DNA of 64,000 bases from Corynebacterium testudinoris (GTDB lineage: Bacteria > Actinomycetota > Actinomycetes > Mycobacteriales > Mycobacteriaceae). Position 1 is the stretch's first letter. Every line of letters starts with the position of its first letter. The notes under the pieces were generated by a model. That model worked only from the letters and a program-made list of their open reading frames with translations, was not told where the DNA came from and did not search any database. Shown piece after piece: positions 1-64,000 of the stretch. Made by a program: the position numbers and the translations under genes. Location: assembly GCF_001021045.1 (NCBI RefSeq), contig NZ_CP011545.1:62001-126000 (forward strand), given 5' to 3'.

Positions 1-377
1 ATGCCGGAATCCACTTCGAGCAGCGAAGCCTCGATCAGGCGAGCAATGAACGGCGCAATGTAGAGGGTCAGTGGCACGAGTGCGGCGGTCGTACCAATCG
101 ATGTCCCAGTAATCAGCCTGGTCAGCGGAACAATCGCCACCAGCAAAATGATGAAGGGAAGAGAGCGAATGATGTTGACCACGAGGTTGGTGGCTGTTGA
201 AATCAGCGGACTCGGTCTCAGGCCGCCCGGCCGAGTAATGACTAAGAGTAACGCCAAGGGAATCCCCAGGAGTGTGCCGATGAACAGTGAAATGCCCACC
301 ATGTACAGAGTCTCTTGTGCGGCGTCGACATATTGAGCACCGGTGACCCGAGTATCAAAAAGGTCGGTGAGGTTCAT
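1..377 (-). CDS. metI: Methionine ABC transporter permease MetI (partial, C-terminus off the window)
   Basis: Integral membrane permease of the MetQNI D/L-methionine importer. The visible 125 residues begin MNLTDLFDTRVTGAQYVDAA and contain hydrophobic segments typical of BPD transporter permeases (around GISLFIGTLLGIPLALLLV and IIRSLPFIILLVAIVPL). The gene runs off the left edge, so the C-terminus is unseen. Its ATG (375-377) overlaps the TGA of metN in an ATGA, so translation of the two is probably coupled. It is the last of the three genes transcribed leftward from the metQ promoter. Identification rests on the permease-like sequence plus the metN and metQ neighbours. Confidence 0.9.
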   Translation of the reverse strand, partial: MNLTDLFDTRVTGAQYVDAAQETLYMVGISLFIGTLLGIPLALLLVITRPGGLRPSPLISTATNLVVNIIRSLPFIILLVAIVPLTRLITGTSIGTTAALVPLTLYIAPFIARLIEASLLEVDSG

Positions 378-1393
378 TCCGGCAATACCTCCAGGCTGAG
401 TCCATTCTGGTTATTCATCCACGTCATTGCGTGGGATACACCTTCCGGTGGGCCCGATATTGCTAGCACCATCGTGCCTACCGTCGAGTGGCGCAGGAGG
501 GTGTCTGAGGCGTTAATGAGGGCCACGTCGACACCAAATTGCTTCTCGACGTCCCGCATCACCGTCCGCGCGGCCCCGCCGGTATGCACGAGCCGGACGA
601 GCACACCACCGGTACCGTGGCGCACTTCCTGGAGCACGTGCTCGGGTAGGCGTTGGGGGACCACCGTGCCCACAAAGCGCCTTGTTAACGCTTCTTGAGG
701 GTGCGCGAATACCTGATCAACCGGACCCTTTTCAATGAGACGACCTGCTTCAAGTACCGCGACGTCATCGGCGATCCGTGCAATGACGTCCATCTGGTGC
801 GTAATGATGAGAATCGTTATGCCCAGCTCCTCATTGATGTTGAGCAGCAAGTCGAGGATCTGCGACGTGGTCAGGGGATCAAGAGCACTGGTGGGCTCAT
901 CACAGAGCAGGACTTTGGGGTCGGTAACCAGCGCGCGGGCGATACCTACCCGTTGGCGTTGCCCGCCCGACAGCTGTCTCGGCTTGTGATCGGCGCGATC
1001 TGCGAGCCCCACCCGCTCGAGAGCCTCAGTGACCTTGGTAGAAATCTCACCTTGTTTTAGCCCGGCGAGGACCAAGGGCATGCCGACGTTCTCGGCGACG
1101 GTCTTTGATCCCAGCAGGTTGTAGTGCTGGAAGATCATCGACACGTCTCGTCGGAGCCTCCGCAGATCGCGCCGGCCTAGATCCACGGGCTGGTTGCCTA
1201 AGACGGTGACGGTGCCTGAGGTGGGCTTTTCCAAGCCATTCACCGTTCTCAGGAGTGTTGATTTACCTGCTCCCGAAGTGCCAACGACGCCGAAGATTGA
1301 CCCACGGGGAACCTCAAAAGTGATTCCATCGAGCGCGGTAATGTCCCCGTACGTGCGGCTGACCTGGTGGAAACTGACGGCGGACGGGGTCAC
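374..1393 (-). CDS. metN: Methionine ABC transporter ATP-binding protein MetN
   Basis: Cytoplasmic ATPase that powers methionine import. 339 residues: Walker A GTSGAGKST near residues 38-46, ABC signature LSGGQRQRVGIARAL, Walker B LLCDEPTSALD, and a C-terminal extension of about 90 residues that fits the NIL domain, the methionine-sensing domain of MetN proteins (family knowledge: methionine binding there inhibits transport). The start codon is GTG, overlapping the TGA of metQ (GTGA), so the gene is translationally coupled to metQ upstream and to metI downstream. No frameshift or missing motif seen. Confidence 0.95.
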   Translation of the reverse strand: MTPSAVSFHQVSRTYGDITALDGITFEVPRGSIFGVVGTSGAGKSTLLRTVNGLEKPTSGTVTVLGNQPVDLGRRDLRRLRRDVSMIFQHYNLLGSKTVAENVGMPLVLAGLKQGEISTKVTEALERVGLADRADHKPRQLSGGQRQRVGIARALVTDPKVLLCDEPTSALDPLTTSQILDLLLNINEELGITILIITHQMDVIARIADDVAVLEAGRLIEKGPVDQVFAHPQEALTRRFVGTVVPQRLPEHVLQEVRHGTGGVLVRLVHTGGAARTVMRDVEKQFGVDVALINASDTLLRHSTVGTMVLAISGPPEGVSHAMTWMNNQNGLSLEVLPE

Positions 1394-2214
1394 TTGAGGG
1401 ATTCCGGAATGAACCAGTAGCTGTTCACGTTTTCCGCCTCGACGAAGGAGAGAAACTCGGGGCTACGGTAGGCACTAGCCACGGCCTGTGCCCATTCCGA
1501 ATCCACCTGATCGGCGCGAGTAGCAGCCACAAGGATCAGTTCTGGGCGCAACGTCTCTTGGAACAATTGCAGGTTCGGATCGACCTTGGAGGCGTAGCTC
1601 ATCGAGCCAGGGATGACGCCCCAGTCGAGGTCAGTGAGTGCACGGGGGATAGTGGCGGAATCCATTACTTGGATGTCGAGGTTGTGAGGATTGCTCGCGA
1701 TGTCGTTTTCGCCCAGCAAAGCCGGATCAGCATCGGGGTTGAGGGTGATCCAGCCAGCGTCGGCCAAGATGTTGTAGGCGCGTGAGGCGTTGGAAGCGTC
1801 CTGTGGGATGCCAACTGTTTGTCCATCGCCGACCTGGTCGAGCGAATCATGGCGCTCCGAGTACAGGCCCGCGGGGACGGTGGGTACCTCAGTGATGGAG
1901 GCTAAGTCGGCCTTCTTTTCCCGGTTGAAGACGTCCATGTAGGCCGTGTGCTGGTCGACGTTTAGATCGACGGATCCTTCTTGCAGGGCCGTATCAGCCT
2001 GCTGCAAATCAGAGAAGTCTGTGTACTCAATCGTCCAGCCTTCGGAGGTGAGAATGGGATCAATTCCCTCCTTGAAAAGGACGGAGTAGGGGCCGGGAGA
2101 AGTTCCCACCCGAATCGTCTGGTCGTCGGCGCTATCGCCGCCGGTGCACGCCGTGAGGCCAAGAGTGAGGGCGAGGACGCCTGCGACGGCGCCGAGGGTG
2201 CGGGTGAGTTTCAT
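1390..2214 (-). CDS. metQ: Methionine-binding lipoprotein MetQ
   Basis: Extracytoplasmic substrate-binding lipoprotein of the methionine importer (NlpA/MetQ family), 274 residues. I chose the ATG at 2212-2214 because it opens a lipoprotein signal peptide (MKLTRTLGAVAGVLALTLG, lipobox LTAC); the open frame continues upstream only through non-coding sequence. Typical family motifs follow: IRVGTSPGPYSVLF near the mature N-terminus and VDLNVDQHTAYMD. It is the first gene of the metQNI operon and carries a TAGAC-N6-GTCTA box about 42 nt before its start, so it is probably repressed by a McbR-type regulator when S-adenosylhomocysteine is available. Confidence 0.93.
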   Translation of the reverse strand: MKLTRTLGAVAGVLALTLGLTACTGGDSADDQTIRVGTSPGPYSVLFKEGIDPILTSEGWTIEYTDFSDLQQADTALQEGSVDLNVDQHTAYMDVFNREKKADLASITEVPTVPAGLYSERHDSLDQVGDGQTVGIPQDASNASRAYNILADAGWITLNPDADPALLGENDIASNPHNLDIQVMDSATIPRALTDLDWGVIPGSMSYASKVDPNLQLFQETLRPELILVAATRADQVDSEWAQAVASAYRSPEFLSFVEAENVNSYWFIPESLK

Positions 2215-2255
2215 GGGAAGCCCCTTGGGGTCGGAATGGTGCTGACAACGCCACC

Positions 2256-2292
2256 GTAGACCTATCTGTCTACAAATAAAAGACAGATAGGT
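2256..2292. promoter_or_regulatory. McbR-type operator embedded in a hairpin upstream of metQ
   Basis: 2256-2273 reads GTAGAC-N6-GTCTAC, an exact match to the TAGAC-N6-GTCTA consensus known for the C. glutamicum sulfur/methionine repressor McbR. The same bases form one arm of a 12-bp perfect inverted repeat, ACCTATCTGTCT (2260-2271) with AGACAGATAGGT (2281-2292), separated by 9 nt, so either a longer operator or an RNA hairpin in the metQ leader is possible. Confidence 0.8.
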
Positions 2293-2418
2293 TCTTTTTG
2301 TGAGACTTGCCACCCCAACCGCTTCTCTGCCCTGCACGATATGGGAATGAGCCCTCAGATCCGGGCGAATATTAAGTCCCCGCCCAGTCAGGGGAAAGGC
2401 GCGTAAGCCATCCCCGTC

Positions 2419-2464
2419 TGAACGCCGTTCAGCGGCAGCGGCTAGACTGTTTGAACAACGTTCA
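2419..2464. promoter_or_regulatory. Two BioQ-type operators upstream of bioB
   Basis: Two copies of the palindrome TGAAC-N3-GTTCA occur at 2419-2431 and 2452-2464, with a candidate -10 box TAGACT at 2443-2448 between them. This matches the corynebacterial TetR-type biotin repressor BioQ (published consensus TGAAC-N3-GTTAC). Bound repressor would block the bioB promoter, so bioB and bsaP should be induced on biotin shortage. Confidence 0.75.
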
Positions 2465-2486
2465 AGCCCTAGGAGATTGACGACCA

Positions 2487-3482
2487 ATGACCGCCATCCT
2501 CGACACCGCCCGCGCTGTAGCCCTCGAAAAGGGCGAAGGCCTGTCTGAAGCTGAACTTCTCGCCATCCTCGAGCTGCCCGATGAGGCGCTCCCTGAGCTC
2601 CTCGACCTCGCGCACCAGGTCCGTCTGCGCTGGTGTGGCGAGGAGGTGGAAATCGAGGGCATCATCTCGCTCAAGACCGGCGGCTGCCCGGAGGATTGCC
2701 ATTTCTGTTCGCAGTCCGGCCTGTTTGAGTCGCCGGTGCGTTCCGTCCAGCTCGATGTCGCTGAGCTGGTGGAGGCTGCGAAGCAGACCCAGAAGTCTGG
2801 CGCTACTGAGTTCTGTATCGTCGCTGCCGTCAAGGGTCCCGATGAGCGCCTCATGGTTCAGCTGGAGGAGGCCGTCGCCGCCGTCTACGCAGAGGTGGAT
2901 ATCCACGTCTCCGTGTCGGTGGGCATTCTCACCAAGGAGCAGGTGGATCGCCTCAAGGCGGCCGGCGTCAAGCGCTACAACCACAACCTCGAGTCCTCGC
3001 GCTCCTTCTTCCCGCGCGTCGCCACGACCCACACGTGGGATGAGCGCCACCGCACCCTCGAGCTCATCCGCGAGGCCGGCATTGAGGTTTGCTCCGGCGG
3101 CATCCTCGGCATGGGCGAGTCCCTCGCCCAGCGCGCCGAGTTCGCAGTCCAGCTCGCGGATTTCGCACCGGAGGAGGTCCCGATCAACTTCCTCGATCCG
3201 CGCCCCGGCACGCCGTTTGCGGATCGCCCGCTTATCGACGCCGCCGAGGCCCTCAAGGCCACCGCCATGTTGCGGTTGGCTATGCCCAAGGCCACCCTGC
3301 GTTTCGGTGGTGGCCGCGAGCTCACCCTCGGTGACCTCGGAGTCGAGCAGGGCTTGAAGGGCGGGGCCAATGCGCTCATCGTCGGCAATTACCTGACCAC
3401 GCTGGGTCGTCCGCAGGAAGATGACCTCGACATGCTTGAGGGCCTGCGTATCCCGATCAAGGTCGTGGGCAAGGTCATCTAG
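2487..3482 (+). CDS. bioB: Biotin synthase BioB
   Basis: Radical-SAM enzyme that inserts sulfur into dethiobiotin, the last step of biotin synthesis. 331 residues. The [4Fe-4S]-SAM cluster motif CxxxCxxC is visible as CPEDCHFC (Cys67, Cys71, Cys74). Later family landmarks include [29 protein letters not shown] and the Arg-containing FGGGRE. A possible RBS (AGGAG) lies about 12 nt before the ATG. It is followed without any gap by bsaP. Two BioQ-type boxes sit in the promoter region. Corynebacteria commonly have an incomplete biotin pathway but keep bioB. Confidence 0.97.
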
Positions 3483-3722
3483 ATGGACGAACTCGCCGCT
3501 GCTGTCCTCACCGGCGAAGCCCCGGTGTTTCACCCCAACACCGGCGCGGAAATCGGCGTCGATGAGGAGCGGCCGTTGTCGGTTGGCGCGGCCGCTGGTC
3601 TTGAGCCGCCGCGCTACTGCCAGTTGTGTGGTCGCCGTATGAAGGTGCAGATTCGGCCCACTGGGTGGCACGCGGAGTGTTCGCGTCACGGGGAGCTGGA
3701 TTCGACGCTGCTGGATCGCTAG
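3483..3722 (+). CDS. bsaP: Biotin synthase auxiliary protein BsaP-like
   Basis: 79-residue protein whose ATG directly follows the bioB TAG, so the two are co-translated. The C-terminal half carries a Cys/His cluster, YCQLCGRRM ... WHAECSRHG, suited to binding a metal or Fe-S cluster. Actinobacterial BsaP proteins (small Cys-rich partners encoded next to bioB and needed for BioB activity in mycobacteria) match this size, position and Cys pattern; I assign it on those grounds. Role expected: supporting sulfur-cluster function of BioB. No signal peptide or membrane segment. Confidence 0.75.
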
Positions 3723-3730
3723 AAGTTGGG

Positions 3731-3819
3731 GTGCCAAAATTCTCTAGAATGAATCGTACGACCAAGCGTTTTCCCAGGTCAGAAAAATCCGCCCTGCGCA
3801 TTCTAGAGAATTTTGGCAC
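3731..3819. terminator. 21-bp perfect inverted repeat between convergent genes
   Basis: Arms at 3731-3751 and 3799-3819 (starting GTGCCAAAATTCTC and ending GAGAATTTTGGCAC) are perfectly complementary over 21 bp, separated by 47 bp. It lies between bsaP and the convergent hydrolase gene, so a bidirectional terminator is the simplest role. The long AT-rich arms and long loop are unlike a standard intrinsic terminator; a dispersed corynebacterial repeat is the alternative. Confidence 0.55.
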
Positions 3820-3826
3820 TCGGCCC

Positions 3827-4756
3827 CTAGCTCAACCGCCAGCGCAGCCACTCTCGGCGCGCAAAGCGTGCCCGGCGGGACACATCGGCCGCCGGGAAGA
3901 TTGCATCAAAGACGTGGAAGCCGCCGGGCCAGACGTGCAGCTCGGTGGGAACACCGCTGGCCAGCAGCTGTGCAGCGTAGGCGATGCACTCGTCGCGATA
4001 CACCTCGGAGTCGCCGACGTCGATGAATGTCGGGGGCAGCCCCGCGAGGTCTGTGGCGCGGGCGGGAGCGAGGTAGGGGGAGACGTCGCGGCTCTCGTGG
4101 CCGTGGCCCAGCACCGCGTCCCAGGCGAATTCGCTCTTTTCCCGCGGCCAGATGCGGGCATTGGCTCCGGCGAAGAGCTGGGAGGAGGGGGTGAGGTGGC
4201 GGTCGTCGAGCATGGGGCAGGCCAGAAGCTGGGAGTCGACGGTGACCTCGCCGCGGTCGCGCGCGAGCAGGCAGGTGCCGGCTGCCAGGCCGCCGCCCCC
4301 GGAGACGCCGCCGACGAGGATGCGTCGGCCGGGGTAGTTCTCGGCAGCCCACAGCAGCGCCGAATAACAATCCTCGACGCCTGCCGGGCCGGGGTGCTCG
4401 GGCGCTAGTCGGTATTCCGGGGCGATGACCAGGACGCCGATCTCGGCGGCGAGGTGGAGGATCTCGTAGTCGATGATGTCGTTGAAGCGGGTGCCCATGA
4501 TTTGGCCGCCGCCGTGAATCCAGAGGAAGATCGGGGCGTCGTCGCGCAGCTCAGCAGGATGAAACAGGGACATTTCCACTGGCCCTTCGACGGTCTCATG
4601 AACCAGGCCGAGGGAAGTGGCGACGGGCAGCACGGTGGAGGATGGGGTGGCCATGGCGGCGCGGGCGTCGTGAAGCGAAGCGGCGTCCAGAGTGGACGGG
4701 GGTTCGGTGCCGAGGAGGGCAATGAGCTCGGGATCAAAAGGGGTGCGAGTGTTCAT
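3827..4756 (-). CDS. Alpha/beta hydrolase (hormone-sensitive-lipase type esterase)
   Basis: 309-residue cytoplasmic alpha/beta-hydrolase fold protein (family alpha/beta hydrolase fold-3). The HGGG oxyanion motif is seen in WIHGGGQIMG, the nucleophile elbow as GGVSGGGGLA (Ser in GxSGG), the acid as DVGDSEVYRDE and the His in WPGGFHVFD. Likely a carboxylesterase on short-chain esters; substrate unknown. Two ATGs are possible; I prefer 4756 because TATGCT lies 7 nt before it, the leaderless arrangement common in this window. Monocistronic, convergent with bioB-bsaP. Confidence 0.85.
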   Translation of the reverse strand: MNTRTPFDPELIALLGTEPPSTLDAASLHDARAAMATPSSTVLPVATSLGLVHETVEGPVEMSLFHPAELRDDAPIFLWIHGGGQIMGTRFNDIIDYEILHLAAEIGVLVIAPEYRLAPEHPGPAGVEDCYSALLWAAENYPGRRILVGGVSGGGGLAAGTCLLARDRGEVTVDSQLLACPMLDDRHLTPSSQLFAGANARIWPREKSEFAWDAVLGHGHESRDVSPYLAPARATDLAGLPPTFIDVGDSEVYRDECIAYAAQLLASGVPTELHVWPGGFHVFDAIFPAADVSRRARFARREWLRWRLS

Positions 4757-4822
4757 GAATCCGAGCATATTGCAGGGGTAATCCGGGGTAGATTGTTATA
4801 GACGTCTACCGAAAGGACAATC

Positions 4823-5002
4823 ATGAGCTTCATCGATAAGGCAAAGGCCAAGGCCGGCGAGTTCCTCAACAACGAGGAGAGCACTGACCAGGTGCTGGAT
4901 AAGGTGGAGAAGTTCGCCACCGACAAGCTCGGCGAGGATAAGGCGGACAAGATCCGTTCGGCTCGCGATGCAGTGGACGAGAAGCTGGGCGACAAGAACT
5001 AG
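4823..5002 (+). CDS. Small antitoxin-like protein (MT0933-like family)
   Basis: 59 residues, below the usual ORF cut-off: starts MSFIDKAKAKAGEF and is rich in Lys, Asp and Glu, with heptad-like spacing suggesting short amphipathic helices. It resembles the MT0933-like antitoxin family of actinobacteria. No toxin gene is adjacent, so a stand-alone role is equally possible. RBS GAAAGGA lies 5 nt before the ATG, and a short palindrome TAGACGTCTA (4799-4808) lies in the leader. Its stop codon overlaps that of the aldehyde dehydrogenase 3' fragment on the other strand, marking the original gene junction. Confidence 0.7.
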   Translation: MSFIDKAKAKAGEFLNNEESTDQVLDKVEKFATDKLGEDKADKIRSARDAVDEKLGDKN

Positions 5003-5145
5003 CGCAAGAAGCGTTTACCCACGCGCAATGCCTGGCTTAACAGCGAGGCGTAGCGCTCCCTCGGCATGGTCGAAGGACCGGCCAGCGGCAAGAAACGTTG
5101 GTCTGCGACGGTGCGCGATTCTGTGTACTTGAGCAGCCCTTCGTC
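4999..5145 (-). pseudogene. Detached 3' end of an aldehyde dehydrogenase gene
   Basis: Reading the minus strand gives DEGLLKYTESRTVADQRF, then LPLAGPSTMPRERYASLLSQ and ALRVGKRFLR followed by a stop. This matches the last ~48 codons of the intact dehydrogenase at 7517-8929 with only a few substitutions (for example RFLR against RILR). There is no start and no upstream coding part; at 5146 the sequence switches to unrelated DNA leading into an IS3 remnant. It therefore represents either the original chromosomal 3' end, cut off by insertion of the 5.1-7.5 kb segment, or a partial duplication. Confidence 0.85.
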
Positions 5146-5178
5146 GTCTGGGGTTGCCCGCAAAACGCGGACAGTTGA

Positions 5179-5866
5179 CTAAGCTGCATTCTCCACAGCG
5201 GCGACCGCTGCCTGGAGGTAAGCATTCTCGAAAACAACCGGCGACCGGTTAGCAATCGAGGAATGCCGACGCTGCCGGTTGTAGAAAACCTCAATCCACC
5301 GAGCCACTTCACGACGAGCCTGATCTCTCGAAGCCCATGACCTTCTGCTGTAGAACTCGGTCTTGAGCGTCGACCAAAACGACTGAAGCCATCGCATTAT
5401 CAAAACACACCCCAGTACGCCCGACGGACTGTGCGACCTCAAGTTCCTGACACACACGGTAGAGCTGGGCACTAGTGAATTGCGTGCCACGGTCGGCATG
5501 AAAAACAACCCCTTCGGGTACATCCCCGCGCAGGGTGTGGGCCATCCGTAGAGCGTGTTCGACCAGATCAGTGGTCTGGGTCGAGTCCATTGCACAGCCC
5601 AACACCCGGCGGGAATACCCATCCCGGATCGCGCGCAGGTACAGCCACCCTTCTGCGGTGCGCAGATAGGTGATGTCTAAAGATCCAAACCTTGTTCAGC
5701 TGCCCAGTGTCGTAGTCGCGTCTGACCCGGTCAGCAATGTTATGGGTCGCCGTGGCCCGGGTCGTGGCCACCGGCACCCACGACCTAGGTGAGATCCCTT
5801 CGAACACCATCCGACGCATCGCCTTAGCCACCGTCTTACCTGACCTAGGCCAATTTAGTCAGACAG
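5179..5866 (-). pseudogene. Degenerate IS3-family transposase (OrfB) remnant
   Basis: Conceptual translation with frame changes recovers an IS3-type DDE integrase core: LDITYLRTAEGWLYLRAIRD (first Asp), VFHADRGTQFTS (second Asp), then CFDNAMAS ... WSTLKTEFYSRR (Glu) and the end FYNRQRRHSSIANRSPVVFE. At least two frameshifts are needed, one near 5690 (between LNKVW and LDITYL) and one near 5385 (after DNAMAS). The 5' part is missing: the reading frame meets a stop just upstream of PRSGKTVAKAMR. No matching OrfA or clean terminal repeats were found. Inactive relic. Confidence 0.85.
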
Positions 5867-6056
5867 GCGAGGAAGCTTATCCAGGATCTCCTCGACCTCA
5901 ACAGGGACCGGGGACTGCGCATAGACAGTCTGCCCAGCCCCCGGTCCCGGCGGAGGTTGTGGCGGTTATTGATCGAATTCCAAAAATTCGTGACTAAATC
6001 GGACTAAGTCAGGTGAAATGACTGGGCGTCGGGGCCGAAGCGATGACCCGCTCTAC

Positions 6057-6311
6057 TGATCAACACGATCCGCAAGGGCGTGCCGACGGGTCTGGAGGAG
6101 CTTGCTCAGCTGTGGCGGACGTTGTGGCGTCGACGTGAGGATGTGCTGGCGTACTTCGATGTTGGGGCGTCGAACGGGCCGGTCGAGGCGATCAACGGCC
6201 GGCTGGAACATCTACGTGGGATTGCGTTGGGGTTTTTCGAACCTGGACCACTACATCTTGCGGTGCCTCATTCATTCTGGGCAGCTACAAGGGCGGATCA
6301 ACGCACTCTAA
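6057..6311 (+). pseudogene. ISL3-family transposase C-terminal remnant
   Basis: The plus strand encodes VPTGLEELAQLWRTLWRRR, then EDVLAYFDVGASNGPVEA and INGRLEHLRGIALGF, the typical C-terminus of ISL3-type transposases (motif SNGPxEAINGRLEHLRG). A frameshift near 6230 is needed to continue into FSNLDHYILRCLIHSGQ. Sequence before 6057 contains stops and does not extend the family match. Broken fragment lying back-to-back with the IS3 relic. The stretch 5867-6056 between the two holds no gene I can support; it contains an imperfect GC-rich inverted repeat (GGGACCGGGG near 5903 with CCCCCGGTCCC near 5938). Confidence 0.75.
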
Positions 6312-6369
6312 AACCGGAAGAGTCAGTTTCCATTCATTGTTGGCCAGCGAAAGGGATACCGAAAGACGG

Positions 6370-6407
6370 GAAAGCATCATCCCGACGCCTGCCGCGATGA
6401 TGCTTTC
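6370..6407. repeat. 12-bp perfect inverted repeat (possible terminator)
   Basis: GAAAGCATCATC (6370-6381) and GATGATGCTTTC (6396-6407) form a perfect 12-bp stem with a 14-nt loop. There is no clear U-run after it on either strand. It lies between the ISL3 remnant and the convergent small membrane gene, so it may end transcription from either side. Confidence 0.45.
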
Positions 6408-6475
6408 TAGCTTTGGACAACACATCAGGAGGAAGGCGGGATCTCCCTAATCCAACTAAGGGCACCGTTAAGGGT

Positions 6476-6718
6476 CTATCGCTTCTTTTTAATTAGCGCG
6501 ATTGCGGCTAGCCAGATTGCACAAAGCACGATTGCAATTGCTGTGTAAGCGATCCCGATACTCGTGAGTTTTTCGAAAACAACCGATCCGTAGCTCCCTT
6601 CATTTGTCAGGGGAGCAATGATCGCACAGTAGGCGAGAACTCCCACGACGAACGATGCGAAGGCTTTGATCACCGTTTTTCCGTCCATGAACCGGTTTTT
6701 CTCATTCGATCGAGTCAT
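6476..6718 (-). CDS. Small membrane protein of unknown function, paired with the upstream gene
   Basis: 80 residues. A basic, polar N-terminus (MTRSNEKNRFMDGKTVIK) is followed by two hydrophobic segments (AFASFVVGVLAYCAIIAPL and IGIAYTAIAIVLCAIWLAAI) and ends IKKKR, so it is predicted to span the membrane twice. I do not recognise a family. It starts 2 nt after the stop of the 169-residue gene at 6721-7230, so the two form an operon. Base composition is visibly more AT-rich than the surrounding chromosome, and it lies in the insert flanked by duplicated dehydrogenase ends, which argues for horizontal origin. Confidence 0.6.
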   Translation of the reverse strand: MTRSNEKNRFMDGKTVIKAFASFVVGVLAYCAIIAPLTNEGSYGSVVFEKLTSIGIAYTAIAIVLCAIWLAAIALIKKKR

Positions 6719-6720
6719 GC

Positions 6721-7230
6721 CTAGCAGACACCATTAAAGGTGATGTTGTCTTCTGCCCACACGCCAGCCGCGCCGACCCGGTATGTCCACTTCCCGACTT
6801 CGGACCTGGTACAGGACCTGAACTGAATTCCGTCTTGCTGGGCCTGCAGAGTCAGCAAGTCACCATAGACTACGAAGTGAGCTTCCTTTTGAGTTCCGTC
6901 CTCAGCGACCAGGCGGGGCGCCTCGACAATCCCCACAACGTCTTCATCCGCGTTGACAATATGGGCCTCCTGGCCGCCTTCGGTGACTTCGAGTCGATCA
7001 TCGGGAAGAAGTTCTACCTTCTTGCCCTGGACGCCTGGTTCACTTACCGTGGTCGTTGCTCGAGTTTTTCCATCAGATCCGAGGAGCAGCTGGGTACCGG
7101 GATGGGATTCTGAAGCTTTGCTTCCGAGACTCGAGCTCAATTGGCTTGATTCGGCGCCTGCAAGAGGGACATCTCCGGTGATAAATGGCAGTCCAGCAAA
7201 AGCGCTGGCCATGGAACGACGCGAGTCCAT
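6721..7230 (-). CDS. Unknown protein with possible export signal, first gene of a two-gene unit
   Basis: 169 residues; not a family I recognise. The N-terminus (MDSRRSMASAFAG then LPFITGDVPLAGA) could be a weak signal peptide ending at AGA-ES. An acidic middle region follows. The C-terminal part (FRSCTRSEVGKWTYRVGA then AGVWAEDNITFNGVC) ends with a Cys, and the two Cys residues could form a disulfide bond. The WTYRVG...VW pattern is faintly like secreted lactococcin-972-type peptides, but the protein is longer and I do not claim homology. The partner at 6476-6718 is a small membrane protein, so a secreted effector with a membrane partner is one reading. Confidence 0.55.
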   Translation of the reverse strand: MDSRRSMASAFAGLPFITGDVPLAGAESSQLSSSLGSKASESHPGTQLLLGSDGKTRATTTVSEPGVQGKKVELLPDDRLEVTEGGQEAHIVNADEDVVGIVEAPRLVAEDGTQKEAHFVVYGDLLTLQAQQDGIQFRSCTRSEVGKWTYRVGAAGVWAEDNITFNGVC

Positions 7231-7516
7231 TGTGATCTCCCTAGGTCTCTTGGCGAAATGCGGTCTAGGCGCAGCCTACTAAAAATGGAGTAATTGAGTA
7301 AAGCTTTGTAAAATCAGAATGCTCATCGCGGTATAGAGTTGTTTTTGGCCATTTTGTGGACTGTCAATTGCGCGAAAGCTCGACTTTTTGCGATGGCTGA
7401 TTCCAGTGGCTTACCCGCTGTGGGCATGAATCCTGAATTGACTCCCCGAGGCAACCTGGGTGTGCAGTATTATCTTTTCGCTCGCCGGGGATGAAACGAT
7501 GAACCAACAAAAAACC
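7231..7516. other. AT-rich intergenic stretch upstream of the two-gene unit
   Basis: 286 bp with no supportable gene. It should contain the promoter for the minus-strand pair at 6476-7230. On the minus strand the end of the dehydrogenase gene is followed by a run GGTTTTTTG just after its TGA, which may help termination. Confidence 0.4.
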
Positions 7517-8929
7517 TCAACGTAGGATCCGCTTGCCCACGCGCAATGCCTGGCTTAACAGCGAGGCGTAGCGCTCCCTCGGCATGGTCGAAGGACCAGC
7601 CAGGGGCAAGAAACGTTGGGCTGCAATGGTGCGTGCTTCCGTGTATTTGAGCAGCCCTTCGTCAGCATGGCGGCGGCCCACGCCCGAGTTTTTCCACCCG
7701 CCCATGGGGGCGTCGAGGGAGGCCCAGGCGGCGGCGAAGCCGTCGTTGATGTTGACGGCGCCGGCCTGAAGGCGGGAGGCGACGTCGCGGGCGGTGCGCT
7801 CGCGGCCCCATACGGAGGCGCTGAGCCCGTAGGAGCTGTCGTTGGCCTTGGCCACGGCCTCGTCCAAGGACGCTACTTTTTCCACGTAGACGACGGGGCC
7901 GAAGACCTCGTCGGCGTGGAGGCGTGCGGTTGGGGGGACGTCGATAAGCACGGTGGGGGCGTAGAACGTTGGCCCGAGGTCCGGGAGGGGGCGGCCGCCG
8001 GCGAGGACGCGCGCGCCGTGGAGGATGGCGTCGTTGACCAGCTCGTCGACGCGTGCGAGGTGCTCGGCGGAGATGAGCGAGCCGACGTCATCGGTCCAGC
8101 CGTGGCCGAGGCTCAGGTCGTTGACCAGGGCGAGGAAGCGGCTGAGGAAGCTATCAGCGACGGCCTCGTGGACGTAGATCCGCTCGATGGAGATGCATAG
8201 CTGGCCGGTGTTGGAGAAGCACGCCTGCACGGCGCCCCGCGCGGCCCTTTCCATATCCGCGTCCGGGCAGACGATGAGCGGGTTTTTGCCGCCCAGCTCG
8301 GCGGAGAAGCCGATGAGGCGCTCCCCGGCCTGGGCCGCCAGCTTCCGACCAGTCGCGGTGGAGCCGGTGAACATGAGGTAATCGCACTGTTCGACGATCT
8401 CCTGCCCGACGGTGGGGCCCGGGCCGGGGACGACCTGCATGACCTGGCCGGGCAGGCCCGCTTCCTCCAGCAGTTCGAGGCCGCGGACGGCGGTGCCGGT
8501 GGTTTTCTCGTCGGGTTTGAGCACGACGGCGTTGCCGGCGAGGAGGGCTGGGATGGCGTCGGAAAGCGCCATGCTGAGGGGGTAGTTCCAGGGGACAATG
8601 ATGCCGACGACGCCGCGAGGTGACCGTTGCACCGTCGTGTGGGTGAGCACCGGCAGCGCACCTCGTACGCGCGTGGTGCGCAGGAGGCGCCCGGCGCGGT
8701 AGGCGTAGTGGCGGGCGGTGAGTGCGACGTCGATGACCTCGTCGAATGCGCTGGAGCGGGACTTGCCAGTCTCGGTCTGGATGAGGTCGATGAGCTCGAC
8801 CTGATGGTCGAGAATGAGGTCGTGCAGCCGGAGCATGATCTCGCGGCGCGTGCGCACGGGGGTGAGCGCCCACTGGGTCTGCGCGCGCCGGGCTCGGGCA
8901 CAAGCGCTCTGGACTTCGCTGGCTTCCAT
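7517..8929 (-). CDS. Succinate-semialdehyde-type aldehyde dehydrogenase
   Basis: 470-residue NAD(P)-dependent aldehyde dehydrogenase. Visible landmarks: IIVPWNYPLSM, cofactor-site FTGSTATGRKLA, the general-base Glu in SAELGGKNPLI, the catalytic Cys in NTGQLCISIERIYV, and EVFGPVVYVEK. The C-terminal tail (RERYASLLSQALRVGKRILR) resembles GabD2-type succinate-semialdehyde dehydrogenases of actinobacteria; the exact substrate is an inference. The frame stays open far upstream, but the start is best placed at 8927-8929, which lies 7 nt after TACGTT (leaderless) and avoids overlap with the divergent SDR gene. A diverged copy of its last ~48 codons sits at 4999-5145. Confidence 0.9.
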   Translation of the reverse strand: MEASEVQSACARARRAQTQWALTPVRTRREIMLRLHDLILDHQVELIDLIQTETGKSRSSAFDEVIDVALTARHYAYRAGRLLRTTRVRGALPVLTHTTVQRSPRGVVGIIVPWNYPLSMALSDAIPALLAGNAVVLKPDEKTTGTAVRGLELLEEAGLPGQVMQVVPGPGPTVGQEIVEQCDYLMFTGSTATGRKLAAQAGERLIGFSAELGGKNPLIVCPDADMERAARGAVQACFSNTGQLCISIERIYVHEAVADSFLSRFLALVNDLSLGHGWTDDVGSLISAEHLARVDELVNDAILHGARVLAGGRPLPDLGPTFYAPTVLIDVPPTARLHADEVFGPVVYVEKVASLDEAVAKANDSSYGLSASVWGRERTARDVASRLQAGAVNINDGFAAAWASLDAPMGGWKNSGVGRRHADEGLLKYTEARTIAAQRFLPLAGPSTMPRERYASLLSQALRVGKRILR

Positions 8930-8944
8930 AGGATCAAACGTATG
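8927..8944. promoter_or_regulatory. Back-to-back leaderless promoters in a 12-bp divergent spacer
   Basis: On the plus strand TAGGAT (8929-8934) stands 7 nt before the SDR ATG (8942). On the minus strand TACGTT (8942-8937) stands 7 nt before the dehydrogenase ATG (8929). Each -10 box overlaps the first base of the opposite start codon, and the two transcripts would start on the first base of their own ATG. There is no room for a ribosome-binding site on either side. Confidence 0.65.
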
Positions 8945-9685
8945 CCATCGATCTTCATCACGGGAGCGTCCACCGGAATCGGCCGCGCGGTCGCCGAGCG
9001 TTTCCTCGCCGCCGGCTGGACGGTCGGCGCCTATGACATTGCACCGGTCACCTGGTCCTCGGAGGTCATCGCCGGGCTTATCGACGTCCGCGATGCCCAC
9101 TCCTGGCACGCCGCCTTGGCCGACTTCGCCGGCCAGGTGGGCGGGCGTATCGACGTCGTCGATAACAACGCCGGCATCATCGTCGACGGTCCGCTCGCCG
9201 CGGCTGACGCCGCGGAGGTGGAAAAGCTGATCGATACCAACTGCCTCGGCGTCACCCTGGGCGCGCGGGCGGCTCACCCTTACCTGAAGGGCGGTGGGAC
9301 GCTCGTCAACATGTCCTCGGCCGCCGCCATCTACGGCCAGCCCGGCATCGCCGCGTACTCGGCGTCGAAGTTCTACGTCTCGGGGCTGACGGAGGCCCTC
9401 AACCTGGAGTGGCGCGGCGATGGGATCCGGGTCGTGGACATCACGCCGCTGTGGGCGCAGATGAGCTTGGCAAAGGTCGGCGCGGCGACCTCCCACCGGC
9501 TGGGGGTGCGCATCAGCCCAGCCCAGGTCGCCGAGGTCGTCTTCCAGGCCGCGACGGCTGAGGGCCGCTGGGCGCGGGGCAAAGTCCACTACGGGGTATC
9601 CACCTTGGACAAGTCGCTCACCCTCGCCCGCAAGCTCGCGCCGGGCCGAGTGGCGGCGTTTCTCACCCGATTTCTCGCGCACTAG
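8942..9685 (+). CDS. Short-chain dehydrogenase/reductase
   Basis: 247-residue classical SDR. The cofactor motif is at the very N-terminus (MPSIFITGASTGIGRA, TGxxxGIG), followed by NNAG (DNNAGIIVDG), the catalytic Ser (VNMSSAAAIYG) and YxxxK (YSASKFYVSG). The absence of residues before the Rossmann strand confirms the start at 8942. Substrate unknown. It diverges from the aldehyde dehydrogenase gene and is followed, after a 71-bp gap, by an aminotransferase; the three could belong to one amine or amino-alcohol catabolic route, which is inference only. Confidence 0.9.
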   Translation: MPSIFITGASTGIGRAVAERFLAAGWTVGAYDIAPVTWSSEVIAGLIDVRDAHSWHAALADFAGQVGGRIDVVDNNAGIIVDGPLAAADAAEVEKLIDTNCLGVTLGARAAHPYLKGGGTLVNMSSAAAIYGQPGIAAYSASKFYVSGLTEALNLEWRGDGIRVVDITPLWAQMSLAKVGAATSHRLGVRISPAQVAEVVFQAATAEGRWARGKVHYGVSTLDKSLTLARKLAPGRVAAFLTRFLAH

Positions 9686-9756
9686 AAAACCCCGGGACGT
9701 GACGTGGGTGGAGGCGTTAGGGTAGGTCAACAACCCCAGTAGAAAGAGGATGACTG

Positions 9757-11109
9757 ATGGCACAGCTCACCCCGGAACAAGGCCAGCGGGCCTTCGACCT
9801 CGATCGCGCGCACGTTTTTCACTCCTGGTCCGCCCAAGGGGCCCTCAACCCGGTGCCCGTAGCCGGTGGTAAGAACGCCACCTTCTGGGATTTCGACGGC
9901 AACGAATACCTCGATTTCAACTCCCAGATGGTCAACGTCAACTTGGGGCACCAGCACCCCACGCTGATCAAGGCGATTCAGGATCAGGCGGCAACCCTGT
10001 GCACCATCGGGCCAGCTTTTGCCAATGACACCCGCTCGGAGGCCGCCCGCCTCATTGCTTCGGTCGCGCCGGAGGGCCTCAACCACGTCTTCTTCACCAA
10101 CGGTGGGGCAGAGGCCGTGGAGAATGCAGTGAAGATGGCGCGCATTCATACCGGCCGGGACAAGATCATGGCCGCCTACCGCAGCTACCACGGCGCAACC
10201 GCCACCGCGATCACCTTGACTGGCGAACCGCGCCGCTTCAACAACCGCCACACCGACTCGGGCGTGGTCCACTTCATGGGCCCGTACACCTACCAGTCGC
10301 CGTTCTGGTCGACCTCGGAAGAGGAGGAGTGCGAGCGCGCACTGGCCCACCTGGAGCAGCAGATCGTGCTGGAGGGTTCCCACACCATCGCGGCCATCAT
10401 CATGGAACCCGTCGTCGGCGGCATGGGGGTCATCGTCCCGCCGGCCGGCTACCTCAAGGGCCTCAAGGCGCTGTGTGAAAAGTACGGCATCCTCTTCATC
10501 GCCGACGAGGTCATGGTTGGGTTCGGCCGCTGCGGCACCTGGTTCACGGTGGACAATTTCGACGTGACCCCGGACCTCATCACTTTTGCTAAGGGGTCCA
10601 ACTCGGGTTACGTCCCGCTCGGCGGCGTCATCATGTCGGATGCCATCTACGAGACCTTCGTTGATCGCGTGTTCCCCGGCGGCCTCACCTACTCCGGTCA
10701 CCCCCTGGCCTGCGCCCCGGTTGTGGCCACCTTCCAGGTCTTCGAGGAAGAGCAGCTGCTCGACCACGTCAATGATCTCGCCGAGCGCGTCATCCGCCCC
10801 CGCCTGGAGGCCATGCGCGACAAGCACGCCATCGTCGGTGATGTCCGTGGCCTCGGCATGTTCTGGGCGATCGAGCTGGTGAAGAACAAGGACACCCGCG
10901 AACCCCTCGTGCCCTACAACGCCCAGGGTGCGGACCTGCAGCCGATGAACGAGTTCGCTGCTGCCTGCAAGAAGGCCGGCCTGTGGCCCTTCATCGGTAT
11001 GAACCGCACCCACGTCGCTCCGCCGCTGACCATCACCGAAGAGGACCTCGTCCGCGGACTCGACATCATCGACGAGGCCCTCGGCGGGTTGGCTCAGTAC
11101 GCGGACTAG
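9757..11109 (+). CDS. PLP-dependent class III aminotransferase
   Basis: 450 residues. Class III (omega-type) signs: FWDFDGNEYLDFNSQMVNVNLG, FTNGGAEAVENAVKMAR, YRSYHGATATAITLTG, ADEVMVGFGRCGTWF and the PLP-lysine region LITFAKGSNSGYVPLGG. The length is standard. The sequence is closer in style to taurine/beta-alanine-pyruvate type enzymes than to ornithine transaminases, but the substrate cannot be fixed from sequence alone. The sirtuin gene starts 4 nt after its stop, so they share an mRNA. With the aldehyde dehydrogenase nearby, breakdown of an amine through an aldehyde is plausible. Confidence 0.88.
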   Translation: MAQLTPEQGQRAFDLDRAHVFHSWSAQGALNPVPVAGGKNATFWDFDGNEYLDFNSQMVNVNLGHQHPTLIKAIQDQAATLCTIGPAFANDTRSEAARLIASVAPEGLNHVFFTNGGAEAVENAVKMARIHTGRDKIMAAYRSYHGATATAITLTGEPRRFNNRHTDSGVVHFMGPYTYQSPFWSTSEEEECERALAHLEQQIVLEGSHTIAAIIMEPVVGGMGVIVPPAGYLKGLKALCEKYGILFIADEVMVGFGRCGTWFTVDNFDVTPDLITFAKGSNSGYVPLGGVIMSDAIYETFVDRVFPGGLTYSGHPLACAPVVATFQVFEEEQLLDHVNDLAERVIRPRLEAMRDKHAIVGDVRGLGMFWAIELVKNKDTREPLVPYNAQGADLQPMNEFAAACKKAGLWPFIGMNRTHVAPPLTITEEDLVRGLDIIDEALGGLAQYAD

Positions 11110-11113
11110 CCTG

Positions 11114-12040
11114 GTGCCTGAGCTGGACAAGGACGATCTCCACCGCTCGGCCCTGCGTTCCATCGCGCGGGTGGTGGAGGAGACGGCGACGCCGCTCCCA
11201 CCCGAGCAAGCGCTGTCGCAGCTGGTAGAACAGCTCGACCAGGGGCCGGCGATGGTGCTCACCGGAGCTGGCGTGTCCACCGATTCGGGTATCCCCGATT
11301 ACCGCGGCCCGCGGGGCAGCCTCACTCGGCACCGGCCGATGACGTACCAGGAATTCAGCCACGACCCGGCCGCCTCGCACCGCTATTGGGCGCGCAGCTT
11401 CGTCGGGTGGCGGCAGATGGACGCGGCTCGTCCCAACCGCACGCACTTCGCGCTCGTGGAGTTAGAGCGCGCCGGGGTGATCAGTGGGGTGGTGACCCAG
11501 AATGTCGACGGGCTGCACCGGGCGGCTGGCTCGCGCACTCTCGTGCACTTGCATGGCGATCTGGACACCGTCATCTGCCTCAACTGCCGGATGCGGGAGC
11601 CGCGCGAGGAGTTCGATTTGCGCCTGGAGGACAACAACCCCGGCTACTTCGAATCCATTTTCTTGGATCCGTCGCTGGTCAACCCAGATGGCGATGTCAC
11701 CTTGCCCGAGGCGACCGTGCAGCGCTTCCGCATGGTCGGGTGTGTGCGCTGTGGCTCAAAACGCCTCAAGCCGGACGTCGTGTACTTCGGTGAGCCGGTG
11801 CCGGCGGAGCGGAAGGCGCGGGCGTCGGAAATCTTAAGCCAATCCGCCTCGCTGATCGTGGCGGGCTCCTCCCTGGCGGTGATGAGCGGCTATCGCTTCG
11901 CGCTCGATGCTCGCCGCCAACGCAAGCCACTCGCCATCATCAACGGCGGGCCCGGGCGGGCAGACGCCCAGGCCACGACACTGTGGCGCACGCAGGTGGC
12001 ACCTGCTTTCGACGAGCTTCTCGACGCCCTCGGGATCTAG
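11114..12040 (+). CDS. Sir2-family NAD-dependent deacylase (SIRT4-like)
   Basis: 308 residues, GTG start 4 nt after the aminotransferase stop, no obvious RBS, so probably coupled. Sirtuin motifs: GAGVSTDSGIPDYRG (NAD binding), TQNVDGLHRAAGS (catalytic loop), HLHGDL (catalytic His), zinc Cys pairs in VICLNCR and VGCVRCGSKR, then KPDVVYFGEPVP and AGSSLAVMSGYR. The GIPDYR and general lay-out suit class II (SIRT4-type) bacterial sirtuins, which remove acyl or lipoyl groups; activity is inferred. Its stop overlaps the stop of the convergent lipase gene. A second sirtuin of a different class is at 56317-57099. Confidence 0.9.
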   Translation: MPELDKDDLHRSALRSIARVVEETATPLPPEQALSQLVEQLDQGPAMVLTGAGVSTDSGIPDYRGPRGSLTRHRPMTYQEFSHDPAASHRYWARSFVGWRQMDAARPNRTHFALVELERAGVISGVVTQNVDGLHRAAGSRTLVHLHGDLDTVICLNCRMREPREEFDLRLEDNNPGYFESIFLDPSLVNPDGDVTLPEATVQRFRMVGCVRCGSKRLKPDVVYFGEPVPAERKARASEILSQSASLIVAGSSLAVMSGYRFALDARRQRKPLAIINGGPGRADAQATTLWRTQVAPAFDELLDALGI

Positions 12041-12996
12041 GCAGGCAGGTCAATCGCATCCAGTGCGGCACGCACGGCGTGCCGCACGCGGGCGTCGACA
12101 GGCATGTCTTCATGCAGGACCCGGGCCCGCGGCTCGATGTCCTGGATGAAGAAGTTCGTGATGTTCGCCTCGGGATCATCGGAGTACAAAAAGCAGCTTT
12201 CCGGCGGCTGGATGAGGCTGTCGTAGCGGGTGGCAATGCAGGTGTACCCAACATCGCTTTCCGTATCCCCGTCGACGTTGATGTCATTGATGATGGGGTG
12301 GCCGGTGATGAGCTGGAACCCGGAGGGCCCAAACCACGTCTGCACCAGCGAGTTCATCATCGACTCCGCGGTACGGGTGGTGATGATGGAGGAGATCATG
12401 CCGCCCATCGTCGTCCCGTGGTTCGGCGCCGCCAGGCTCACGAGGTGCTTAACTTTCGGTGCCCCGCCCCGCACGTGCATCCAGTAGCGCGCGACCACCC
12501 CGCCCTGGGAATGGCCGACCAGGATGACCTTCTCGGCTCCGGTGACGGTGAGCACCGCGTCAACGTACGCGCCAACCTGGGACGCGGACTCCTCAACAGT
12601 GAGAGTGCTGCGATTGCCAAAGCCCGGGATGAACACCGCCCAACCGTCGGTGCGCAGGTTGTGGGTCAACTTCTCCCAGATGCCGTTGGAATCGCTCGTG
12701 CCGTGGATGAGAACCACCGGCCAGGGGCGTTCCTTGGTGGGGCGGGCGCGCCAATCGTCTTCGACGTGGCCGCGCGGCGGCCGGCGGGCGGCCAGGGGGA
12801 AATTGCTCGAGCGAATGTAGCGCTGCTCGACGGTCTCACTCTGGGCGTCTTCGGCGATGTCCGCTTCGGCGGTGTTGACGGTCTCCGGGTCATCATCCTC
12901 GGCGCTGTCGTGTCTGCGCACCACTCCGGTGGGCAGAATGCGAGTGATCCGGATGCTGAGGTCTCGCTGGAGTTCAGCCAAATGATTGGTGGCCAT
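12037..12996 (-). CDS. Lipase-like alpha/beta hydrolase
   Basis: 319 residues. WPVVLIHGTSDSNGIWEKL supplies the oxyanion segment and VILVGHSQGGVVARY the GxSxG nucleophile elbow; VSLAAPNHGTTMGG is typical of class 2 bacterial lipases/esterases. About 80 poorly conserved, charged N-terminal residues precede the domain and no signal peptide is visible, unlike the secreted members, so it may be cytoplasmic. The ATG at 12996 is preceded by TAGCAT with a 6-nt gap (leaderless). Convergent with the sirtuin gene with overlapping stops. Confidence 0.82.
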   Translation of the reverse strand: MATNHLAELQRDLSIRITRILPTGVVRRHDSAEDDDPETVNTAEADIAEDAQSETVEQRYIRSSNFPLAARRPPRGHVEDDWRARPTKERPWPVVLIHGTSDSNGIWEKLTHNLRTDGWAVFIPGFGNRSTLTVEESASQVGAYVDAVLTVTGAEKVILVGHSQGGVVARYWMHVRGGAPKVKHLVSLAAPNHGTTMGGMISSIITTRTAESMMNSLVQTWFGPSGFQLITGHPIINDINVDGDTESDVGYTCIATRYDSLIQPPESCFLYSDDPEANITNFFIQDIEPRARVLHEDMPVDARVRHAVRAALDAIDLPA

Positions 12997-13066
12997 GTCA
13001 CCATGCTAACGACAAATTCCGCAGCCGACGATGACAGATGTGCCACTTACCCCTAGCATGGTGAAC

Positions 13067-13579
13067 ATGAACATGGACCAGAAACTGCGTGACGTCATGA
13101 ATGCCCAGGTAATCGCCGAACACCAGGCCTCCCTCATCTACTCCCAGCTCGCCTACGACCTGGATCGACTGAGCTTCCCCGGCATGAGCACCTGGATGGC
13201 AGCCCAGGCTGATGAAGAGCGCATGCATGCCCAGAAGATCGCTGACCACCTGTTGGCCCGCGGCGAGCGCGTCGTGTTGTCTGACATTTCCCTCGCCGAG
13301 CTGGAGATCACCTCCCCGCTGGACGCCTTCAAGGCTGCCTTCGCGCATGAGCAGAAGGTCTCCGGCATGATCCGCAACCTCGCGCAGGTGGCTGATGAGG
13401 TCCGTGACTTCGACAGCCGTTCCCTGGTCAACTGGTTCCTCAACGAGCAGATTGAGGAAGAGGCGACCGTGTCCGAGATCGTTGATCAGCTCAACCTCGT
13501 CGGTGACAACGGCTCCGGTCTGCTGCGCATCGACACCGAGATGGGCGGCGAGCGCACGCCCGCTGGCGGCCCGCAGTAA
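13067..13579 (+). CDS. ftn: Ferritin
   Basis: 170-residue ferritin subunit that oxidises and stores iron in a 24-mer shell. Ferroxidase ligands are visible: Glu in NAQVIAEHQAS, the E..H pair in QADEERMHAQKI, Glu in AFAHEQKVS and Gln/Glu in LNEQIEEEATV. Three in-frame ATGs exist (13058, 13067, 13073); I chose 13067 because TAGCAT (13054-13059) lies 7 nt upstream, the leaderless arrangement used throughout this window. A strong terminator follows. It lies just upstream of the haem-iron release and uptake region, so storage and acquisition genes are neighbours. Confidence 0.92.
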   Translation: MNMDQKLRDVMNAQVIAEHQASLIYSQLAYDLDRLSFPGMSTWMAAQADEERMHAQKIADHLLARGERVVLSDISLAELEITSPLDAFKAAFAHEQKVSGMIRNLAQVADEVRDFDSRSLVNWFLNEQIEEEATVSEIVDQLNLVGDNGSGLLRIDTEMGGERTPAGGPQ

Positions 13580-13596
13580 GCGGCACCACCCCCGTA

Positions 13597-13630
13597 CCCC
13601 CGGTCACGTTCGCGTGGCCGGGGGATTTTT
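13597..13630 (+). terminator. Intrinsic terminator after ferritin gene
   Basis: CCCCCGGTCACG (13597-13608) pairs with CGTGGCCGGGGG (13613-13624) with one G-U pair and a TTCG loop, followed by ATTTTT. A textbook rho-independent terminator ending the ftn transcript. Confidence 0.9.
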
Positions 13631-13720
13631 GTGTGTTTCGCCACCGCGGTCTGGTGGCCGGGGGTCATCCGAAAGGAGGATTTTTGGTGCGCGGTCTGGC
13701 TTTCTCGCCGCAAGTCAAAT

Positions 13721-13739
13721 TAAGGTGAGGCTAACCCAA
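13721..13739. promoter_or_regulatory. DtxR-type iron box upstream of hmuO
   Basis: TAAGGTGAGGCTAACCCAA matches the 19-bp DtxR consensus TWAGGTTAGSCTAACCTWA at 17 of 19 positions. It lies 46 bp before the hmuO start, so hmuO should be repressed by iron-loaded DtxR. Confidence 0.85.
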
Positions 13740-13784
13740 CTAAGGGTGACCTAAATCGAAAGTTTGAGTTTGGAAGGCCGAATG

Positions 13785-14453
13785 ATGCTCACCGCCACTC
13801 GCCAGCCCCTGTCCCACCTGCTCCGCGACGCCACCGCCGCCGCACATGGCTACGCGGAGAAGTCTCCGTTTATGTCCCGCCTCGTCGCGGGATCGCTCAC
13901 GCGCGCCGCCGTGGCTGATTACACCGCCCAGCTGTGGTTCATCTACCGCGCGCTGGAGGAGGGCGTCCGGGCCAACGGAGACGGGCCGTTCCTCTCCGCT
14001 GTGGCGGACCAGCGCCTCGAGCGCGTTTATGCCCTCGAGGCCGACCTGGTGGAACTCATTGGGCCGGAATGGCGCGAGGAGATTGTCCCGGGGCCGGGCA
14101 CCGCTGCCTTCGTGGAGCTGCTCACCGGGCTCTCCGATACCGGCGATGACCTCGCCCTGCTGGCCCATCACTACGTGCGTTACCTGGGCGATCTTTCCGG
14201 AGGGCAAGTCATTGCCCGCATGCTCCGCGACCGCTACGGCGTCACTGACGCGGGAGTGAACTTCTACCGCTTCAACGACATCGGCAAGATCAAGCCCTAC
14301 CGCGATGGTTACCGCAGTGCCCTCGACGGTCTAGAGCTCACCGATGAGCAGTCCGCCCATCTCGTCGCTGCCGCCCAAGAGGCTTTCGCGGCCAACGGGA
14401 GGGTGTTTCAAGACCTCGCCGATCGCCACTGCAGCGTCTCCGACCGCTTCTAG
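13785..14453 (+). CDS. hmuO: Haem oxygenase HmuO
   Basis: 222-residue biliverdin-forming haem oxygenase that opens the haem ring and frees iron in the cytoplasm. The proximal His region is seen in TAAAHGYAEKSPFMSRL and the distal helix in YVRYLGDLSGGQVIARML, with KIKPYRDGYRSALD as later landmark. Tandem ATGs at 13782 and 13785: the second is 7 nt after the RBS GGAAGG and is preferred. A DtxR box precedes it, and the htaA-hmuTUV haem import operon lies just beyond, so import and degradation are co-located. Convergent with the small membrane gene at 14466-14915. Confidence 0.95.
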   Translation: MLTATRQPLSHLLRDATAAAHGYAEKSPFMSRLVAGSLTRAAVADYTAQLWFIYRALEEGVRANGDGPFLSAVADQRLERVYALEADLVELIGPEWREEIVPGPGTAAFVELLTGLSDTGDDLALLAHHYVRYLGDLSGGQVIARMLRDRYGVTDAGVNFYRFNDIGKIKPYRDGYRSALDGLELTDEQSAHLVAAAQEAFAANGRVFQDLADRHCSVSDRF

Positions 14454-14465
14454 CCCCTCTCGCGA

Positions 14466-14915
14466 CTATGACCAGCGCGGCGACAACCCTGGGGCAAACC
14501 ACAGGATCGCCGCGCTGACCAGGCCAACCGCCGTCGCGCCGGTAAGGGCAAACGCCGGCGGGACCAGCCACAGCACCAGAAGCGATAGCACTGCGATGCC
14601 GAGCCAGGCCAGGGGAAGGGCCCAGCTCATCCAGCGGTGCTCGATGAAATTGTTCTCGGACCACTCCAGCTGGGGGAAGCGATCACGCGCCTCGGAGCGA
14701 ATCCTTCGCCCGGTGTTCCGCGATGCGGCGAACAGGGCGAGGAGCACGAGCGCGGCACCGACACCCGTGATGATGAGATCGCCGTAAGCCGCGCCGAAGG
14801 CAAGCACCCCGCCCGCCACAGAAATGGCGAGCCGCTCCGCGACCGAAAGGGGCAGGGAGTCCTGGGGGTCGACATCGGGATACAGGGTGTCGAAGCGGGG
14901 GTCGTGCAGTGTCAT
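14466..14915 (-). CDS. Small membrane protein divergent from htaA
   Basis: 149 residues with four predicted membrane segments in two pairs (LAISVAGGVLAFGAAYGDL, ITGVGAALVLLALFAAS, then WALPLAWLGIAVLSLLVLWL and ALTGATAVGLVSAAILWFA) separated by a basic, polar loop. No family recognised with certainty. I start it at MTLHDPRF (14915); the longer frame would run through the promoter. It faces away from htaA across a region holding DtxR-like boxes, so it may be iron-regulated and linked to haem uptake, which is inference from position only. Confidence 0.65.
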   Translation of the reverse strand: MTLHDPRFDTLYPDVDPQDSLPLSVAERLAISVAGGVLAFGAAYGDLIITGVGAALVLLALFAASRNTGRRIRSEARDRFPQLEWSENNFIEHRWMSWALPLAWLGIAVLSLLVLWLVPPAFALTGATAVGLVSAAILWFAPGLSPRWS

Positions 14916-14968
14916 GCCGGGGGTGTCCTTCGGGGCCGATCGATTATCAGGATATTCACCATAGAATG

Positions 14969-15007
14969 CTAGGCTAGCCAAACCTAACACAGGGCAGCCT
15001 TACCTAA
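14969..15007. promoter_or_regulatory. DtxR-type boxes in the divergent htaA promoter region
   Basis: 14969-14987 (CTAGGCTAGCCAAACCTAA) matches the DtxR consensus on the minus strand at 16 of 19 positions. A second, weaker match (about 14 of 19) lies at 14989-15007 and ends CCTTACCTAA. Both lie between the divergent genes at 14915 and 15014, placing htaA-hmuTUV, and perhaps the membrane gene, under iron control. Confidence 0.78.
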
Positions 15008-15013
15008 AGGAGA

Positions 15014-16819
15014 ATGATAGTTTTGTCTTCACACCGGACAAGCCGACTAGCCGCCCTAGCGGTCGGCGCGCTGACTGCCACCACCCTGGCGATCCCCGTG
15101 GTCTCCCCAGTGACAGCCGAAGCCCAAACGTGTGCCGATGGTCGCATCGGCGCGGTGGGAGGTACGTGGGACTGGGGCATCAGAGAATCCTGGCGGAGCT
15201 ACATCCGCGGCAACGTAGCCAAGGGCGATTGGACCACCGAGTCTCTCAACTACGACGGCTCCGCCTTCAACTTCACCCCCAGCCCTGGTGCCGCCACCAT
15301 CGAAGCGAGTAAAGCAGTCATCCCCTTCGATGGCTCCGTCCACTTCACCGGACACGATGGCGTGCTGGATACGAAGATGAGCGACTTCAAGCTCATCATC
15401 GATGGGAACAGCGCCGGAATTTCGGTTGACTACGATGCCGTGGAGTTTGTGAGTATCGCGGGTGGCGGTGGCCCGCGCATGATCGAAGACGACCAGATCA
15501 TCGCCACCGTGTCCCTTGACCAGGCCTTTGACGGCGATGCCGCGACCGTGAATCTCTCAGGAACCACTAACCTCACGCAGGCGGGGGTCAAGCTCTTTGG
15601 AGCATATAAGCTCAACGAGGAGCTCGATAACTCCGGCGGCACCCTCAACCTCGGCACCGAATGTGGCGCCCGCCCGGTGAACTCCGCTGGCCAGGGTGGC
15701 ATCACGGGTTCTTTGAAGGAACTGAACTCTGCGTTCTCCGAAACCAACACCCTGCTGTCCAACACCACGAAGCTGTTGGGCCACGTGGATACCCTCTTCG
15801 GACCGGAAGAAACGGCGGCGTCGGCAAGCACTGGTGTGAAGCCCTCGACGGGTGGCACGACTGCTGGAACCACCGGCGGGACAGGCGGCGGAACTGCCGC
15901 CGGTGCCGCCGGGACAGGGGCCGGAACCGGAGCGGGCGCAGCTGGCGCGCCCACGGGGAGCGGTGACGTTTGTACGGCGGATTCTTCGCGCGGCGTGACC
16001 CAGGCGCAGGCTCTGTGGGGTGTGCGTCAGTCGTTCCGGAATTACATCAACGGCGGTATCGCCAAGGGCGGCTGGGAGCTGACCGGGATCGGCGAGCAGG
16101 GCAGCGAATTTGTGTTCTCCGGCAATTCCGGCGCGATTGATCCGGCGGCGCAGACGGGCACGATTTTGTTCCCCGGCATGATTCGATTTACCGGCCACGG
16201 TGGCACGCTGGACACTCGCTTTAGCAATATTGAGATCCAGTTTAATGGCACCTCGGGGGCTTTGGTGGCCGACGTGACATCGAACTCGGTCGAGGGTGTT
16301 CCCAACGACTACGGTCGCACCGCGTTGGCCCAGCTGAACTTCAGCGCCTTGGACCTGGGGGATACTTCGGCATCGGGCACCGCCCAGACCATCCTCACCC
16401 AGGCTGGTTCGCAGGCCTTCGGCGATTTCTACCCCGCTGGCGATGCGCTTGATCCGATTTCCTTCACCGCAACCCTTGGTGGGGCGGCGGCGTGTGCTGC
16501 AGGTCAGGGCGCGGCGCCGACGGCGGGCGGTTCCTCCGCCGGAGGTAGCAGTGGCGGCGCCGCGAAGGCTGCGGCGCTCAAGGCCGGCGGCGCGGCTGCG
16601 ACGCCGGGTGCGCTGCCCAACAGTGGTGGGACCACCACGAGCGCTGGCCTGCAGGCTGGCTCGGGTGATCAGTTCCGCATCAAGGCTGCCGGTGAGAACG
16701 CTGGTTTGAGCAATGACCGCGTGGCCACCATGATCCTGCTGCTCGTCGCCGCGTTCATCGTGGCTGGCGGATCGCTCAGTGGCTTCGTGCGCCGCCATCC
16801 CACGATGGGTGGGCAGTAA
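15014..16819 (+). CDS. htaA: Surface haem-binding protein HtaA
   Basis: 601-residue surface protein that takes haem from host haemoproteins and passes it to HmuT. Signal peptide in the first ~39 residues (ALAVGALTATTLAIPVV ... AEAQT). Two CR (HtaA) domains: one begins near TWDWGIRESWRSYIRG, the second near ALWGVRQSFRNYINGG; each carries the conserved Tyr region and the His in RFTGHGG / HFTGHDG. A Gly/Ala/Thr-rich linker separates them and a C-terminal membrane anchor (TMILLLVAAFIVAGGSL) with a basic tail ends the protein. The RBS AAAGGAG lies only 1 nt before the ATG at 15014, so the TTG at 15023 may be the real start. Overlaps hmuT by one base. Confidence 0.93.
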   Translation: MIVLSSHRTSRLAALAVGALTATTLAIPVVSPVTAEAQTCADGRIGAVGGTWDWGIRESWRSYIRGNVAKGDWTTESLNYDGSAFNFTPSPGAATIEASKAVIPFDGSVHFTGHDGVLDTKMSDFKLIIDGNSAGISVDYDAVEFVSIAGGGGPRMIEDDQIIATVSLDQAFDGDAATVNLSGTTNLTQAGVKLFGAYKLNEELDNSGGTLNLGTECGARPVNSAGQGGITGSLKELNSAFSETNTLLSNTTKLLGHVDTLFGPEETAASASTGVKPSTGGTTAGTTGGTGGGTAAGAAGTGAGTGAGAAGAPTGSGDVCTADSSRGVTQAQALWGVRQSFRNYINGGIAKGGWELTGIGEQGSEFVFSGNSGAIDPAAQTGTILFPGMIRFTGHGGTLDTRFSNIEIQFNGTSGALVADVTSNSVEGVPNDYGRTALAQLNFSALDLGDTSASGTAQTILTQAGSQAFGDFYPAGDALDPISFTATLGGAAACAAGQGAAPTAGGSSAGGSSGGAAKAAALKAGGAAATPGALPNSGGTTTSAGLQAGSGDQFRIKAAGENAGLSNDRVATMILLLVAAFIVAGGSLSGFVRRHPTMGGQ

Positions 16820-17883
16820 TGCGAAAGCTGCTTACGGCGGTGGTCCTCACGGCCACCCTCGGACTGGGTGCCTGCTCTTCCTGGGATCAGGGGTCCTCGA
16901 GTGCGAATGAACAGCTCCGCGCGGAGCTAAGCAATGCCAATGTCACTGATCCTCGTGAGATGACGGGCGTGGCCACGGTCGGCGAGATGTCGGAGGTGGA
17001 ACCCGTCACCACCAGCGCGTCCCCGGCGCTGCCAGTAGAGCTTGTCGACGCCGACGGCTACGACGTCGCCATCACCGATGTCTCCCGCATCCTGGCCCTC
17101 GACCTCTATGGCACGTATACCAAGACGCTGCGCGGGATCGGTCTTGGCGAGAACATCATCGGCCGCACCATCAGCTCCACCGAGCCGTCTCTGGCTCACC
17201 TGCCGACCGTGACGGAAGGCGGCCACGGCCTCAACGTCGAGGCAGTGTTGAACCTGCGCCCCACCCTCGTCATGGTCGATCACTCCGTGGGGCCCCGCGA
17301 AGCCATCGATCAGATCCGCGCGGCCGGGGTGACGGTCGTCGTGATGAATCCGGCTCGTTCGCTGGACACGATCGGCCAGGACATCATGGACGTTGCCTCC
17401 GTTGTCGGGCTTCCGGAGGAGGGCCAGAAGTTGGCTGATCGCTCCCTCACGGACCTGGAGAACGATCGGGCGGCGATCGCGGAGATCGCCCCGGCGGAGC
17501 CGCTGCGCATGGCATTCCTCTACGCGCGTGGCGAGGGCGGTGTGTTCTTCATCCTCGGCGAGGACGACGGCACCCGCGGGCTCATCGAGGGCCTCGGTGG
17601 CATCGACGTGGCCTCGGACAACGGTGTCGGCGCGCCCTCACCCGCCAGCGCCGAAGCCCTCGCCGAGCTCAACCCCGAAGTCTTCATCATGATGACAGGC
17701 GGCCTCGAATCAACCGGTGATCTCGAAGGACTGCTCAAACGCCCCGGCGTCGCGCAGACCATCGCGGGCCAGAAGCAACGCATCCTCGCGCTTCCCGACG
17801 GCCAGTCCCTCGCCTTCGGCCCGCAGACCGGTGAGATGTTGCTGCGCTCCGCGCAGGCGCTTTACCTCGGGGAGGGTCAGTGA
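16819..17883 (+). CDS. hmuT: Haem-binding lipoprotein HmuT
   Basis: 354-residue extracytoplasmic haem receptor for the HmuUV transporter. Lipoprotein signal peptide MRKLLTAVVLTATLGLGAC with lipobox LGAC. The fold is that of periplasmic binding protein domains: SRILALDLYGTYTKTLRGIGLG, LRPTLVMVDHSVGPREAIDQ, and ALAELNPEVFIMMTGGLES. The conserved His/Tyr haem ligands of the family would be expected near LPTVTEGGHGLN and the C-terminal domain. Its ATG shares a base with the htaA TAA and its stop overlaps the hmuU start, so the operon is tightly coupled. Regulated with htaA by the DtxR boxes. Confidence 0.93.
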   Translation: MRKLLTAVVLTATLGLGACSSWDQGSSSANEQLRAELSNANVTDPREMTGVATVGEMSEVEPVTTSASPALPVELVDADGYDVAITDVSRILALDLYGTYTKTLRGIGLGENIIGRTISSTEPSLAHLPTVTEGGHGLNVEAVLNLRPTLVMVDHSVGPREAIDQIRAAGVTVVVMNPARSLDTIGQDIMDVASVVGLPEEGQKLADRSLTDLENDRAAIAEIAPAEPLRMAFLYARGEGGVFFILGEDDGTRGLIEGLGGIDVASDNGVGAPSPASAEALAELNPEVFIMMTGGLESTGDLEGLLKRPGVAQTIAGQKQRILALPDGQSLAFGPQTGEMLLRSAQALYLGEGQ

Positions 17884-18968
17884 CGGCAACGGTGACGGTG
17901 TCGCCGGTGACGATGGGGGACGGGGCGTCGATAAGCAATGACGTTTTCCGACGCCGCGCGCTCCGGCGCGTCATCCTCCTCATCGCCCTGTGCTTCGGAG
18001 TGGTGGCGACATCGGTGGTGTCGCTGCTGGTCGGGCAGTTCGAGATTCCGCTGCGCGAGCTACCGCGGATCCTCCTGCTCGGCCCCATGGGCGTGAGCGA
18101 TCTCAGTGAATCGGTGATCTGGCAGATCCGGATCCCGCGCGTCGTGCTGGGCCTGCTGGTTGGCGCCGCGCTCGGTGTGGGTGGCGCACTCATGCAGGCC
18201 GTGTTTGCCAATCCGCTGGCGGAACCGTCGGTCATCGGCGTTACCAGCGGTGCCGGCGTGGGCGCGGCGGCTGCGATCGTGTTCGGCTGGAACTTTCTCG
18301 GCGCGTCGACGACGCCTTTCCTTGCGTTCATCGCGGGCCTGCTCACCACGGTGGTGGTGTATGGCCTCGCGCGTTTCGACGGTTCCATCCGCGTCATCAA
18401 CCTCATCCTCGTCGGCATCGCGGTCAATGCGGTAGCCGGGGCGGCGATCTCCTTCCTGGTGTTCCTCGCGCCGACGACCTCCCGCGAGCAGATCGTGTTC
18501 TGGCAGATGGGCTCGCTGGGTGGTGCGCAGTGGAGTCACGTATCGGTGGTCTCAGTCATCGTGGCCGTGGGTATCGCGGTGGCGCTGTTCCTCGGCAGGC
18601 ACCTCGACGTGCTGTCGCTAGGGGACAAGGCGGCATCACACGTCGGCGTCGATGTCGGACGGCTGCGCGCCGTGGCGATCATCACCGCCACCATGCTCAC
18701 CGCCGCCGCCGTGTCCTACGCCGGGCTCATCGGCTTCGTCGGCCTCATCGTCCCGCACATCATCCGCACGATCGCGGGCCCATCGAATCACCTCATTCTG
18801 CCCGCCTCAGCGCTCGGCGGGGCGGTGCTCATCGGGTTGGCCGACATCGCCGCGCGCACGGTCATTCCCTTCGCTGACCTGCCTATCGGCATCTTCACGG
18901 CGCTTGTCGGCGGCCCGACGTTCTTCATCCTCCTGCGCCGCATGATGCGAAAGGGGCACGGCAGATGA
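17880..18968 (+). CDS. hmuU: Haem ABC transporter permease HmuU
   Basis: 362-residue FecCD/BtuC-type permease with about ten membrane segments. Family marks: [56 protein letters not shown] and the cytoplasmic coupling region GLIGFVGLIVPHIIRTIAG. The start is GTG, overlapping the hmuT TGA; an N-terminal polar stretch of about 25 residues precedes the first membrane span. The 11-mer CGTCGATAAGC (17926-17936) falls inside this stretch and is read as part of ASIS. Coupled to hmuV by an ATGA. Confidence 0.94.
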   Translation: MTATVTVSPVTMGDGASISNDVFRRRALRRVILLIALCFGVVATSVVSLLVGQFEIPLRELPRILLLGPMGVSDLSESVIWQIRIPRVVLGLLVGAALGVGGALMQAVFANPLAEPSVIGVTSGAGVGAAAAIVFGWNFLGASTTPFLAFIAGLLTTVVVYGLARFDGSIRVINLILVGIAVNAVAGAAISFLVFLAPTTSREQIVFWQMGSLGGAQWSHVSVVSVIVAVGIAVALFLGRHLDVLSLGDKAASHVGVDVGRLRAVAIITATMLTAAAVSYAGLIGFVGLIVPHIIRTIAGPSNHLILPASALGGAVLIGLADIAARTVIPFADLPIGIFTALVGGPTFFILLRRMMRKGHGR

Positions 18969-19828
18969 GTGCATTACTCTGCGCGGATAACGTCCACGTG
19001 CGCGTCGGCTCCACTACGATCCTCGAGGGCGTCTCCTTAGACGTATTCCCCGGCGAAGTCGTCGGCCTCATCGGGCCGAATGGTGCCGGAAAATCCACGC
19101 TATTGTCCGTTTTGTCCGGCGACCTGGTCCCCAGCGCCGGGCACGTCGAGGTCGCCGGCGCCTCACCGCGGGAGGTCTCCGTCAAGCAACTGGCCCGCCT
19201 GCGTGCGGTCATGCTGCAGGACGTCTCCGTCGCCTTCGCTTTCCTCGTCCGCGATGTCGTGGAGATGGGTCGCCGCCCCTGGGGCCGTTCCGACGACGAT
19301 TCGCTTATCGACGCCGCCCTCACCGCCACCGGTGTCACCCACCTCGCAGGCCGCGACATCACCACCCTGTCGGGTGGTGAAAGAGCCAGGGTTGCCCTCT
19401 CGCGCGTGCTGGCCCAACAAACGCCCGTGGTGCTTCTCGACGAACCCACCGCCGCCATGGACATCCGCCACCAGGAGCAATCCCTGGGGCTCGTCCGCCA
19501 ACTCGCTGCCGCGGGCAAAGCCGTGGTCGTGGTGTTGCACGACCTCAACGCCGCGGCAGCCTACTGCGACCGCATCGTTTGCCTGGCCAACGGTCAGGTC
19601 GCGGCCTCCGGGTCCGTCCCGGAAGTCATCCGCGAGGACGTGCTTTCCGACGTCTACGGCTGGCCCATCCACGTCACCACCGGCCCCGCGGGGGTCCCCC
19701 AAGTGCTGCCCACCCGCGGGGAAGCACTGGTGTCTCACGAGCTCGCATCCCTCCTTGGGGGTGCCGAGGGGGGTGAGTTAAACCCCACTTTGCCAAGAAA
19801 TTGGCAGACCAAGGCAAGCCTATCCTAA
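18965..19828 (+). CDS. hmuV: Haem ABC transporter ATPase HmuV
   Basis: 287-residue ATPase that drives haem import through HmuU. Walker A GPNGAGKSTLL (about residues 38-48), signature LSGGERARVALSRVLAQ, Walker B VVLLDEPTAAMD and switch His in VVVLHDLNAAAAYCDRI. The length is slightly above the usual ~260 because of a C-terminal extension after VLPTRGEALVSHEL that looks unstructured. The last gene of htaA-hmuTUV; htaC follows after 84 bp with its own iron box. Confidence 0.95.
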   Translation: MSALLCADNVHVRVGSTTILEGVSLDVFPGEVVGLIGPNGAGKSTLLSVLSGDLVPSAGHVEVAGASPREVSVKQLARLRAVMLQDVSVAFAFLVRDVVEMGRRPWGRSDDDSLIDAALTATGVTHLAGRDITTLSGGERARVALSRVLAQQTPVVLLDEPTAAMDIRHQEQSLGLVRQLAAAGKAVVVVLHDLNAAAAYCDRIVCLANGQVAASGSVPEVIREDVLSDVYGWPIHVTTGPAGVPQVLPTRGEALVSHELASLLGGAEGGELNPTLPRNWQTKASLS

Positions 19829-19838
19829 GCTGACTGCT

Positions 19839-19857
19839 GTCGGTTGGGCTAACCCAA
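19839..19857. promoter_or_regulatory. DtxR-like box upstream of htaC
   Basis: GTCGGTTGGGCTAACCCAA matches the DtxR consensus at 15 of 19 positions and contains the dyad GTTGGGC-TA-ACCCAAC. It lies 55 bp before the htaC start, so htaC can be transcribed separately from hmuV and repressed by iron. Confidence 0.68.
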
Positions 19858-19912
19858 CGCACAGCTCCATCTCATTCCACGCTTCTGCTCCACTAAGAAA
19901 GGTTCACTCCAC

Positions 19913-20854
19913 GTGAAAACCACCACCCGAATCATCGCCAGCTCCACCGCCGCCATCCTCACCGCCGGCCTGCTCACCCCCATCGCCCACGCCCAGGAAA
20001 ACATCACCCTCGAAGGCAATGCCACCTGGGGAGTGAAGGCCAGCTTCAGTAAGTACATCAAGAGCCCTATTGCTAAGGGGTCGATCACCCCGGGCGACAA
20101 TGCCACCTGGGCTGACGCTGTGCTGAACATGCCACTGGACTCCGAGGGGACCACTGTTACTGCCAAGGATCAGGGTGTTCTCGACTTCGATGGTTCCGTA
20201 CATTTCCAGGGGCACAGTGGCCAGCTCGATCTGACCTTTAGCGACTTCAAGGTCAACGTCAACGGCAACACTGGCACCCTCACTGTGGATTACGCCTCTC
20301 TTCCCTACGTCCCTGATGCGAAGATGGAGTATGGCCAGGATCAGGTCTTGGCAGACCTGACCTTCGAGGGCGACGTTGACCTCACTAAGCCCGGCACTCT
20401 CAAGGCTAACTCTAAGTTGGCATCCACCGGAGTCGCTGTGTTCGCGGGCTTCTACAAGGTTGGTGATGTGCTCGATCCCATCAACATCAACCTAACCAAT
20501 GTTGACATCGCCGAGGTTCCGGAAGAGACCACCGCTCCGGAAGAAGCCACTACTTCTGTGGAGCCCACCGCTCCGGAAGAGACCACTACTTCTGTGGAGC
20601 CCACCAAGCCTTCCGAGCCGGCTAAGCCCACCGAGCCGTCCAAGCCGTCGACGACCCCCAATCCGACCTCGCCCTCTACCCCTGCTGCAACCGAGAATGC
20701 GCAGGAAGGTTCCAGCGTCGACCAGACCATCGATGACATCAAGAAGAAGGGCTTCTTCGGCACGATCATCTCGATCCTCTCCAGCGTGCTGGGTGTCGGA
20801 GCTATCGGCGCCGCCCTGGTCGCAATCGCTAAGCACCTCGGCTGGGTTCGCTAA
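19913..20854 (+). CDS. htaC: Haem-binding membrane-anchored protein HtaC-like (single CR domain)
   Basis: 313 residues, GTG start 6-8 nt after the RBS AAGAAAGG. Sec signal peptide (ASSTAAILTAGLLTPIAHAQ). One CR/HtaA domain follows: TWGVKASFSKYIKSPIAKG, then LDFDGSVHFQGHSGQLDLTF with conserved His, and DYASLPYVPDA. A Pro/Glu/Thr-rich stalk with imperfect repeats of PEETTTSVEPT type spans about residues 200-260, then a C-terminal anchor (IISILSSVLGVGAIGAALVAIA) and basic end. The stalk would carry the haem-binding domain across the cell wall. HtaB is the alternative name for single-domain paralogues; the symbol is therefore tentative. Confidence 0.88.
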   Translation: MKTTTRIIASSTAAILTAGLLTPIAHAQENITLEGNATWGVKASFSKYIKSPIAKGSITPGDNATWADAVLNMPLDSEGTTVTAKDQGVLDFDGSVHFQGHSGQLDLTFSDFKVNVNGNTGTLTVDYASLPYVPDAKMEYGQDQVLADLTFEGDVDLTKPGTLKANSKLASTGVAVFAGFYKVGDVLDPININLTNVDIAEVPEETTAPEEATTSVEPTAPEETTTSVEPTKPSEPAKPTEPSKPSTTPNPTSPSTPAATENAQEGSSVDQTIDDIKKKGFFGTIISILSSVLGVGAIGAALVAIAKHLGWVR

Positions 20855-20890
20855 AACTAGGGTCGCGGCAAACTAATTTTGCTCAACCCC

Positions 20891-20919
20891 TTGCGGTTAA
20901 GGGTAGCCTTACCTATAGT
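20891..20919 (+). promoter_or_regulatory. Promoter with embedded DtxR box downstream of htaC
   Basis: A -35 element TTGCGG (20891-20896) and -10 element TATAGT (20914-20919) are separated by exactly 17 bp. The spacer and -10 carry TAAGGGTAGCCTTACCTAT (20898-20916), 16 of 19 matches to the DtxR consensus. Transcription is expected to start near 20926. No coding gene begins before a terminator at 21034-21074, so this promoter appears to serve a non-coding RNA. Confidence 0.75.
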
Positions 20920-20925
20920 CGAGTT

Positions 20926-21074
20926 AGCGGTTCGGGACCTCCAACTCTTACCGCCAACTGAGACAAAAACCATCTGACTTCGACCCCCTGGGAGGCCGTT
21001 CGATACGTAGCCCTTAACTCTTCATTGCTGGCGCAGACCCGGAGACTGGTAGTCCCTCCGGGTCTGTGTTTTTG
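20926..21074 (+). ncRNA. Candidate iron-repressed small RNA
   Basis: A ~149-nt unit runs from the predicted start near 20926 to the U-run of an intrinsic terminator. It contains no ATG or GTG, and no reading frame with an RBS. An internal pairing is possible between ACCTCC (20937-20942) and GGGAGG (20990-20995) and C-rich unpaired segments occur (GACCCCC near 20982), as in several Gram-positive regulatory RNAs. By analogy with the IdeR-controlled mycobacterial sRNA MrsI and with RyhB in enteric bacteria, an iron-sparing regulator is a sensible hypothesis; sequence similarity to either is not claimed. Confidence 0.55.
21034..21074 (+). terminator. Intrinsic terminator of the candidate sRNA
   Basis: CAGACCCGGAG (21034-21044) pairs perfectly with CTCCGGGTCTG (21056-21066) across an 11-nt loop and is followed by TGTTTTTG. 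Strong rho-independent terminator; no coding gene lies immediately upstream except htaC 180 bp away. Confidence 0.85.
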
Positions 21075-21104
21075 CGTGGTCTATGAGCACTGGTCAGGGG
21101 CTTG

Positions 21105-21501
21105 CAGTGTGCGCAGCTGCGCACACTGCGCAAGGTCATGGTTCGCCGGGACCCAGTTGTTGTGGCCTGTTTACGGAGCATCACAGCGCGCACGGCGTTT
21201 TGTGGTGATTTGAGAAGACCGATGTGAGTAGGCCGATTAATCGAGTAGCGATCCCCGCCCTCTCGATAGACGGGTCTGCTCGAATTGCCATTTGGGAAAC
21301 GGGATTGTGCTGAGGTGCTGCGCAGGGGGCACAGTCCACCCGGCAGCCTATTTGTGCTGGTCACGGGCGCGCAGTGTGCGCAGCTGCGCACTGTGGTTAA
21401 GGGTGATTTGAGAAAGCCGATGTGAGTGGGCCGATTAATCGAGTAGCGATCACTGTCCACTCGATTGATGGGTCTGCTCGAATTGCCATTTGGGGAACGG
21501 G
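21105..21501. repeat. Intergenic repeat cluster: two palindromes and two 100-bp direct repeats
   Basis: No gene is supportable between the terminator at 21074 and amn at 21573. GTGCGCAGCTGCGCAC occurs at 21109-21124 (extended to a 24-bp perfect palindrome at 21105-21128) and again at 21376-21391. Two direct repeats of about 100 bp, roughly 89% alike, lie at 21204-21303 and 21402-21501; both contain CCGATTAATCGAGTAGCGATC and TCTGCTCGAATTGCCATTTG. Each repeat follows one palindrome, so a palindrome-plus-repeat module has been duplicated. Confidence 0.85.
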
Positions 21502-21572
21502 GTCGGGGATCCCAGTCGCCTCGCCGGAAGTCGGCAACGGCACTATCCTCGCTGGAAAGGAGGACATGGACC

Positions 21573-23000
21573 GTGAGAGATCAGGAACTGACCCGGGTAG
21601 TTGATGTTGAGGGGGCCGTCGATAAGCTTGTTGAGCTTTATGATCGCTCGGCGGAGTTGGCCCGCACCGTCTTAGAGGATGGCACGTACGAGGCCTATCG
21701 GGATGTTGTGTATCCCAAGCTCGTTGTGGATGTGAAGGAGTGGCATCCGATTGATCGTTCGGAGCCTTTTGGATATGTCGACGAGGCGGGGCGCTATTCT
21801 GCCACCTTGTCCAAGCCCCACCTCATGCGGGCGTATCTCCTTGAACAGCTGACTCGCTTGACGGGCAACTACCCCTGCGACATTTACGTGGGCCCGTCCG
21901 AGGTGCGCATTCCACCGGAGTACATCCGCGGTGTTGAGGGGATTTCGGAGGCCCGCAGGGCGGGAGACGCTGCGGAGTGCATTCCTCGGCCGACGCTGGA
22001 TCATGTGCATGACGGGATCGTCGATAGTGATTGGGACGCATTCCACGGGCCGGAGAAGCCACTTTTCCACTTTGGGCCGCAACGATTCGACATCGCGTGT
22101 GCGCGGATCGAGCACTACACCGGCATCGAGGTGGAGTCGCTGCAGAAGTACATCCTGTTTACGAACTACGACATGCACACGACGGAGTTCGTCAGTTTCG
22201 GTGTGGAGCAGCTGGCCGCCGATGATTCCCGATACACGTCTCTGGTCCTGCCGTCGGGTTCGCGGATTAGTCGCGATCACGCGGCTCGGCTCGATGACAC
22301 TGACCTTGACCTCGGGTCGAAGTATCAAATGCCGCGCTATGACTTGTGTACTCGTGACGGCGATGGCATCACGATGCTCAACATTGGCGTGGGCCCCTCG
22401 AATGCCAAGACGATCACCGATTGCCTCGCCGTGCTCCGGCCTGAGGCGTGGATCATGATTGGGCACTGTGCGGGTCTGGATGGGCGCATGCGCATCGGTG
22501 ATCTCATCCTCGGCAATGCTTATCAGCGCAAAGATGGGATTCTCGACGAGCGTATCGCGAGGGATATCCCCATCCCGGCGGTCCCTGAGATTCAACGGAC
22601 GTTGGAGAGCTCCGTGGAGGCAATCTACGGCGACGATAAATCCCTCATGCGCACCGGCACTGTGCTGTCTACCGATGACCGCAACTGGGAATGGAAGACT
22701 CCGCGGGAGTTGTGGGAGTGGTTGCGCGGATCTACTGCCGCGGCCGTCGATATGGAATCCTGTGCGTTGGCGACGAATGGTTACCGCTATCGCATCCCCT
22801 ACGGCACGCTGCTTTCTGTCTCCGACCTGCCGCTGCACGCTGTGCCCAAGTTGCCGGCGCAGGCGCAGGCGTTCTACTCCAACTCGAAACAGGCGCACGT
22901 GATGTGCGCGGTGAGGGCCGTGGAGGTGATGGCGCGCAACCCGGAGCGGTTGCGCACGAGGAAGCTGCGCCGCACGATTGGTGAGGTGCCGTTTAGGTAG
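21573..23000 (+). CDS. amn: AMP nucleosidase
   Basis: 475 residues, the usual length of Amn, which cleaves AMP to adenine and ribose 5-phosphate. N-terminal AMP nucleosidase domain (YGYV-like region FGYVDEAGRYSATLSKPHL) and C-terminal nucleoside phosphorylase-type domain with NIGVGPSNAKTITDCLAVL, MIGHCAGLDGRMRIGD, DMESCALATNGYRYR (acidic catalytic region) and SVSDLPLH. The open frame extends 36 codons upstream, but I start at GTG 21573 because AAAGGAGG lies 9 nt before it. A CGTCGATAAGC motif is at 21617-21627. Likely monocistronic. Confidence 0.93.
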   Translation: MRDQELTRVVDVEGAVDKLVELYDRSAELARTVLEDGTYEAYRDVVYPKLVVDVKEWHPIDRSEPFGYVDEAGRYSATLSKPHLMRAYLLEQLTRLTGNYPCDIYVGPSEVRIPPEYIRGVEGISEARRAGDAAECIPRPTLDHVHDGIVDSDWDAFHGPEKPLFHFGPQRFDIACARIEHYTGIEVESLQKYILFTNYDMHTTEFVSFGVEQLAADDSRYTSLVLPSGSRISRDHAARLDDTDLDLGSKYQMPRYDLCTRDGDGITMLNIGVGPSNAKTITDCLAVLRPEAWIMIGHCAGLDGRMRIGDLILGNAYQRKDGILDERIARDIPIPAVPEIQRTLESSVEAIYGDDKSLMRTGTVLSTDDRNWEWKTPRELWEWLRGSTAAAVDMESCALATNGYRYRIPYGTLLSVSDLPLHAVPKLPAQAQAFYSNSKQAHVMCAVRAVEVMARNPERLRTRKLRRTIGEVPFR

Positions 23001-23098
23001 CCAGCTGGCGAACCGGCGTTCGAGTATGACTGAGGCCATGTTGGCACCCTGCGCGATAGTGGCGCCAAGCAGGAACCAACAGCCGAAGGAGAAGCGCC

Positions 23099-23305
23099 AT
23101 GAGTACGGTCCACATTCCAGTCGCTAGCATTCAGCACCGCTTCTTCCCCAAGCGTGACGGTGCTCCGGCTCGCCAGTTGATCACCTACGCGGTTGATGGG
23201 GTGGCCGAGGTCCGCTGGCACGCCGTGGAGGAGGGCGAGGATAGGGAGTGCATCGGCCGGGAGAATGTCATCGAGACGTTTTTGCAGCTGTGGCACGCGC
23301 ACTAG
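23099..23305 (+). CDS. Small protein of unknown function
   Basis: 68 residues, RBS AAGGAG about 8 nt before the ATG. Sequence MSTVHIPVASIQHRFFPKRD, then an apparently compact mixed alpha/beta region ending TFLQLWHAH. No family recognised. It is followed by the RNase H-like gene in the same reading frame, separated by a TAG and 11 codons, and is probably co-transcribed. The leader (23041-23068) contains an imperfect inverted repeat TTGGCACC / GGCGCCAA that may be an operator. Confidence 0.65.
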   Translation: MSTVHIPVASIQHRFFPKRDGAPARQLITYAVDGVAEVRWHAVEEGEDRECIGRENVIETFLQLWHAH

Positions 23306-23338
23306 GAGACGGGGCTCATCATCTATGTCGTTGATTCC

Positions 23339-24028
23339 GTGGTGCGCCGCTTGCTCAAGGAGGAGGCTGCGCTCTTTCCTGGCCTGCATGTGCGGGAGGT
23401 GGTGACTGGTCAGCGGCTGGGGGAAACTGCCCGGCGCTGCGCGGAGCGGTTCCACACCGAGTGTGCGACCGAGGAATGGAAGGCGGTGCCGCCGCTGGTG
23501 ATCGCGACCGACGCGTCCCGGGGGTTCTCCGGGAAGCTCACCGGATTGGGCGCGGCAAACTCCTCCGGTGAGATCGCTTCCACGACCATCCAGACGCCGT
23601 CGATCGCGGCGGGGGAGTTCGCCGCCGTGGATCTGGCGCTGCAGACCTGGTGGTGCCAGGCACCCACCATCCACATCCTCACCGATTCCCAAGTGGTGTG
23701 GCGACGGCTGAATGGCTCGGACCTGGTGGGGCGGACGTCGAGAAGCAATGAGGAGAAGCTCTGCATTCGACGAGTCGACGCGGTGCGCGCCAGGGGAGTG
23801 GATCTTCGGGTGCATTGGGTGCGCGGACACAATGGGCACGTTCTCAACGACTGTGCAGATCGCTTAGCGATGGCCGCGCGCCGCAGCGTGCAATTCCAGC
23901 TCGGCGCCGAAGGGGACAAGGTCCCCCAGCGGCTGCGCGCGGAATTAGCGAAGGCACTGAAGCCCGGACTCGAATTGGTACCGGCGTCACGCTCCCGCGA
24001 CTATCGCCCCGCAATGTACGCGGGCTAG
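23339..24028 (+). CDS. RNase H-like nuclease domain protein
   Basis: RNase HI fold with the acidic catalytic residues in order: Asp in LVIATDASRGFSG, Glu in AAGEFAAVDLAL, Asp in IHILTDSQVVWRRL and the C-terminal Asp in WVRGHNGHVLNDCADRLA. An N-terminal region of about 50 residues precedes the domain. The start is doubtful: the first normal start codon is GTG 23339, without an RBS, yet coding-like sequence (LIIYVVDS) extends upstream to an in-frame TAG at 23303-23305, and GGAG stands 8 nt before an ATC. Probable role in RNA-DNA hybrid processing. Its stop overlaps that of the convergent CPBP gene. Confidence 0.82.
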   Translation: MVRRLLKEEAALFPGLHVREVVTGQRLGETARRCAERFHTECATEEWKAVPPLVIATDASRGFSGKLTGLGAANSSGEIASTTIQTPSIAAGEFAAVDLALQTWWCQAPTIHILTDSQVVWRRLNGSDLVGRTSRSNEEKLCIRRVDAVRARGVDLRVHWVRGHNGHVLNDCADRLAMAARRSVQFQLGAEGDKVPQRLRAELAKALKPGLELVPASRSRDYRPAMYAG

Positions 24029-24810
24029 GCCCCGGTGTCCACGCCGAGGAGTCGGAGGATGACAATCAAAACCAAGCCGCCGTAAGTCAGGGTGGCGTTG
24101 TTGACCAAGTGCATGAGGGCGGGGATCCAGGCATTTCTCGTCCAGATAAGCACGAGGTTCATGAGCAGGCCTGCTGCCATGTAGGGGATGGTGTCCACGA
24201 TGCCGCCGTTGAAATTCCAATAGTGGACGAGGCCGAAGAGGATGCTGTTAGCCAGGGTGGCGGCGGCTAGCTTCAGCGCGTTGCCCCACACGGGCAGCTT
24301 GGCCAGCAGGGTGTAGCGGAAAACAACCTCCTCGATGAACACAGTGATGTTCGGGGAGAGCAGCACGAAGGCGAGGGCCGCCATGGTGAGCCACGGAGCG
24401 GTCAGAGGATCCGGGGAATTGTCGGCCGGGAGCTCGCCACCCGAGGTGGATCTGGTCAGGGACACTCCCACCGCGTCCATGAGCTGGCGGGTGAGGAAGA
24501 TGACTACCTGCAGTCCAATTGCTCCCGCGATGATGATGCCGGCGCTTCGCCACGGCGCGCGTTTCAATGCGGCCCAGTGGGTGCGGAACATGGGGGCATA
24601 GCCAATGATCAATGCGGCGCCGATGAGCAAGCGGAAGGCGGAATCGACGCTGGCGGCACTGAGTGTGGAGAGGTGAGTCAAGTGGATCAGGTAACCGGCC
24701 AGCAAGATGGCAGGTACGGCGGCTAGCGCGAAGAAATCCCATGGTCCCCAGCGACGGTCCTCGTTCGTTAGATCTGGGCGAACCGCTGCGGTGTACGTGT
24801 CTCTGGGCAT
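24025..24810 (-). CDS. CPBP family intramembrane metalloprotease
   Basis: 261-residue membrane protein with about seven or eight hydrophobic segments. Defining motifs of the CPBP (Abi/CAAX protease-like) family are present: EEVVFRYTLLAKL (motif 1), FGLVHYWN (motif 2 His) and ALMHLVNNATL (motif 3, HxxxN). Role could be processing of a membrane peptide or bacteriocin self-immunity; target unknown. TAGTCT lies 6 nt before the ATG, so the mRNA is probably leaderless. Overlaps the end of the RNase H-like gene by 4 bp on the opposite strand. Confidence 0.85.
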   Translation of the reverse strand: MPRDTYTAAVRPDLTNEDRRWGPWDFFALAAVPAILLAGYLIHLTHLSTLSAASVDSAFRLLIGAALIIGYAPMFRTHWAALKRAPWRSAGIIIAGAIGLQVVIFLTRQLMDAVGVSLTRSTSGGELPADNSPDPLTAPWLTMAALAFVLLSPNITVFIEEVVFRYTLLAKLPVWGNALKLAAATLANSILFGLVHYWNFNGGIVDTIPYMAAGLLMNLVLIWTRNAWIPALMHLVNNATLTYGGLVLIVILRLLGVDTGA

Positions 24811-24903
24811 TGTGTAAGACTATCGGGCTGCTCCCAGGTGCTCGCAAGCCCTCCAAAAGGGGGCAGGCGGAAGAAAAAATCTGGTGGATGTCGGTGAATG
24901 CAC

Positions 24904-24944
24904 TTGACGCGCATCACAACGTGTTCTAGGTTAGCCTTACCTTA
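24904..24944 (+). promoter_or_regulatory. Promoter with strong DtxR box
   Basis: -35 TTGACG (24904-24909), 17-bp spacer, -10 TAGGTT (24927-24932). CTAGGTTAGCCTTACCTTA (24926-24944) matches the DtxR consensus at 17 of 19 positions and covers the -10 box, so the following gene should be strongly repressed by iron. Confidence 0.85.
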
Positions 24945-24962
24945 GGTTAGGGAGAACCGCTT

Positions 24963-25742
24963 ATGATCAGCACCACCACGTACGCAGAGAGCCTGGCTCG
25001 ACGTATTTTTCATGGCGCCGGCGCATTGTCGCTGGTGCCTTATCGCGTCGACTCCACCGCTCACTTCCCGGTCCTCGCGCACGGCATCAATGCGCACGGC
25101 CAGTTGGTGGTTGCCTGCGCCGCCGCCGACACGGAGCGCATGGGCGACCGTACGGGGGAGACAGCAGTACGCGTGGATGGGATCAAGAAGTCCCTCGAAT
25201 TCGACGTAGACATCACCGTCGCCAGCCTGCACGCCCTCGCAGACATCACGTGGGTCGAGCCGGGGGCTGCGGTGGAGGGCCTCGACGTCGACCCCAACCC
25301 GTACCTCAGGTTCGGTGTACTCAAGCTGGACAACGTGTTCATCCGCGGCCCGCAGGGAACCACGCGCACCTCCTTCGATGAGCTCATCGAAGGAAAGTTG
25401 GACTCGCGGGAACTTGATGCCCGCGAACTCGACGCTCGCGAGGCGGTTGATCGCCTTCCGGTGTGGCGCCAGTCCCAGCTCATCGACGACGTTTTGGGCG
25501 GCAACCTCCCGGGCATTCTCCTGGCAGATCGCGTGCAGCCGCTGTGCTCATCGCATCATTTCCGCCTGTGGGTTGCGGACGTTGATCCCCGCGGAATCGT
25601 GCTGCTCAAGGCCACCGATGACCGGGTCACCACCGTGCTCGTGCAGTTCGCCGAGCGGGTCACCACTATCGAAGACTTGGCCCGGGCAGTCGATGTCCTG
25701 GCCGTACCTGCCTCGGACCGGAACGCTTCACCGCGTATCTGA
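24963..25742 (+). CDS. Iron-regulated cytoplasmic protein, possibly DUF2470/HugZ-like
   Basis: 259 residues, no signal peptide or membrane segment. The N-terminal half (FHGAGALSLVPYRVDSTAHF, HGINAHGQLVVACAAADTER) is reminiscent of the split-barrel FMN/haem-binding fold found in DUF2470 and HugZ-type proteins; this is a weak resemblance. A tandem charged repeat, LDSRELDARELDAREAVDRL, lies near residues 142-161. A SSHHFRLW segment near residue 200 supplies a His pair. RBS and a DtxR-covered promoter precede it and a strong terminator follows, so it is a single-gene iron-repressed unit. A role in haem or siderophore iron use is inferred from regulation. Confidence 0.6.
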   Translation: MISTTTYAESLARRIFHGAGALSLVPYRVDSTAHFPVLAHGINAHGQLVVACAAADTERMGDRTGETAVRVDGIKKSLEFDVDITVASLHALADITWVEPGAAVEGLDVDPNPYLRFGVLKLDNVFIRGPQGTTRTSFDELIEGKLDSRELDARELDAREAVDRLPVWRQSQLIDDVLGGNLPGILLADRVQPLCSSHHFRLWVADVDPRGIVLLKATDDRVTTVLVQFAERVTTIEDLARAVDVLAVPASDRNASPRI

Positions 25743-25758
25743 TACCCGGAAACCGAGG

Positions 25759-25795
25759 AACGCGCGGAACCCCTGCTAGGGTTCCGCGCGTTTAC
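25759..25795 (+). terminator. Intrinsic terminator
   Basis: AACGCGCGGAACCC (25759-25772) pairs perfectly with GGGTTCCGCGCGTT (25779-25792) across a 6-nt loop, followed by TAC/TCTT. It ends the iron-regulated gene and may also serve the convergent Cys-rich gene. Confidence 0.85.
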
Positions 25796-25806
25796 TCTTG
25801 CCGTGA

Positions 25807-26085
25807 TTAGCGAGCTGCGTAGCTTGCACAGTTGGCGGCCTCTCCGACAATGTCGATGCTGGCGGAGGTGCACATGAGGTTTTCGTTGTGCTTACAGTCC
25901 AGACGTTGACACGCTCCGACGTGGCCGTCAGCGGTATCAAGTCCGGCGCGCAGGTCGAGCGTGGAGAAGGTTCCACAGGCAGCTGCCTCGGTGCCGCCAA
26001 CGGTGATGGCGAAAGCGGTGCAGCCATCATTGTTGAAGGCGCAGGCGGTGGTGGTGCAGGAAGAGACCTTGGTGATGGTGGACAT
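25807..26085 (-). CDS. Cys-rich DUF1540-type protein with two repeats
   Basis: 92 residues beginning MSTITKVSSCTTTACAFNND. Two copies of a Cys-rich unit are visible, each with four Cys: CTTTACAFNNDGCTAFAI ... ACGTF, and ACQRLDCKHNENLMCTSASI ... NCASY. This is the DUF1540 pattern, a presumed metal-binding module. RBS AAGGAG lies 9 nt before the ATG at 26085; a longer frame upstream runs through the promoter. An iron-box-like palindrome lies about 85 bp upstream. Function unknown; metal binding or storage is a reasonable guess. Confidence 0.8.
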   Translation of the reverse strand: MSTITKVSSCTTTACAFNNDGCTAFAITVGGTEAAACGTFSTLDLRAGLDTADGHVGACQRLDCKHNENLMCTSASIDIVGEAANCASYAAR

Positions 26086-26169
26086 GATGCGTTTCTCCTT
26101 GGATGTGAGATCTTCTGGTGTCGACGCGTATCTGATGTCCCCCATGATAAAGGCGATGACCTGGGGAAA

Positions 26170-26191
26170 CAAGGAAGGTTAGCCTGCCTTG
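26170..26191. promoter_or_regulatory. Iron-box-like palindrome upstream of the DUF1540 gene
   Basis: An imperfect 22-bp palindrome whose ends are CAAGG and CCTTG contains AAGGTTAGCCT, a perfect DtxR half-site; the other half is diverged. Metal control by DtxR or a related regulator is possible. Confidence 0.45.
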
Positions 26192-26222
26192 CGCACTACG
26201 GCGGGTCTAGATCGATGACCAA

Positions 26223-26939
26223 CTAGTCCCGGTTGGGCAGCAAACTGTAGAACCAGAGAATGTGTTCCTCGAGGGCGAGGGAGGCGTCTTCACCTCGGCG
26301 CTCACGCACGGCGTGGAAGATCCGATGGTGCTGTTCCTGCAGGGAGCGGCTGATTTCTGGCCAGTGGCTGACCGCCGCGACGGTCTCCTGAACATAGCCA
26401 ATGGTGGCTTGGCGGAGAGAATCCATCATGGTCTCGACGACGACGTTGCCGGTGAGGGAAGCGAGCAAAATGTGGAACTCGGCGTCATAGCGATGGAACT
26501 CGTCGGCGGGCAGCTCGGGGTTGTCCATGAGACCCAAAAGGTACCCGGCCCGGGCGAGACAGGACTCGCGTAGATCAGAGTCCGGTGCCACCGCGGCTTC
26601 CAGCGCGGACTGGGTTTCTAGGAGTACGCGGGTGTTGACGATGTCGCGCACCGGCAACGACCGCGTGGCCACGTGCATCCGCAGTGCCCAGGCAAGGGCG
26701 GCGGAAGGTTCGGAGATGACCACGGCCCCCGCGTTCGGGCCCGAGCCCGTGGAGGAGCGGACGAGGCCCATGGCATCGAGGACGCGGATTGCCTCGCGCA
26801 CAGAGGCGCGGGAAATGCCGAAGTCCTCGGCGAGTTGGCGCTCGGCCGGCAGTTTGTCGCCGACCGAGATTTCACCGGAACGCAGGCGCGCTTCCAACCA
26901 GTCGAGGACGATGGAGTAAGCGCGGGTGGGGGCTGCCAT
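26223..26939 (-). CDS. lldR: FadR-type GntR regulator, probably the lactate repressor LldR
   Basis: 238 residues. N-terminal GntR winged helix (VGDKLPAERQLAEDFGISRASVREAIRVLDAMGLV) and C-terminal FCD effector domain with metal-binding residues expected in DAEFHILLASLTGN and EQHHRIFHAVRER. RBS AAGGAG is 8-9 nt before the ATG. It lies beside lldP and lutABC, and TGGTnnnACCA operators sit between those genes, so it likely represses lactate uptake and oxidation until L-lactate binds, as C. glutamicum LldR does. Transcribed in the same direction as lldP but separated by 85 bp. Confidence 0.85.
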   Translation of the reverse strand: MAAPTRAYSIVLDWLEARLRSGEISVGDKLPAERQLAEDFGISRASVREAIRVLDAMGLVRSSTGSGPNAGAVVISEPSAALAWALRMHVATRSLPVRDIVNTRVLLETQSALEAAVAPDSDLRESCLARAGYLLGLMDNPELPADEFHRYDAEFHILLASLTGNVVVETMMDSLRQATIGYVQETVAAVSHWPEISRSLQEQHHRIFHAVRERRGEDASLALEEHILWFYSLLPNRD

Positions 26940-27024
26940 GGCAGGGGGACTCCTTGAATACTGCGTGATAAGGGCCCTTGAAGAAGGTCCAGGGGAACAT
27001 TCTAGGCAAGGGCCCAGGGTGCCC

Positions 27025-28695
27025 TTATGCGGGGGGCAGCATCCAGGACAAGACGTTGGACTGGAGGAAGACCAAGCAGCACAGGAGGAACAGCAGGCCC
27101 AGGGACCACCAGACGACGGACCGGAAGATGGCGGATTCCTTGCCTTCCATGCCGACCGCGGTGGCGGCGATGGCGAGGGACTGCGGGGAGATCATCTTGC
27201 CCACGACGCCACCGGAGGTGTTGGCGGCGGTCATGAGGTAGGGATCCAGGCCAGCGCCTTCGGCGGCGGTCTTCTGCAGGTTGGCAAACAGGGCGTTGGC
27301 CGAGGTGTCCGAGCCGGTGACGGCGGTGCCGAGCCAGCCGAGGACCGGGGAGAAGAAGGCGAAGGCGGCGCCCGCACCAGCGACCCAGGTACCGATGGAG
27401 ATGGTCTGGCCGGAGAAGTTCATCACGTACGCCAGGGCGAGAACGCTGACGATGGTGAGCCCGGACCAGCGCATCTTCCAGAAGGAGCGGCCGATTTCAG
27501 CGAGGGCATTGCTGATGGAGAGCTTGAAGCGGCCGTTGCCGTTGAAGGAGGAGTAGATGATGGCCACGAGGAGGCCCGAGATGAGCAGCAAGGTGCCGGG
27601 GCTGGAGAGCCACTGGAACTTGTAGATGGTGCCGGTGATGGGGTCGCCAGCTGCGTTGAGCAGGCGGCCATCGAGGCCCGGCCACGGAATCTTGACGTCG
27701 GTAGCGGCGAGTGCGGCGGGGATGTTGACGCCCCAGGTCCACAGCTTGGCTACACCGAAGACGGCGACGACGAGGACGTAGGGGAGGACGGCCATCCACA
27801 CGCGGCCCGGGGTGAGGGATTCCGGTGCCGGGGGCTTCTCCACGCCGAGGCTTTCGCGGACGCGGTCGGCGCCGCGCGGGTGCCAGAAGCGAAGCAGGAT
27901 GACGGCGGAGGCCAGGCCAGCGAGGGCGGCGACGACGTCGGTGAGCTCGTAGGAGAAGTGCGTGGAGCACCACCACTGGGCGATGGCGAAGGAGGCGCCG
28001 ATGACGAGCGCTGCGGGCCAGGCTTCCTTGATGCCGCGCACGCCGTCGATGATCAGGAGCAGGATGAACGGCACCATGACGGCGAAGAAGGGGGCCTGGT
28101 GTCCGACGACGGCGCCGATGTGGGCGGAGTCGAGGCCGGTGATGGTTCCGGCGGTGGTGATGGGGATGGCCACGGCGCCGAAGGCCACGGGGGCGGTGTT
28201 GGCGATGAGGACGACGGTGGCGGTCTTGAGCGGCTTGAGGCCTAGCGCCAGGATCATCGTCGCGGTGATGGCCACGGGTGCGCCGAAGCCGGCGAGGGCT
28301 TCGAGGAGTCCACCGAAACAGAAGGCGATGAGGATGGCCTGAATGCGCAGGTCACCGCCGCCAATGGTGTCGAAGATGGTGCGCATGTCTTCGAATCGTC
28401 CGGAGAGGACGGTGACTTGGTAGAACCAGAGGGCGAGAACGACGATCCAGACGATCGGGAAGAAGCCGAACACGGCGCCTTGGGAGGCCGAGAGCATGGC
28501 CAAATCCCATGGCATCCCGAAACCGAAGATGGCGACGAGGATGGCGACGGCCAAGGCGGTCAGACCCGATACGTGAGCTCGCGCCTTAACCGCGAGCAGC
28601 ATGACGAAGAAGGTGATCAGGGGCAATGTGCCGACGAGGGCCGAGACGGCGAGACTGCCGCCGACGGCGTCGGTTAGCGCGGTATAGGTGCTCAC
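27025..28695 (-). CDS. lldP: L-lactate permease
   Basis: 556-residue lactate permease (LctP family) with about twelve membrane segments; imports lactate with protons. Family landmarks include GGLLEALAGFGAPVAITATM, NTAPVAFGAVAIPITTAG and the C-terminal GVVGKMISPQSLAIAATAVG. I start at GTG 28695, preceded by RBS AGGAG 7 nt upstream; the ATG further up lies in the operator region. Promoter on the minus strand: TTGACC (28776-28781), 17-bp spacer, TAACGT (28753-28758), with two operator sites between promoter and gene. Divergent from lutABC. Confidence 0.92.
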   Translation of the reverse strand: MSTYTALTDAVGGSLAVSALVGTLPLITFFVMLLAVKARAHVSGLTALAVAILVAIFGFGMPWDLAMLSASQGAVFGFFPIVWIVVLALWFYQVTVLSGRFEDMRTIFDTIGGGDLRIQAILIAFCFGGLLEALAGFGAPVAITATMILALGLKPLKTATVVLIANTAPVAFGAVAIPITTAGTITGLDSAHIGAVVGHQAPFFAVMVPFILLLIIDGVRGIKEAWPAALVIGASFAIAQWWCSTHFSYELTDVVAALAGLASAVILLRFWHPRGADRVRESLGVEKPPAPESLTPGRVWMAVLPYVLVVAVFGVAKLWTWGVNIPAALAATDVKIPWPGLDGRLLNAAGDPITGTIYKFQWLSSPGTLLLISGLLVAIIYSSFNGNGRFKLSISNALAEIGRSFWKMRWSGLTIVSVLALAYVMNFSGQTISIGTWVAGAGAAFAFFSPVLGWLGTAVTGSDTSANALFANLQKTAAEGAGLDPYLMTAANTSGGVVGKMISPQSLAIAATAVGMEGKESAIFRSVVWWSLGLLFLLCCLVFLQSNVLSWMLPPA

Positions 28696-28722
28696 GCGTG
28701 TCTCCTGTGAATCCGTAGAGTA

Positions 28723-28844
28723 TGGCCTGACCACTATGGTCAGTCCACAGAGACGTTATATGGCACGGGTCACAGGGTCAAGTGATTTGGTGGGGTATCA
28801 CTAACTTGCGTGATCCTGCTCACTGTCATATCATGGTCTGACCA
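28723..28844. promoter_or_regulatory. LldR-type operators and divergent lldP/lutA promoters
   Basis: GntR-type sites TGGnnnnnCCA lie at 28723-28733 (TGGCCTGACCA), 28737-28747 (TGGTCAGTCCA) and 28834-28844 (TGGTCTGACCA, the perfect form). The plus-strand promoter for lutABC is TTGCGT (28806-28811), 17 bp, TATCAT (28829-28834), directly abutting the third site; the minus-strand promoter for lldP is described with that gene. Repression of both sides by LldR is expected. Confidence 0.78.
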
Positions 28845-28868
28845 CAGGCAATCGACTTTGGAGGCTTC

Positions 28869-29678
28869 ATGAAGATCGCCTTATTCTCCACCTGCATCGT
28901 TGATGCGATGTACCCCCGGGTGGCTCTAGCCACCGTCCGCATCCTGGAAAGACTCGGCCACGAAGTCGTCTTTCCCACCGGTCAGGGCTGTTGTTCCCAG
29001 ATGCACGTTAACAGCGGCTACCTCGACGATGCGCTTCCGGTGGTGAAAAACCACGTCAAGGCCTTCCAGCAGGCCGATTATGACGTGGCCGTCGCCCCGT
29101 CTGGCTCATGCGTCGCCTCCCTCGGCCACCAGCAGCCGATGGTCGCTCGCGCCGCCGGCGACGAAGGCCTGGCCCGCGATGCCCAGGCTGTGGCCGATAA
29201 CACGTATGAGCTTTCTCAACTGCTTATCGACGTCTTGGGGGTCACCGATGCTGCCAAGCAGCTCGGTTCCTACTTCCCCCACTCGGTGACTTACCACCCG
29301 TCTTGCCACGGAAAGCGCCTGCTCAACCTGGGTGATCGCCAGCCCACGCTGCTGCGTTCGGTGGAGGGCATCGATTTCCGGGAGCTCCCCGATGCCGCCG
29401 AGTGTTGCGGCTTCGGCGGCACGTTCTCCCTCAAGAACCCGGATGTCTCCGGCGCGATGGCGGAAGAAAAGATCGGCAATATTCGGTCCACCGGCGCCGA
29501 GATCTGCACCGGTGGCGACGCCGCCTGCCTCCTCCACATCGGTGGTGCGATTCGCCACCGCGGCGAGTCCGGCATGCAGACCCTGCACTTCGCTGAGATC
29601 CTCGCCTCCACCCGCGAGAATCCCCTCGACCTCTCCCACGGCTACAGCCATGCAATCCCGGAAGGAGCCTCGCGATGA
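28869..29678 (+). CDS. lutA: Lactate utilisation protein LutA (Fe-S oxidoreductase)
   Basis: 269 residues with two CCG domains: GQGCCSQMHVNSGY and HPSCHGKR ... AAECCGFGGTFSLK, which bind an iron-sulfur or heterodisulfide-reductase-like cluster. LutA works with LutB and LutC to oxidise L-lactate to pyruvate, passing electrons to the respiratory chain. RBS TTGGAGG lies about 7 nt before the ATG. First gene of lutABC, overlapping lutB by an ATGA. A CGTCGATAAGC motif (29222-29232) falls within it as part of LLIDV. Confidence 0.93.
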   Translation: MKIALFSTCIVDAMYPRVALATVRILERLGHEVVFPTGQGCCSQMHVNSGYLDDALPVVKNHVKAFQQADYDVAVAPSGSCVASLGHQQPMVARAAGDEGLARDAQAVADNTYELSQLLIDVLGVTDAAKQLGSYFPHSVTYHPSCHGKRLLNLGDRQPTLLRSVEGIDFRELPDAAECCGFGGTFSLKNPDVSGAMAEEKIGNIRSTGAEICTGGDAACLLHIGGAIRHRGESGMQTLHFAEILASTRENPLDLSHGYSHAIPEGASR

Positions 29679-31183
29679 GCCCCGTCACCCTCGGCATGCC
29701 AGTCGTGCACGGTCAAGGCAACATCCATATCGACGTCCCCTTCCCCGATGCGGCGAAGAAGGAGATGCGCAACGAGCAGATGCGCGCGAATATCCACCAC
29801 GCGACGCACACTATTCGTGGCAAGCGCCAGCGCGTCGTTGATGAGCTGCCCGATTGGCAGGATCTGCGCAACTCCGGCTCCGCCCTCAAGGAAACCGTCA
29901 GCGCTCGCCTACCCGAGCTGCTGGAGGAGTTCGAGCGCAACTTCACCGCCCGCGGTGGCACCGTCCACTGGGCGCGGGACGCGGAAGAAGCCAACCGCAT
30001 CGTCGCCGACCTCATCAAGGCCAAGGGCGTCGACGAGGTGATCAAGGTCAAGTCCATGGCCACCCAGGAGATCGGCCTCAACGAAGCCCTCGAGGAAGAA
30101 GGCATCTCCGCCTTCGAAACCGACCTGGCCGAGCTCATCGTCCAGCTGGGACACGACAAGCCTTCCCACATTCTCGTCCCCGCGATTCACCGCAACCGCA
30201 ACGAGATCCGGGAGATCTTCGTCCGCGAGATGCCCGAGACCGACGAGTCACTGACCAATGAGCCCGGCGTGCTGGCCGAAGCTGCCCGCAGCCACCTCCG
30301 CGAGAAGTTCCTCTCCACTTCCGTCGCCATCTCCGGCGCGAACTTCGGTGTGGCCTCCACCGGCACCCTCACGGTCGTCGAGTCCGAGGGCAACGGCCGC
30401 ATGTGCCTCACCCTGCCGGACACGCTCATCACCGTCATGGGCATCGAAAAGATCGTCCCGACCTTCGACGACCTGGAGGTGTTCCTCCAGCTGTTGCCGC
30501 GGTCGTCGACAGGCGAACGCATGAACCCCTACACCTCGATGTGGACCGGAGTCACCCCTGGTGACGGCCCGCAGGATGTCCACGTTGTCCTGCTGGACAA
30601 CGGTCGTACCGCCGTGCTTGACGACGCCGCCGGCCGTTCCGCTCTCCACTGCATCCGCTGCTCCGCGTGCCTCAACGTCTGCCCCGTCTACGAGCACACC
30701 GGCGGTCACGCCTACGGCTCCACCTACCCGGGGCCCATCGGCGCGATCCTGTCACCGCAGCTCACCGGCATCACCTCCGAGGAGAACGCCACCCTGCCGT
30801 TCGCTTCCTCCCTGTGTGGCGCCTGCTACGAAGTCTGCCCCGTGAAGATCAACATCCCCGACATCCTCGTGCACCTGCGTGCCCAGGCCGTCGAGGCGCA
30901 TGACAACAAGATCCCCTCGCAGTTCGATCTGCTGATGAAGGGCGCATCCATCATGATGTCCTCCGGCGTATTCATGTCCCTGGCGGAACGCTTCCTCCCG
31001 CTCGGCGCACTCGTCGGACGCAAGGGAATCGCCTGGCTACCCGGCGTCGCCAGCGGCTGGACCCAAGAACGCGTCGTACCCACCCCGCCCACCAGCTCCT
31101 TCCGCAACTGGTGGAGCAAGCACTCGTCGGAGACTGATTACCGACTCGACGTCGATGGCGCTACCGCACCGGAGGAGAACTAA
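29675..31183 (+). CDS. lutB: Lactate utilisation protein LutB (Fe-S protein)
   Basis: 502 residues. N-terminal LUD domain (VIKVKSMATQEIGLNEAL, ISGANFGVASTGTLTVVESEG) and two ferredoxin-like [4Fe-4S] motifs, CIRCSACLNVCPVY and CGACYEVCPVKI, near residues 330 and 385. Electron-transfer subunit of the LutABC lactate dehydrogenase complex. Overlaps lutA by ATGA and is followed by lutC at once, so stoichiometric expression is likely. Confidence 0.95.
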   Translation: MSPVTLGMPVVHGQGNIHIDVPFPDAAKKEMRNEQMRANIHHATHTIRGKRQRVVDELPDWQDLRNSGSALKETVSARLPELLEEFERNFTARGGTVHWARDAEEANRIVADLIKAKGVDEVIKVKSMATQEIGLNEALEEEGISAFETDLAELIVQLGHDKPSHILVPAIHRNRNEIREIFVREMPETDESLTNEPGVLAEAARSHLREKFLSTSVAISGANFGVASTGTLTVVESEGNGRMCLTLPDTLITVMGIEKIVPTFDDLEVFLQLLPRSSTGERMNPYTSMWTGVTPGDGPQDVHVVLLDNGRTAVLDDAAGRSALHCIRCSACLNVCPVYEHTGGHAYGSTYPGPIGAILSPQLTGITSEENATLPFASSLCGACYEVCPVKINIPDILVHLRAQAVEAHDNKIPSQFDLLMKGASIMMSSGVFMSLAERFLPLGALVGRKGIAWLPGVASGWTQERVVPTPPTSSFRNWWSKHSSETDYRLDVDGATAPEEN

Positions 31184-31795
31184 ATGTCTGACGCCAAAAC
31201 CGAGATCCTCTCCCGCATCCACAACGCACTCCACGATCACCCCGCCGCCCCCGAGGTCCCCCGCGCCTACCGCCAGACTTCGACCATGGGCCGCGAGGAC
31301 CTCCTGGAAATGCTGGAAGATCGCCTCATCGACTACAAGGCTGGCGTCTACCGCGAAACCGCAGAAACCCTGCCTAACCGCATCGCCGAACTGCTCAACG
31401 ACGGCGCCCGTATCGTCATCCCCGCCGGCCTCCCGCTCGAATGGCTCCCCGGCTCCATCGAACCGGTCGTCGACGAACAGCTCGGTGTCCGCGACCTCGA
31501 CGCCCTTGACGGCGTGATCACCTCCTCCACCGTCTCCTGCGCCGAAACCGGCACGATCTTCCTTAGCGGCCGCGACAACGAAGGACGCCGCGCCATCTCC
31601 CTCGTCCCCGACCACCACATCTGCATCGTGCCCGTGGACAGCATCGTCGAACTCATCCCCGAAGCCCTCAAACGAGTCGAACCCACCGCCCCGATCACCA
31701 TGATCTCCGGACCCTCCGCCACCTCGGACATTGAGCTCGAGCGCGTCGAAGGCGTCCACGGTCCCCGCACCCTGGATGTGGTGCTGCTGGGGTAG
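31184..31795 (+). CDS. lutC: Lactate utilisation protein LutC
   Basis: 203 residues, LUD domain protein: GVITSSTVSCAETGTIFLSG and SLVPDHHICIVPVDSIVE are family landmarks, and the C-terminus reads SGPSATSDIELERVEGVHGP. Third subunit of LutABC. It starts directly after the lutB stop. No clear U-tailed terminator follows; the 31835-31914 inverted repeat and then the IS element come next. Confidence 0.93.
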   Translation: MSDAKTEILSRIHNALHDHPAAPEVPRAYRQTSTMGREDLLEMLEDRLIDYKAGVYRETAETLPNRIAELLNDGARIVIPAGLPLEWLPGSIEPVVDEQLGVRDLDALDGVITSSTVSCAETGTIFLSGRDNEGRRAISLVPDHHICIVPVDSIVELIPEALKRVEPTAPITMISGPSATSDIELERVEGVHGPRTLDVVLLG

Positions 31796-31834
31796 GGGGT
31801 GCACGGCTAGGACCTTGACCCTGACTGGACGTGT

Positions 31835-31914
31835 GTGATTTCACCCCGTCGATACGAGTCCTCTCATGTGCCCCTTTGGGTTGAATCCGGGCTCTTTCGA
31901 CGGGGTGAAATCAC
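31835..31914. repeat. 80-bp intergenic inverted-repeat element, copy 1
   Basis: GTGATTTCACCCCGTCGA (31835-31852) and its perfect complement TCGACGGGGTGAAATCAC (31897-31914) enclose 44 bp. A related element is at 46215-46298, sharing the left arm and the inner GAGTCCTYTCA. The IS element is inserted 5 bp beyond the right arm. It could act as a terminator for lutABC, but there is no U-run. Confidence 0.8.
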
Positions 31915-31988
31915 CGGGGGGGTCTGCTGCACGATCAGGTGACAACCGAGCAGCCTAATCAGATGGTTGGGCTGGAAGGATGTACACC

Positions 31989-32282
31989 GTGACCAAGCCC
32001 TATCCCAAAGAGTTCCGCGATGACGTTGTCCGTGTCGCACGGAATCGTGAGCCCGGTGTCGAGCTCTCCCAGATCGCCAAGGACTTCGGGGTCCACTTCA
32101 CTACCCTGTACTCGTGGCTGAAGAAGGCTGACCTCGAGGACGGTGAAGTGTTGGGCTCGACTCAGGTTCAGTCGGCTGAACTGCGCGACGCCAAGAAGAG
32201 GATCCGTCTCTTGGAGCAGGAGAACGAGGTCCTCCGCCGTGCCGCGGCGTATCTCTCGCAGGCCAATCTGCCGGGAAAATGA
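31989..32282 (+). CDS. IS3-family transposase OrfA
   Basis: 97 residues with an N-terminal helix-turn-helix (PYPKEFRDDVVRVARNREPG, LSQIAKDFGVHFTTLYSWLK) and a leucine-zipper-like end (LRDAKKRIRLLEQENEVLRRAA) that dimerises. GTG 31989 is preferred to the ATG 9 nt upstream because GGAAGGA is 8 nt before it and touches that ATG. It overlaps OrfB by 4 bp (ATGA), so OrfB may be made by coupling or by frameshifting as in other IS3 elements. Confidence 0.9.
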   Translation: MTKPYPKEFRDDVVRVARNREPGVELSQIAKDFGVHFTTLYSWLKKADLEDGEVLGSTQVQSAELRDAKKRIRLLEQENEVLRRAAAYLSQANLPGK

Positions 32283-33181
32283 TGTACCCGCTCGTTCGTG
32301 AGTTGGCCGTGGACGGTGTCCCCGTCACGGTGACGTGTCGGGTGCTCAATCTTGCTCGCCAGCCCTACTACCGGTGGCTGGCGGACCCGATCACCGATGC
32401 AGAGCTGAATGAGGCTTACCGTGCCAATGCCTTGTTCGACGCCCACCGGGATGATCCCGAGTTCGGCTACCGCTATTTGGTGGATGAGGCCCGCGATCTC
32501 GGTCAACCGATGGCAGCGCGCACTGCGTGGCGGATCTGCTCAGACAACCGCTGGTGGTCGGTGTTCGGGAAGAAACGCGGCAAGAACGGTAAGAAGCCCG
32601 GTCCACCGGTCCACGATGACCTCTGCGCCGTCACCGATGAGGAGGGCAGAACCCGGCACGAGTTCAAGGCCGATGGCGCGAACGAATTGTGGATCGGCGA
32701 TATCACCGAGCACTGGACCAATGAGGGCAAGCTCTACCTCTGTGCGTTCAAGGATGTCTACTCCAACCGGATCGTGGGGTACTCGATCGATTCGCGGATG
32801 AAGTCCCGCCTAGCCGTGGCTGCCCTCAACAACGCGGTCGCCCGCCGCGGCGACGTGGCCGGCTGCGTGGTCCACACCGACCGCGGGTCTCAGTTCCGTA
32901 GCCGGAAATTCGTGCGCGCTCTGGGCATTCACGACATGACCGGATCCATGGGCCGCGTCGGTGCGTGCGGGGACAACGCAGCCATGGAGAGCTTCTTCGC
33001 ACTCCTGCAGAAGAACGTCCTCGACCGCCGCGCATGGGCCAGCCGAGAAGAGCTCCGGATCGCCATCGTTACCTGGATCGAGAGGACCTACCACCGACGC
33101 CGCAGACAGGACCGCCTAGGCCGCTTGACCCCGATCGAGTTCGAGACAATCATGACCACACCAGCCGATCAGGCTGCGTGA
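32279..33181 (+). CDS. IS3-family transposase OrfB (DDE integrase)
   Basis: 300 residues. The HTH_21-like region GYRYLVDEARDLGQPMAART is followed by the retroviral-integrase core: first Asp in ELWIGDITEHWT, second Asp in VVHTDRGSQFRS and Glu in DNAAMESFFALLQK (DDE). The C-terminus WIERTYHRRRRQDRLGRLTP is typical. All catalytic residues are intact and no stop or frameshift interrupts the gene, so it should be functional. Confidence 0.93.
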   Translation: MMYPLVRELAVDGVPVTVTCRVLNLARQPYYRWLADPITDAELNEAYRANALFDAHRDDPEFGYRYLVDEARDLGQPMAARTAWRICSDNRWWSVFGKKRGKNGKKPGPPVHDDLCAVTDEEGRTRHEFKADGANELWIGDITEHWTNEGKLYLCAFKDVYSNRIVGYSIDSRMKSRLAVAALNNAVARRGDVAGCVVHTDRGSQFRSRKFVRALGIHDMTGSMGRVGACGDNAAMESFFALLQKNVLDRRAWASREELRIAIVTWIERTYHRRRRQDRLGRLTPIEFETIMTTPADQAA

Positions 33182-33305
33182 CTAACCACTGTCACCTGAT
33201 CGTGCAGCAGACCCGGGACAGACGATGCAATCGGCTGATTAATTGCCTCGTTGAGTAGTTCCACAAGTTGCGGGTTGAAAGAGCTAGGCCATAGGGATAT
33301 TTGCT

Positions 33306-34121
33306 CTACAAGCTCTGACCCCCGTCCCGATCAGGGTTCGCTTGTTGGTAGTCCCGGAGGCCGTCCCATAGACCGTCGGTGGCGATCATTTGCACAGCAC
33401 CTTCGATAACGCAACCCACCTTGAGTTCCGATGAATGCTCGGCAGATAGGCACACCTGCAGCGGGGTGGAACGGCCCTTGATCTCACCGGTGGCGACGTG
33501 AAAATTCAGGCCGGTGAGGTGATTAGTTCTGGTTTCTACGGCGTCAACCTGAAGTGTGAGTAACGTGCCGTTGCCCAGTTCTGAAGGAGTCGCACCGCCG
33601 AGGTAGTCCTCGACAAATGGATTGTACAATTCCCCTGGCTCTGGAGGCCCGGCGAATGGGTCCCATATGGTGGCTTGGGCCCATGCTGAGACATCTGGAT
33701 AGATCTCGGTATCCATTGCCAATGTTGCTACGCGGAGCTCTGGGTAGAAGTCTGAGCAGACGTCGACAAGTCCTGAGGCCTCGATAAAGGGCAGGGTGAA
33801 GGGCTCGTCGACAAGTGCGGTAAAGGCGCACCATGGCTCGCCTTGAGTGTTGAAGAGGTATACCAGGGCGGTGAGATCATCGATCATCCCTGCGGTCGCT
33901 GGCCAGAAGGCTGTCTCCACCGTGAATGAGGGGAACATCGTGACCTCTGTCCCCTGCACAGCCATAATTAGTCGGGCGCCGCTGGGATCGTTGTAAATTA
34001 GCAACTCGTCGAAGGCATCCGAACCGTTGAACTTGGTGAGGCCTCGGTACGATGCCGCATCAGCGAGCTCCGCGTACGTCGGGGCATCGAAGCCGACGGC
34101 GGCTAAATCGGAAGACAGCAT
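33306..34121 (-). CDS. Unknown protein at the end of the hsdR transcript
   Basis: 271 residues, starting MLSSDLAAVGFDAPTYAELA; acidic, no signal peptide, no membrane span, and no recognised domain or motif. Possible RBS AAGGGG 11 nt before the ATG. It begins 19 nt after the hsdR stop on the same strand, so it is almost certainly co-transcribed with the restriction subunit, which suggests a role tied to defence or its control. Lower GC than core genes here. The IS element is inserted downstream of it. Confidence 0.6.
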   Translation of the reverse strand: MLSSDLAAVGFDAPTYAELADAASYRGLTKFNGSDAFDELLIYNDPSGARLIMAVQGTEVTMFPSFTVETAFWPATAGMIDDLTALVYLFNTQGEPWCAFTALVDEPFTLPFIEASGLVDVCSDFYPELRVATLAMDTEIYPDVSAWAQATIWDPFAGPPEPGELYNPFVEDYLGGATPSELGNGTLLTLQVDAVETRTNHLTGLNFHVATGEIKGRSTPLQVCLSAEHSSELKVGCVIEGAVQMIATDGLWDGLRDYQQANPDRDGGQSL

Positions 34122-34140
34122 GATCGGCGTCGCCCCTTGA

Positions 34141-37100
34141 TCATCCGACTGCAGTGGAATCGTTGATTCGTTGGAGACGGGAACTAAGGTCGACGACTAT
34201 CGCCTGATTGCCGGCGAACAGGTCCACCAGGTTGCCGTAGGTGTCGAAAGGTGCTTCGAAGAGCTGTTTTACCTCTAGATAGCCGTTTCGTGCCAGGGCG
34301 TCCACGATGGTGCGCACGAATCCGATCTGATTCGCCGTCAATGTTGACCCCTGGAGGAGATCCGCGAACTCCTCCCGCATTGCTGTTTCATCCAGGCCGA
34401 CGAGGCGGCGGATGAAGTCGGGGATGGAATCGGCGCCGAGTTTTTCTCGAAGGGTGTCCACTCCCTCAAGACCAACATCGGCGATCATCAACTCCAACGC
34501 CTCCACATCACTGGGGGTCAGTGGTCGAGCGGTCCGCAGTTTCTGCATTGCCACAGAGGAATGGTGTTGTTCGAGTTCGGCACGTAGTTTCTCTTCCACG
34601 AGGGAGACGTTGATGAACACGCTTGCTTCGCCGGTCGGCAGATCGAACTCGGCAACGTCACCGAATTCATCCTCGAAGTCTGTAATGACGGTGGTGCGTT
34701 TGTGTTGGGGAAGGAAATCCATGAGGTCACGCAGCCCGCGTCGTACCGTTTCCAGATCCTCGACTGTGACGTCTGTCCACCATTCCGGGTCGGCAACCTG
34801 GGAGAGTAGATCCCGCTGGGCCACCACTGGCGCGATGTTATCGACCATGAGCAAGTCCGCTGCGATCTTCTCGACGCGCCCGCGGTTCTTCTCCCAGGAT
34901 GCATCTGGCGACATCAATGCCAGCTGTAGCTGCAGGAGGAGAAGGTCGAAACGCTTGGCTGATTCTTTGTCCTCCATCGTGGACATGGGCAGCCCGGCGA
35001 TGTACTCGGCGAGTTCCTCCACGTTTCGCTCGGTGAGTGCGGACCACGCCTCGCGGCGTTGATAGCGCTCCAGCACCGGGCGATCCTGAGGGCGGACCAG
35101 GATGTGGCCGGGCGGGATCGCCTGCACCAAGGAGTGCAGGTGGGAGGAGAGCTCGGTGCGGAAGGCGGTGGCGTCGATAAGCGAGACCAGGCGAGCGCGG
35201 CTGAGGAAGAGGCGTTCGGAGAGGGTGACCTGGCGGGCGCCGGGAGTGTCGGCGACCTCGCCGTTGAGGAAGGTCTCCGCGTTGCCGCAGAAGTCGAAGA
35301 CGTGGAAGACGCTCTTGTCCACTCCGGGGGCGAAGAGGTCTGGGCGTAGTCGGGTGCCGCGGCCCATCATCTGCCAGAATTTCGTCGCTGAGTACACAGG
35401 ACGGAAGAAGACGAGGTTGACCACCTCGGGGACGTCGATACCCGTGTCAAGCATGTCGACGCTGATGGCCACGTTCATGCCGCTGGTGGGATTCTTGAAT
35501 TCCTTGATCGCGGCAGAGGCGTACCGGGTGGAATGCGTGATCACCTGCGACGCCTTCGGGGCGTAGGCAGGAAAGAGACGGTCGAACTCCTGCTTGATCA
35601 GCTCCGCGTGCTGTTGAGTGCGGCCGAAGATGATCGTCTTGCCCAGATGGTCGCCGCCCACCTTGATGCCCTCCTGAACCAGCGTGGACAGGACTTTCCG
35701 GATCGTGTCGAGGTTGTACAGCCGCGCGTTAATCTCTGCCGGACTGGCCCCATCGGGCGGCGGCAGGGGATCTCCGGTGTCATCGCTACCCCAGTCGAGG
35801 GCATCCCAGCGCTGTTTCTCTTCCTCGGAAAGATCTTCGTAGCGGACGCCGCTGCGCAAGAACAACGAATCCTGGGTGAGCACGCGGTAGGGCACGAGGT
35901 GATTGTCCGCGATAGCTTGCTCCAGGGTGTAAGCCCCGGTGGGAACCTTGTCCTCGATGTCGAACAAGAGGTAGGTGTCGCGGTGGACATCGTCCTTGGG
36001 GGTGGCGGTGAGGCCAAGAACGTAGGAGTCGAAGTAGTCGAGGATGCGGCGGAAACGATGGTAGATGGAGCGGTGGGCCTCGTCGACGATGATGAGGTCG
36101 AAGTCGAAGGGCCGGAAACGGGCGGGCGTGGTGCCGTCGTCGCTGATCAGGCCCATCATCGTCTGATAGGTGGACACGTAGACCTGTCCGACGCCTCGCG
36201 GATCGGCCAGCAGGTTGACCGGCACGGAGTCCGGATAGTGGGCGAGGAAGTTCTCGTAAGCCTGCTCCACTAGTGCCGTGCGGTCAGCGAGGAAGAGGAC
36301 CTTGCCCGCCCAGCCGGCCTCGCGGAGAAGCTTGGTGGTGGCGATGGCGACGCGGGTCTTGCCAGTGCCGGTGGCCATGACGAGGAGAGCTCGGCGGCGT
36401 CGCTCCTGCTGGAGGGATTCGGTGACGCGCCGAATCATCTCCAGCTGGTAGGCACGGCCAGCGATATCCGGGTCGACGGTCATAGCGGCGAGGTCCCGGC
36501 GGTGGCGACGCCGGTGGATGAGGGTGCGTAGTTGCTCGGTGGTGGGATATCCCTCGACCGCGCGTGTTCCATATCCGGAACCGCTCCCAGGCAGGTGGGC
36601 GGCATCATCGGTGAGCTGGATGGCGTGCCCGTTGGTGTTAAAGATCAGGGGCCGCTGCCCGTACTGTCGTTCCAAGCAGTCGGCGTAGAGCCGCGCCTGC
36701 GTGTGGCCGACCGCCATGCTGGCGCTGGACTTCTTGGCCTCCACCAGCGCTAATGGCTGGCCGTTGTCATCCCACAGCACGTAATCGACAAAGCCTTGAC
36801 CGGTGCGGTTTTCTCCAGACAGCGGCATACCGCTGACAGGATGCTCCACACTGAGGTTGTCTCCGAGCGTGAATCCGGCGTCGGCGAGCATGGGGTCAAT
36901 GAGATCGCGCCGGGTCTCGGCCTCACTGATTTGCGCAGGAATGCTTGGCGACGCCCCCGCACCCGCAGCCAACGCCTGCTGTTCGCGCAGCTGTGCACGC
37001 AAGCGTGCAATCTCCCTGTCGCGCTCGGCAGCGATCTCCTCGAGGCGAGAGTGATCGGCGGCGGCCTGCGCGCGGGCCTGCGCGAAACGGGCCTGCTCCG

Positions 37101-37683
37101 CAGCGTGCTGCTCCGCCAGTTTCTGGCGCTGGGCCTCCGCCTGATCAAGAAGGAGCGCGGACTTCGCTAACTCCTGCTCCTTCGCCTGCAGCTCCGCGGC
37201 CATCTTGCTCAGCTGCACGCGAGAGATCTGAGGCTGCGGGGCCGACTGCGTAAGCAACCTCTCGTCGAAGGGAGTGGTGGGGCGGAACTCCGGGTGGGCG
37301 GAGTGGCGAGCAGTGGCATAGTTGAGGACGTCGAACAAGTGCTTGAGCAGGCGAACTGCCTCCTGCGGCTGGATAACCTGGTCCCCGTGAACCGCGTTGT
37401 TACCCACCTTGCGGATGACGTGCATTTTGTCGCGTTGCGGGCCGGGAACAACCTCGGTGAACCCCGGGTCCTGCAACTGGTCGAACAGGCTCAGAGCCTC
37501 CCAGGCGCCCAGCTCGCGGAACTCCCAGATGTGGTGCACCAGCCGCTCCAACACATGCCGGGAGAGGAAGCAGCTGACTTTGGGGTCCGAGAGCGCCGTG
37601 CGTTCCGCCTGAATACAATCCCGCAACAATGCCGGCCAGACGCGGCCGAGGAAAGCGAAGTTGCTGGAGGCGGGGGCGGTCAT
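34141..37683 (-). CDS. hsdR: Type I restriction endonuclease subunit HsdR
   Basis: 1180 residues. N-terminal DUF4145-like region (ALLRDCIQAERTALSDPKVS), a coiled, Glu/Ala/Arg-rich stretch (about residues 160-235), the HSDR_N nuclease domain with the D-(E/Q)xK centre expected at GFVDYVLWDDNGQPLALVEAKK, then the SF2 motor: Walker A VMATGTGKTRVAIA, DEAH box VDEAHRSIYHRF, LGLTATP, and motif VI MMGRGTRLRPD. The EcoEI-type C-terminus is present to the end (RLQRINDSTAVG). ATG 37683 is 6 nt after TATGAT (leaderless), so it has its own promoter although it lies behind the small cassette. Confidence 0.95.
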   Translation of the reverse strand: MTAPASSNFAFLGRVWPALLRDCIQAERTALSDPKVSCFLSRHVLERLVHHIWEFRELGAWEALSLFDQLQDPGFTEVVPGPQRDKMHVIRKVGNNAVHGDQVIQPQEAVRLLKHLFDVLNYATARHSAHPEFRPTTPFDERLLTQSAPQPQISRVQLSKMAAELQAKEQELAKSALLLDQAEAQRQKLAEQHAAEQARFAQARAQAAADHSRLEEIAAERDREIARLRAQLREQQALAAGAGASPSIPAQISEAETRRDLIDPMLADAGFTLGDNLSVEHPVSGMPLSGENRTGQGFVDYVLWDDNGQPLALVEAKKSSASMAVGHTQARLYADCLERQYGQRPLIFNTNGHAIQLTDDAAHLPGSGSGYGTRAVEGYPTTEQLRTLIHRRRHRRDLAAMTVDPDIAGRAYQLEMIRRVTESLQQERRRRALLVMATGTGKTRVAIATTKLLREAGWAGKVLFLADRTALVEQAYENFLAHYPDSVPVNLLADPRGVGQVYVSTYQTMMGLISDDGTTPARFRPFDFDLIIVDEAHRSIYHRFRRILDYFDSYVLGLTATPKDDVHRDTYLLFDIEDKVPTGAYTLEQAIADNHLVPYRVLTQDSLFLRSGVRYEDLSEEEKQRWDALDWGSDDTGDPLPPPDGASPAEINARLYNLDTIRKVLSTLVQEGIKVGGDHLGKTIIFGRTQQHAELIKQEFDRLFPAYAPKASQVITHSTRYASAAIKEFKNPTSGMNVAISVDMLDTGIDVPEVVNLVFFRPVYSATKFWQMMGRGTRLRPDLFAPGVDKSVFHVFDFCGNAETFLNGEVADTPGARQVTLSERLFLSRARLVSLIDATAFRTELSSHLHSLVQAIPPGHILVRPQDRPVLERYQRREAWSALTERNVEELAEYIAGLPMSTMEDKESAKRFDLLLLQLQLALMSPDASWEKNRGRVEKIAADLLMVDNIAPVVAQRDLLSQVADPEWWTDVTVEDLETVRRGLRDLMDFLPQHKRTTVITDFEDEFGDVAEFDLPTGEASVFINVSLVEEKLRAELEQHHSSVAMQKLRTARPLTPSDVEALELMIADVGLEGVDTLREKLGADSIPDFIRRLVGLDETAMREEFADLLQGSTLTANQIGFVRTIVDALARNGYLEVKQLFEAPFDTYGNLVDLFAGNQAIVVDLSSRLQRINDSTAVG

Positions 37684-37777
37684 GGGTGAATCATATCTGG
37701 CAGGGCTGACGTGGGTGTGGTGATGTGAACGTGAGTCCGAGGCTGCTTAGCTGAAGCTCGGGTAAAGGGGGCGAGTC

Positions 37778-38104
37778 TCAGGCAGCTGAAAACTCGGTGT
37801 TCTGTCGGACTCGGACCTGTGACCGTGAGGTCAGCGAGCCGCTCGCCATTGAGTAAGCAGGGACCATCTTCAATGCTTGTTCCAAAGGAGCAATGTCCTC
37901 ACTCCTTACGTGAACATGTGTCTGGATCTCGCTGAGCAACGCGCCACGCGGGTTGAGTAGTTCGACGCCAACCAAGCAGTCAAACTCATCCAGATCTACA
38001 AGGCATGCCGAGTTAACCTGCACCGTGCGCGCGACTTCCGCGTCAGATAGTGCGATGTACACGGCGTTTACCGACTGATCGATGGTGATGGACATTTGCG
38101 TCAT
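37778..38104 (-). CDS. DUF2283 protein (putative antitoxin of a DUF4258-DUF2283 pair)
   Basis: 108 residues; MTQMSITIDQSVNAVYIALS and DLDEFDCLVGVELLNPRG are the DUF2283 hallmarks; the family is usually ~70 residues, so about 40 extra C-terminal residues are unusual. RBS AGGAGG is 5 nt before the ATG. It starts 10 nt downstream of the DUF4258 gene, the usual order for this toxin-antitoxin-like pair. Antitoxin or regulator role is inferred from that pairing. Confidence 0.75.
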   Translation of the reverse strand: MTQMSITIDQSVNAVYIALSDAEVARTVQVNSACLVDLDEFDCLVGVELLNPRGALLSEIQTHVHVRSEDIAPLEQALKMVPAYSMASGSLTSRSQVRVRQNTEFSAA

Positions 38105-38114
38105 GGAAGCCTCC

Positions 38115-38327
38115 TTATCGCACGAACACGGTCACGATGACTGTTGGGTCGCTGTCATTTACAACGACGACGCATATTACTCTACCTATTTTTCTCTCAT
38201 ACACGGTCCGACCAGGATCTCCAGGACGGGTGAGCTCAGGTGAGGACAAGACCTCCCTGACCTCATCTTCCGTGATTTTTCGCCTTCTCATCCTTTGCCG
38301 GGCGTGCGGCGAGAATTTGAGAATCAA
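38115..38327 (-). CDS. DUF4258 protein (putative RelE-like toxin)
   Basis: 70 residues from TTG 38327, which overlaps the stop of the preceding gene in TTGA. I prefer this to the ATG at 38396 because it gives the normal DUF4258 length and start (MILKFSPHARQRMRRRKITE). Family features: HARQRMRRRKITEDEVREVL, YERKIGRVICVVV and TVIVTVFVR. DUF4258 proteins often partner DUF2283 proteins as a type II-like toxin-antitoxin pair. Here the pair is embedded between the hsdMS-mrr and hsdR units, where it may stabilise the locus. Confidence 0.75.
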   Translation of the reverse strand: MILKFSPHARQRMRRRKITEDEVREVLSSPELTRPGDPGRTVYERKIGRVICVVVVNDSDPTVIVTVFVR

Positions 38328-38725
38328 TGGTCTTGCGGTGTGAGGGCCTCGAAAGCCAAGCGGCGGACGTACTCCCCGTCCACTGATATGCGGCACTCGT
38401 AGATTCCGGGCGCTGACAGGATGAGAGGACCGGAGAACACGAAGACGGTCCCGATCTTCCCATCGTATTTCACTGCATCTTCCGTGTCTTCGAGCGTAGC
38501 TGCGAATTCAATCGCTGGTGATTCTCCGGGGCCTCGAACTTCGATCGAGACCGTTGGAGCCGCCTCGTCCTCTGGTCGACGGATGCGGCCTGCGACATAA
38601 AGTTCCATCATCGCTGGAAAACCTGAGGACCTAGTTTGGGTGAAACTCGCCCCGACCGACGTGATCGTCCCGTCCTGCGTCCGGGCGAACTCTGCGAGGT
38701 ACGCGTAGTCAAGGTCTGCAGCCAT
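38324..38725 (-). CDS. DUF6941-like protein
   Basis: 133 residues, beginning MAADLDYAYLAEFARTQDGT, with a regular pattern of beta strands (VSIEVRGPGESPAIEF, GTVFVFSGPLILSAPGIYEC) suggesting an immunoglobulin-like or jelly-roll sandwich. It resembles the DUF6941 family (pattern YAYLAEYA..QDGKL..VGGSFT), whose function is unknown to me. Its stop overlaps the TTG start of the DUF4258 gene, so the three small genes form one cassette. Confidence 0.65.
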   Translation of the reverse strand: MAADLDYAYLAEFARTQDGTITSVGASFTQTRSSGFPAMMELYVAGRIRRPEDEAAPTVSIEVRGPGESPAIEFAATLEDTEDAVKYDGKIGTVFVFSGPLILSAPGIYECRISVDGEYVRRLAFEALTPQDH

Positions 38726-38872
38726 GATGCACAGTTAAGCATAGGGGGAGGACATTTGGCGGCCCCGCGACCGAATGGAGCCGAAGCTGACAGTGCGCAA
38801 CTCTGCCAAAGTCCTCGATGTGCGCTTCCGGTCAACCCGGGACGATCCTTCTCCGGGTTGTGGCCTTCAGCC

Positions 38873-39793
38873 CTACACCTCGAAGAAGTCCTCATCCACC
38901 TCGACAACCGCCACAGTGCGCTTGACCTGTACGCCCACGCCGAAGCGGATCATCAGCTGTGCGAGACGGGCCCCATCGATGAGCACCACGCGCACGTTGA
39001 GATTCTCGGCATACCCCACGGCACCACTGCTGAACTGTCCGGTGGTGATGAACACCCCTTGGTGTGCCTGTTCCCCGTGCAGTGCACCGACGAACGCTTG
39101 GATGTCGGGCCGGCCCACGACTCGGTCGAGGGCGTATCGTTTCGCCTGCACGTAGATGCGGCTGAGTCCGAGCGCGTCCTGGTCAATGACTCCGTCGATC
39201 CCGCCGTCGTTGCTCAGCTGGGTGCGCGTCGCCCGGCCCTTGGTGCCGCCGTAGCCCATGCCGACGAGTAGGTCGAGGACGGCTTGCTCAAAGAAGGCGG
39301 GATCATTTGCATACAGCCGGTCCAGCAGGTCTGCCGCCACATTGGCGTGCAGCCTCTCGACGCCCGCCTCAATCTGTTCGGTCGGCGTCAGTTCCTCTTG
39401 CTTATCGACGTCTCCGCCATCACCCGCCACCGTCGACAACTTGTGGTTCGTCGCTGGCGGCACGATGCCGTGCGCCTCCGCGAACTGGGAAAGCTGCTTG
39501 CTGTTCAGGCCCTCCGGGTGGGTTGCGAGAAGCTCCCGGCCGATGTCGTTGATCGCATAGTGGGCACGCTTGGGGCGATCCAAGCAGTCAGCGCGGTGTA
39601 GATACGTAATCGCCCAGCTAATCCGACTTACGTAAAGCGCCTGACCCGAGTTGATGTACTCCAGGCGGTCCTCCTTAGTGACGCCCGTCTGCTCTGCGAC
39701 CTGTTCAATGAGATCACGACGGACCGCGACCTTCCCACCCTTCAGCACCTCCAGAACCGGGGCGAGGTAGCTATCCCAAGTGCGAATAGTCAT
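38873..39793 (-). CDS. mrr: Mrr-type restriction endonuclease
   Basis: 306 residues. N-terminal Mrr_N winged-helix domain (LVLEVLKGGKVAVRRDLIEQ-like, actual PVLEVLKGGKVAVRRDLIEQ) and C-terminal Mrr catalytic domain with the D-(Q)xK centre DGGIDGVIDQDALG ... IYVQAKRYAL. Mrr enzymes cut DNA carrying foreign methylation. Its ATG overlaps the hsdS stop, so it is made with the type I methyltransferase; having a modification-dependent nuclease in the same operon as a methyltransferase implies its target differs from the HsdM product. A CGTCGATAAGC motif (39400-39410) lies within it. Confidence 0.88.
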   Translation of the reverse strand: MTIRTWDSYLAPVLEVLKGGKVAVRRDLIEQVAEQTGVTKEDRLEYINSGQALYVSRISWAITYLHRADCLDRPKRAHYAINDIGRELLATHPEGLNSKQLSQFAEAHGIVPPATNHKLSTVAGDGGDVDKQEELTPTEQIEAGVERLHANVAADLLDRLYANDPAFFEQAVLDLLVGMGYGGTKGRATRTQLSNDGGIDGVIDQDALGLSRIYVQAKRYALDRVVGRPDIQAFVGALHGEQAHQGVFITTGQFSSGAVGYAENLNVRVVLIDGARLAQLMIRFGVGVQVKRTVAVVEVDEDFFEV

Positions 39794-40965
39794 CTGAGTT
39801 TTCCTTGGAAGGCGCGGGTCCGAAGGGATTGTTGCAGTGACGCTACCGCCTTCAAGCGATTGTTTAGGTGCTGGCTCAGTTTGTCGCAGCTCGCAAGTAG
39901 CGATCCAAGTTTGTCCAGTTGTTTGGCCGAGAGCACCGGAATGGGAGCCGCGGAGAGCTGGCTCCGATTGATCGATGCGATACCAGTTGTCTGCTTTGCG
40001 GATCGCAAAAAATATGACTTCAAATGCCGGGAAGCAAGGACGGACATCAAAGTGTCGGAGGTATAAAGTGTCTCATCGTTCAAGCGAACTCGAAAGATAT
40101 GATTTTGGTGGAGGCAGCCGGGAATCTCTCCCCGCCATACGGTGCCACGTCCGAGTTTGTCGGGATCTCCACCCTCAGTGAGTAGCAGATCGCCATCTGC
40201 CAGGGCGAACCTATCCTGCTCATCAAGGCTTGTCTCCAGCATTTTGACCTCAGTGAGGTCCAGGTATCCGTCTTTGACGTTCGAGACAGCCAAATAGGGG
40301 CGCGCAGTATAGACTTCCTCGTCTCGAACCCGACGACCCTTGGTAATCCCAGACTTAATTTCGGCGAGGCTGTCCAAACGGACAGTTGTTCCTCCAGCTT
40401 TTTTAAGTGTGTCCTCAACGGCATTACTTCGGGCGATCGAAATCCTTGCTTGCGCCTGGCTGGTCTGACCTACAAGGCCAGCCGCCCGATCCAGAATCCC
40501 GGCGATCCGCCGCTGCTCGTCAAGCGGGGGGAGTGGGATGGGGAGTTCGAGAAGCTGCTTCGGGGAAATGCGTGGAAGATTGATTCCGGTTGTGTGCTCT
40601 GACGTGAAGCTAAGTACGAATGGTGTTAGAAGGAAGTGATACAGGAACGTCTGATCGATGTAACCTCCTGGCTCAATCGTTAGGATGTCTGTGGTGCATA
40701 TTCCAGGACGAGATGAAATAGCAATTTTCTGAAGATTCGGGCGAAGTCGACCAAAGAGGATGTGTTGATCGGAAAAGACTCGCTTCGTCGATTGAATGTC
40801 AGAGCCTGCGGCCGTTTGAAATCTCTGGATTCCCCCGCCTTTGTTGAGGTCTTCTAAACCCAAATACGAGGCATCGGCCGAGATATCGGTTGGGTTAATC
40901 AAGGTCGATGGAATCTCCACGACATCCCCCAACCTCACCATCGGCCACCCGTGGTCCGCGGTCAC
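39790..40965 (-). CDS. hsdS: Type I restriction-modification specificity subunit HsdS
   Basis: 391 residues with two target-recognition domains. The first ends at PISPKQLLELPIPLPPLDEQ-like conserved helix (seen as LELPIPLPPLDEQRRIAGIL), the second at LSAAPIPVLSAKQLDKLGSL. GTG start overlapping hsdM stop. The recognition domains are more AT-rich than hsdM and hsdR, as expected for domains swapped by recombination. It decides the bipartite DNA site of the system, which cannot be read from sequence. Confidence 0.92.
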   Translation of the reverse strand: MTADHGWPMVRLGDVVEIPSTLINPTDISADASYLGLEDLNKGGGIQRFQTAAGSDIQSTKRVFSDQHILFGRLRPNLQKIAISSRPGICTTDILTIEPGGYIDQTFLYHFLLTPFVLSFTSEHTTGINLPRISPKQLLELPIPLPPLDEQRRIAGILDRAAGLVGQTSQAQARISIARSNAVEDTLKKAGGTTVRLDSLAEIKSGITKGRRVRDEEVYTARPYLAVSNVKDGYLDLTEVKMLETSLDEQDRFALADGDLLLTEGGDPDKLGRGTVWRGEIPGCLHQNHIFRVRLNDETLYTSDTLMSVLASRHLKSYFLRSAKQTTGIASINRSQLSAAPIPVLSAKQLDKLGSLLASCDKLSQHLNNRLKAVASLQQSLRTRAFQGKLR

Positions 40966-42533
40966 TTCCGATCACCCCGCAACATCTGCTCCAGCTCATC
41001 CAGACCTGTAGCGATCTCGACGTCGAGGGCGCGGATCTCAGCGAGGATCTCCAGGGGGTCGCGGGTGTCGGCGGCCTCGAAGACAATCTCCTTGTAACGG
41101 TTCATGGAGAGGTCGTAGTCGGCGTCGCGGATCTCGTCGACAGGTACGGCGAAAGACTGCTCGGTACGGGTACGGTCGCGTTCGGTACCGGTCCGCTGCG
41201 CCCACCTGTTGAGCACGTCAGGGAGGTTGTTGTTTTCATGCTGCTTGGGGGTGAGGGTCGTGGGGTCGAGAACTTCGTCGACAAGTTCGGGGTCGGGTTC
41301 CTTTTCGAGGGGGACCGGGCCGAGCAGGTGAGGTGCCAGGAGTGGGGTGCGCTTGTCATCGAGGGAGTAGCCGTCGGCGCGGACCTCGTAGAACCACACA
41401 TCTTCCGTGCCGCCGCTGTTCGTTTTAGTGAAGCACAAGATCGCGGTTGATACCCCGGAGTAGGGCTTGAAGGTGCCGGAGGGGAGTTTGATGATCGCGT
41501 CCAGGCGGTGGTCGTCGATAAGTTGCTTACGCAGCGCTTTGTGCGCGTGGGTGGAATTACTGAACAACACGCCCTCGGGGACGATGACCGCGGCGCGGCC
41601 GCCGGGGCGCAGCAGCTGGAGGAAACGCTGCACGAACAACAATTCCGTCTTCTTGGAAGTGAACTTTTCCGACAACGCCGGATCGAGGGCCTTGGCATCG
41701 ATGGAACCGGCGAACGGTGGGTTTGCCAGCACGATGTCGTAATTTTCGTCGTGGCCAGCCGGAAGCTGCTGCAGCGAATCCTGGTACGAGATCTGCGGAT
41801 CAGTGACACCGTGCATGAACATGTTCATCGCGGCGATTCGGATCATCGTGGCATCGAAATCAAAACCCGTCAGAGCCTCGATGGGGAAGAACTCGCGGGT
41901 GCGGGGATCGAGAAGCGCGTCCCTGTGATGGTCCTTCGTCCACTCGGCGGAGCCAACGAGGAAGCCAGCGGTGCCGCAGGCGGGATCAATGACCCGCTCA
42001 TGCGGGGCCGGCGCCATGAGGTTGACCATGAGATCAATGACGTGACTAACCGTGCGGAACTGGCCGTTCGTGCCGGATGCCGCCAACTTGGACAGCATGT
42101 ACTCGTAGAGATCGCCGGCCATGTCCTTGTTGGGGAACGAGAGGGCGTCGATAAGCTCCATGACGGTGAGCAACGTGCCCGGGCTGTCGATGCCGAACGT
42201 GGCGTTGCGCATGTGGCGGGCAAAGCCCGCGCTGCCGAGCCCCTCACGGAGGAACGGGAACACCTCAGTATCAATCACGAGTCGGCGCTGGGAGCCGTCC
42301 GGAATCTGCATCAGCTCCCGCCACCGCAGGTGAAGACTGTTGGTGGGGATGACATCCGCTGCATCGACGCCGAGGGTGCGTTGGAACTCCGCACTCGCCT
42401 GACGCTCATCCAGCTGCTTCAAAAACAGCAGGTAAGTGAACTGTTCAATGACAGTCATCGGATTAGAAATGCCGCCGGACCAGAACGCATCCCAGATGCG
42501 GTCAACCTGATTGCGGAGAGGACCAGTGATCAT
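40962..42533 (-). CDS. hsdM: Type I restriction-modification methyltransferase subunit HsdM
   Basis: 523 residues. N-terminal HsdM_N helical domain (WDAFWSGGISNPMTVIEQFT YLLFLKQLDE region) and N6-adenine methyltransferase domain with SAM motif DPACGTAGFLVGSAEW and catalytic NPPF in VLANPPFAGSID. First gene of the hsdM-hsdS-mrr unit; hsdS overlaps it in GTGA. TAGGCT lies 8 nt before the ATG (leaderless). All motifs intact, so the methylase should be active. Confidence 0.95.
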   Translation of the reverse strand: MITGPLRNQVDRIWDAFWSGGISNPMTVIEQFTYLLFLKQLDERQASAEFQRTLGVDAADVIPTNSLHLRWRELMQIPDGSQRRLVIDTEVFPFLREGLGSAGFARHMRNATFGIDSPGTLLTVMELIDALSFPNKDMAGDLYEYMLSKLAASGTNGQFRTVSHVIDLMVNLMAPAPHERVIDPACGTAGFLVGSAEWTKDHHRDALLDPRTREFFPIEALTGFDFDATMIRIAAMNMFMHGVTDPQISYQDSLQQLPAGHDENYDIVLANPPFAGSIDAKALDPALSEKFTSKKTELLFVQRFLQLLRPGGRAAVIVPEGVLFSNSTHAHKALRKQLIDDHRLDAIIKLPSGTFKPYSGVSTAILCFTKTNSGGTEDVWFYEVRADGYSLDDKRTPLLAPHLLGPVPLEKEPDPELVDEVLDPTTLTPKQHENNNLPDVLNRWAQRTGTERDRTRTEQSFAVPVDEIRDADYDLSMNRYKEIVFEAADTRDPLEILAEIRALDVEIATGLDELEQMLRGDRK

Positions 42534-42614
42534 AAGAGTCGAGCCTATCGGGTGGGGGTGGGGCTTGAGGCACCTCGGGGCAGGTGACTGGCAGTGATCG
42601 GGGCCGAAACGAAA

Positions 42615-42649
42615 AATATGTCGATCTCTGGTCCGAATATCGACATATT
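42615..42649. promoter_or_regulatory. Inverted-repeat operator upstream of fic
   Basis: AATATGTCGAT (42615-42625) and ATCGACATATT (42639-42649) are a perfect 11-bp inverted repeat with a 13-bp spacer. Related TGTCGAT half-sites recur just before the ATG (CTGTCGACATG) and after the gene. The fic -10 box TAGGCT (42663-42668) is just downstream, so a repressor here would control fic, perhaps Fic itself through its C-terminal winged helix. Confidence 0.6.
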
Positions 42650-42674
42650 AGCGGGATCTGTTTAGGCTGTCGAC

Positions 42675-43772
42675 ATGAGCGACGTCCGCGTGCGGCCCCA
42701 CCCAGATCGCCCCTACAATAACCTCCCAGCTCTGCCGCCGGATAAGCCAGTGGAGACGATCTCCGTGCTCAAGGCTGTTATCCGTGCCCGTGAACAACTC
42801 GCAGCACTTGACACGGCCTGTCGACTGATTCCGAATCCCTACATCATTACCTCTACCATTCCGCTCCGTGAGGCCCAGGCCTCGACAGAGATCGAGAACA
42901 TCGTCACCACCAATGATGAGCTCTTCCGAGCTGCGTGGAATGTCGACCTGGATCCCACGCCAGCGACCAAAGAAGCCTTGCGCTATCGGGAAGCGCTCAA
43001 TGCGGGAGTAGCAAATCTCACTGATCGGCCGGTGTCACTCAAATCAGCTGAGCAGATCGGTAGCATCCTTCTGGGACGACCAGCCCTCATACGGTCCACT
43101 CCTGGCACCTACATTGGTGATCCTCGTCGAGGGACCCGCGTGTATACCCCTCCCGAGGGGAAAGAGGTCCTAGAAGGGCACTTGGCCGCCTGGGAGAGGT
43201 TCATATACTCCGAGCATGGGGTGGATCCCCTTGTGCTGATGGCCATGACTCATTACCAGTTTGAAGCGATTCACCCGTTCCATGACGGCAATGGACGTAC
43301 CGGCCGTATCCTCAACGTCTTGCTGCTCATCCAGGAAGGGCTCTTGCGTCTTCCTGTACTCTATTTGTCCGGCTTCATCGTGAGCAACAAGGATTCCTAT
43401 TATCGATTGCTCCGCGGAGTGACGGAAAACTCTGAATGGGAACAATGGATTCTGTATATGGTCCGGGGGGTGGAGGAGGCAGCACGAGAGGCCTTCGAGC
43501 TCATCGGTCGCCTGCGTGAGCTCCAAGAGGACACTGCTGCCCGAATCCGCTCCCTCGGCGGAAGCGTGCCGGCAGCTGAGATGGCAGAGCTTCTCATTAT
43601 CAACCCGTACATCCGTATCCAGGATGTTGTTGACTCTGGACTGGCCAAGCGGCAGACAGCGTCCGTCTGGCTTTCATCTCTAGTGGAGGCGGGGATGCTC
43701 GTAGAGGTCAAGATCGGGCGGCAGAAAATTTTCATCAACTCCGCCGCGCTTAATATCCTGACCAGTGCCTAA
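42675..43772 (+). CDS. Fic family protein (AMPylase-type) with C-terminal winged helix
   Basis: 365 residues. The Fic core motif is complete: HPFHDGNGRTGRILN (HPFxDGNGRxxR). An N-terminal helix carries STEIENI, matching the inhibitory (S/T)xxxE(G/N) motif of self-inhibited Fic proteins. The C-terminal ~80 residues (AEMAELLIINPYIRIQDVVD, RQTASVWLSSLVEAGML) form a DNA-binding winged helix. Likely transfers AMP to a target protein; target unknown. Leaderless: TAGGCT is 6 nt before the ATG. Inverted repeats flank the gene. Divergent from hsdM, so it may be part of the defence block. Confidence 0.9.
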   Translation: MSDVRVRPHPDRPYNNLPALPPDKPVETISVLKAVIRAREQLAALDTACRLIPNPYIITSTIPLREAQASTEIENIVTTNDELFRAAWNVDLDPTPATKEALRYREALNAGVANLTDRPVSLKSAEQIGSILLGRPALIRSTPGTYIGDPRRGTRVYTPPEGKEVLEGHLAAWERFIYSEHGVDPLVLMAMTHYQFEAIHPFHDGNGRTGRILNVLLLIQEGLLRLPVLYLSGFIVSNKDSYYRLLRGVTENSEWEQWILYMVRGVEEAAREAFELIGRLRELQEDTAARIRSLGGSVPAAEMAELLIINPYIRIQDVVDSGLAKRQTASVWLSSLVEAGMLVEVKIGRQKIFINSAALNILTSA

Positions 43773-43884
43773 ACATCAACATGTCGATCTAAGGCTCAAA
43801 AATCGACACGTTTCCTGGATGTGGTGATGCCATCGACATATCGGGGCGAACGCACGTTCCGCCCCACCCCGCCGACTGCCCCCT
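43773..43884. other. TGTCGAT half-sites downstream of fic
   Basis: The gap after fic contains ATGTCGAT (about 43783-43790), ATCGACAC (about 43802-43809) and ATCGACATAT (about 43833-43842). They resemble the halves of the operator upstream of fic, so the gene is bracketed by the same element. No gene seen here. Confidence 0.5.
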
Positions 43885-44186
43885 CTACCCCACACCAGCA
43901 GAGCTGTTGATCCGGGTGAGGCGCGAGTTGAGATTGATGGCGATCGCCTGATTTCAGGTGAACAGGTCGAGGGGGTTGCCGTAGGCGTCGAAGGGTGCCT
44001 CCAACAGCTCCTTCGTCTCCAAGTAACCGCTGTGCAACAGGGCGTCCAAGTTCGTATGCATGAACCCGATCTGGTTGGCCGTCAGCGTGGAACCCTGAAG
44101 CAGGTCAGAGAACTTGGCTCGCACCGCGTCCTCGTTCAGGCTGGCGAGACGACGGATGAGCTCCGGGATCAATGGGCGGGCGGTGC
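43885..44186 (-). pseudogene. hsdR C-terminal fragment
   Basis: Minus-strand reading gives ALRTARPL joined to IPELIRRLASLNEDAVRA, then DLLQGSTLTANQIGF and GYLETKELLEAPFDAYGNPL, closely matching the end of hsdR (34141-37683). Compared with it, about 36 residues are missing after TARPL, and a TGA interrupts the frame after DLFT; beyond it NQAIAINLNSRLTRIN continues the match to the stop at 43885. It is a diverged paralogous relic, not a copy of the adjacent gene, so another type I system once stood here. Confidence 0.88.
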
Positions 44187-44283
44187 GCAGGGCGAGGCCT
44201 CTCCTCAACAAGTGAGCTGCTGATGATTTTCGCAACGTCGGAAGGCAGGCCGAAATCGGTGGCCACGGCTTAGTGAGGCAGCA

Positions 44284-45342
44284 TCAACCCGCAGGTGTCT
44301 CCCGACGCCCTGCCTTCTCTGCGAATTCGTCGAGAAGATCGAGGATGTCGGGGGCCCGCCAAGCACGGCGATTCTTGGCCACCTGTGCGCTGAGGACGAC
44401 GCCGTCGGCCTCCAGCCGCTCCAGGGCCTTGCGCGTGTTGGCAGGGGTGACGGATAGCTCGGCGGCGAGGCGCGGGGCGTCGACAAGCGGTTGTCGCATG
44501 AGTACGTCGAGGATGCGCCAGTCAGTAGCATCGCGCTGGGCTGTGACCTGGTCCTCCCAGGTGGAGCGGACGTCGGTGATCTCCTTGCCTAGCCAGGTGC
44601 CCAGTTCCGTGGCGCGGAATGCTGCTTCAGCGACCAACTGCACCATCGGCGCGATATCACCTGCGCTGTAGCTGGTCAGCGCGGCGAAATAGGAGTCCGG
44701 GCTGCGGAGAATGCCAGCCGACCAGGGGAGCGTGCCGTTGACAGTAAGACCGCGATGACGCAGCAGTGTGTGGATGAGGGCGCGGCCGGTGCGACCGTTG
44801 CCGTCGACGAAAGGGTGGATCGTTTCGAACTGGGCGTGGGCAATCGCGGCGTGGGCGAGGGCGGGCACGTTTGAAAGCTGCATCCACACGTCGAGGTCGG
44901 CCATGAGTGAGGGGAGGTGGCGGTGGTGCGGGGCGGTGTACATCGAATCGACAGGGTGTAGGTCGCTGCCCCCGATCCACACGGGTTCCTCGCGGTAGTG
45001 TCCCGCAATCTGTGGTTGGCTGTCGCGGAGAAGTAGGCGGTGCATGTCCAGGATTCGCCGCTCGTCGGGGAGGCTGTCACTGGAGATCGCCGCGTTCATC
45101 TGGGCGGTGGCGGCGACGACGAGTGCTGCGTTGCCGGTTCCGCCCACACCAAGCAGTTCTGCCTCCAAGATGCGGCGAGCGGAGGATGTCAGTTGCTCGA
45201 TGCGGGAGGACGCAACCGATTCGCCTCGTAGCAATAAGGGGGTGAAGGGAAGCACGGTTGCTGCTTGGGTGGCGTCGAAACGAGTGATGGCGATGGTGGC
45301 CTGATCGATCTTCGCAAGGAGCTCTGTGCTGAGGGAGGGCAC
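44284..45342 (-). CDS. Second Fic family protein, N-terminus probably disrupted
   Basis: 352 residues from the first available start (GTG 45342). Fic motif HPFVDGNGRTGRALI is complete; an N-terminal helix has SSRIEQ, close to but not matching the inhibitory motif (Gln in place of Gly/Asn). A C-terminal winged helix (DVLMRQPLVDAPRLAAEL, SVTPANTRKALERLEADG) is present. Coding-like sequence of the Fic N-terminal type (VALSARARAKQPSTYPSALV) extends about 45 codons upstream without a start codon; an ATG at 45471-45469 would be in frame if a run of four C near 45464 had five. So the gene may be frameshifted at its start. Confidence 0.8.
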   Translation of the reverse strand: MPSLSTELLAKIDQATIAITRFDATQAATVLPFTPLLLRGESVASSRIEQLTSSARRILEAELLGVGGTGNAALVVAATAQMNAAISSDSLPDERRILDMHRLLLRDSQPQIAGHYREEPVWIGGSDLHPVDSMYTAPHHRHLPSLMADLDVWMQLSNVPALAHAAIAHAQFETIHPFVDGNGRTGRALIHTLLRHRGLTVNGTLPWSAGILRSPDSYFAALTSYSAGDIAPMVQLVAEAAFRATELGTWLGKEITDVRSTWEDQVTAQRDATDWRILDVLMRQPLVDAPRLAAELSVTPANTRKALERLEADGVVLSAQVAKNRRAWRAPDILDLLDEFAEKAGRRETPAG

Positions 45343-45471
45343 GGCCTCGCCGATATGGGGGACGAGCGCGGAAGGGTAGGTTGACGGCTGTTTTGCACGG
45401 GCGCGTGCGGAAAGCGCGACACGAAAGGACCAGGGGAGAGTCTCGGAGGAAAAGTGGGGCAGGGGCTCATG

Positions 45472-45730
45472 AGGTTACGATCGTGCCTTATCCATTCCTC
45501 ATGGTGCGAATGGCGAATGGATCAGTAGTTAAACAATCTCGGTGGGTCACTTAAAGTATGGTTCCACGGCGCTACCAATCTCATTGTTGGGCGCTGCGGG
45601 GAAGGCATGAATCTCTCTTGCATCCTTGGCCCCGCGGGTTTCTTCCGGAAGGGTGTTCGTACGCGTCACGGCCTAGTTACCCACTGCGGTTCGCGATCCC
45701 ACTGTCATTCATTCTCGGTATGCCTCGAAA
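45472..45730. other. Gene-free stretch before the repeat array
   Basis: I see no supportable gene between the Fic-like gene and the repeat array. Open frames on the plus strand across 45558-46220 run through the repeats and show no RBS or family match. Confidence 0.5.
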
Positions 45731-46120
45731 GTGCGCAGCTGCGCACAAAAAACCTAGCCTGACCTGCACTGCAGTGTTGGGGATGGGATCCGATAGTCGT
45801 CCGAGAAGGAAGGATTTAACAGTCACACTGTTAAGACCTCGCGCTGATTTTGCCAGTCTTTGTCAGTGTGGCAGTCAACGTGCCCTGGCCGCACCCAGGT
45901 GGTCACGCCGCTCACTGTGCGCAGCTGCGCACAAAAAACCTAGCCTGACCTGCGCTGTAGTCTTGGCGCATGGCCATCCCAAAGATGGCGTGCGACGTAA
46001 GGGTCCCGCCGTCACACTGTTAAAAGCTCGCGCCGATTTTGCCGGACTTTGTCAGTGTGACGGCCAACGTGCCCCGGCCGCACCTAGGCCATCACGCCGC
46101 CACTGCGCGCAGCTGCGCAC
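45731..46120. repeat. Tandem array of ~187-bp units headed by a 16-bp palindrome
   Basis: GTGCGCAGCTGCGCAC lies at 45731-45746 and 45917-45932, with a one-base variant at 46105-46120. Each is followed by an A-run; the first two continue CACAAAAAACCTAGCCTGACC. Both complete units then share GTCACACTGTTAA, GATTTTGCC, CTTTGTCAGTGTG, CAACGTGCCC and GGCCGCACC in the same order; CACACTG and CAGTGTG form an internal hairpin. Spacing of the palindromes is 186 and 188 bp. No coding role is likely. Confidence 0.88.
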
Positions 46121-46214
46121 AAAAATGCCCTCTGATCAGCAATTACGTAAAAGCAGTACGCGCAACCTCGCTCGAAGCGACTCCTACTCCCCAATGAGTC
46201 CCCTGCCCGAGGAA

Positions 46215-46334
46215 GTGTGATTTCACCCCGTCAAAGGGAGTCCTTTCAACTGCCCCGAAGCGCAAAAACCTAGCCCCTTCGACAGCGTGATTTCACACCA
46301 GGCCAAAGCCAGTCCAAGGCCAGGCCAAAGCCAG
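46215..46334. repeat. Intergenic inverted-repeat element, copy 2, plus a 15-bp direct repeat
   Basis: GTGTGATTTCACCCCGTC (46215-46232) is the same left arm as the element at 31835; the right side (46279-46298) ends GTGATTTCACAC. The inner GCGCAAAAACCTAGCC is shared with the nearby tandem array. Directly after it CCAGGCCAAAGCCAG occurs twice (46298-46312 and 46320-46334). Confidence 0.75.
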
Positions 46335-46346
46335 ACCACACCCAGA

Positions 46347-47426
46347 CTAAACCCCAGGAAACGGGTGCTCCCGGTAGCGCTCCAGTAGTTCGTATCCGTC
46401 GGCGCCGTAGATGGTGGGGACGGAGCTGGTGTGGGCGGTGACGGCGTCGTCGAAGGGGGCGGCGGTGCCGTGGGAGAGGACGTGTTCGCTGGGGGTGAGT
46501 TGGCGGATGGCTACACCGGCGATGCGGTCGGGGTGTTCGAAGACGGCGTTGCCGTAGATGAGGGGGTCGTGTTGGCCGTCATCGCCGACGAGGATCCATT
46601 GGATGTGGGGGTATTCGATGATGAGGTTTCGTAGTTGGACTTTTTTGTGTTCTTGGCCGGAGCGGAAGAGTCCGGTGGGGGTGGGTCCCCAGTCGGTGAG
46701 GAGCATGGGGCCGACGGGGAGGCCGTGTTTGATGAGGAAGGATTCGAGGGTGCCGTAGGTGTTCCAGGCGCCGGTGGAGAGGTAGAAGACGGGGGCGTCG
46801 GGGTGGTTGGCTAGGAGTTCGTGGTAGAACGCGGCCATGCCGGGGACGGCTTTGCGGGTGTTGGTGTGTCGGACCCAGGAGTTCCAGGCGGCGAGGAGGG
46901 CGCGAGGGAGCCAGGTGACCATGACGGTGTCGTCGATGTCGGACACTAGGCCGATCCGTGCCCCGGGCGCCACGATGAGCACTCGGGCTTGGACGGGTTT
47001 CGCTCCTTCGGCGTCGATGGTGACGGTGTGCCAGCCGGGTTCGAGGCCGTGGTCTTGGATGAGGACGTCGATGTAGCCGTTGTCGTTGGTGCGGGAGTGA
47101 ACCTCAATGGAACCGATGCGGACGGTGACGGGTTGGTAGCCGACTTGAATCGTAAAAAACTGCCTCCAGCCGCGCCCGGCTTCCTCGCGGAGATCTTTGA
47201 GGTTGCGGGGCGGGCGGTGGGCAGTTGGAGGGAGGGCGGGCTCGTCGACTTCGACGGTTGCGTCCGGGTTTTGCATGAGCACTCGTCCGAGGACGTGGAC
47301 GCGGGTGGGGGAGCCGTAGCCGGCGAAGTCGGTGATGGTGGGGCGCCAACCGGCTTTCGTCGATTGGCGTGTTCCTACCCGGTTGATCGTTCGTTCTACC
47401 TTGCGAGCAATGTCAGCCAGTCCCAT
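46347..47426 (-). CDS. App1-like (DUF2183) phosphatase-domain protein
   Basis: 359 residues. The C-terminal DUF2183/App1 domain carries the HAD-like motif LVSDIDDTVMVT (DxDDT), followed by FYLSTGAWNTYGTLESF, KKVQLRNLIIEYP and ILVGDDGQHDPLIY (acidic motif). The N-terminal ~170 residues form a beta-rich region. Yeast App1 is a phosphatidate phosphatase; the bacterial substrate is unknown. TAGTCT lies 7 nt before the ATG (leaderless). No signal peptide. Confidence 0.85.
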   Translation of the reverse strand: MGLADIARKVERTINRVGTRQSTKAGWRPTITDFAGYGSPTRVHVLGRVLMQNPDATVEVDEPALPPTAHRPPRNLKDLREEAGRGWRQFFTIQVGYQPVTVRIGSIEVHSRTNDNGYIDVLIQDHGLEPGWHTVTIDAEGAKPVQARVLIVAPGARIGLVSDIDDTVMVTWLPRALLAAWNSWVRHTNTRKAVPGMAAFYHELLANHPDAPVFYLSTGAWNTYGTLESFLIKHGLPVGPMLLTDWGPTPTGLFRSGQEHKKVQLRNLIIEYPHIQWILVGDDGQHDPLIYGNAVFEHPDRIAGVAIRQLTPSEHVLSHGTAAPFDDAVTAHTSSVPTIYGADGYELLERYREHPFPGV

Positions 47427-47450
47427 TTTCCCAAGACTAGCTGAGTGTTC

Positions 47451-48809
47451 TTAGGAGCGGACGGCGGCTTCCTCGGACTCGGCGTCGAGGGGTGCGAGGG
47501 CGCCTTCTTCCCCGGCGTCCCAGGTTTCTTCGTCGAGGATGCCAGCTCGCTTGGCCACGACTGCGGCAACGAGGGCCTGGCCCGTGACGTTGACGGCGGT
47601 GCGGCCCATGTCGATGATCGGCTCGGTGGCCAGGAGCAGGCCGACGCCGGCTAGCGGCAGGCCGAGGGTGGAGAGCACGAGGGTGAGCATGACGGTTGCG
47701 CCGGTGGTGCCGGCGGTGGCGGCGGAGCCGAGGACGGAGACGATGATGATGAGCAGGTATTCGGTGATGCCCATGTCGATGCCGTAGAACTGGGCGACGA
47801 AGATCGCGGCGACGGCCGGGTAGACGGCGGCGCAGCCGTCCATCTTCGAGGTGGCGCCCAGTGGGATGGCGAAGGAGGCGTATTCGCGGGGTACGCCCAT
47901 GCGCTCTTCGACGATGCGCTGGTTGACTGGCATGACGCCCATGGAGGAGCGGGTGACAAAGCCGAGTGAGGTCACGGGCCAGACGCGGCGGAAGAAGCCG
48001 AGGACGGGGATGCCGTTGAGCTTGAGCACGATGGGGTAGATGACGCCGATGACGATTGCTAGGCCAACGTAGATCGCGAGGACGAATGTGCCCAGGGAGC
48101 CCAGTGCTTCCCAGCCGTAGGTGGAGACGGCCTTGCCGATGAGGGCGGCGGTGCCGATCGGGGCGAGGCGGATGATCCACCAGAGGATGATCTGCACGAC
48201 CTTGAGGAAGGACTCGGTGAAGCCGAGGAAGGGCTCGGCGGCTTTGCCGGCCTTGACTGCGGCGATGCCGATGGCCAGGGAGATGACGAGGAGTTGCAGC
48301 ACGTTGAAGTTGAGTGCGACGCCGCTGGCGTTGGCCGAGGCGCCCAGGCCGAGGATGTTGGAGGGCACGACGGAGTTGATGAAGCCGAGCCAGGAGCCCT
48401 GGGTGGTGGGCTCGGCGGCGGCGGAGGCGTCGACTCCGGTGTTGGAGCCGGGCTGCATGATGAGGCCGACGCCGATGCCGGTGAGCACGGAGAAGAATGC
48501 CGTGATGGCGAACCACACGAGGGTGGATACGGCGAGCTTGGCGGCGTTGGCGACCTTGCGCAGGTTGGCCACGGAGGTGACCACGGCTGCGAAGATGAGC
48601 GGCGGGATCATCAGCTTGAGCAGTTGGACGTAGGTGTTGCCGCCCCAGGTGAGGATGTCGGAGAGCCAACCGTGCTCGCCGTCGGGCAGTCCGGCGTCCA
48701 TGGAGCGGGCTACCAGGCCGAGGATGAGGCCGATAATCAGGCCGGCGATGACCTGGGCGCCGAAACCGGTGGACCAGGCCGGTAGTCGACGGGTGGTGCT
48801 GGTGGACAT
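47451..48809 (-). CDS. Dicarboxylate/amino acid:cation symporter (DAACS family)
   Basis: 452-residue transporter of the glutamate/dicarboxylate symporter family, about eight membrane helices and two re-entrant loops. Hallmarks: MIPPLIFAAVVTSVANLR, the Ser-rich hairpin TRSSMGVMPVNQRIV, PLGATSKMDGCAAVYPA and the late motif MGRTAVNVTGQALVAAV (NMDGT-like sites carry Met-Asp-Gly). Substrate probably C4-dicarboxylates or acidic amino acids. RBS AAGGAG is 7 nt before the ATG. A TGGTCTGACCT site upstream suggests control by LldR. Confidence 0.9.
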   Translation of the reverse strand: MSTSTTRRLPAWSTGFGAQVIAGLIIGLILGLVARSMDAGLPDGEHGWLSDILTWGGNTYVQLLKLMIPPLIFAAVVTSVANLRKVANAAKLAVSTLVWFAITAFFSVLTGIGVGLIMQPGSNTGVDASAAAEPTTQGSWLGFINSVVPSNILGLGASANASGVALNFNVLQLLVISLAIGIAAVKAGKAAEPFLGFTESFLKVVQIILWWIIRLAPIGTAALIGKAVSTYGWEALGSLGTFVLAIYVGLAIVIGVIYPIVLKLNGIPVLGFFRRVWPVTSLGFVTRSSMGVMPVNQRIVEERMGVPREYASFAIPLGATSKMDGCAAVYPAVAAIFVAQFYGIDMGITEYLLIIIVSVLGSAATAGTTGATVMLTLVLSTLGLPLAGVGLLLATEPIIDMGRTAVNVTGQALVAAVVAKRAGILDEETWDAGEEGALAPLDAESEEAAVRS

Positions 48810-48856
48810 TCGTGCTCCTTATGGAAAGTTTTCGGGTAATAGGCATTATCTGCCCG

Positions 48857-48867
48857 TGGTCTGACCT
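48857..48867. promoter_or_regulatory. LldR-like operator upstream of the dicarboxylate symporter
   Basis: TGGTCTGACCT differs by one base from the perfect site TGGTCTGACCA at 28834-28844 in the lldP-lutA region. It lies 48 bp before the symporter start, in a position suitable for repression. Confidence 0.5.
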
Positions 48868-48948
48868 TTGTCAAGACTGGATAGTCTGGCATAAAAATAC
48901 CAATCTGTCTACTACGGGCGAGGGTGAGCCTCGATACACTCAGAAAGC

Positions 48949-49572
48949 ATGAGCACACCCTACGACGAGGTCCCCGGCGTCGGCGCCCCGGCCCGCCGCG
49001 CCCTCCAGGATGCCGGGTACCCCGACCTCGAATCTCTCCACGGAATCTCCTACCCGGACCTGTTAGCACTCCACGGCGTCGGCGCCCGCGGTTTGCAACG
49101 CCTCCAGGCAGCACTTACTGCCCAGGGCCTTTCGCTTATCGACGCCCCCGCATCCCCGGCGTCCGCAGCAAAGACCCACCCGACCGCGGTCAGCCCGATC
49201 GACTTCGTCGACGGCCTGGATTCGCCGCGCCGGGTCAAGGATGGGCACCTGCTCCTGGAGCTTTTCGCCCGGGCCACCGGTGGCGCGGAGGCAGTCATGT
49301 GGGGTCCCAGCATGATTGGTTATGGGCAGGCGCATTATCGCTACGCGACCGGGCGCGAGGGCGACACTTTCCAGATTGGCTTTAGCCCCCGCAAGGCAAA
49401 GCTCTCGTTGTACGGGCTGCAGGGGCATCCGCGCTCGGAGGAGCTGCTGGGGAAGCTGGGTAAGCATGACACGGCGGTGGCGTGCGTGTACGTGAACAAG
49501 CCGGAGGACGTGGACCTCGGGGTGCTGGAGGACTTAGTCAAGCATGCCTGGAAGGAAAGCAACCATGACTAA
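48949..49572 (+). CDS. HhH plus DUF1801 protein
   Basis: 207 residues. Two helix-hairpin-helix-like motifs near the N-terminus (VPGVGAPARRALQDAGYPDL and LHGVGARGLQRLQAAL) suggest nucleic-acid contact, followed by a DUF1801/YdhG domain (GAEAVMWGPSMIGYGQAHYR, GFSPRKAKLSLYGLQGHPRS, LGKHDTAVACVYVNKPEDVD). Function unknown; the YdhG fold resembles frataxin but I infer nothing from that. TACACT is 8 nt before the ATG. The CGTCGATAAGC complement at 49134-49144 falls between the domains (SLIDAP). Overlaps the next gene by 8 bp. Confidence 0.82.
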   Translation: MSTPYDEVPGVGAPARRALQDAGYPDLESLHGISYPDLLALHGVGARGLQRLQAALTAQGLSLIDAPASPASAAKTHPTAVSPIDFVDGLDSPRRVKDGHLLLELFARATGGAEAVMWGPSMIGYGQAHYRYATGREGDTFQIGFSPRKAKLSLYGLQGHPRSEELLGKLGKHDTAVACVYVNKPEDVDLGVLEDLVKHAWKESNHD

Positions 49573-50110
49573 CACCTACCTTGATGGGGAGAGCCTGGCG
49601 GTGCTTGGCGGGCTCGTCGGCACGCAGGTGCACGGGTACGGCACCGACCTGGAGGTGGAAGAGGGGGTTGGCGCGTTCGGGGCGTGGGTGCGCACGGAGC
49701 TGGGGTATGTCCAGCTGGAATACGTGGAGACGGTGATTGATTTCGCGGCGGGCGAGCGGGTCGAGTCCGTGTTGCGGGTCAGTCCACCGACGCTAAGCAG
49801 CCCCGGCGGGGAAGAGTACGAGTTGGCAGGCCAGCTCACCGCGATCGCGCGGATCCAGGACGGCATCACCCAGATCGGATTGCCTGAGGGGGAGCAGGAA
49901 TGGCAGTGGTGGCGCGACAGCGGGATTCGCTTCACCCTGGGCAATGGGCAGGAGCTGCTCATTCATTGCGCCTCGCCCGTGACCATCGAGGTTGTTATGC
50001 AGGCCGGGCCCGTGGGCACGCTGGAGCCACGGACGGCGGGGCGGGTGTATCAGGAGGGGGAGAAGCGCCGGTATGTCTACGAGCGCAGGGAGGTCCCGCT
50101 CGAGATTTAG
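49565..50110 (+). CDS. Unknown protein coupled to the HhH-DUF1801 gene
   Basis: 181 residues, beginning MTNTYLDGESLAVLGGLVGT; beta-rich, no signal peptide, no membrane span, no recognised family. RBS AAGGAA is 7 nt before the ATG, which lies within the last codons of the preceding gene, so expression is coupled. Its TAG overlaps the stop of the convergent acetyltransferase. Confidence 0.7.
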   Translation: MTNTYLDGESLAVLGGLVGTQVHGYGTDLEVEEGVGAFGAWVRTELGYVQLEYVETVIDFAAGERVESVLRVSPPTLSSPGGEEYELAGQLTAIARIQDGITQIGLPEGEQEWQWWRDSGIRFTLGNGQELLIHCASPVTIEVVMQAGPVGTLEPRTAGRVYQEGEKRRYVYERREVPLEI

Positions 50111-50613
50111 AGGTAGAACGCCTGGTGATAGGTGACGGTGCCGAGGGGGACGGCGGCGTCGGTAAGCGGGATGGCCAGGAAGTAGGACTGGTCCACGCCG
50201 GGGAAGGTCAATTCCTCGTAGCGGTCGAAGCCGAAGCGCCGGTAAAAGGCGGGGTCGCCGAGTGCCACCGCACCGTCGGCGTCCAGTGAACGGAGCTCGT
50301 CGAGCGCCCGCGCCATGAGCTGCGAGCCGATGCCCGCGCCCTGGCGATCGGGGTCAACGCTGATGGGTCCAATGCCGAACCACTTCTCGCACCCATCCTC
50401 GATACTGACGGGGGAGGCTGCGATGTGGCCGACGACGGAGGCACCCTTGACGGCGATGAGGGAGAAGGTGAGCGCGTCGGCGTCGCGAAGCATCTCGACG
50501 ATCTGTGACTCCTTTTGATCGGAGTACGGCATATCCCTGAACGCGCGGAGGGTGAGATCCCGGATGGCTGAAATATCCGACTCCGTCTCCCGCCGAATGG
50601 TGAAGGTGTCCAT
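50107..50613 (-). CDS. GNAT family N-acetyltransferase
   Basis: 168 residues. Acetyl-CoA binding motif A is visible in GIGPISVDPDRQGAGIGSQL with RxGxG/A as RQGAGIG, and the strand VALGDPAFYRRFGFDRYEEL is typical of the YhbS-like subgroup. Acceptor unknown. TAAGAT lies 6 nt before the ATG at 50613 when read on the minus strand (leaderless with a short gap containing another ATG). Ten bases downstream of the glycosylase gene's end, on the same strand. Confidence 0.87.
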   Translation of the reverse strand: MDTFTIRRETESDISAIRDLTLRAFRDMPYSDQKESQIVEMLRDADALTFSLIAVKGASVVGHIAASPVSIEDGCEKWFGIGPISVDPDRQGAGIGSQLMARALDELRSLDADGAVALGDPAFYRRFGFDRYEELTFPGVDQSYFLAIPLTDAAVPLGTVTYHQAFYL

Positions 50614-50622
50614 GGGTGCATC

Positions 50623-51171
50623 TTACGCGGGTGGTCGGCCGCGCCGCCCCGAGACGGTTGGGTGACCGGAGATCCAGAAGCGCAGCGGGGCGTCGGCATT
50701 TTTGGTGATGCCGATGCGCCGCCCGCGCACCCACTCCACCTCGTCCGTGGGTGCTGTGATCTCTGGCTGGGCGCCGTTATCGCCTAAGTCCAAGCCCAGC
50801 GCTTTCCCGAGGTTGCCCGGCCCCTGCGCCAACCGGTGGAAGGGCACCGCGCCGCGCCGCTCCTGCGCTAAGTCCACGCCGCTGACCACCTCCCCGGCGC
50901 GCAGCAAACAGCCCTGACCGGTGCCAACTGGTGCGCACACGAGGTTTCCGGCCCGGTGGATGCCGTAGGACAGGTAGACGTAGAGGCGCCCGGGCGGGCC
51001 GAACATCGCGGCATTCCGGGGCGTCTCGCCGCGGTAGGTGTGCGCGGCTTCGTCCTCGCTGCCCAGGTAGGCCTCCACTTCGGTGAGGCGCACGCCGACG
51101 CCATGGAGGTGGATCGTCGCGCCGAGCAAGTGCGGGGCGACGATGTCGGCGGGAGCGGAGAAGTCGATCAT
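50623..51171 (-). CDS. mpg: DNA-3-methyladenine glycosylase (AAG/MPG family)
   Basis: 182 residues. AAG-family signs: APHLLGATIHLHGVGVRLTE, the catalytic-region VEAYLGSEDEAAHTYRGETP, RNAAMFGPPGRLYVYLSYGI and GCLLRAGE ... GPGNLGKALGLD. It removes alkylated purines in base-excision repair. I start at MIDFSAP (51171) rather than the longer frame at 51213, because TACACT is 8 nt before this ATG and the longer form would overlap the divergent gene. Divergent from the HAD hydrolase gene with overlapping promoter space. Confidence 0.92.
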   Translation of the reverse strand: MIDFSAPADIVAPHLLGATIHLHGVGVRLTEVEAYLGSEDEAAHTYRGETPRNAAMFGPPGRLYVYLSYGIHRAGNLVCAPVGTGQGCLLRAGEVVSGVDLAQERRGAVPFHRLAQGPGNLGKALGLDLGDNGAQPEITAPTDEVEWVRGRRIGITKNADAPLRFWISGHPTVSGRRGRPPA

Positions 51172-51203
51172 GGGACCGAAGTGTATTTCCGTAGAGTGGG
51201 GCC

Positions 51204-51785
51204 ATGACTGCACTGCTGTTTGATCTTTTCGGCGTGTTGCTCACAGAACGCACGGACGCCGGTCGTCGTCGCGTCGAGCGCGCCATCGGCGCAGATGAGA
51301 GCATGTGGCCGATCTACGAGGAGCTGCGCCCGGCGTACAACGTCGGTGATGTCAGCGATGAGCGCTTTTGGCGCCAGGTCCAATTCCGCGCGGGGCTGGA
51401 TCCCATCGACATCCCTGAGGCGGTCGCCGCGGACTGGGAGTCCACGTCCGCGGAGGATCCGGCGATGGTCGCCCTGGTCAGAGAGCTTATCGACGCCCGC
51501 GTCAGGCTCGGCCTCCTCACCAACATTCCGGCAGGCCTGGCGAAGCAGGTCCGCGCCAAACACGGCTGGATCGACAGCTTCGATGCGGTCACGATGTCCT
51601 GCGACATCGGGGTGGCTAAACCTGATCCGCGGGCGTTCGCCGTCGCGGCGGCCGCACTGCATGCCGGGCCGAAAGAGCTCATCTACGTCGACGCTGATCC
51701 CGTCAACGTGGCCGCCGCGAACGAAGCCGGCTGGAAGGCCGTGTTGTTTACTGGTCCCGAGTCCGTCCGAAAGGTCCTCCCATGA
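51204..51785 (+). CDS. HAD-superfamily hydrolase
   Basis: 193 residues, HAD subfamily IA. Motif I LLFDLFGVLLT, motif II LLTNIPAG, motif III Lys in IGVAKPDPRAF and motif IV YVDADPVNVAAA. Small alpha-helical cap between motifs I and II. A phosphatase on small metabolites is likely. TAGAGT is 6 nt before the ATG. It overlaps the next gene by ATGA. GCTTATCGACG (51485-51495) encodes part of ELIDAR. Confidence 0.88.
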   Translation: MTALLFDLFGVLLTERTDAGRRRVERAIGADESMWPIYEELRPAYNVGDVSDERFWRQVQFRAGLDPIDIPEAVAADWESTSAEDPAMVALVRELIDARVRLGLLTNIPAGLAKQVRAKHGWIDSFDAVTMSCDIGVAKPDPRAFAVAAAALHAGPKELIYVDADPVNVAAANEAGWKAVLFTGPESVRKVLP

Positions 51786-52288
51786 TCCTAGAATTTGAAG
51801 GCAAGACTCCACAGATCCATCCCAGCGCCTGGGTCGCCCCGACGGCCGTCATCATCGGCGATGTGGAGATCGGTCCGGACTCGTCGGTGTTCTATGGTGC
51901 CGTCCTGCGCGGGGATGTGAACAAGATTCGGATTGGGGCGCGGACGAACATCCAGGACAACTCGGTCCTGCACGTCGACGAGGATGCGCCGTGCACCCTG
52001 GGCGATGACGTCACCGTGGGGCACATGGCGTTGGTGCACGGCACGACGGTCGGTGATGGCACGCTCGTGGGCATGAAGTCGGCGCTGCTCTCGGGGTCGG
52101 TGGTTGGTGCCGGTGCCCTCATTGCGGCGGGCGCGGTGGTGCTGGAGGGGCAAGAAATCCCCGATAAATCCTTGGCCGCCGGTGTTCCGGCGAAGGTGCG
52201 CCGCGAGCTCAGCGACGAGCAATCCGCCAGCTTCATCCCCCACGCCGGGCGCTACGTCGAGCTGGCGAAGCGGCACGCGGGGATCTAG
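51782..52288 (+). CDS. Gamma-carbonic anhydrase-like hexapeptide-repeat protein
   Basis: 168 residues of left-handed beta-helix repeats ([37 protein letters not shown]). Zinc-binding His residues characteristic of the gamma-carbonic anhydrase/PaaY group are present in [15 protein letters not shown]. Enzymatic activity is not certain in this subgroup. Coupled to the HAD gene by ATGA. Stop overlaps the convergent panC stop region. Confidence 0.88.
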
Positions 52289-53094
52289 AGCCGCCGGTTA
52301 TCGATGAGCCTGGTCCCGCCGACGTGGATCGCCGCCACCGCCAGGTCACCGGGGCCGGGGGTGGCCACGGGCAGGAGGGTCGCGGGATCGACGACCTCGA
52401 GGTGGTCGAGGTCCACGCCCTCGGCGGCGGCCAGCTCCGCGCGCACCTGCGCGAGCGGGGTTCCGGCACGCAGGGCCTCCAGAGCGCGCGGCAGGGCGAG
52501 GGCTTGTGCCCGCGTGGCAGGAGTGAGGTGCTGGTTGCGGCTGGATTCGGCCAGGCCATCGGCCCCGCGGATGATGGGCACCGGCCGGATCTCCACGTCG
52601 AGGTTGAGGTCGGCAACCAGGCGCTGGATGATGGCCAACTGCTGGGCGTCTTTCTCCCCGAAGTAGGCGCGCTGCGGCCGCACCAGGAGGAAGAGTTTGG
52701 TCACCACGGTGGCCACGCCGTCGAAGTGACCGGGCCGGGAGGCACCCTCCAGGCGGGAACCCATGTCGCCGGTGCGGACCCAGATCTCCGGGAGGCCGCC
52801 GGGGTACATCTCTTCCACGCTGGGGGCGAAGACGGCATCGACACCGAGTGAGGAGAGGAAGGCGACGTCGGCGGTGAGGTCGCGCGGGTAGTTGCGGTAG
52901 TCATCGCACTCCCCCAGGTCGGTGAACTGCAGGGGGTTAACGAAGATGCTCACCACCACCGTGTCGTTCTCCGAGCGCGCGCGGCGGACCAGCTCGCCGT
53001 GGCCGTGGTGCAGGGCACCCATCGTGGGCACGAGCCCGACCTCCCCGGTGCGGGTGAAAGAGCGCAGCTCGGCGATAGTGCGCAGCACCTGCAT
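52285..53094 (-). CDS. panC: Pantothenate synthetase PanC
   Basis: 269 residues; joins pantoate and beta-alanine with ATP. Landmarks: [20 protein letters not shown] (HIGH-like ATP site), [54 protein letters not shown] and the KMSKS-like region [10 protein letters not shown] (SSRN). Start at MQVLRTI (53094), which shares bases with the panB stop (TAATG); a longer frame upstream is an artefact. Second gene of panBC. Confidence 0.96.
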
Positions 53095-53891
53095 TAGAAG
53101 GACTCCGCCTCGGAGGGGAAGGCGGAGTTTTCGACGTCCGCGCGATAGGCGCGGGCGGCGCTCAAAAGCACGCCGCCCAGGTCGGCATAGGAGCGCACGA
53201 ACCTCGGGGTTGTGCCGCGGCCGAGGCCGAAGGCATCGGTCCACACGAGGATCTGGCCATCGCACTCGTGTCCGGCGCCGATACCGATGGTGACAATGTC
53301 CAGCTGGGAGGTGACCTCCGCGGCGACGGAGGCGGGGACCATTTCCAGGACGACGGCGAAGGCGCCGGCTTCCTGGACCGCGCGGGCGTCGGCAAGCACT
53401 TGGTGAGCAGCGTCCCCCCGGCCTTGGACGACGTGCCCGCCGAGGGCGTGTTCGGATTGCGGGGTGTAGCCGATGTGGCCGACGACGGGGATACCGGCGT
53501 CGACAAGCGTGCGGATGGTGGGGGCTACCTCGACGCCGCCTTCGAGCTTGACGCCGTGGACGTCGGTTTCCTTCATAAAGCGGACGGCGGTCGCGAGCGC
53601 CTGCGCGGGGCCCTCCTCGTAGCTGCCGAAGGGGAGGTCGGCGACGACGAAGGCGCGCTGGGTGGCACCCGCGACGGCGCGGGACATGGTGATCAGCTCA
53701 TCGGTGGTGATGGACAGCGTCGACTTCTGGCCGAGGACGACGTTGGCGGCGGAATCACCGACGAGGAGGAGGTCGATCCCGGCTTCGTCGAAGATGGCCG
53801 CAGTCAGGGCGTCATAACTGGTCAGGCAAGAAATCTTGCGGCCCTCGGCCTTGGCCTGGGCAAAGTGGCGCGTGCGCATCCGTGCAGACAT
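53094..53891 (-). CDS. panB: Ketopantoate hydroxymethyltransferase PanB
   Basis: 265 residues; first committed step of pantothenate synthesis. Landmarks: [84 protein letters not shown] and [20 protein letters not shown]. Upstream TATACT lies 8 nt before the ATG at 53891. Operon panB-panC. CGTCGACAAGC and CGTCGGCAAGC variants of the window-wide motif lie inside it (53498-53508 and 53387-53397). Confidence 0.96.
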
Positions 53892-53913
53892 GGCTCATGA
53901 GTATAGACGGAGG

Positions 53914-54978
53914 TCAGACGCTGACCATGCCCAGTGGCTCGCGGAGCAGCTGATCGAGGGCGACGGCACGGGCAATGGCGCGGACGATTTCGCGGTGGGT
54001 GGGGATCATCCGCAGCTCGATGTCGTTGTCACCGAGGGCGGCGCGGGCGGCTCCGGCGAAAAGCTTCGGGGCCGCCGGATCATCAATAAACGCGCTACCA
54101 GCGACAACGATGGTCGAGGGTCGGTGTTCCCGGGCGAGTTCCGCGGTGAGTTCGCCGAGCTGGTGGGCGCGGGTATCCAGCAGGGGGCGGGCGGAGGGGT
54201 TGCTCACGGCCGCGGCCAGGGAGGGGAACCTGCCTTGGAGGACCCCGGCGGTCGACAGCGCGGCGCTGCCAGCAGGCAAGGCGACCTGGGTGACGCCGGC
54301 GTCGTTGGCCACGGCGGCGCCGAGTGAGTCATCGGCGAACAGAGCCAAGGTGGGGGAGGGATTGATGGGCAGCTCGGTGGATTGCACTTCGGAGCCGAGG
54401 ATCGCCGGGACCGCCGCGGAGACGACGACGGGCACGGAGAATTGGTAGCGCAGGCGGCCGGCGAAGTCGACGCCGTGCCAGCCGAGGTTGGGGGCGTCGA
54501 CGATGCCGTCGCGGCTGACGTGCCCGGAGGTGGTCACGCCCACCGACACCAGCGGTCGATCCAGGCCCGCGGTGAGGCGGTTGAGTCCGGCCATGACGTG
54601 CTCAATGAAGTCGCTTTCCGACAGTCGCGCGACCGGCGTCGGCACATCCGCGTCGCGGATGGTGCGTCCCCGGGTATCAAAAAGCCCGATGTAGGTGGTG
54701 GAGGTGCCCACGGAGATGCCCGCGTGGAGCCAGCCGCTGGGTGCCAGCTCCAGCGGGACGGTGGGGCGGCCGCGACCGTGGGAGTGGGTGAGGTCGGTGC
54801 GCTGATGGACCAGCCCGGCATCAATAAGCGAGGCGACTGCGCGGGTGATCGTGGGCTGGGACAGCCCGGTGGCCTCGACCAGTTCGCTCCGGGTGACGAT
54901 GTGGTGGAGGCGGATGTGATGGAGGCACTTGGCCGCGGGGGTGCGCGGACGTGAGAAGACGGTGCCTGCGATGGTCAT
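53914..54978 (-). CDS. ROK family transcriptional regulator
   Basis: 354 residues. N-terminal winged helix (LHHIVTRSELVEATGLSQPT, ITRAVASLIDAGLV) and a ROK sugar-kinase-like domain (LHAGISVGTSTTYIGLFDTR, VSVGVTTSGHVSRDG, GVDFAGRLRYQFSVPV). The zinc-binding CxCGxxGCxE motif of classical ROK proteins is missing and the kinase Asp region is altered, so it is a regulator with a diverged effector site. Start MTIAGT at 54978 has TACGAT 6 nt upstream. Two TAGAC-N6-GTCT(A/G) boxes precede it, suggesting autoregulation or McbR control. Confidence 0.83.
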   Translation of the reverse strand: MTIAGTVFSRPRTPAAKCLHHIRLHHIVTRSELVEATGLSQPTITRAVASLIDAGLVHQRTDLTHSHGRGRPTVPLELAPSGWLHAGISVGTSTTYIGLFDTRGRTIRDADVPTPVARLSESDFIEHVMAGLNRLTAGLDRPLVSVGVTTSGHVSRDGIVDAPNLGWHGVDFAGRLRYQFSVPVVVSAAVPAILGSEVQSTELPINPSPTLALFADDSLGAAVANDAGVTQVALPAGSAALSTAGVLQGRFPSLAAAVSNPSARPLLDTRAHQLGELTAELAREHRPSTIVVAGSAFIDDPAAPKLFAGAARAALGDNDIELRMIPTHREIVRAIARAVALDQLLREPLGMVSV

Positions 54979-54996
54979 GCTGGCATCGTACATCTA

Positions 54997-55047
54997 ATTA
55001 GACCATGCCGTCTAATCCGATCGTTTTATTCTAGACAACTTAGTCTG
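54997..55047. promoter_or_regulatory. Two TAGAC-N6-GTCTR palindromes upstream of the ROK regulator
   Basis: 54997-55016 reads ATTAGAC-N6-GTCTAAT, a perfect 7-bp dyad, and 55032-55047 reads TAGAC-N6-GTCTG. Both fit the McbR consensus seen before metQ. They may equally be the regulator's own operators. The second overlaps the stop codon of the MFS gene. Confidence 0.6.
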
Positions 55048-56320
55048 TATCGGTGGTGCGAGGCCGCGGTTTGCGATAGCGGACAAACGAGGGCACGAAC
55101 AGCGCGCACACCACGGTGCCCACGATGACCAGCGCGCCACCGGCCAACGTGGTCAACCCCACGCCCAACGGTCCCGCCGCCCAGCCATGGAGCACATCCG
55201 CCAAGCGCGGTCCACCCACGACGATGATGATGTACACACCCTGGATACGCCCCTGCACATGCTCCGCAGCCGACTGCTGCAAGATCGCCGTGCGCAACGC
55301 CGCGGAGAACATATCCGCCGCCCCGCCGAGTACGAGCATGAACACCACCAACCAGGCGTAGATGCTCACCGCGCCGGGGCTGAGCATGACGCCCAGGCCC
55401 GCGCCCATGATGGCCACGCCCCACACGATGACGCACACGATGACCGCCCACCCCTGCCGCACGACCCGGGAAATCCAGCCGGACAGCAATCCGCCGAGCA
55501 CCGCACCCGCGGCCATGGAGGAATAAAGGAGCGCGAGCATGAGGCCGGGTTCGCGCTCGCCGAAGCTCACCGCGGCTATCTCGGGATACAGCGCCCGGGG
55601 CATGCCGAAGATCATGGCGATGAGATCCAGCAGCATCGCCACGAGGAGGATGGGCTGGCCACGCAGGTAACGCAGGCCGTCGATAACGGAATGGACCCCG
55701 GCCCGCCCGGCCGAATCCTTTGGCGGCAGAGAGGGCAAGGCAAGGACCGCCCCGAGCGTGGGCAACAACAACAGCGCATCGAGGAAATACAGCCAGGAAA
55801 AACCGATGAAGGGGATGAGCGCGCCCGCAAGCAGCGGCCCGATGATCGCCCCGGCCTGCATGAGCATCATGTTGAGGCTGGCGCCCGCGGGGAGCTGATC
55901 CATCGGCAGGATCGTCCGGTTAACAGCCGTCCGCGTCGGCTGATTCACCGCGAAAAACGCCTGTTGCAGGGAGAACGTACCCAACAGCCACCAGACGTTA
56001 GTGTTGCCGCTCAAAGTCAGGCCCCAAAACATCACCGCCGTGAGGATCATGCCCACCGTGGTGGCAATGAGAACCTTGCGCTTATCCAAGCTATCCGCGA
56101 TGGACCCGCCGTAGAGGCCGAAGATAACGAGCGGGACCAGGCCGAAAAGGCCCGTCAGACCGACGTAAGCGCTCGACCCGGTGAGGGAGTAGATCTGCGC
56201 CGGGACCGCCACCACCGTCAGCTGCGCGCCGATCGTCGTGGCGATATTCGCCGTCCATAGGCGCCGATAGGCAGGAACCCGCAGGGGGCGGGTATCGGCT
56301 AAAAGGTCACGGAAGCTCAC
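55040..56320 (-). CDS. MFS transporter (putative drug/metabolite exporter)
   Basis: 426 residues, twelve predicted membrane helices of the MFS_3/enterobactin-exporter-like type: YRRLWTANIATTIGAQLTVV (helix 1), GLYGGSIADSLDKRKVLI (motif A), FAVNQPTRTAVNRTILPMDQ, and LLSGWISRVVRQGWAVIV. Substrate unknown. GTG start overlaps the sirtuin stop (GTGA), so it is translated from the sirtuin message. The ROK gene lies 61 bp downstream. Confidence 0.86.
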   Translation of the reverse strand: MSFRDLLADTRPLRVPAYRRLWTANIATTIGAQLTVVAVPAQIYSLTGSSAYVGLTGLFGLVPLVIFGLYGGSIADSLDKRKVLIATTVGMILTAVMFWGLTLSGNTNVWWLLGTFSLQQAFFAVNQPTRTAVNRTILPMDQLPAGASLNMMLMQAGAIIGPLLAGALIPFIGFSWLYFLDALLLLPTLGAVLALPSLPPKDSAGRAGVHSVIDGLRYLRGQPILLVAMLLDLIAMIFGMPRALYPEIAAVSFGEREPGLMLALLYSSMAAGAVLGGLLSGWISRVVRQGWAVIVCVIVWGVAIMGAGLGVMLSPGAVSIYAWLVVFMLVLGGAADMFSAALRTAILQQSAAEHVQGRIQGVYIIIVVGGPRLADVLHGWAAGPLGVGLTTLAGGALVIVGTVVCALFVPSFVRYRKPRPRTTDTD

Positions 56321-57099
56321 GGAGGGTCATGGTAGCCCCGTTCCAGCTGTAACCCGGTGACCAGCTCCGGCAGGCCGAAGGCGGCGGTGGTGCGCCAGGA
56401 GACATCGGCGACGCGGGTCAGCTCGGTGTCCTGGGGTGAGATCTCCAGCAGCGGCGTGCCCACCTCGCGGGCAACCAAGGGCAAGGACGCGGCTGGTTGC
56501 ACCACTCCCGAGGTGCCCACGATGATGACCAGATCCGCCGCGTGCATCCTCTCCTCCGCGTCCCGCCACGCCCGCTGGGGCAGCATCTCGCCGAACCACA
56601 CCACTCCGGGTCGGATGAGGCCGCCGCAGAACACGCAGGTCGGCGGGGCAAGCCGCTCGACGGGCTCGGCCGGATAGTCCACGTCGCCGTCGAAGGGGCG
56701 GGAACAATGCGAGCAGTGGTAGTCGAAGAGCGAGCCGTGCAGGTGGGTGACCTCCGCCAAGCCGCCGCGCTCGTGGAGATCATCGATGTTCTGGGTGGTC
56801 ACTGATACCTCTGCTATCTCCGCCCACTCGGCGATCGCCCGGTGGCCCGCATTGGGCTCAGCCGCGCGGCAGCGTTGCGCGCGCCATAAGTACCAGGCCC
56901 ACATGGGCTCCGGGTCGCGCTCCCAGGAATCGACCGAGGCCATCGCGATGGGATCGACCTGGGACCACAGGCCGGTCTGGGCGTCGCGGAAGGTGTCTAA
57001 CCCAGATTCGGCGGACATGCCAGCGCCGGAGAAGATCTCGATGCGCTGGGCCGAGCGGGCCAGGTCAAAGGCTTGGGCGAAAGCGTCCATGTCTTCCAC
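56317..57099 (-). CDS. cobB: Sir2-family NAD-dependent deacylase (SIRT5/CobB-like)
   Basis: 260 residues. FSGAGMSAESGLDTFRDAQT (NAD binding), TQNIDDLHERGG (catalytic loop), HLHGSLFDYHCSHC with zinc Cys, PPTCVFCGGLIRPGVVWFGE and GTSGVVQPAASLP. The Y-x-x-R pair in WAWYLWRAQR marks class III sirtuins that prefer succinyl- or malonyl-lysine. GTG start at 57099; an internal ATG follows three codons later (MDAF). Overlaps the MFS gene. A class II sirtuin is at 11114-12040, so two classes coexist. Confidence 0.92.
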   Translation of the reverse strand: MEDMDAFAQAFDLARSAQRIEIFSGAGMSAESGLDTFRDAQTGLWSQVDPIAMASVDSWERDPEPMWAWYLWRAQRCRAAEPNAGHRAIAEWAEIAEVSVTTQNIDDLHERGGLAEVTHLHGSLFDYHCSHCSRPFDGDVDYPAEPVERLAPPTCVFCGGLIRPGVVWFGEMLPQRAWRDAEERMHAADLVIIVGTSGVVQPAASLPLVAREVGTPLLEISPQDTELTRVADVSWRTTAAFGLPELVTGLQLERGYHDPP

Positions 57100-57116
57100 G
57101 CTATAGAATCCGACGC

Positions 57117-57692
57117 ATGGTGTCTGTTACTGCCGTCGCTGTTTATTGTGGCTCTTCCCACGGGGCTCGTCCTTCTTATACGCAGGCGGCGCGGGAGATG
57201 GGGACCGCGCTCGCAGAGCGCGGTTGGCGGTTGGTATATGGCGGCGGTGCGGTGGGGCTGATGGGGGAGGTGGCGGACGCGGTCGTCGATAAGCAGGGGG
57301 CCGTGACGGGGGTCATCCCACGTCAGCTCGTCGACCTGGAGCTGTCGCACCCCGGCGTCACGCAGCTGGAGATTGTGGACACGATGGCCCAGCGCAAGTC
57401 CCGGATGGAAGAGCTTGCCGACGCCTTCGTGGCCCTGCCCGGCGGTGCCGGCACGTTGGAGGAACTCTTCGAGGTCCTCACCATGCAGCAACTCGGGGCC
57501 ATCACTGGCCCCGTCGCCCTGTGCAACGTTGAAGGGTTCTGGGATCCGCAAATCGCCATGCTGCACCGGGCCGTCGAGGAAGGCTTCCTCCTGCCGAAGT
57601 TTCTTGACTCCCTCATCGTGGCCGAACGACCTGGTGAAATCCTTGATGCCTTTGCTAGTTGGGAGCCGCCAGGCGGAAAATGGGACGAATAG
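57117..57692 (+). CDS. LOG family protein (nucleotide phosphoribohydrolase)
   Basis: 191 residues. The LOG signature PGGAGTLEELFEV (PGGxGTxxE) and upstream Arg in AQRKSRMEEL are intact; AVYCGSSHGARPSYTQAARE and RLVYGGGAVGLMGEVADAVV form the nucleotide-binding fold. Such enzymes cleave cytokinin nucleotides or AMP; they are often misnamed lysine decarboxylases. TAGAAT is 7 nt before the ATG. CGTCGATAAGC at 57284-57294 encodes VVDKQ. Divergent from the sirtuin. Confidence 0.92.
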   Translation: MVSVTAVAVYCGSSHGARPSYTQAAREMGTALAERGWRLVYGGGAVGLMGEVADAVVDKQGAVTGVIPRQLVDLELSHPGVTQLEIVDTMAQRKSRMEELADAFVALPGGAGTLEELFEVLTMQQLGAITGPVALCNVEGFWDPQIAMLHRAVEEGFLLPKFLDSLIVAERPGEILDAFASWEPPGGKWDE

Positions 57693-57718
57693 GGCCACCA
57701 CCGCTACACTGGCCTGTC

Positions 57719-59398
57719 ATGAGTTCCGAGACCCTCGAGACCTCGCCTGTTATCGGCGAGCGCTCACCGTCACTGCTCGATGCCTCCTGCGAGGCGTTTG
57801 TCCACGACCTAGCCGCCCTCTCACCCACCGATGCCACCGCATGGGGCATCCCCGGTTTCGATGGCGAGCTGCAAGATTTCTCCCCGTCCTACTGGGACGC
57901 CATCGCCGACCGCACCCGCGAGATGATCGCCGACATCGATGCCTTCGATGACGGCACCGACGAGTGCGACGACGAGGATGACTTCGATGACATCGACCAC
58001 GTCACCGCCGCCGTCCTCCGCGATCGCCTGTGCCTCGACGTCGACCTCCACCACCACGGTGAGGACCTGGCGCAGCTGAACAACATCTCCTCGCCGGTGC
58101 AGATCATCCGCGACACCCTGACGCTCATGCCTCAGGACACCCCGGAGCAGGTCGACGCGATCCGTTCCCGCCTGTCCAAGGTGGCGGGCGCCCTGGCTGG
58201 CTACCGCGAGTCCCTCTCCGAGGCCGCCGGCCACGGGCACGTCGCCCCCGTCCGCCAGATCGACGAGGTTTACTCCCAGTGCCAGGACCTCGCCGATTCG
58301 ACGTCCCTGCTGGACAATCTGGGTGTCGCCGCCGATTCTGCTGAGGTGGCCAGCGCCAAGAAGGCCTTCGCGGAGATGGCCGATTGGCTGTCGGAGAACT
58401 TAGCGCCCCACGCCCCGCGCGAGGATGCCGTGGGCCGCGAACGCTACGAGCGTTTCTCCCACCTCTTCGTGGGCGATACCGTCGACCTGGATGAGGCCTA
58501 CACGTGGGGCCTCGAGCGCCTCCGCGAGATCGACGCCGAGCAGCAGGCCATCGCCCGCGAGCTCTACCAGACCTCCGACGTGCGCCAAGCGTTCCGCCAG
58601 CTTAACGACGACCCGCGGTACACCCTCCACGGCGTCGACGAGCTGGTGTCCTGGATGCAGAAGACCGCCGACCAGGCCGTCACCGACCTCCACGGCACCG
58701 CCTTCGACATCCCCGAGCCCGTCCGCACCATCGAGTGCGCCATCGACCCGGCCGGTACCGGCGGCATCTTCTACACCCCACCCTCCGATGACTTTTCCCG
58801 ACCGGGCCGCATGTGGTGGTCCGTTCCCGCCGGTCAAGACACCTTCCACACCTGGCAGGAGTTGACCACCGTCTTCCATGAGGGCGTTCCTGGCCATCAC
58901 CTGCAAATCGGTCAGACCCTCGTCGAGCGCAACCAGCTCAACCTGTGGCGCCGCGTCGCCTGCTGGAACTCCGGCCACGGCGAAGGCTGGGCTCTGTACT
59001 CCGAGCAGCTCATGGCGGAGATGGGCTATCACGAGGACCCAGGCACCCGCATGGGGCTGCTTGATGCTCAGCGTCTCCGCGCCGCGCGCGTGGTCCTGGA
59101 CATCGGCGTCCACCTGGGCAAGCGAGTCCCCGAGAGCTCCATGGCGTGGGATGCAACCTACGCCAAGGCATTCCTCCGGGAGAACTCCGCCATGGATGGA
59201 GCCAACCTCCGCTTCGAGCTCAACCGCTACCTGGGTTGGCCCGGCCAGGCCCCGTCTTACGCCCTGGGCCAGCGTCTGTGGGAGCAGACCCGCGACGAGG
59301 CTGTTGCGCAGGGGCAATCGGTGAAGGAGTTCCACCGCCGAGCCCTGTCGCTGGGATCCATCCCGATGTCGATCCTGCGGGAACAGGTTCTGGATTAA
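57719..59398 (+). CDS. DUF885 metallopeptidase-like protein
   Basis: 559 residues, cytoplasmic, full family length. The zinc-peptidase-like motif HEGVPGHHLQIG (HExxPGHH) is present with the later Glu in GHGEGWALYSEQLMAEMG; family end region FELNRYLGWPGQAPSYALGQ is clear. An Asp/Glu-rich stretch (DGTDECDDEDDFDDIDH) near residues 79-95 is unusual and may bind metal. TACACT lies 8 nt before the ATG. Peptidase activity is inferred from the motif. Confidence 0.9.
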   Translation: MSSETLETSPVIGERSPSLLDASCEAFVHDLAALSPTDATAWGIPGFDGELQDFSPSYWDAIADRTREMIADIDAFDDGTDECDDEDDFDDIDHVTAAVLRDRLCLDVDLHHHGEDLAQLNNISSPVQIIRDTLTLMPQDTPEQVDAIRSRLSKVAGALAGYRESLSEAAGHGHVAPVRQIDEVYSQCQDLADSTSLLDNLGVAADSAEVASAKKAFAEMADWLSENLAPHAPREDAVGRERYERFSHLFVGDTVDLDEAYTWGLERLREIDAEQQAIARELYQTSDVRQAFRQLNDDPRYTLHGVDELVSWMQKTADQAVTDLHGTAFDIPEPVRTIECAIDPAGTGGIFYTPPSDDFSRPGRMWWSVPAGQDTFHTWQELTTVFHEGVPGHHLQIGQTLVERNQLNLWRRVACWNSGHGEGWALYSEQLMAEMGYHEDPGTRMGLLDAQRLRAARVVLDIGVHLGKRVPESSMAWDATYAKAFLRENSAMDGANLRFELNRYLGWPGQAPSYALGQRLWEQTRDEAVAQGQSVKEFHRRALSLGSIPMSILREQVLD

Positions 59399-59419
59399 CG
59401 TGCACTAGCATGGCTGGGT

Positions 59420-59749
59420 ATGACCCAGTTCATGCTTTCGGTGCATCACGACGGTGCACCCGCGTACCAGTCCGATGAGGACATGCAGGCTGCCTTCGCA
59501 GCGGTCGGCGCGTTCAACGCCGCCGTCCAGGAGGCAGGCATCCTCGTCTACGTCAATGCGTTGCAGCCGCCCGAGACCGCCCTCATGGTCTCGCCGGATG
59601 GCTCCCGTGTTCCCTCATCCGTGTCGGGCCGCCAGCTCGGTGGCTTCTGGATCATCGACGTCCCCTCGCAGGAGGAGGCCGCTGATGTTGCCCATCGCGC
59701 CGCCGTGGCCTGCGGGCAGTCCATTGAGGTGCGCCAACTCGAAATGTAG
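59420..59749 (+). CDS. YCII-related protein
   Basis: 109 residues, a ferredoxin-like alpha/beta fold of the YCII/DGPF group: MTQFMLSVHHDGAPAYQSDE, YVNALQPPETALMVSPDG and GGFWIIDVPSQEEAADVAHR. Such proteins often accompany sigma factors or act as small enzymes; the role here is unknown. TAGCAT is 8 nt before the ATG. Convergent with the pirin gene, 2 bp between stops. Confidence 0.82.
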   Translation: MTQFMLSVHHDGAPAYQSDEDMQAAFAAVGAFNAAVQEAGILVYVNALQPPETALMVSPDGSRVPSSVSGRQLGGFWIIDVPSQEEAADVAHRAAVACGQSIEVRQLEM

Positions 59750-59751
59750 GT

Positions 59752-60474
59752 CTACGCGGGTTTGATGGCGCGGTCCATCGCCCAGATGAGGATCTCGCTG
59801 TCCTCCTCGGCGGTGGCTGTCGTCGCTGGGGAGTCGGTGAGGCGGGCGGCGTCACCCTCTGTCAGCCGGTGGCCCTCTAGCTCCAATGATCCGGCGACGA
59901 CGTATATGTGCAGGTAGCGTGCCTGGGGAAGGCTGAGGGTTGCTCTCCGTCGGGGTCGGGCGGCCCACAGGATAGCCTGCGAGGACTTGATCGGCAGCGG
60001 CGAGTCTGGCCCGGCGATCTGCACTAGCTCTCCGCTGGCCAGGTCGGCGGAGGCGTCGTAGGTGGCGTGGAAGGGCTCGGTATTGTGCTCGTCGGTGGCC
60101 AGCCAGCTTTGGACCACCCGCACCTTCTGGCGGCTGGTGTATCCAGCGGCGTTGACCTCCGAGTGGCTGACCCCGGAACCGGCGGAAATGAGTTGTGCCG
60201 AGCCGGTGTGAAGGACGGTGGTATCCGTTGATCCTGAGTCTCGGTGCCGGAGTGCCCCCTCGGCGATCCAGCTGACAATTTCCACGTTGTCGTGCTGGTG
60301 CATGTCAAAGCCTTCGCCGGGGGCCACGATGTCATCGTTGAACACCATGAGCAGGCCGAAGGAATTGGCGGCGAGATCGAAGTTGCCGGTGGCGGGGAAG
60401 GACTGCCGGGACACGATGGCGGAGTCGCGCCAATGGCCCCGCTCAGTGGAGCGAATGACCGTCATTGTTGACAT
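59752..60474 (-). CDS. Pirin family protein (bicupin)
   Basis: 240 residues. Metal-binding cupin residues in GFDMHQHDNVEIVSWIAEG (HxH...E) and HSEVNAAGY (His). The C-terminal cupin domain is present. Bacterial pirins act as quercetinase-like dioxygenases or redox sensors; function not settled. TAAGGT lies 7 nt before the ATG at 60474. Same strand as, and 10 bp downstream of, the AbrB-family gene. Confidence 0.88.
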   Translation of the reverse strand: MSTMTVIRSTERGHWRDSAIVSRQSFPATGNFDLAANSFGLLMVFNDDIVAPGEGFDMHQHDNVEIVSWIAEGALRHRDSGSTDTTVLHTGSAQLISAGSGVSHSEVNAAGYTSRQKVRVVQSWLATDEHNTEPFHATYDASADLASGELVQIAGPDSPLPIKSSQAILWAARPRRRATLSLPQARYLHIYVVAGSLELEGHRLTEGDAARLTDSPATTATAEEDSEILIWAMDRAIKPA

Positions 60475-60484
60475 GTCATTTACC

Positions 60485-61540
60485 TTAGTCTTTATCGCGT
60501 CTCCGCGTGATCAACCGGATGAGCTGCGGCAACCACCCGGCGATGAGCAGCACGGCCAGCAAGCGGATGAGCTGGATGGCGACGACGACCGGCCCGGCTC
60601 CACCTTCGCTGGAGAGTGCGAGGACCGTTTCCAGTGCGCCTGGGCTGGTGGCGAGGTAGGCCTCGAAGTAGGAGATGTCCAACCAGTGGGTCAGCGGCCA
60701 CGCGGTGAGCGCGCAGGCCCCGATGATGACAACGATGAAGGTCACCGTGGCGGGGAGCTGACGGCCGAAGGCTTTGAGGGCGGGCATGGACAGCGCGCCG
60801 CCGCACATCCAGCCGATGGCCAGGAAGGCGAGGATGCGGAACAGGTCCGGCGGCGTGAGGGTGAAGCCGTCGGGCAGTAGCAGCGAGACCCCCACCGTGA
60901 TCAGCAGCGGCCCGAGCACGCTGGGCACCGGCAGGCGAACGAGCCGACCGATCTTCTCGCCGAAGAAGGCGATGAGCGCGATGGCGATCATGAGGTACCA
61001 CACCTGGTTGCTGCCGGTGGCCGCAGAACCCGAGGAGGGCGTGGAAAACAATGCCGTGATCAGTGGCAATGAGAGGGAGACGACGAGCAGGCGGAGATAC
61101 TGGGCGAGGGCGACGAACCGGAAATCAGCACCCACCTCGCGCGCGAGGACCGGCATGATGGAGGACCCGCCGGCGAGCATGGAGAGGATGCCGGTTTCGG
61201 GGCTGACCGTTTTTTCACGGGAGGCCAGCAGCAGGCCGCCGCCGATGCCAATTCCCAGGGTGACCACGGAGACGAGCAACCCCGGAATGAGGTAACCGCC
61301 GAGCACTCCCAGCGGCACGCCGACGAGGGGGAGAGCGGCGAGCATGCCGATGATGCCGCGGCCGAATCGGTAGAATCCCTCGTTGAGGGGGAGCTCCTTT
61401 CCGCTGATCAGCGCCATCGCGCCGGAGACGATGATCGCCGCGAGGATCCACGCTGCGGGTACGTTCCACCAGGCAAAGAGGGCGCCCAGCACAAAGGAGC
61501 AGGGAGCAACGATGAGCCAGCGCGTTGCTACCTTGTTCAT
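60485..61540 (-). CDS. AbrB family membrane transporter
   Basis: 351 residues with about ten membrane segments in two internally similar halves, each carrying a Gly-rich turn (SMLAGGSSIMPVLAREVGAD; LATSPGALETVLALSSEGGA), which is the AbrB/AitC-type transporter pattern (not the AbrB transcription factor). Substrate unknown; related proteins export amines or ammonia-like compounds. TAGGGT is 8 nt before the ATG. Probably co-transcribed with the pirin gene. Divergent from the TSUP gene. Confidence 0.85.
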   Translation of the reverse strand: MNKVATRWLIVAPCSFVLGALFAWWNVPAAWILAAIIVSGAMALISGKELPLNEGFYRFGRGIIGMLAALPLVGVPLGVLGGYLIPGLLVSVVTLGIGIGGGLLLASREKTVSPETGILSMLAGGSSIMPVLAREVGADFRFVALAQYLRLLVVSLSLPLITALFSTPSSGSAATGSNQVWYLMIAIALIAFFGEKIGRLVRLPVPSVLGPLLITVGVSLLLPDGFTLTPPDLFRILAFLAIGWMCGGALSMPALKAFGRQLPATVTFIVVIIGACALTAWPLTHWLDISYFEAYLATSPGALETVLALSSEGGAGPVVVAIQLIRLLAVLLIAGWLPQLIRLITRRRDKD

Positions 61541-61566
61541 GACTGTGCACCCTACCCTTTAGTTCT

Positions 61567-62334
61567 ATGGGTGCAGAGATTTGGATAACGCTTCTCGCTG
61601 GTGCTGCCGTCGCCGGGTGGATCGATGCCGTCATCGGTGGTGGCGGCCTCATCATGATCCCCCTGCTGCTGGCCACGGTCCCCGCGCTTGCCCCGGCCAC
61701 GGCACTGGGCACGAACAAGCTGGTGTCGGTCTCGGGTACCGCCTCCGCGACGGTCACCCTCGTGCGCAAGGTGAAAGCGCCGATCACCTGGCGGTACGTG
61801 CCCATTGCGGCGCTGTGCTCGGGGGCGGGAGCGGCGTCCGCCGCGCTTATCGACGCCGCCGTCATGCGGCCCATCATCATCGTCCTTCTTCTGACGGTGG
61901 GTACTTTCGTCGCGTTGCGCCCGTCCTTCGGACAGGGCACCCCCAGCGAGAAGCCCGTGGGGACGTGGCGGCGGTGGGCAGTGCTCGTCGCGGTGGCGGC
62001 CATCGCTTTCTATGACGGCATCTTCGGCCCCGGCACGGGCATGTTCCTCATCATGGCGTTCACGGCGCTGTTGTCGCAGGATTTCCTCCGCTCGGCGACG
62101 ATGGCGAAGGTGGTCAACACGGCGACCAACCTTGGTGCCTTGGTTGTCTTCGCGTGGGGTGGCCACGTGTGGTGGCAGCTGGGCTTGGCGCTGGCCGTGT
62201 CCAACATCATCGGTGCGCAGCTGGGCGCGCGCACCATCATTGGTGGCGGGGCGCGTCTGGTGCGCGTTGCCCTCCTCGTCGTGGTGGTGGTCATGAGTTC
62301 CTACCTGGCGTGGCAGCAGCTGTCAGGTCGTTAA
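61567..62334 (+). CDS. TSUP family transporter (TauE/SafE)
   Basis: 255 residues, about eight membrane segments, with the repeated family pattern GWIDAVIGGGGLIMIPLLLA and YDGIFGPGTGMFLIMAFTAL (GGGxxxxP / GPGTG). Transporter for sulfite, sulfonates or related anions. TACCCT lies 8 nt before the ATG. GCTTATCGACG (61845-61855) encodes ALIDAA. Confidence 0.9.
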   Translation: MGAEIWITLLAGAAVAGWIDAVIGGGGLIMIPLLLATVPALAPATALGTNKLVSVSGTASATVTLVRKVKAPITWRYVPIAALCSGAGAASAALIDAAVMRPIIIVLLLTVGTFVALRPSFGQGTPSEKPVGTWRRWAVLVAVAAIAFYDGIFGPGTGMFLIMAFTALLSQDFLRSATMAKVVNTATNLGALVVFAWGGHVWWQLGLALAVSNIIGAQLGARTIIGGGARLVRVALLVVVVVMSSYLAWQQLSGR

Positions 62335-62359
62335 CAGGACCGAACTTTAGGTTGAGATC

Positions 62360-62587
62360 ATGACCATCAAAGTTGATTGCCACCAGGTTCGAGCTCCCGA
62401 AGAGCTCGCCGGAGATGTGAACGCAACTCTGGATTTCATCTCCCGGGAGCTGTTCTTGGCGCAGGTGTACGGCGAGCTGGGCGTGGAAATCATCGCCAGC
62501 CCCGATGTCCTTCCGACGCTTGCCCGCGCGGCCGGAGCATACGATGGCGCGGAGCTGCCCGCCGGGTTCCGCCTCCTCGAGGGTTAA
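62360..62587 (+). CDS. Small protein of unknown function
   Basis: 75 residues, MTIKVDCHQVRAPEELAGDV, then a helical centre (LDFISRELFLAQVYGELGVE) and a short end; soluble, no known motif. TAGGTT lies 6 nt before the ATG, the usual leaderless spacing, which supports it as a real gene. Its TAA overlaps the stop of hrpB on the other strand. Confidence 0.7.
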   Translation: MTIKVDCHQVRAPEELAGDVNATLDFISRELFLAQVYGELGVEIIASPDVLPTLARAAGAYDGAELPAGFRLLEG

Positions 62588-64000
62588 TCCTTCCGCTTCT
62601 TCACTCGCGCCGTCGCCGGGGCCGTCCACGGATCCTCCGGCCACGGGTGCTTGGGGTAGCGGCCGCGCATCTCCGCGCGGACCTGGGAATAGGGGCCAGA
62701 CCAGAAGCTCGCTAGGTCATCGGTGACCGCGAGCGGACGCCCCGCGGGGGAGAGCAAGTGAAACAGCAGGCGCACGCCGGAGTATTCCGGTGAGGCGGCC
62801 AGCCCGAAACACTCCTGCAGCTTGACCCGGACCACGGGCCGGTGGGTGTCATAGGAAATCCGGTGCCGATGCCCGCTGGGGGCGAGGAAATGCGTCGGCG
62901 CGAGCTCATCCAGCCGCCCGGCTTCGGGCCAGGGCAGCAACCGCTGCAAGGCGGGGTACATGTCGACCTTGCTCAGCTGCGCCCCGTTGGCCACCGCAGT
63001 CAGCTCCGGCATGAGCCACATCGCGGGGTCGGCGTGGCCGGGATCAGGCCACGGGGCACCGCGCTGCTCGTGAAGGAACTCCAGGCGATCGCGTAGGTGC
63101 TGAGCTTTGTCGGAGAAATGGAACATCTCCAGCCCCCGCTCGCTGACGGTCGCGGCCAGCGCCTCCGCAGCTTTCTCCGGGGGCAGGGCCACTGGGGTGG
63201 AGCTCACCGTGATTGCCCCGAGGCGGCTGAGCTTCCGGCCACGGACACGGCCGCCCTCGACGGTCGCCGTGACCTCCTCCGTGAGGCCAACGATGTCCCT
63301 GGCCTGCTGCTCACTCAGCCGCGCCGCCGCACGAATCGTCGCCCCCGCGCGCCCCTCGCGGGACGACCCGGCGGCACGGGTGACCTCGGCGATGGCCAGC
63401 CACTCGGCGCCCTGCAGGGCGGAATCCGGTGGGAGATACGCGCGGGTGCCGCTGGCCAACAAGTAATCGGAGCCGACGCGCCGGGCTACCTGGTCGGGGA
63501 AAGCCAAGGCGGTGATGATCCCCGGGTCGGTGACCCCGCTACCTCCCGAGGTCAAGCGGCGCAGCCTGGCTACTTCCCGGTCGAAAGGCCGCTGCCCGCG
63601 CAGGGTGCGCAGCTGCGCACTGATGTCGCCGCGCGGGGCGTCGGCAAGCACGGCGACCACCTCCGCCGATGCGGGCCCAGCGGTGAGCAGGGCGCGCCCG
63701 AGGCGGGGGTCGACGGGCAGGGCGGCGAGGCGCCGGCCGAGCCCCGTGGCCGTCCCATCGGCGGCGATAGCGCCGATGGTGCGCAGCACGTCCTCGGCGG
63801 CGTCGAAGGCGGGGGACGGAGGGGCGTCGGCAAGCGGCAGGCCGACCCCGCGCGGCGTGCCCCACACCGCGAGGGTGAGGGCCGCCTGCGTGAGGTCCGA
63901 GGTGGCGATCTCCGGGGTGATGTGGGGTGAAAAATGCTGGTAATCGGAGTGCGAGTAGGCGCGGATGACGGTGCCGGGGCCCTCGCGGCCCGCGCGGCCG
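62584..64000 (-). CDS. hrpB: ATP-dependent helicase HrpB (partial, N-terminus off the window)
   Basis: 472 C-terminal residues of a DEAH-box helicase. The right edge cuts within motif VI (GRAGREGPGTVIRAYS). Downstream come the HA2/winged-helix region (AAIAADGTATGLGRRLAALP, DPRLGRALL) and the HrpB-specific C-terminal domain (FLAPSGHRHRISYDTHRPVV, CFGLAASPEYSGVRLLFHLL, LTDDLASFWSGPYSQVRAEM). Basic tail KKRKD. A GTGCGCAGCTGCGCAC palindrome (63605-63620) and two CGTCGGCAAGC variants are embedded in its coding sequence. RNA helicase of uncertain bacterial role. Confidence 0.92.
   Translation of the reverse strand, partial: GRAGREGPGTVIRAYSHSDYQHFSPHITPEIATSDLTQAALTLAVWGTPRGVGLPLADAPPSPAFDAAEDVLRTIGAIAADGTATGLGRRLAALPVDPRLGRALLTAGPASAEVVAVLADAPRGDISAQLRTLRGQRPFDREVARLRRLTSGGSGVTDPGIITALAFPDQVARRVGSDYLLASGTRAYLPPDSALQGAEWLAIAEVTRAAGSSREGRAGATIRAAARLSEQQARDIVGLTEEVTATVEGGRVRGRKLSRLGAITVSSTPVALPPEKAAEALAATVSERGLEMFHFSDKAQHLRDRLEFLHEQRGAPWPDPGHADPAMWLMPELTAVANGAQLSKVDMYPALQRLLPWPEAGRLDELAPTHFLAPSGHRHRISYDTHRPVVRVKLQECFGLAASPEYSGVRLLFHLLSPAGRPLAVTDDLASFWSGPYSQVRAEMRGRYPKHPWPEDPWTAPATARVKKRKD

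Follow-up and report, generated by a model that had tools for sequence, protein, structure and literature searches.

A putative DtxR-controlled small RNA near amn in Corynebacterium testudinoris, with related units at the amn locus of other Corynebacterium species

In this study, we describe a unit in Corynebacterium testudinoris which, as judged from its sequence and its relatives, very probably encodes a short non-coding RNA switched on at low iron. We give a probability of about three in four to the reading that it is a free-standing, DtxR-repressed small RNA (sRNA) of about 145 nt, which spares iron by pairing of a C-rich loop with Shine-Dalgarno sequences; lutABC and phoX are the candidate targets. 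Related RNAs, which probably stop the synthesis of iron-consuming enzymes, are found near amn in many Corynebacterium species, though not in all, and very probably form a new family among RNAs whose functional kind is already known. The classic iron repressor DtxR is known mainly through the protein-coding genes under its control.

Results

A predicted iron-repressor operator at the unit's own promoter

The window is the whole stretch of DNA that was analysed, 64 kb (G000:C1:62001-126000) of the 2.72-Mb C. testudinoris genome. The RNA unit is placed between the end of htaC (20854) and the start of amn (21573), and its features are listed in Table 1. The first-pass annotation had described a promoter TTGCGG-17 bp-TATAGT and a perfect 11-bp terminator stem with a U-run. 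The promoter was found as described (20891-20919), with a spacer of 17 bp, and the pairing of the terminator arms CAGACCCGGAG and CTCCGGGTCTG, followed by TGTTTTT, was exact (21034-21073). A DtxR box had also been described, with a score of 16/19. The box is present (20898-20916) and overlaps the -10 element, but its score is 15/19 against the operator consensus TTAGGTTAGSCTAACCTAA; the copy in the sister genome, G029, scores 16/19. An operator of the iron-repressor type is present at the unit's own promoter at the sequence level, as in RNAs of the MrsI type, in which an IdeR box lies near the start.

Table 1. Positions of the RNA unit, its parts and its neighbours in the window
Feature	Position	Strand	Basis and remarks
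ftn (ferritin)	13067..13579	+	Next gene 5' of the RNA in G029
Haem block hmuO, htaA, hmuT, hmuU, hmuV, htaC and one minus-strand ORF	13782..20854	+	Outside the RNA gene
AT-rich AAACTAATTTT 5' of the -35 element	20870..20880	+	Alignments; similar in window-like relatives; possible UP-like element
-35 element TTGCGG	20891..20896	+	Sequence; TTGCAC in G029
DtxR operator TAAGGGTAGCCTTACCTAT (15/19)	20898..20916	.	Consensus scoring; 3-bp overlap with the -10 element
-10 element TATAGT	20914..20919	+	Sequence; retained in G029
Possible P1 5' strand GAGUUA	20921..20926	+	Folds; partner UAACUC at 21015-21020; perhaps partly 5' of the start
Predicted small RNA	20926..21073	+	Start predicted from the -10 element (about 20923-20927), end at the U-run; 137/145 vs G029
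Seed hairpin GCGGU..GGG-loop-CUC..ACCGC	20927..20954	+	Folds of window and G029
C-rich loop ACCUCCAA, proposed to pair as seed with ribosome-binding sites	20937..20944	+	Identical in G029
UGGGAGG, complementary to the seed loop, possible lid	20989..20995	+	Sequence; analogue UGGGG in the second form; putative function
Second pyrimidine-rich stretch CCCUUAACUCUUCAUUG	21011..21027	+	Putative; resembles presumed seeds of C. alimapuense and C. pollutisoli
Intrinsic terminator	21034..21073	+	11-bp stem, 11-nt loop, UGUUUUU
amn (AMP nucleosidase)	21573..23000	+	Usual 3' neighbour of the RNA unit
Candidate target site, lutA ribosome-binding site UUGGAGG	28858..28864	+	Complementary to CCUCCAA; ATG at 28869

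DtxR-like sites scoring at least 14/19 occur at seven places in the 64 kb (14 rows with both strands counted), against a mean of 0.23 rows in 60 first-order Markov sequences at the same score. Five of these places, at 13721 (before hmuO), 14969 and 14989 (before htaA) and 19810 and 19839 (before htaC), are all close to these genes. The remaining two are 20898 in the RNA unit and 24926 before an uncharacterised gene. Six of the seven therefore adjoin haem genes or the RNA unit. The genome also carries a gene for a DtxR-family repressor. The box at 24926-24944 (16/19) is found in G029 as well (L003 13737) and precedes a gene at 24963-25742, for which NCBIfam and Pfam gave zero matches. Terminator-type stems (at least 10 bp with a T-rich tail) were rare: the window has one other, and five simulated sequences had none.

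The unit could be a chance promoter and terminator without any RNA. The promoter is weak by consensus, having 8 of the 12 sigma-70 consensus bases, and the terminator loop has 11 nt; a default mechanical scan picked up neither element. The fold of the window RNA was not better than that of shuffled sequences (z -0.99). Since the scan misses both elements and the fold is no better than shuffles, the sequence of the window alone would leave the unit open. It is raised above chance because promoter, RNA and terminator are retained in G029 while the flanks are not. The operator statistics and the related units across the genus, described below, also speak against chance, which we consider extremely improbable.

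Between about 20926 and the terminator there is one start codon (ATG, GTG or TTG), the TTG at 21025, which has no ribosome-binding site and whose frame crosses the terminator. A usable open reading frame (ORF) is absent over the approximately 145 nt between promoter and terminator, in agreement with the first-pass annotation, which had seen no start codon with a ribosome-binding site there. Rfam gave no match at the gathering score for the window and six related loci, and its near-misses were rejected as chance families.

The unit is kept in a sister genome that has no haem genes beside it

A BLAST search with 20880-21080 over 201 genus genomes found the unit only in C. testudinoris itself and G029 (2/201), and a 31-nt piece with up to three mismatches was found in the same pair among 242 genus genomes. 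An exact 20-mer scan of genome contigs, own genome left out, gave zero matches. In G029, the homology runs from the promoter to the U-run and then ends. Identity between the two copies is 137/145 over the transcript (20926-21070) and 37/46 over the promoter, and the 60 nt flanking the unit on each side match at 37/68 and 37/65, gaps counted. For comparison, third codon positions are identical at 0.81 in ftn and 0.67 in amn, and an identity of 94.5% is attained by 2-13% of 150-bp segments in three collinear neighbouring blocks.

The gene order in G029 is ftn, RNA, a Mutator/IS256-type transposase gene (PF00872) and amn; this transposase gene (L003 8781-10019, minus strand) is inserted between the RNA and amn. 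The interval between ftn and the RNA (L003 7994-8139) contains no haem genes, and an HtaC query, which also retrieves HtaA in C. testudinoris, gave zero matches in the G029 genome. The haem block (window 13640-20870) is missing from the corresponding interval of G029, and C. alimapuense (L093) has hmuO there. From this comparison, a 7-kb haem block is taken to have been either acquired or deleted in the interval from ftn to the RNA. On the other side of the unit, repeats occupy a large part of the interval before amn (21081-21501), namely two direct copies, both imperfect (116 nt at 86% and 55 nt at 78%), and an inverted repeat of 23 bp that is perfect.

The unit follows htaC immediately, on the strand of that gene, and its terminator could serve the operon. 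It could therefore be a 3' untranslated region with terminator, belonging to htaC or to the haem operon, in which a promoter-like sequence is present by chance; a similar terminator between an ORF 3' of hmuO and amn in another genome, G155, fits such an origin. However, G029 retains operator, RNA and terminator without haem genes there, and an HtaA/HmuT-type match is missing from the covered part of the upstream flank in 19 of the 21 loci of the second form of the unit (see below). We therefore regard a tail of htaC as highly improbable. Because G029 keeps the unit without haem genes, we consider it a gene of its own, independent of the haem locus. The first-pass annotation had placed the RNA at the end of the haem locus, and this placement does not hold for G029, where the unit stands between ftn and amn.

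Related units are found at the amn locus of other species

A covariance model, R1, was built from the window and G029 only, before other members were known. Against 242 genus genomes, it gave four matches at E<=0.01. Two were its own members, and the other two were rejected: the match in G155 is a bare terminator, and that in G171 is coding DNA with a terminator. In G155, an ORF for an exported-looking protein (L091 814-1460) lies between hmuO and amn behind a DtxR-like site and has a terminator similar to the one of the window RNA. Since R1 found no further full-length members in the 242 genomes, the amn locus was read across genomes. A total of 75 loci were returned, of which 64 of Corynebacterium type (L093-L156) were kept and 11 from Alphaproteobacteria were left out.

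Operator-like boxes precede amn in many of the 64 loci. A related unit was seen in 26/64, with 21 of a second form and five like the window; in each of them an operator-like box (13-16/19) is accompanied by a C-rich seed stretch. No unit was seen in the other 38, including that of C. silvaticum; 13 of the 64 loci cover less than 9 kb upstream, and a unit could be elsewhere. When R1 was run against these loci (1.14 Mb), all seven matches at E<=10 fell on a unit with an operator-like box: L094 (E 0.01), L125, L126, L127, L130 and L132 (0.036 each) and L093 (0.54), five of the seven being near-identical relatives.

The window-like members are the window, G029, C. alimapuense (L093), C. pollutisoli (L094) and three MAGs (L097, L139, L153), and the boxes score 16/19 in L093, 13/19 in L094, 15/19 in L139 and 14/19 in L153. 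They have in common the operator region, an element resembling ACTAATTT and a stretch rich in pyrimidines. This stretch reads CUCCAAC(C)UCUU in the MAGs as well as in the window and G029, whereas L094 has CUCCAUACUCUU and L093 has CUCCGACACUCUU. CUCCAA forms a hairpin loop in the folds of L153 and L097, and the stem is less clear in L093 and L094. A long terminal hairpin without a clear U-run (GAGGCGGGAAYCGGUGGACGUGGUGGUUCAC...) is found in L094, L097, L139 and L153, strongly conserved and 5' of an apparently leaderless amn.

The second form has a constant loop in a varying stem

The second form is found in species including C. aurimucosum, C. flavescens, C. minutissimum, C. tuberculostearicum, C. 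striatum, C. phocae, C. phoceense and C. macginleyi. Loci first picked by the box alone all carried GATTAGTCATGGGG, and when this word was searched in the 64 loci with up to two mismatches, all copies at units were exact. It occurs in 40 of 242 genus genomes, compared with 2/242 for the reversed control pattern. Of 30 copies fetched, two (L170 and L177) were dropped because the rest of the unit was missing. The resulting set of 49 copies (21 from the amn loci and 28 from the genus set, with possible overlap of species) reduces to 25 different sequences. Each of the 25 has a box of 13-15/19 and the promoter pattern TTGAC-N16-18-TANNNT, the end of which lies seven nt ahead of GCCTAAT.

The alignment (A3) holds 23 of these sequences; the two omitted differ only past the aligned 3' end. 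GCUCCA is invariant in all 23 rows. GCCUAA and GAUUAGUCAUGGGG are invariant too, these being the words used to pick or cut the copies. The predicted structure consists of a helix P1 (CUAAUC/GAUUAG), a variable stem P2 around the GCUCCA loop, UCAUGGGG and the terminator. A length of roughly 95-120 nt is predicted for RNAs of this form. The loop corresponds to the C-rich loop of the window, the counterpart being CUCCA followed by A or C. In this structure, 94.8% of cells were paired, compared with 32-52% in slid controls. Pairs changed on both sides numbered 12/28 (shuffle mean 7.1), which 0/500 shuffles reached, and a measure of further pair types was matched by 25/500; in this test the structure comes from one member's own fold, and related rows are counted repeatedly. 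P1 is silent on covariation because it is nearly constant. Without use of the alignment, stems flanking GCUCCA scored 6.5, against a mean of 3.5 and a maximum of 4.2 in 200 shuffled sets. CUCCA and UGGGG are complementary in 23/23 aligned rows (for example, L116 7761-7868) and may form a pseudoknot lid, although their constancy bars a covariation test.

A model of the second form, R2, matched 49 of 242 genus genomes at E<=0.1. At E<=1.2e-11 there were 38 genomes, which are the true carriers of the motif, and ten others lay at E 0.001-0.1. A new member, G014 (E 1.7e-4), has the promoter, the box, GUGCUCCACUUG, UGUCAUGGGGAG and the terminator 5' of amn, and its P1 strands differ from those of other members. 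The second form is thus present in 39/242 genus genomes (38 carriers and G014). In 301 genomes of the taxonomic family, R2 gave 22 matches at E<=0.01, five in the genus and 17 outside it (E 0.0016-0.0099); the best of those outside (G430) is a bare terminator.

The unit usually adjoins amn, and in the close relatives L101, L108, L109, L171 and L172 a frame from a conserved AUG enters amn, as might be seen if the unit were a leader or attenuator through which DtxR controls amn, or the mRNA of a small protein. We consider both very unlikely. The transposase gene of G029 separates the unit from amn, and in L105, L115, L117, L125 and L156 the copies are kilobases away from amn, with other genes between. 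In the set of 49 copies, frames that begin at the conserved AUG are between 14 and 487 codons long (the 487-codon frame occurs in 10/49) and have no common sequence beyond the part encoded by the terminator; a small ORF at this AUG was rejected on this ground.

The two forms have in common their place, strand, operator logic, a similar seed and a terminal hairpin. R1 matched five second-form loci (E 0.036, position-specific), and R2, when run against the window RNA and G029, recognised neither. The position of the box also differs: it lies in the spacer and -10 element in the window form and over the -10 element and the start region in the second form. At the level of sequence comparison, synteny connects the two forms, together with weak model matches in one direction only. 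Common descent is likely, not proven.

Candidate targets of the C-rich loop

The lutA gene is the first of an operon with LutB of the Fe-S lactate oxidase (LutB by NCBIfam), and its leader carries UUUGGAGG in both window-form genomes. The lutA leaders of 15/15 second-form genomes contain GGAGC, compared with 7/39 background GGAG sites, although these orthologues are not independent. Pairing at about -16 kcal/mol or better was seen for 3/15 second-form lutA leaders and for none of 38 background genes. The other lutA leaders were ordinary, since 47% of the 38 background genes reach -9.7 or better, and shuffled loops equalled the real loop in 5-34% of trials for 11/15 leaders. In 11/15 leaders, the second-form core pairs at -9.7 to -16.1 vs -5.9 to -6.5 for the window core. 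For lutA of the window, the difference is small (own core -11.3, swapped core -10.1).

The window loop was ranked over 70 leaders, namely 67 window genes and three chosen by seed match. Its best partner was phoX (PF05787; -19.5), followed by lpqB, which is no iron protein. PhoX uses iron. The first-pass annotation had proposed ferritin, LutB and hmuO among the targets. Ferritin did not stand, as ftn leaders pair weakly with the loop in the window and in second-form loci (simple duplex estimate). hmuO kept moderate pairing only (5th/70). LutB fared better through lutA, the first gene of its operon, which is a better but still weak candidate (8th/70, -15.8, with 4.9% of shuffled loops as good).

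Genome-wide searches for seed complements gave no excess. Matches to GRGTTGGRGGTYY with one mismatch numbered 65 vs 61 for the control in C. testudinoris and 61 vs 74 in G029, and in the fetched loci the sites near gene starts pointed to no obvious iron gene. TTGGAGG-N3-10-ATG exceeded its reversed control in the two genomes (56 vs 23 and 48 vs 10), as expected of any Shine-Dalgarno-like word. Of 20 such places taken from C. testudinoris (18 picked by eye as conserved with G029 and two for strong words), the plain gene starts besides lutA were lpqB, a PcrA/UvrD-like helicase gene and phoX. For GTGGAGCG-N2-9-ATG in 15 second-form genomes, 30 fetched loci gave five candidate starts, all within longer frames and with no recurring iron gene. 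Full-length duplex prediction over the 67 window genes was rejected, as it produced long, unspecific duplexes. These results suggest lutA and phoX as candidate targets on weak evidence.

Discussion

The best reading of the unit is a DtxR-controlled non-coding RNA, as the first-pass annotation had proposed. That annotation had named a lack of promoter and terminator conservation in related corynebacteria as evidence against it; the unit was found in G029, and related units were found at 26 of 64 amn loci. Comparison of genomes supports the gene unit, its operator and terminator, the architecture of hairpin and loop, and the family at the amn locus. From this arrangement we infer transcription and its start, the iron response, the base pairing and each target. 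When iron is present, DtxR-Fe(II) would sit on the operator over the -10 region and block transcription. When iron is absent, the RNA would be transcribed and end at its own terminator. Its C-rich loop, with the core CUCCA, would pair with GGAG-type Shine-Dalgarno regions of mRNAs for dispensable iron enzymes, and this pairing would block their translation, with lutABC and phoX as candidates, so that iron is spared in the manner of MrsI, FsrA or IsrR.

A more specific form of this mechanism is tentative and, to our judgement, rather doubtful. In it, the RNAs would be an iron-sparing family of Corynebacterium's own, in which the DtxR operator is also part of the RNA. In the second form, the operator half GCCTAA would pair with GAUUAG as one strand (5') of the closing helix, and the neighbouring UGGGG would be a lid by which the RNA hides or exposes its CUCCA seed; the seed and the lutA site would have changed together between the two forms.

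The target tests are weak, and UCAUGGGG is kept beside the seed, with which it can pair, even in G014 with its different P1. A DtxR-controlled sRNA without iron-sparing Shine-Dalgarno pairing could have these properties, acting as a regulator of haem or siderophore uptake, as a sponge or by protein binding via UCAUGGGG. However, the C-rich loop stays the same in stems of varying sequence, and the lutA site is complementary in both forms despite their differing seeds. We consider such another function unlikely and prefer iron sparing by Shine-Dalgarno pairing.

In the literature on DtxR, iron and sRNAs, as covered by titles and the openings of abstracts, we found no corynebacterial iron-responsive sRNA; an unnamed listing in a supplement is possible. 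The main text of one report does not mention DtxR (PMC4046766), and that of another does not contain the term sRNA (PMC12327846). A third report describes predicted sRNAs with dtxR or hmuT as possible targets (PMC8247434), and in a fourth there are 51 intergenic starts, 29 of which were assigned ORFs (PMC5784534).

If the iron-sparing reading is true, a conserved RNA arm would explain how corynebacteria could lower iron enzymes without a DtxR box. Carriers of the second form include human-associated species, for which a shortage of iron is expected (C. striatum, C. tuberculostearicum, C. macginleyi and C. aurimucosum). With its predicted boundaries, constant seed and candidate targets, the family is directly testable.

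RyhB of enterobacteria is an iron-repressed, iron-sparing RNA that involves Fur and Hfq. The Corynebacterium RNA would follow the same logic, and the use of Fur and Hfq sets RyhB apart.

MrsI (ncRv11846) of Mycobacterium is an IdeR-controlled iron-sparing sRNA, described in two reviews as a structured RNA of about 100 nt with a predicted terminator, a 6-8-nt seed and a 7-nt apical loop, which acts on iron-protein mRNAs (PMC11188477, PMC8628891). Compared by description, the Corynebacterium unit resembles it in having a DtxR-family operator at the promoter, a predicted structured RNA, a terminator and a proposed seed loop. The positions differ: MrsI is placed between blaI and Rv1847 (PMC8628891), whereas the Corynebacterium unit is near ftn/abh and amn. 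MrsI targets bfrA, whereas ferritin was not supported as a target of the Corynebacterium RNA.

FsrA of Bacillus subtilis is iron-repressed, and its C-rich regions have been proposed to block ribosome-binding sites; it affects lutABC, with direct pairing unconfirmed (PMC8464778). The likeness is again one of description. FsrA is controlled by Fur and works with Fbp proteins, whereas the Corynebacterium unit has a DtxR-type operator. IsrR of Staphylococcus is genus-wide and iron-repressed, ends at a terminator and has three C-rich regions, two of them in hairpin loops, which pair with Shine-Dalgarno sequences (PMC9410917). IsrR is under Fur control, and its first two stems covary little, whereas the second-form stems of the Corynebacterium RNA covary.
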